DNA from: Bacillota bacterium
Lineage (GTDB): Bacteria; Bacillota; Bacilli; Bacillales; Cytobacillaceae
Assembly (NCBI GenBank): GCA_030705745.1
Contig: JAUZPT010000081.1
Location: forward strand, 1 to 10,000
Direction of reading: 5' to 3'
DNA: 10,000 nt
Each line of letters opens with the position of its first letter. Positions within the stretch are counted from its first letter, which is position 1. Below are positions 1 to 10,000 of this stretch, in pieces. Under the pieces are notes generated by a model that did no database searches, was not told where the DNA came from, and saw only the letters and a program-made list of their open reading frames with translations. A program made the position numbers and the translations under genes.

Positions 1-876
1 AAATTTTGCACCATTAATTTGATTATTTTTCTCATTTATTTAAATTCGATGATTATAAGAGGAATCGGTGATTTTTTATCGACTCAATTTTTAAAGGAAA
101 CACCCATGGAAGTGTCAATACTTTTACTGATCTGTATAGTTATCTATGGTTATCGACAAGGTATTACGAATATCGGCAGAAGCATTGAAGTATTTTTGCC
201 AACCATGGTCATCCTTTATTTATTGGGAGTGGTGCTCGTTACGCCTAAATCTGATTTTACTAAGTTGCTCCCATTGCTTGAAAATGGGGTTAAACCCCTT
301 CTCAATGGGGCATTTTCCATTTTTAATTTTCCATTCACCGAAATGGTAATTTTATTAATGATCATTCCTTTTGTCTCAGACCAAAAAAATTTGAAAAAGC
401 CGCTCTTGCTTGGAACATTGTTGGGCGGAGCTGGCCTTTTTTTCCCAGTCTTTTTTGGCATCACTGTTTTCGGTCCTGATTTATTGGCGAACCAGGTTTA
501 TGCAACGTATACATTGGCGAAGAAATTGGAAATTCCACATGTTTTTGAAAGAATCGAAGTGATTTTGGCGATTATTTGGTTATTAACCATTTATTATAAG
601 GTGCAAATTTGTTATTTTGTTTTGATAAGATGTGTCAAATTTCTTTTTTCTCTTGAAGATGAAAAGAAGATTTTGTTGCCCGTGGGCTGGACCCTTTTTG
701 GATCGTCAATGGAGTTAGCCGATACAAACGTTTATTTTTTTACGTTCAATGCTGCTATTTGGCCATTATATGCGATGACCTTTGGCTTGGCCCTGCCTAT
801 ATTGATCTATTTTGTCTCATCCTTTAAAGCAATGATAACCCAAAAAAGAGGAATGCAGCAAAATGACAAGAACTAA
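1..876 (+). CDS. GerAB-family spore germination permease, 5'-truncated by window edge
   Basis: This is the C-terminal ~291 residues of an integral membrane protein of the GerAB/amino-acid-permease-like family, the subunit that takes part in germinant recognition in the spore inner membrane. The frame is open back to base 1, so the TTG at 19 is not a trustworthy start. Family members are ~360-370 residues, so roughly 80 N-terminal residues lie outside the window. Seen directly: a series of hydrophobic segments, and family-like stretches such as GRSIEVFLPTMVI, LLPLLENG, LLLGTLLGGAGLFF and FERIEVILAIIWLL. Each aligns by eye with the minus-strand paralogue at 920-2029 (ARASEIFIPVVLL, FFPIWENG, IPSLLGGAVLV, FQRLDIIVAILWLL). 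In such operons a gerAA-type gene normally sits upstream and a gerAC-type lipoprotein gene follows. Only a stub follows here. The germinant cannot be predicted. Confidence 0.88.
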   Translation, partial: KFCTINLIIFLIYLNSMIIRGIGDFLSTQFLKETPMEVSILLLICIVIYGYRQGITNIGRSIEVFLPTMVILYLLGVVLVTPKSDFTKLLPLLENGVKPLLNGAFSIFNFPFTEMVILLMIIPFVSDQKNLKKPLLLGTLLGGAGLFFPVFFGITVFGPDLLANQVYATYTLAKKLEIPHVFERIEVILAIIWLLTIYYKVQICYFVLIRCVKFLFSLEDEKKILLPVGWTLFGSSMELADTNVYFFTFNAAIWPLYAMTFGLALPILIYFVSSFKAMITQKRGMQQNDKN

Positions 877-907
877 TCTTGTTCAATATTTGCTACTATC
901 CTCTTTT
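857..907 (+). terminator. Weak imperfect hairpin between convergent gerAB-like genes
   Basis: AGCAAA (857-862) pairs with TTTGCT (889-894), and inside it ACAAGA (866-871) pairs with TCTTGT (877-882) around a 5-base loop. A pyrimidine run with five T's follows (899-908). The two stems are separated by unpaired bases, so it is a poor terminator. No better one is seen between the convergent genes. Confidence 0.25.
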
Positions 908-1036
908 TATTTGGCTTTATTAAATAACCTTGTTGTTTTTCTTATGTATTTTCGATTTCACTTTCGATACTACCAGTACGATACCAGGTATGATGATGCT
1001 GACGGTAAAATCAAAAAACGGCCAAATATTCACTAG
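863..1036 (+). pseudogene. Possible gerAC-like lipoprotein gene stub (signal-peptide remnant)
   Basis: An ATG at 863 overlaps the last 14 bases of the gerAB-like gene and has an AAGAGGA-type ribosome site about 12 bases upstream. It opens a 57-codon frame ending in TAG at 1034-1036. The first 20 residues (MTRTNLVQYLLLSSFYLALL) look like the lipoprotein signal peptide of a GerAC-type protein, which normally overlaps or abuts gerAB. The expected lipobox cysteine (typically LTGCWD) is absent. From about base 920 the frame runs antisense through the 3' end of the convergent GerAB gene and loses any family character. My inference is a gerAC gene cut at its signal peptide by a rearrangement. A chance hydrophobic frame is possible, so confidence is low. 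Confidence 0.3.
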
Positions 1037-2029
1037 CTCATAGTTTAAATCAACAATGTTTTCGGCTACATTCAAACCTAATGGAATGGCCAAAAATGCC
1101 AGAGGAAAGATCAAATAGTTTGGTTCTTTCAGATTAAACAATTTCCCAGTTCCCTGGATAGTGAAATAATAATAAAAAACAGTTTTAAAAAACATAGTGA
1201 GTAGCCATAGAATGGCAACAATTATGTCAAGGCGTTGGAAAAACATTCCTATTTTTATTTTTTGACCAAGTTTTAAGGTAGGATATAAACTATTGGCTGC
1301 CTCATCCACTCCGAGGACGGTAATGCAATAACAAGTAGCGATCACCAACACAGCCCCACCAAGTAAAGAGGGAATCCAAATTTTCTTAAAAGTTATCTTT
1401 TCATCTTTCACAAGCGAAAAAAATATGATAATCGATACAATCTCCATATAGGCAAACGCGGAAAAGGGAATGGATCCTCGTAGGATCGATTTTGATCCAT
1501 TCTCCCAGATAGGAAAGAATTCTTTTAGATTTATTTTATAGATAAGCATAAAAAAAAGGAATGACAATAAAAGCAGTACAACGGGGATGAAAATTTCAGA
1601 AGCCCTGGCAATTGAAACAACTCCGATTCGTACTGCAAGAGCAACGGTGAGAATAAACAATCCCATTATGATTTGCATGGGCGTCCTGATTAAAAAATGA
1701 GTGAGAAAAAATGCACCCAGTTCACGCATTAATAAAGCTACCGAAATATAACAATAAAATATATAAATGATTGAAATAGTGCCACCAAGCCATTTCCCCA
1801 TTACGTTGCGGCAATTATCCAAAAAAGTCCGATTGGAATCGATCATGTATACACGGTAATATAAAAACATGATCATACTCCCGACTACAAGGCTAATTAA
1901 TCCAGAAATCCACGCATCCTGCCTAGCTGAGAAAATTACACCGGATGGAAGCACAAGAATCGAATCTCCAAGAGTAAACATAAAAATCATAAGTGATAAT
2001 TGCTTTAATGAAATACGACCCTTATCCAA
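920..2029 (-). CDS. GerAB-family spore germination permease, full length, orphan
   Basis: A 369-residue polytopic membrane protein of the GerAB germination-permease family, matching the usual family length. The start is TTG at 2029, preceded by a GGGGG-type ribosome site (about 2037-2041). This start gives an N-terminus MDKGRISLKQLSLM, which fits the family opening (M-x-K-G-x-I-S-x-x-Q). The next in-frame Met would remove it. About ten hydrophobic segments cover the length, and the tail is lysine-rich and cytoplasmic-looking (SKIHKKNN). Other family-like stretches are ARASEIFIPV (about residue 140) and FQRLDIIVAILWLL. Neither a gerAA nor a gerAC gene adjoins it: upstream is the cold-shock gene, separated by a strong terminator, and downstream is the convergent paralogue. 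It may supply an alternative B subunit to receptors encoded elsewhere, or be a relic of a lost operon. The reading frame itself looks intact. Confidence 0.88.
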   Translation of the reverse strand: MDKGRISLKQLSLMIFMFTLGDSILVLPSGVIFSARQDAWISGLISLVVGSMIMFLYYRVYMIDSNRTFLDNCRNVMGKWLGGTISIIYIFYCYISVALLMRELGAFFLTHFLIRTPMQIIMGLFILTVALAVRIGVVSIARASEIFIPVVLLLLSFLFFMLIYKINLKEFFPIWENGSKSILRGSIPFSAFAYMEIVSIIIFFSLVKDEKITFKKIWIPSLLGGAVLVIATCYCITVLGVDEAANSLYPTLKLGQKIKIGMFFQRLDIIVAILWLLTMFFKTVFYYYFTIQGTGKLFNLKEPNYLIFPLAFLAIPLGLNVAENIVDLNYELVNIWPFFDFTVSIIIPGIVLVVSKVKSKIHKKNNKVI

Positions 2030-2058
2030 AATCTTGCCCCCACAATTGTATCTATTTT

Positions 2059-2088
2059 TAGTATGGACAAAAAATAGTGGATTCTTTC
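2059..2088 (-). promoter_or_regulatory. Candidate sigma-G-type promoter for the orphan gerAB-like gene
   Basis: Read on the minus strand, a -10 element CATACTA (2059-2065) fits the forespore sigma-G consensus CATWHTA at every position. Eighteen bases upstream lies GAAAG (2084-2088), matching GHATR at four of five positions. Initiation would fall near 2052, about 20 bases before the TTG start. Germination receptor operons are known to be sigma-G dependent. The assignment rests on consensus matching by eye only. Confidence 0.38.
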
Positions 2089-2123
2089 TTCATTTCAAAA
2101 CTTCTCCAATTGTTTCTTTTAAA

Positions 2124-2170
2124 ATGGAGAAAAAAACAAAAAACAGGCTCTCCTTGGAGAGCCTGTTTTA
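2124..2170 (-). terminator. Intrinsic terminator of the cold-shock gene
   Basis: On the minus strand, a perfect 13-bp stem (2140-2152 with 2157-2169; core ACAGGCTCTC/GAGAGCCTGT) closes a 4-base loop. It is followed by a T-rich tail of six T's, a G and seven T's. It starts about 15 bases after the cold-shock stop codon. It separates that gene from the gerAB-like gene downstream, which therefore needs its own promoter. Confidence 0.92.
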
Positions 2171-2183
2171 TAGGTTTGGTCAA

Positions 2184-2384
2184 TTATGATTTGCGAACGT
2201 TAGTAGCTTGAGGTCCACGTTGACCTTGTTCTACTTCAAAAGTAACTTCTTGGCCTTCGTCTAATGACTTGAAGCCTTCGCTTTGAATAGCTGAGAAATG
2301 TACGAATACATCTTCTCCGCCTTCGCGTTCGATGAATCCAAAACCTTTTTCTGCGTTAAACCATTTTACTTTACCATGTTCCAT
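2184..2384 (-). CDS. csp: Cold-shock protein, CspA/CspB family
   Basis: A 66-residue single cold-shock domain (OB fold) that binds single-stranded RNA and DNA and acts as an RNA chaperone in the cytoplasm. Visible hallmarks are the opening GKVKWFN (residues 4-10), the RNP1 motif KGFGFI (13-18), the RNP2 motif VFVHF (26-30), and the C-terminal [10 protein letters not shown]. Length and sequence match Bacillus CspB/CspC/CspD-type proteins. Which paralogue it is cannot be settled, so only a generic symbol is given. The ATG at 2384 has a near-perfect AGGAGG site (2393-2398) eight bases upstream. The gene is monocistronic, with its own extended -10 promoter, a leader of about 100 bases that can form several hairpins, and a strong terminator. 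A long leader is typical of cold-induced csp genes, where it governs mRNA stability and translation. Base use is unremarkable. Confidence 0.97.
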
Positions 2385-2400
2385 TTTCTTTTCCTCCTAC

Positions 2401-2480
2401 GTGTGCTGTGCACACATTGTGTCACTATCCTTGCTCTTTCCTTAAAGATGAAAGCTAAACACTTTTCAATCCTAGTTGAA
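2401..2480 (-). promoter_or_regulatory. Structured 5' leader of the cold-shock mRNA
   Basis: The leader can fold into several small hairpins: TTGAA/TTCAA (2465-2480), CTTTC/GAAAG (2436-2454), and next to the ribosome site GTGTGC-ACA-GCACAC (2401-2415). The last competes with an alternative fold over 2408-2425, GTG-ACAC/GTGT-CAC with one bulged G. The two folds share 2408-2415, so only one can form at a time, two bases or ten bases from the AGGAGG. This suggests, but does not prove, a temperature-sensitive leader as known for csp genes. Confidence 0.4.
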
Positions 2481-2498
2481 CAAAAATAATTCTTTTTA

Positions 2499-2527
2499 AA
2501 TTTAGCATATTTCTTAATCGGATGCAA
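2499..2527 (-). promoter_or_regulatory. Candidate sigma-A promoter of the cold-shock gene (extended -10)
   Basis: On the minus strand, TTGCAT (2522-2527) and TAAATT (2499-2504) are 17 bases apart. A TG one base before the -10 element (TGC, 2505-2507) makes it an extended -10. The hexamers are individually weak (3/6 and 4/6), but the extended motif and spacing are good. Transcription would start near 2492, giving a leader of about 107 bases. Confidence 0.5.
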
Positions 2528-2542
2528 GAAATCCAGCCATCC

Positions 2543-2566
2543 ATTTGTCCATTTTAATGGACAAAT
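2543..2566. promoter_or_regulatory. Perfect 11-bp inverted repeat upstream of the cold-shock promoter
   Basis: ATTTGTCCATT and its exact complement AATGGACAAAT flank a TT centre, making a 24-bp palindrome. It ends 15 bases upstream of the predicted csp -35 element (2527). It is not followed by a T-run, so it is not a terminator. An operator for a dimeric regulator is the simplest reading. It does not resemble the CIRCE, CtsR, Fur or PerR boxes I know. Confidence 0.5.
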
Positions 2567-2697
2567 TCTTCGTTAATTGAAAGCAAGCAAGTGTTTCTTC
2601 TCAAAGTACTGTTCCAAATCGTTTTATTGCTAAATTTGCTCTTTCTAACCTTTTTCCTAGCGTGTTTCTTTTTCTATTTAGTTATGTTAAATTTGCC
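2567..2697. other. AT-rich intergenic stretch without gene
   Basis: This stretch lies between the palindrome and the repeat. It is strongly T-rich on the plus strand, has no ribosome site followed by a plausible protein, and shows no further structure I can support. Confidence 0.5.
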
Positions 2698-2827
2698 TGT
2701 TGATTTCCGCTTCAGGCACTCGCTTTCCGCGGGCAGTCCGGGAGCCTCCTCGGCGCATGACGCGCCTGGGGGTCTCCCTCGACCTGCTTTTCCCGCAGGA
2801 GTCTCGTGCCTTACGCTCCAATCAACA
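2698..2827. repeat. GC-rich palindromic dispersed repeat, Bacillus type, ~130 bp
   Basis: The element is bounded by TGTTGATT and AATCAACA and is much richer in GC than the AT-rich DNA around it. Its two halves are complementary in blocks: GTTGATT, GC, GGCAC, GCGGG and GGCGC recur in inverted order in the right half. Unpaired spacers (such as TCC opposite TCC) separate them, and the hairpin tip is near 2755-2763. The order of blocks, with CTCGCTTTCCGCGGG on the left and CCCGCAGGAGTCTCGTGCC on the right, matches an element I recall as present in many copies in Bacillus genomes. It has no coding capacity of its own. A chance frame at 2591-2830 crosses it and is not credible. Neither target duplication nor transposase is seen. 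Confidence 0.75.
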
Positions 2828-2894
2828 TAGTAAGAAAACCAACAATTTACTTTAACAAAGCCTTCTCTTTAAAAATGTATGCTGATATTCCCCC

Positions 2895-2923
2895 TTTTTA
2901 AAATTCAGAAAATTGTTTACAAT
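2895..2923 (+). promoter_or_regulatory. Candidate promoter of the FMN-binding protein gene
   Basis: TTTTTA (2895-2900) and TACAAT (2918-2923) are 17 bases apart. The -10 matches at five of six positions and the -35 at only three. It lies about 30 bases upstream of the ribosome site and is the best candidate between the repeat and the gene. Confidence 0.35.
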
Positions 2924-2959
2924 CTATTTAATAAGTTAATTAGGATAGGAGATTTTTAT

Positions 2960-3505
2960 ATGAATTCGATCAGGCAACAAAAACGCGAATGTACGGATAA
3001 AGTAAAAATCAATCAATTTTTGGACAATGCCAGGACTGGATTTTTAGGCTTGTCACAACACGAGGAACCATATGTCATCCCTTTAAATTTCATTTGGCAT
3101 AATGGCCATATTTATTTCCATGGAGCGTCCGAAGGAAGAAAAGAAGCAATGATGTCCAATAATTCGAACGTTTGTTTTACTGTCAGCGAAGAGTATGGAA
3201 CCATTACAGACCCAGTTCCGGCTAATATTGATACAGCATATATGTGCGTCCTTATTTCGGGAAAAGCTGAAAAAGTTTTGGATTTAGCGGAAAAAGTAAA
3301 CGTAATGCAGGCCATGATTGACAAATATGTACCAGGTTATTTTAAACAGCCATTGTCAAAAACTCATGTAGATAAATATCGTTCCTCCCTCGGGAGCGAA
3401 ACAACCGTTTATAAGGTCGTTCCAAGCTCTCTGTCTGCTAAAGAAAATCCATGGCAATTAGACAAAATGTTTTTCAAAGGTAAAGAAATTAAGGATGATT
3501 TGTAA
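2960..3505 (+). CDS. Pyridoxamine 5'-phosphate oxidase-like FMN-binding protein (NimA-like)
   Basis: A 181-residue cytoplasmic protein of the split-barrel flavin-binding superfamily (COG3467/NimA-like). Members bind FMN or a related cofactor and are usually of unknown substrate; some reduce nitroimidazoles. Visible family features are REC-TDK near residues 9-14, the N-terminal strand ARTGFLGLS (24-32) followed by EPYVIPLNF (36-44), then IYFHGASEGRK (51-61), NVCFTV (70-75), and a C-terminal ENPWQLD segment. The ATG at 2960 is chosen because AGGAG (2947-2951) sits eight bases upstream. The frame could open earlier at 2879, but that extension has no ribosome site and overlaps the promoter candidate. 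The gene is a single unit ending in its own terminator and is not tied to the ABC operon downstream. True pyridoxamine-phosphate oxidase (PdxH) activity is unlikely from the sequence. Confidence 0.9.
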   Translation: MNSIRQQKRECTDKVKINQFLDNARTGFLGLSQHEEPYVIPLNFIWHNGHIYFHGASEGRKEAMMSNNSNVCFTVSEEYGTITDPVPANIDTAYMCVLISGKAEKVLDLAEKVNVMQAMIDKYVPGYFKQPLSKTHVDKYRSSLGSETTVYKVVPSSLSAKENPWQLDKMFFKGKEIKDDL

Positions 3506-3559
3506 AAAAGATGGAAACAATGCCATTCCCAAAAATAACTGTAATGTTCACATGACTCC

Positions 3560-3588
3560 AATCCCCCACTTGCTTAGCGGGGGATTTT
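3560..3588 (+). terminator. Intrinsic terminator after the FMN-binding protein gene
   Basis: AATCCCCC (3560-3567) pairs with GGGGGATT (3579-3586). CT/AG adds two inner pairs beyond a one-by-one mismatch, around a 5-base loop, and the T-run 3585-3588 overlaps the 3' arm. It lies 55 bases after the stop codon. Confidence 0.75.
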
Positions 3589-3640
3589 CACATTTCTCTC
3601 AAATTCATGAGCATTTCATTGAAAATCAATGATTAAATAG

Positions 3641-3668
3641 TTGAAAAAAAAGAATCATCATGTAAAAT
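3641..3668 (+). promoter_or_regulatory. Sigma-A promoter of the PhnD-type ABC operon
   Basis: TTGAAA (3641-3646) and TAAAAT (3663-3668) each match the consensus at five of six positions with 16-base spacing. The leader would be about 45 bases to the first ATG. Confidence 0.6.
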
Positions 3669-3684
3669 AAACAAAGTATTTTAC
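3662..3684. promoter_or_regulatory. Inverted repeat over the -10 and start region of the ABC operon
   Basis: GTAAAATA (3662-3669) and TATTTTAC (3677-3684) are exact complements separated by seven bases. The left arm contains the -10 element and the right arm covers the presumed transcription start, the usual place for a repressor operator. I do not recognise the regulator. No regulator gene is in the window. Confidence 0.4.
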
Positions 3685-3717
3685 GAAGGTTTAACACAAA
3701 GTTGGAGGAATAATGAA

Positions 3718-4602
3718 ATGAAAAAATGGTTAACCATAATTATTGTAGCTGTATTTATGCTATCTTTAGCAGCTTGCTCGCAAAAAAATGATTCGTCATC
3801 AGATACGAAAAAAGAAGTAGTAACCCCAAAAGTATTAAAAATCGGAGCCATTCCCGATCAGAGCGCAGCCGATATTACGCGCTCGATGACCGATGTAGCC
3901 AAATATTTGGCGGATAAAACAGGCATGAAAGTCGAGTTTGTTCCTTCTGTTGATTACGCTGCACTTGTAACCGCGTTTCAACGTGGCGATATCCAGCTTG
4001 CCTGGTTTGGGGGATTGACAGGAGTTCAGGCAAGAAGTCTCGTTCCGGGTTCAGAAGCCATTGCTCAGCGCCCTCGTGATGCTGAATTCCACTCTGTTTT
4101 TATTACACAAAAAGATTCTGGCATTCAAAAGTTGGAAGATTTGAAAGGCAAGTCTTTTACTTTCGGCAGTGAAAGTTCAACTTCTGGACACTTAATGCCT
4201 CGTTATTATTTAATGCAAGCAGGAATTGATGCGAATAAAGACTTTGACGGCAAGCCAAACTTTTCGGGTTCCCATGATACAACATATAAACTTGTAGAAT
4301 CGGGTGCTTTCAAAGCTGGTGCGTTAAATGAAGCGGTGTGGCAAGCAGCTGTGAAAAACGGTAAAGTGGATACTAGTAAAGTTAAAGTTTTTTATACGAC
4401 ACCACCCTTCTTTGATTATAACTGGACAATTAATAACGTAGACAAAGCTACAAAGAAAAAAGTAATTGACGCTCTTCTTAACATGGGTAGCGGGCAAAAG
4501 AAAATTCTTGATCTTTTCCAGACAGATAAGTTTGTTAAAACAAATAATGAAAATTACAAGCCAATCGAAAAAGTTGCAAAAGAATTAAAGATTATTCAAT
4601 AG
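3718..4602 (+). CDS. PhnD/PtxB-type substrate-binding lipoprotein of an oxyanion ABC importer
   Basis: A 294-residue extracellular lipoprotein that captures the ligand for the ABC importer encoded next to it. The signal peptide has a lipobox LAAC with Cys20, followed by a Ser/Asp-rich linker. The mature part is a PhnD-like two-lobed binding protein: LKIGAIPDQSA near residue 40, DYAALVTAFQRGDIQLAWFGG (about 83-103, given here as ends only), the anion-binding serine/threonine loop SSTSG (about 153-157), then FSGSHDTT and GALNEAVW. The combination WFGGLTGVQAR with FGSESSTSGHLMP resembles, from memory, the subgroup annotated as putative selenate-binding proteins rather than classical phosphonate binders. 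The ligand is therefore open: selenate, phosphite or phosphonate. The ATG at 3718 has GGAGG (3704-3708) nine bases upstream. An ATG at 3713 is in another frame. It is first in the operon, 14 bases before the ATPase gene. Confidence 0.9.
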   Translation: MKKWLTIIIVAVFMLSLAACSQKNDSSSDTKKEVVTPKVLKIGAIPDQSAADITRSMTDVAKYLADKTGMKVEFVPSVDYAALVTAFQRGDIQLAWFGGLTGVQARSLVPGSEAIAQRPRDAEFHSVFITQKDSGIQKLEDLKGKSFTFGSESSTSGHLMPRYYLMQAGIDANKDFDGKPNFSGSHDTTYKLVESGAFKAGALNEAVWQAAVKNGKVDTSKVKVFYTTPPFFDYNWTINNVDKATKKKVIDALLNMGSGQKKILDLFQTDKFVKTNNENYKPIEKVAKELKIIQ

Positions 4603-4616
4603 CAGGTGTGGTAAAA

Positions 4617-5369
4617 ATGTCTTCACAAATAATGATAGAAGTGAAAAATATATCGAAACATTTTGAGCGGAAGATAGCATTATCTTCCCTTTCTTTTACC
4701 GTAAAAAAAGGTGAACGCATTGCCTTAATTGGGCCGAGCGGTGCAGGGAAAACGACCCTCCTTAATTCAATTGCTGGGATTGTTAAGCCAGAGTCTGGCG
4801 AACTGCTAATCGACGGTTCCCCTATTACCCGTTATAAGGATGGAAAAAAACTTGCTAAAAAAATCGGCGTTATCCGTCAGCAGTTCGACTTAATTGGTCA
4901 GCTTGCCGTCATTCACAATGTCCTTGCTGGAAGGTTTTCGGAATGGGGATTTTTTAAATCCATACTGTCTTTGATTGTGCCACAAAACAAAGAAACGGCC
5001 AATGTTGCTCTTGAAAGGGTTGGTTTAGCGGACAAAATGTTTGAACAGGCTTCCAATTTATCTGGAGGTGAGCAGCAACGTGTTGCCTTAGCAAGATTGA
5101 TTGTTCAAGGACCCGAAATCATACTTGCTGATGAGCCAGTTGCTTCCCTTGATCCAGCCAGGGCTGAAGACATTTTAACAATGCTGACAAACCTTGTTTG
5201 CGAAGAAAATCAAACATTAATGGCAAGCCTGCACTCGGTGGAGTATGCAAGGAAGTATTTTACGAGAATAATTGCACTAAAAGATGGAATTCTTTTTTTT
5301 GACTTGCCAACAGAAAAGGTGACGGATGCTATCCTCACTGATCTTTATCAGCTTAAGGAGCAGGGATAA
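4617..5369 (+). CDS. PhnC-type ABC transporter ATP-binding protein
   Basis: A 250-residue cytoplasmic ATPase that powers the importer. All nucleotide-binding motifs are intact, numbered from the ATG at 4617: Walker A GPSGAGKT (39-46), Q-loop around Q88/Q89, signature LSGGEQQR (148-155), Walker B IILADEP (168-174), D-loop SLDP and H-loop His206. PhnC-like features include the NVLAGRF segment after the Q-loop. I prefer the ATG at 4617 over the GTG at 4608 because AGGTG (4604-4608) lies eight bases before it, while nothing suitable precedes the GTG. The stop codon is one base from the permease start, so the two are probably translationally coupled. The ATPase appears fully functional, which matters because its partner permease is interrupted. 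Confidence 0.93.
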   Translation: MSSQIMIEVKNISKHFERKIALSSLSFTVKKGERIALIGPSGAGKTTLLNSIAGIVKPESGELLIDGSPITRYKDGKKLAKKIGVIRQQFDLIGQLAVIHNVLAGRFSEWGFFKSILSLIVPQNKETANVALERVGLADKMFEQASNLSGGEQQRVALARLIVQGPEIILADEPVASLDPARAEDILTMLTNLVCEENQTLMASLHSVEYARKYFTRIIALKDGILFFDLPTEKVTDAILTDLYQLKEQG

Positions 5370-5370
5370 A

Positions 5371-7008
5371 ATGAAACAGCTTATTTCCTCCTTTCAACTT
5401 CATAAAAGATCACTATTAACGCTAATCCTTAGCGGAGTTTTTGTATGGAGTCTATTTTCAATTAAGTGGAATGCCGAATTATTTCATAGCGGCGGCGGGC
5501 CGATCATTCTACAAATTTTGAAGGGTCTTATTCACCCGGCCATGAAAGCGAACCTATTTTCCCTCGGTCTACAATCCGCCTGGATCACTCTTGCTTACGC
5601 AGTTGCTGGAATGACATTTGCCATTCTGTACGCTTTTGTTTTTGGAATTTTAGCATCAGGTATTCTGGCTTCAAGCAAAACGGCTCGAATAAGTACTAAA
5701 GTTTTTTTCAGGGGAATCCTTGGCTTCACTCGATCGATCCATGAATTAGTGTGGGCGTGGATGTTTGTCGCGGCTATCGGATTATCACCTTATGCTGCGA
5801 TTCTAGCTATCGCGATTCCATATGGTGGTATCCTCGGTAGGATTTTTGCTGATATGCTAGCAGATGTACCCGAGGCACCGATTAAAGCCTTGAAATCTGC
5901 CGGAGCTTCAAGAATGCAGGCTCTATTTTATGGTTATCTGCCTCTCGTCCGTGCCGATATGATCAGTTATACCATGTACCGTTTTGAATGTGCGATTCGC
6001 TCATCAGCGATCATGAGTTTTGTTGGACTCGGAGGTCTCGGCTATCAGATCCAGCTTTCACTTGCCGATTTGAAATACGATGAGGTGTGGCTGTTTGTTT
6101 ATTTTTTAATTGCACTCGTTCTATTGGTTGACATGTGGAGCAATGTAATAAGAAAAGGGCTGACAGGATCAACTTCTAAAAAGTGGTTTGGCTCAAGTTC
6201 AATTTCTTCTGTTTTAGTGATCTTATTGATTTTTGGTTCCTTTGGATTCATTGCTTTAGGAGAAAACGCACATTTATTTGATCTTTTATCAAAAAATAAC
6301 CTAGAATTCACAAAGAAATTCTTCGGAGGACTCATCGGCCTAAACAATGACCGCCCTGCTTTTCTGGATCTTGGGAGTTGGATGGATGCATGGAAATTAT
6401 CCCTTGAAACGCTGCAAATGAGTGTTATGGCGATTGGCTTTGCAACCATTGGAGCATTCTTGACCGTTATCCCGGCGGCGCGGAACATTGCGAACGGTAC
6501 ATTGACTACTTCGAAAACTTGGTATGGCTGGCTATTGTTTGGGATAGTCCGCGTTCTGTATATTTTTTCAAGGGCAATTCCCGAACTCGTTTGGGCAATG
6601 ATTATCATTTTTATCTTTAAGCCAGGAATTCTTCCCGGTGCAGTGGCACTTGCGCTTCATAACTTTGGGATACTCGGGAAGCTGTGGGCCGAAGTGATTG
6701 AGGACATGGACCCGAGGCCTATTCGTAATTTGGCTTCATCAGGCGCTTCTAAAGCACAGTCTTTTTTTTACGGGGTAATCCCCGCTGTAATGCCAAAATT
6801 TTTGACGTATATCCTTTACCGCTGGGAAGTCATTATGAGAACAACCATTGTTGTCGGTTTTGTTGGTGCCTGATGACTGGGTATGCAATTCAAGTTAAGC
6901 ATGAGTTATTTTCAATATACAGAACTATCGTTGCTATTGATTTGCTATCTTATTCTCGTCGCACTTGCTGACTTAGCCTCGGAAACAGCGAGGAAAGCAG
7001 TTCGATAA
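5371..7008 (+). pseudogene. Fused double PhnE-type ABC permease interrupted by tandem in-frame TGA TGA
   Basis: The gene encodes two PhnE-type membrane domains in one chain, forming the whole transmembrane channel for the importer. Each half ends in an EAA-type coupling loop: EAPIKALKSAGAS...LP from residue 168 and RPIRNLASSGAS...IP from residue 449. The ATG at 5371 is chosen over an upstream in-frame ATG at 5326 because AAGGAG (5355-5360) precedes it and the earlier start lies inside the ATPase gene. In half one the second loop is followed by VGL-G221-G222-LGYQ. In half two the same place reads VGA, then TGA TGA (6871-6876), then LGMQFKLS. The frame continues for 43 more codons, including a last membrane helix (LSLLLICYLILVALADLA) and a basic tail like the family's, to TAA at 7006-7008. 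Stopping at 6873 gives 500 residues lacking that helix. It may be a recent nonsense allele, a recoded gene or a sequence error. Type pseudogene is a cautious label. Confidence 0.85.
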
Positions 7009-7025
7009 CCTATAGCTAAATTAAT

Positions 7026-7053
7026 GAGACTGCCCATTTGGCAGTCTCTTTTT
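7026..7053 (+). terminator. Intrinsic terminator of the ABC operon
   Basis: A perfect 9-bp stem GAGACTGCC/GGCAGTCTC around the loop CATTT is followed by five T's. It begins 17 bases after the TAA at 7008, not after the premature TGA at 6873. This supports the longer frame as the ancestral gene end. Confidence 0.93.
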
Positions 7054-7314
7054 CATAACCTCTTTTCGTTTTGGCATTCATGATGATGACGATTATATAA
7101 ATCTTTTTTCATAATTCCCTAGACAACTTGTCATAATATAGTTATTCCGATGCATTCTATTTTGGGGAATGGTTTTCATTTATCGGTGAAATTAAAGTGT
7201 GGCAGCAAGCTTAGGATGTGGCCAAATGGGTGGTTGACCTTAGGGAAGCAAAAATTGGTCTGCCCTTTTAGTTATGTTCCTGAGCGTGACTAAAATCAGC
7301 GAGGTGGAAAAAGG
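7054..7314. other. Intergenic region upstream of the GH31 gene, no convincing promoter
   Basis: About 260 bases without a plausible gene. I find no good sigma-A hexamer pair. CATAATAT near 7132, with an ATA 18 bases upstream, is only a weak sigma-E-like match and is not asserted. No catabolite-responsive element was recognised. Confidence 0.4.
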
Positions 7315-9843
7315 ATGATCGTAAAAAAAACATGGAGAGTTTTGCTCGTCTTTTTGCTAGTAACAATGCTTTCTCTCTCATCAACAATCTCAAATGCGAT
7401 GGCTCAAGTAACGCAGCCAGAGCCCGATACCCCATTAAATAAGCAAAACTTGCAAAAGTTATCTGTACAAAAAACGGTTAAGCTTGAAAATGGAGTGAAA
7501 TTCGATCTGGGAACCCATGAGGCTTATATTCGAGTGTTTGCCCCGGATATGGTTAAGGTTTCTTTATTGAAAAAAGGAGAAAAGGAATTTGTATCGCGAG
7601 GAATCGCTAAAACATATTGGAAGACTCCTAGGATTTCAACACAGGACAGTCCAAATGAATACACTATTAAGACGAATGAAATAACCGTCAGTATGAAAAA
7701 GAAGCCTTTTGGCATTAAATTCTTGGATAAACAGGGAAATATTATTAACGAAGACTATCTTCAAAACAACAATACATCAGGTTACGAAAACGGAAAACCC
7801 TATGTGTTTAAAAAGACTGGAAAAAATGAAAACTTTTACGGTTTCGGTGAACAAGCTGGACTGCAGCTGAATAAGCGTGGTAAAAGCATCGGTTTATGGA
7901 ACACAGATGCCTATTCCTATACGAAGGATACAAAATATATTTATACAACGATACCGTTTTTTATTGGATTAAAGGCTAAAAAAGCGTACGGAATTTTCTT
8001 CGATAATACGTATCGATCATATTTTGAAATGGCCAGTGAATCGGATAATTACTATTATTTTTATGCTAACGGGGGCAAACTTACATATTACTTTATGTAC
8101 GGGCCTGAAATCGCTGATGTAATTAATCGATATACTGAGCTGACAGGTAAAATTGAACTCCCTGCTAAGTGGACCCTCGGCCTTCACCAAAGTAAATGGG
8201 AATATACAGCAGATGAAATCGTTAATGTTGCAAAAACGTATCGAGAGAAGAAAATTCCCCTTGATGTGATGCACTTTGACATTGATTACATGAATGGTTA
8301 CCGAGTTTTCACATGGAATCCGGTATATAAAAATGCGCTTCAACAATTAAAAACGATACCAGGTATGAAAGCAATCTCCATCAATGACCCAGCGGTAAAG
8401 CAGGATGAGAATTATTGGGCATACAAGGAAGGCATTAAAAATGATTATTTTGCCAAAAACGCTGATGGATCCGTTTTTATTGGACCGGTATGGCCTGGCC
8501 CGTCAGCCTTCCCTGATTTTTCAAAGAAAGTAGTTAGGGACTGGTGGTCGAAAAACATCAAAGTATTATTTGATGCAGGTATTAATGGGGTATGGAACGA
8601 TATGAACGAACCAGCTGTATTCATGGATGAGTATCACCATACGATGCCTTTAAATGCATACTTTGGTTATAACAATAATAAAATTCCTCATACTGAATAC
8701 CATAACATTTACGGACATGATGAAGCAGAAGCAACTTATAATGCATGGAAAATGCATAAACCAAATGTGCGCCCTTTTGTTTTAACACGTGATATGTATG
8801 CTGGAACACAACGATGGGCAGCTCTTTGGTCTGGTGACAGCGTCAGTAATTGGGAACACCTGCAAATGTCTCTTCCGTTGAATATGAATGCGGGCCTTTC
8901 GGGCGTTGCATTTATAGGAAATGATATCGGAGGATTTGCCAAACGGCCAACACCTGAATTATTTGCAAGATGGATTCAGGTTGGATCATTCTTGCCGTTC
9001 TCAAGAATTCATTATGATTCAGACCGAAAGTCTGCAATAAAACAAGGTCAGGAACCATGGGCATTTGGTCCCGAAGTAGAGAAAATTAGTAAAAAATACA
9101 TTGAAATGCGCTATCAACTGCTACCCTACCTTTATAATTCATTTAAGGAGGCAGCAGCTTCAGGTAAACCGGTTCAACAGCCGCTCGTTTATCAATATCA
9201 GCAAGACGAAAACACCTATAATATCAGTGATCAATATATGTTTGGCAATTCCATGATGCTGGCACCTGTCATTACTGAAGGACAAACTTCCAGAAATGTC
9301 TATCTTCCAAGAGGCGACAAATGGGTAGATTATTGGACGAAAAAAGTGTACAACGGCGGCCAAACGATTAATGTGAGCGCACCACTTGCTCAATTGCCGA
9401 TTTTCGTGAAAAATAATTCTATTTTACCGCAACGTGAAGTTCAACAATACACGGATGAAAGACCGTTAACAAACCTTGTATTAGATACGTATGTGGATAG
9501 GAAAGCCTTTTACAGTTTTTACGAAGATGATGGCAAAACGTATGATTACAAAAAAGGCAATTACAACGTGACAAACTTATCAATTGAACAACGGGGTAAC
9601 AAACTCTCGTTTAAACAAAATAAAATGGTTCAACGATACAATTCGAAATTACAACAGTACACATTAAAAATCAATAATTCAAAGATGCCTAACAGAGTTC
9701 AGGCAGCTAACACTAGCTACAAAAAGGTTACACCGATAATGGCAATGTATACAACACCGCGTTCCTTCTATTTTAATTCTCTAACGAAGACGCTGTATGT
9801 AAACGTTCCTGTAAATGAACAACGAGAAGTAAGTATACAATAA
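7315..9843 (+). CDS. Secreted GH31 family glycoside hydrolase (alpha-glucosidase-like)
   Basis: An 842-residue exported enzyme expected to hydrolyse or transfer alpha-glucosyl (possibly alpha-xylosyl) residues outside the cell. A Sec signal peptide with a basic start and a hydrophobic core ends at AMA (28-30), so cleavage after Ala30 is likely; no lipobox is seen. After an N-terminal beta-sandwich region, the barrel carries the GH31 signatures: FDIDYMNGY, WPGPSAFPDF, the nucleophile motif WNDMNEP with Asp429, and the acid/base motif WSGDS with Asp508. These are followed by GLSGVAFIGNDIGGF and the binding-site segment FLPFSRIHYD. C-terminal beta domains include YSFYEDDGKTYDY, typical of the DUF5110-type region. 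The ATG at 7315 has AGGTGG (7302-7307) seven bases upstream. The gene stands alone, with no sugar transporter or regulator beside it. Exact substrate specificity cannot be read from the sequence. Confidence 0.95.
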   Translation: MIVKKTWRVLLVFLLVTMLSLSSTISNAMAQVTQPEPDTPLNKQNLQKLSVQKTVKLENGVKFDLGTHEAYIRVFAPDMVKVSLLKKGEKEFVSRGIAKTYWKTPRISTQDSPNEYTIKTNEITVSMKKKPFGIKFLDKQGNIINEDYLQNNNTSGYENGKPYVFKKTGKNENFYGFGEQAGLQLNKRGKSIGLWNTDAYSYTKDTKYIYTTIPFFIGLKAKKAYGIFFDNTYRSYFEMASESDNYYYFYANGGKLTYYFMYGPEIADVINRYTELTGKIELPAKWTLGLHQSKWEYTADEIVNVAKTYREKKIPLDVMHFDIDYMNGYRVFTWNPVYKNALQQLKTIPGMKAISINDPAVKQDENYWAYKEGIKNDYFAKNADGSVFIGPVWPGPSAFPDFSKKVVRDWWSKNIKVLFDAGINGVWNDMNEPAVFMDEYHHTMPLNAYFGYNNNKIPHTEYHNIYGHDEAEATYNAWKMHKPNVRPFVLTRDMYAGTQRWAALWSGDSVSNWEHLQMSLPLNMNAGLSGVAFIGNDIGGFAKRPTPELFARWIQVGSFLPFSRIHYDSDRKSAIKQGQEPWAFGPEVEKISKKYIEMRYQLLPYLYNSFKEAAASGKPVQQPLVYQYQQDENTYNISDQYMFGNSMMLAPVITEGQTSRNVYLPRGDKWVDYWTKKVYNGGQTINVSAPLAQLPIFVKNNSILPQREVQQYTDERPLTNLVLDTYVDRKAFYSFYEDDGKTYDYKKGNYNVTNLSIEQRGNKLSFKQNKMVQRYNSKLQQYTLKINNSKMPNRVQAANTSYKKVTPIMAMYTTPRSFYFNSLTKTLYVNVPVNEQREVSIQ

Positions 9844-9856
9844 AAATTAAAAGAGA

Positions 9857-9880
9857 GGCTGACAATGCAAATTGTCAGCC
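9857..9880. terminator. Shared terminator hairpin between convergent genes
   Basis: GGCTGACAAT and ATTGTCAGCC form a perfect 10-bp stem around GCAA, a GNRA-type loop on the plus strand. The plus-strand 3' side has only a broken T-run. On the minus strand the hairpin is followed by TTTTAATTTTT. It therefore serves the leftward lyase gene best and the GH31 gene less well. Confidence 0.8.
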
Positions 9881-9896
9881 ATTCTTCTAAACATCT

Positions 9897-10000
9897 TTAT
9901 TTCATTTTGCTTTCCGCTAGCAAAATCTGTTTTTCCACCTCAGTAAACGCTGTTCCTCCATAGCTATTGCGAGCATTGACGACATTCTCTGGCTGCAATA
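9897..10000 (-). CDS. Argininosuccinate lyase-like protein, C-terminal fragment
   Basis: The last 33 codons of a leftward gene that enters from the right edge and ends in TAA at 9897-9899. The visible tail reads LQPENVVNARNSYGGTAF, then TEVEKQILLAESKMK. The N-x-R-x-S-x-GGT pattern near the C-terminus is typical of argininosuccinate lyases (ArgH and ArgH-like members of the fumarase/aspartase superfamily), which make arginine and fumarate from argininosuccinate. The catalytic residues lie outside the window, so a divergent paralogue cannot be excluded. The strong hairpin at 9857-9880 follows at terminator distance. Confidence 0.6.
   Translation of the reverse strand, partial: LQPENVVNARNSYGGTAFTEVEKQILLAESKMK

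Follow-up and report, generated by a model that had tools for sequence, protein, structure and literature searches.

The gene for a fused two-domain ABC permease in the window, by which we mean the whole stretch of 10,000 nucleotides that was analysed, carries two consecutive in-frame TGA codons at the point where its relatives encode a conserved Gly-Gly pair. We assign a probability of about 0.58 to the reading that this TGA TGA is a real nonsense lesion of recent origin, found in no other genome seen. The stops would then be present in the cell and go beyond the assembly. Acting as ordinary stops, they would leave a permease of 500 residues whose second half lacks its final two helices, and the transporter would most likely be non-functional or crippled. 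Since the selA gene of the same genome is also interrupted, the permease lesion is probably part of a loss of selenium use, and the two interruptions together would mark an early, strain-level stage of that loss.

As is, the finding amounts to one gene cut short in a single draft genome. It also put UGA recoding to the test in a type of gene where it would be hoped for, against SECIS controls taken from that genome, and the outcome was negative. It further pointed to a fused PhnE-type permease beside a TIGR04553 binding protein. A specific high-affinity selenium transport system in prokaryotes, the importer class to which these proteins could belong, is listed as not identified in the accessible text of a 2026 review (PMC13188914).

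The operon and its probable link to selenium

The window corresponds to contig C547 in a 3.33 Mb draft genome of 566 contigs (85.7% complete, 4.9% contamination), and the nearest genomes are Neobacillus-like, many of the matched loci being named Neobacillus. The operon, at 3718-7008, encodes in order a binding lipoprotein, an ATPase and the fused two-domain permease, and comprises or is followed by these features:

3718..4602, + strand: substrate-binding lipoprotein, open, 294 aa (TIGR04553, 327.3 bits; curated cut-off 250)
4608..5369, + strand: PhnC-like ABC ATPase, open, 253 aa, GTG start as listed (TIGR02315, 250.0 bits, below the cut-off of 266.1)
5371..6870, + strand: fused PhnE/PtxC-type permease before the stops, 500 codons, two MetI-like halves (TIGR01097 in two stretches; Foldseek)
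6871..6876, + strand: tandem in-frame TGA TGA at the conserved Gly-Gly (sequence and homologue comparison)
6877..7008, + strand: post-stop tail, 43 in-frame codons and TAA, equivalent to the family's final two helices and conserved (alignment and model)
7026..7053, + strand: GC-rich inverted repeat with a T run, intrinsic-terminator-like, closing the operon (by eye)

The permease frame starts at the ATG at 5371 and reads GGT TTT GTT GGT GCC TGA TGA CTG GGT ATG CAA at the site, with the stops as codons 501 and 502 (6871-6873 and 6874-6876) and a TAA at 7006-7008; the protein context is ...VVGFVGA TGA TGA LGMQFKLSMSYFQYTEL... The site had been described, with the right coordinates, in an earlier note made from the sequence alone, and its other structural statements were also borne out: the first-half counterpart of the motif is GGA GGT at 6031-6036, the stops are followed by 43 in-frame codons, the TAA and (by eye) the terminator-like repeat, and both partner genes are open.

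The binding protein and the ATPase are 82.7% and 78.0% identical to the copies in a relative genome, G002. Against TIGR01097 (curated cut-off 216.7) the permease scored above the cut-off both without its tail (318.7 bits) and with it (353.4 bits). A Foldseek search with the permease returned four matches at E 0.001 or better, all of them ABC importer permeases and headed by 9j4r chain A (FbpBC importer) and 3tui chain A (MetI of MetNI). A PDB sequence search with the permease gave no match at E 0.001, and an Rfam scan of the window gave nothing over the gathering score. In architecture, operon order and sequence the permease is like the fused PhnE/PtxC-type permeases (TIGR01097) of Neobacillus and its relatives, from which it differs in being 45 residues shorter and in having two stops for Gly-Gly.

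The binding protein scores above the cut-off of a family named 'putative selenate ABC transporter substrate-binding protein', and we asked how the permease is distributed relative to selA. Among 61 genomes, selA was present in 24/24 of those bearing the permease (hand-listed, with a match >300 bits) and in 23/37 of the others (Fisher p 0.0004), selA presence being taken from the profile listing; within the family the figures were 23/23 and 10/14 (Fisher p 0.015). These genomes are related, so both p values overstate the weight of the association. The two genes lie within 25 kb of each other in 16 of the 24 genomes, farther apart on one contig in three and on separate contigs in five, this genome included. 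Both the co-occurrence and the closeness support, as circumstantial evidence, the idea that the TIGR04553-type operon with a fused or split PhnE-type permease is a candidate dedicated selenium importer of Bacillaceae. Judged from sequence and genome context, the probable role of the operon is the uptake of selenium oxyanions for selenocysteine synthesis. In the literature searched we found no mention of the accession TIGR04553 and no demonstration of selenium transport by this family. The window matches the putative selenate transporter in its binding protein and in having a permease of the type found with selA; here that permease is cut short.

Conservation of the Gly-Gly site and of the tail

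All 119 homologous proteins compared (the best 120 of 1,263, the window's own left out) have Gly-Gly at the site, as do 69/69 loci whose best site match is at least 50% identical; these loci come from two collections, and some genomes are therefore counted twice. Another seven loci, 28-33% identical at the site, comprise six with Gly-Gly and one with Ala-Gly (L076, a cross match to its own first half). Moreover, none of the 15 full-length fused permeases found elsewhere has an interior stop. TGA at the site was seen in the window's own genome only, a count that leaves out the second member of the cluster of P0001, the window's own permease; among the matches listed, the protein collection held no same-species permease besides P0001. 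As far as seen, the stop is private, and it falls within a conserved domain whose orthologues are open, the pattern of a pseudogene or truncated allele.

The earlier note had proposed comparing orthologues for GGA GGA against TGA TGA and had pointed out that each TGA is one G-to-T change from GGA. Relatives do have sense codons for Gly-Gly, and the single-change argument holds if the ancestor had GGA GGA; however, that pair occurs in only 3/69 loci, where the codons are mostly GGC or GGT. GGA is the commonest glycine codon (1,988/5,500 in the sampled contigs). The same note had allowed that orthologues might end naturally at this position, and this is contradicted by the 119 near-full-length homologues, which run past it. 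Among the 119 shorter homologues listed, all but three continue past the motif with a normal tail. The exceptions are P0262, which carries the label partial, P0347, which already diverges ahead of the motif, and P0294, which diverges downstream of it. Stops in the split permeases of G006, G014, G016 and G030 (first-half matches, one TGA each) were considered as possible parallels and rejected, as they look like natural gene ends; in G016 the TGA at residue 267 is the end of the first gene, and the other three are stop-free to residue 265.

The sequence beyond the stops has changed little. Nearly invariant columns are kept at 23/25 positions in the tail and 247/256 in the body, and the tail is 81.4% identical to that of G002, the last 100 residues of the permease being 86% identical to G002 and the whole permease 77% to its nearest relative, P0002. 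A recent lesion would be expected to leave the tail this little altered. In the read-through model (mean pLDDT 77, pTM 0.76) the stops fall in a turn after the helix at 461-496, and the ORF as written lacks the helices at 503-512 and 516-544, which leaves the MetI-like fold of the second half incomplete.

Interior stops, selA and the accuracy of the draft

To obtain a background for interior stops we compared 1,318 ORFs, taken from 1.2 Mb of G002, against 434 kb of the window's genome. Matches were found for 89 G002 ORFs (23,864 aa, median identity 77%), three of which are selA and two pieces of the G002 permease, leaving 86. Ten stops fell inside alignments. Seven of them, spread over six matches and located between residues 7 and 31 of the G002 ORFs, were set aside as alignment edges or poorly aligned flanks by a rule demanding at least 40% identity over 15 columns on each side. 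The well-supported interior stops were those of the permease and selA only, with none in the 86 other ORFs, a narrow and non-random sample in that the matches lie on 19/60 contigs and 16/89 of them on the selA and window contigs. Against this background a double nonsense change is unusual, as the earlier note had held, but the site was picked for having stops. One of the stops set aside (L195 against L116, at residue 26 of 114) may be genuinely interior, though the ORF is short and doubtful. The reverse comparison, of the window-genome ORFs with G002 and with no flank rule, gave 24 stops in 79 matches, many of them in apparently spurious ORFs, and unfiltered stop counts therefore mean little. 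A coding-potential scan of 20 contigs, which returned 11 candidates and missed both known sites, was replaced by the G002 comparison.

The genome's selA (560.8 bits) has an in-frame TAG at L095:1864-1866 on contig C17, which follows ...NLEYKL and comes 152 codons into the translated open frame; the remaining sequence is in frame. No other of the 47 listed selA genes over the cut-off has an interior stop. A partial selA from another assembly (P0121, labelled 'MAG: ... [Bacillota bacterium]') is 99% identical over 88% of the searched part, open, and has Ser at the TAG position. An intact selA therefore exists in very close kin, and the selA stop is either strain-specific or an error. The genes selB, selD (apart from its UGA at the Sec position) and fdhA are open, as are those for the binding protein and the ATPase. 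Further selenium genes are accordingly broken in 1/6 cases (selA) against 0/~82 non-selenium ORFs (p about 0.07 by hand), the selenium genes having been examined on purpose.

Two broken selenium genes against none of the other ORFs compared suggests relaxed selection on selenium use, and strain-level decay of that use is plausible; with the other selenium genes examined open, the decay, if real, has only just begun. Loss of selenium genes and of the Sec machinery between close relatives and strains has been described in Helicobacter and Campylobacter in the portion of the source available to us (PMC9312934). The cases described there involve lost gene sets, whereas here there are stops in two genes and the others examined are open. 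A mutator background is not suggested, as mutY is open.

What speaks against a lesion is that a pair of neighbouring TGAs is an unusual outcome of point mutation, and we found no mechanism that would produce the two together. The heptamer TGATGAC recurs at 7084, where it might have acted as a template; we rejected this idea, since about one chance copy is expected per 10 kb (by hand).

The strongest competitor, to which we give roughly half the credence of the nonsense lesion, is that the cell has sense codons and that the bases of the draft are wrong here, perhaps through a poor read or mixed strains. The fragmented, incomplete and partly contaminated state of the draft favours such an error, as does the conserved tail. 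So does the stop in selA, at a codon that is open in the 99% identical selA of the other assembly. Had the original codons been GGA GGA and, for Ser, TCG (codons that were not seen), all the changes would be G:C to T:A, which is a common type of error. Errors of this kind are not rampant in the compared part of the genome, where 0/86 other matched ORFs have a well-supported stop, and the body of the permease has changed at 9/256 conserved columns, much as in P0002 (8/258), though more than in six other homologues (1 to 5). Both the recent double mutation and the base-calling error proposed in the earlier note survive.

Two oddities were noticed in the G002 genome itself. Its permease has a one-base frameshift of its own ~60 codons upstream of the motif (L175 near 9036), the similar P0002 being open, and its selD region (L176 7866-8827) holds two overlapping ORFs. 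These may be lesions or sequencing errors of G002.

Decoding of UGA in this genome

Provided that the sequence is correct, UGA UGA very probably acts as a stop. The release factor RF2 is encoded (prfB, 541.7 bits, over the cut-off) in a gene with what we take to be the usual in-frame UGA frameshift site, and TGA ends 37/242 ORFs of at least 200 aa in 60 sampled contigs; together these make UGA an ordinary stop in this genome. The two checks answer the question, raised earlier, of whether the genome encodes RF2 and uses TGA as a stop elsewhere, and they undo the hint that had been drawn from the absence of TGA at the gene ends of the window. A release-factor match on contig C15 that was listed with a TGA proved to be prfA, the TGA lying before the start of the gene.

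It is improbable that the ribosome reads through UGA UGA, or restarts at the ATG at 6883, to give a split but working permease. The tail is kept, an in-frame ATG lies at 6883-6885, and UGAUG could serve as a stop-start overlap. However, the ATG of that overlap is out of frame with the tail, and the Met at 6883 is a family residue in many relatives, hence no new start. Two tandem stops should lower readthrough. No relative was seen with this arrangement, and the RNA around the site has no unusual fold: six stretches gave z from -1.05 to +0.85, and a 40-base hairpin holding both UGAs (-6.9 kcal/mol, 12-base loop) was equalled by 27/200 shuffles. The readthrough of a leaky UGA followed by C, which the earlier note had offered, thus found no positive support, given the tandem stops, the presence of RF2 and the lack of either codon in any relative.

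The lineage uses selenocysteine, as seen in fdhA and selD. In fdhA (Fdh-alpha, L282:1885, contig C566) an in-frame UGA precedes HAPSVAGL and is followed by a clear SECIS-like hairpin; selD (L096, contig C17) has its UGA in TKAG-UGA-GCK and is otherwise open. Presumably both UGAs occupy the usual Sec positions. The genome also encodes selB (359.4 bits, cut-off 242.25), and four further Fdh-alpha matches over the cut-off have no interior stop. A selenium-transporter gene in a Sec-decoding lineage makes selenocysteine at TGA TGA a real possibility, so the unusual UGA decoding mentioned in the earlier note was an apt question, and we tested it; the tests made go against it.

We consider it very improbable that Sec-Sec is inserted at UGA UGA, which would tie uptake to selenium status. 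In its favour are the putative selenate transporter operon and the presence of selA, selB, selD and a UGA-containing fdhA in the genome. Cys was found at either UGA position in 0/119 listed homologues, and no SECIS-like hairpin comparable to the fdhA and selD positive controls of the same genome was found after the site. Downstream of the two UGAs, small hairpins reach -2.6 and -1.9 kcal/mol at best, against -7.7 in fdhA (GUUGCC-GGUCU-GGCAAC, 15 bases on) and -6.9 and -5.8 in selD; likewise, the 49-base stretch that follows the codon has a folding energy of -4.9 kcal/mol, against -17.9 and -15.1 in the fdhA and selD controls. A published screen, in the part of it available, demanded Cys homologues together with a downstream hairpin whose small apical loop holds a G, and kept singletons separate because they might be sequencing errors (PMC1088965). 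In addition, no second sequence with the arrangement was seen and selA is interrupted. A tRNA-Sec gave no match over the gathering score, while 46/46 other selA-positive genomes have one (compared by hand); with only 16 tRNA matches in the whole draft, the missing match carries little weight.

A natural precedent would be SaoP (NF040733), described in the accessible text of the 2026 review as a Sec-containing ABC permease with an in-frame UGA from a Sec-using lineage (PMC13188914). Our gene resembles it in being, as far as that description goes, an ABC permease gene with an in-frame UGA in such a lineage. Unlike SaoP, it has no match to the profile (NF040733 was not among the permease profile matches), no Cys homologues, no comparable SECIS-like hairpin and two adjacent UGAs. 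We think it slightly less probable still that the site is a selenium switch lacking a SECIS of known type, in which passage through UGA UGA would require a supply of charged Sec-tRNA, or of another tRNA that reads UGA, and the last helices, and with them uptake, would be set by selenium status. Beyond the association with selenium genes, nothing speaks for this switch. The least probable reading, that a suppressor tRNA or a reassigned UGA decodes the site as an amino acid, has nothing beyond the open frame in its favour and is opposed by RF2, by the long ORFs ending in TGA, by the lack of a well-supported interior TGA in the 86 other matched ORFs and by the anticodon TCA in 0/14 typed tRNAs (of a draft without most tRNAs).

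Elsewhere in the window, we noted by eye two spore-germination-permease-like genes lying tail to tail (1-876 and 920-2029), a cold-shock-protein-like gene on the minus strand (2184-2384) and, at ~2700-2830, a GC-rich stretch distinct from its surroundings.
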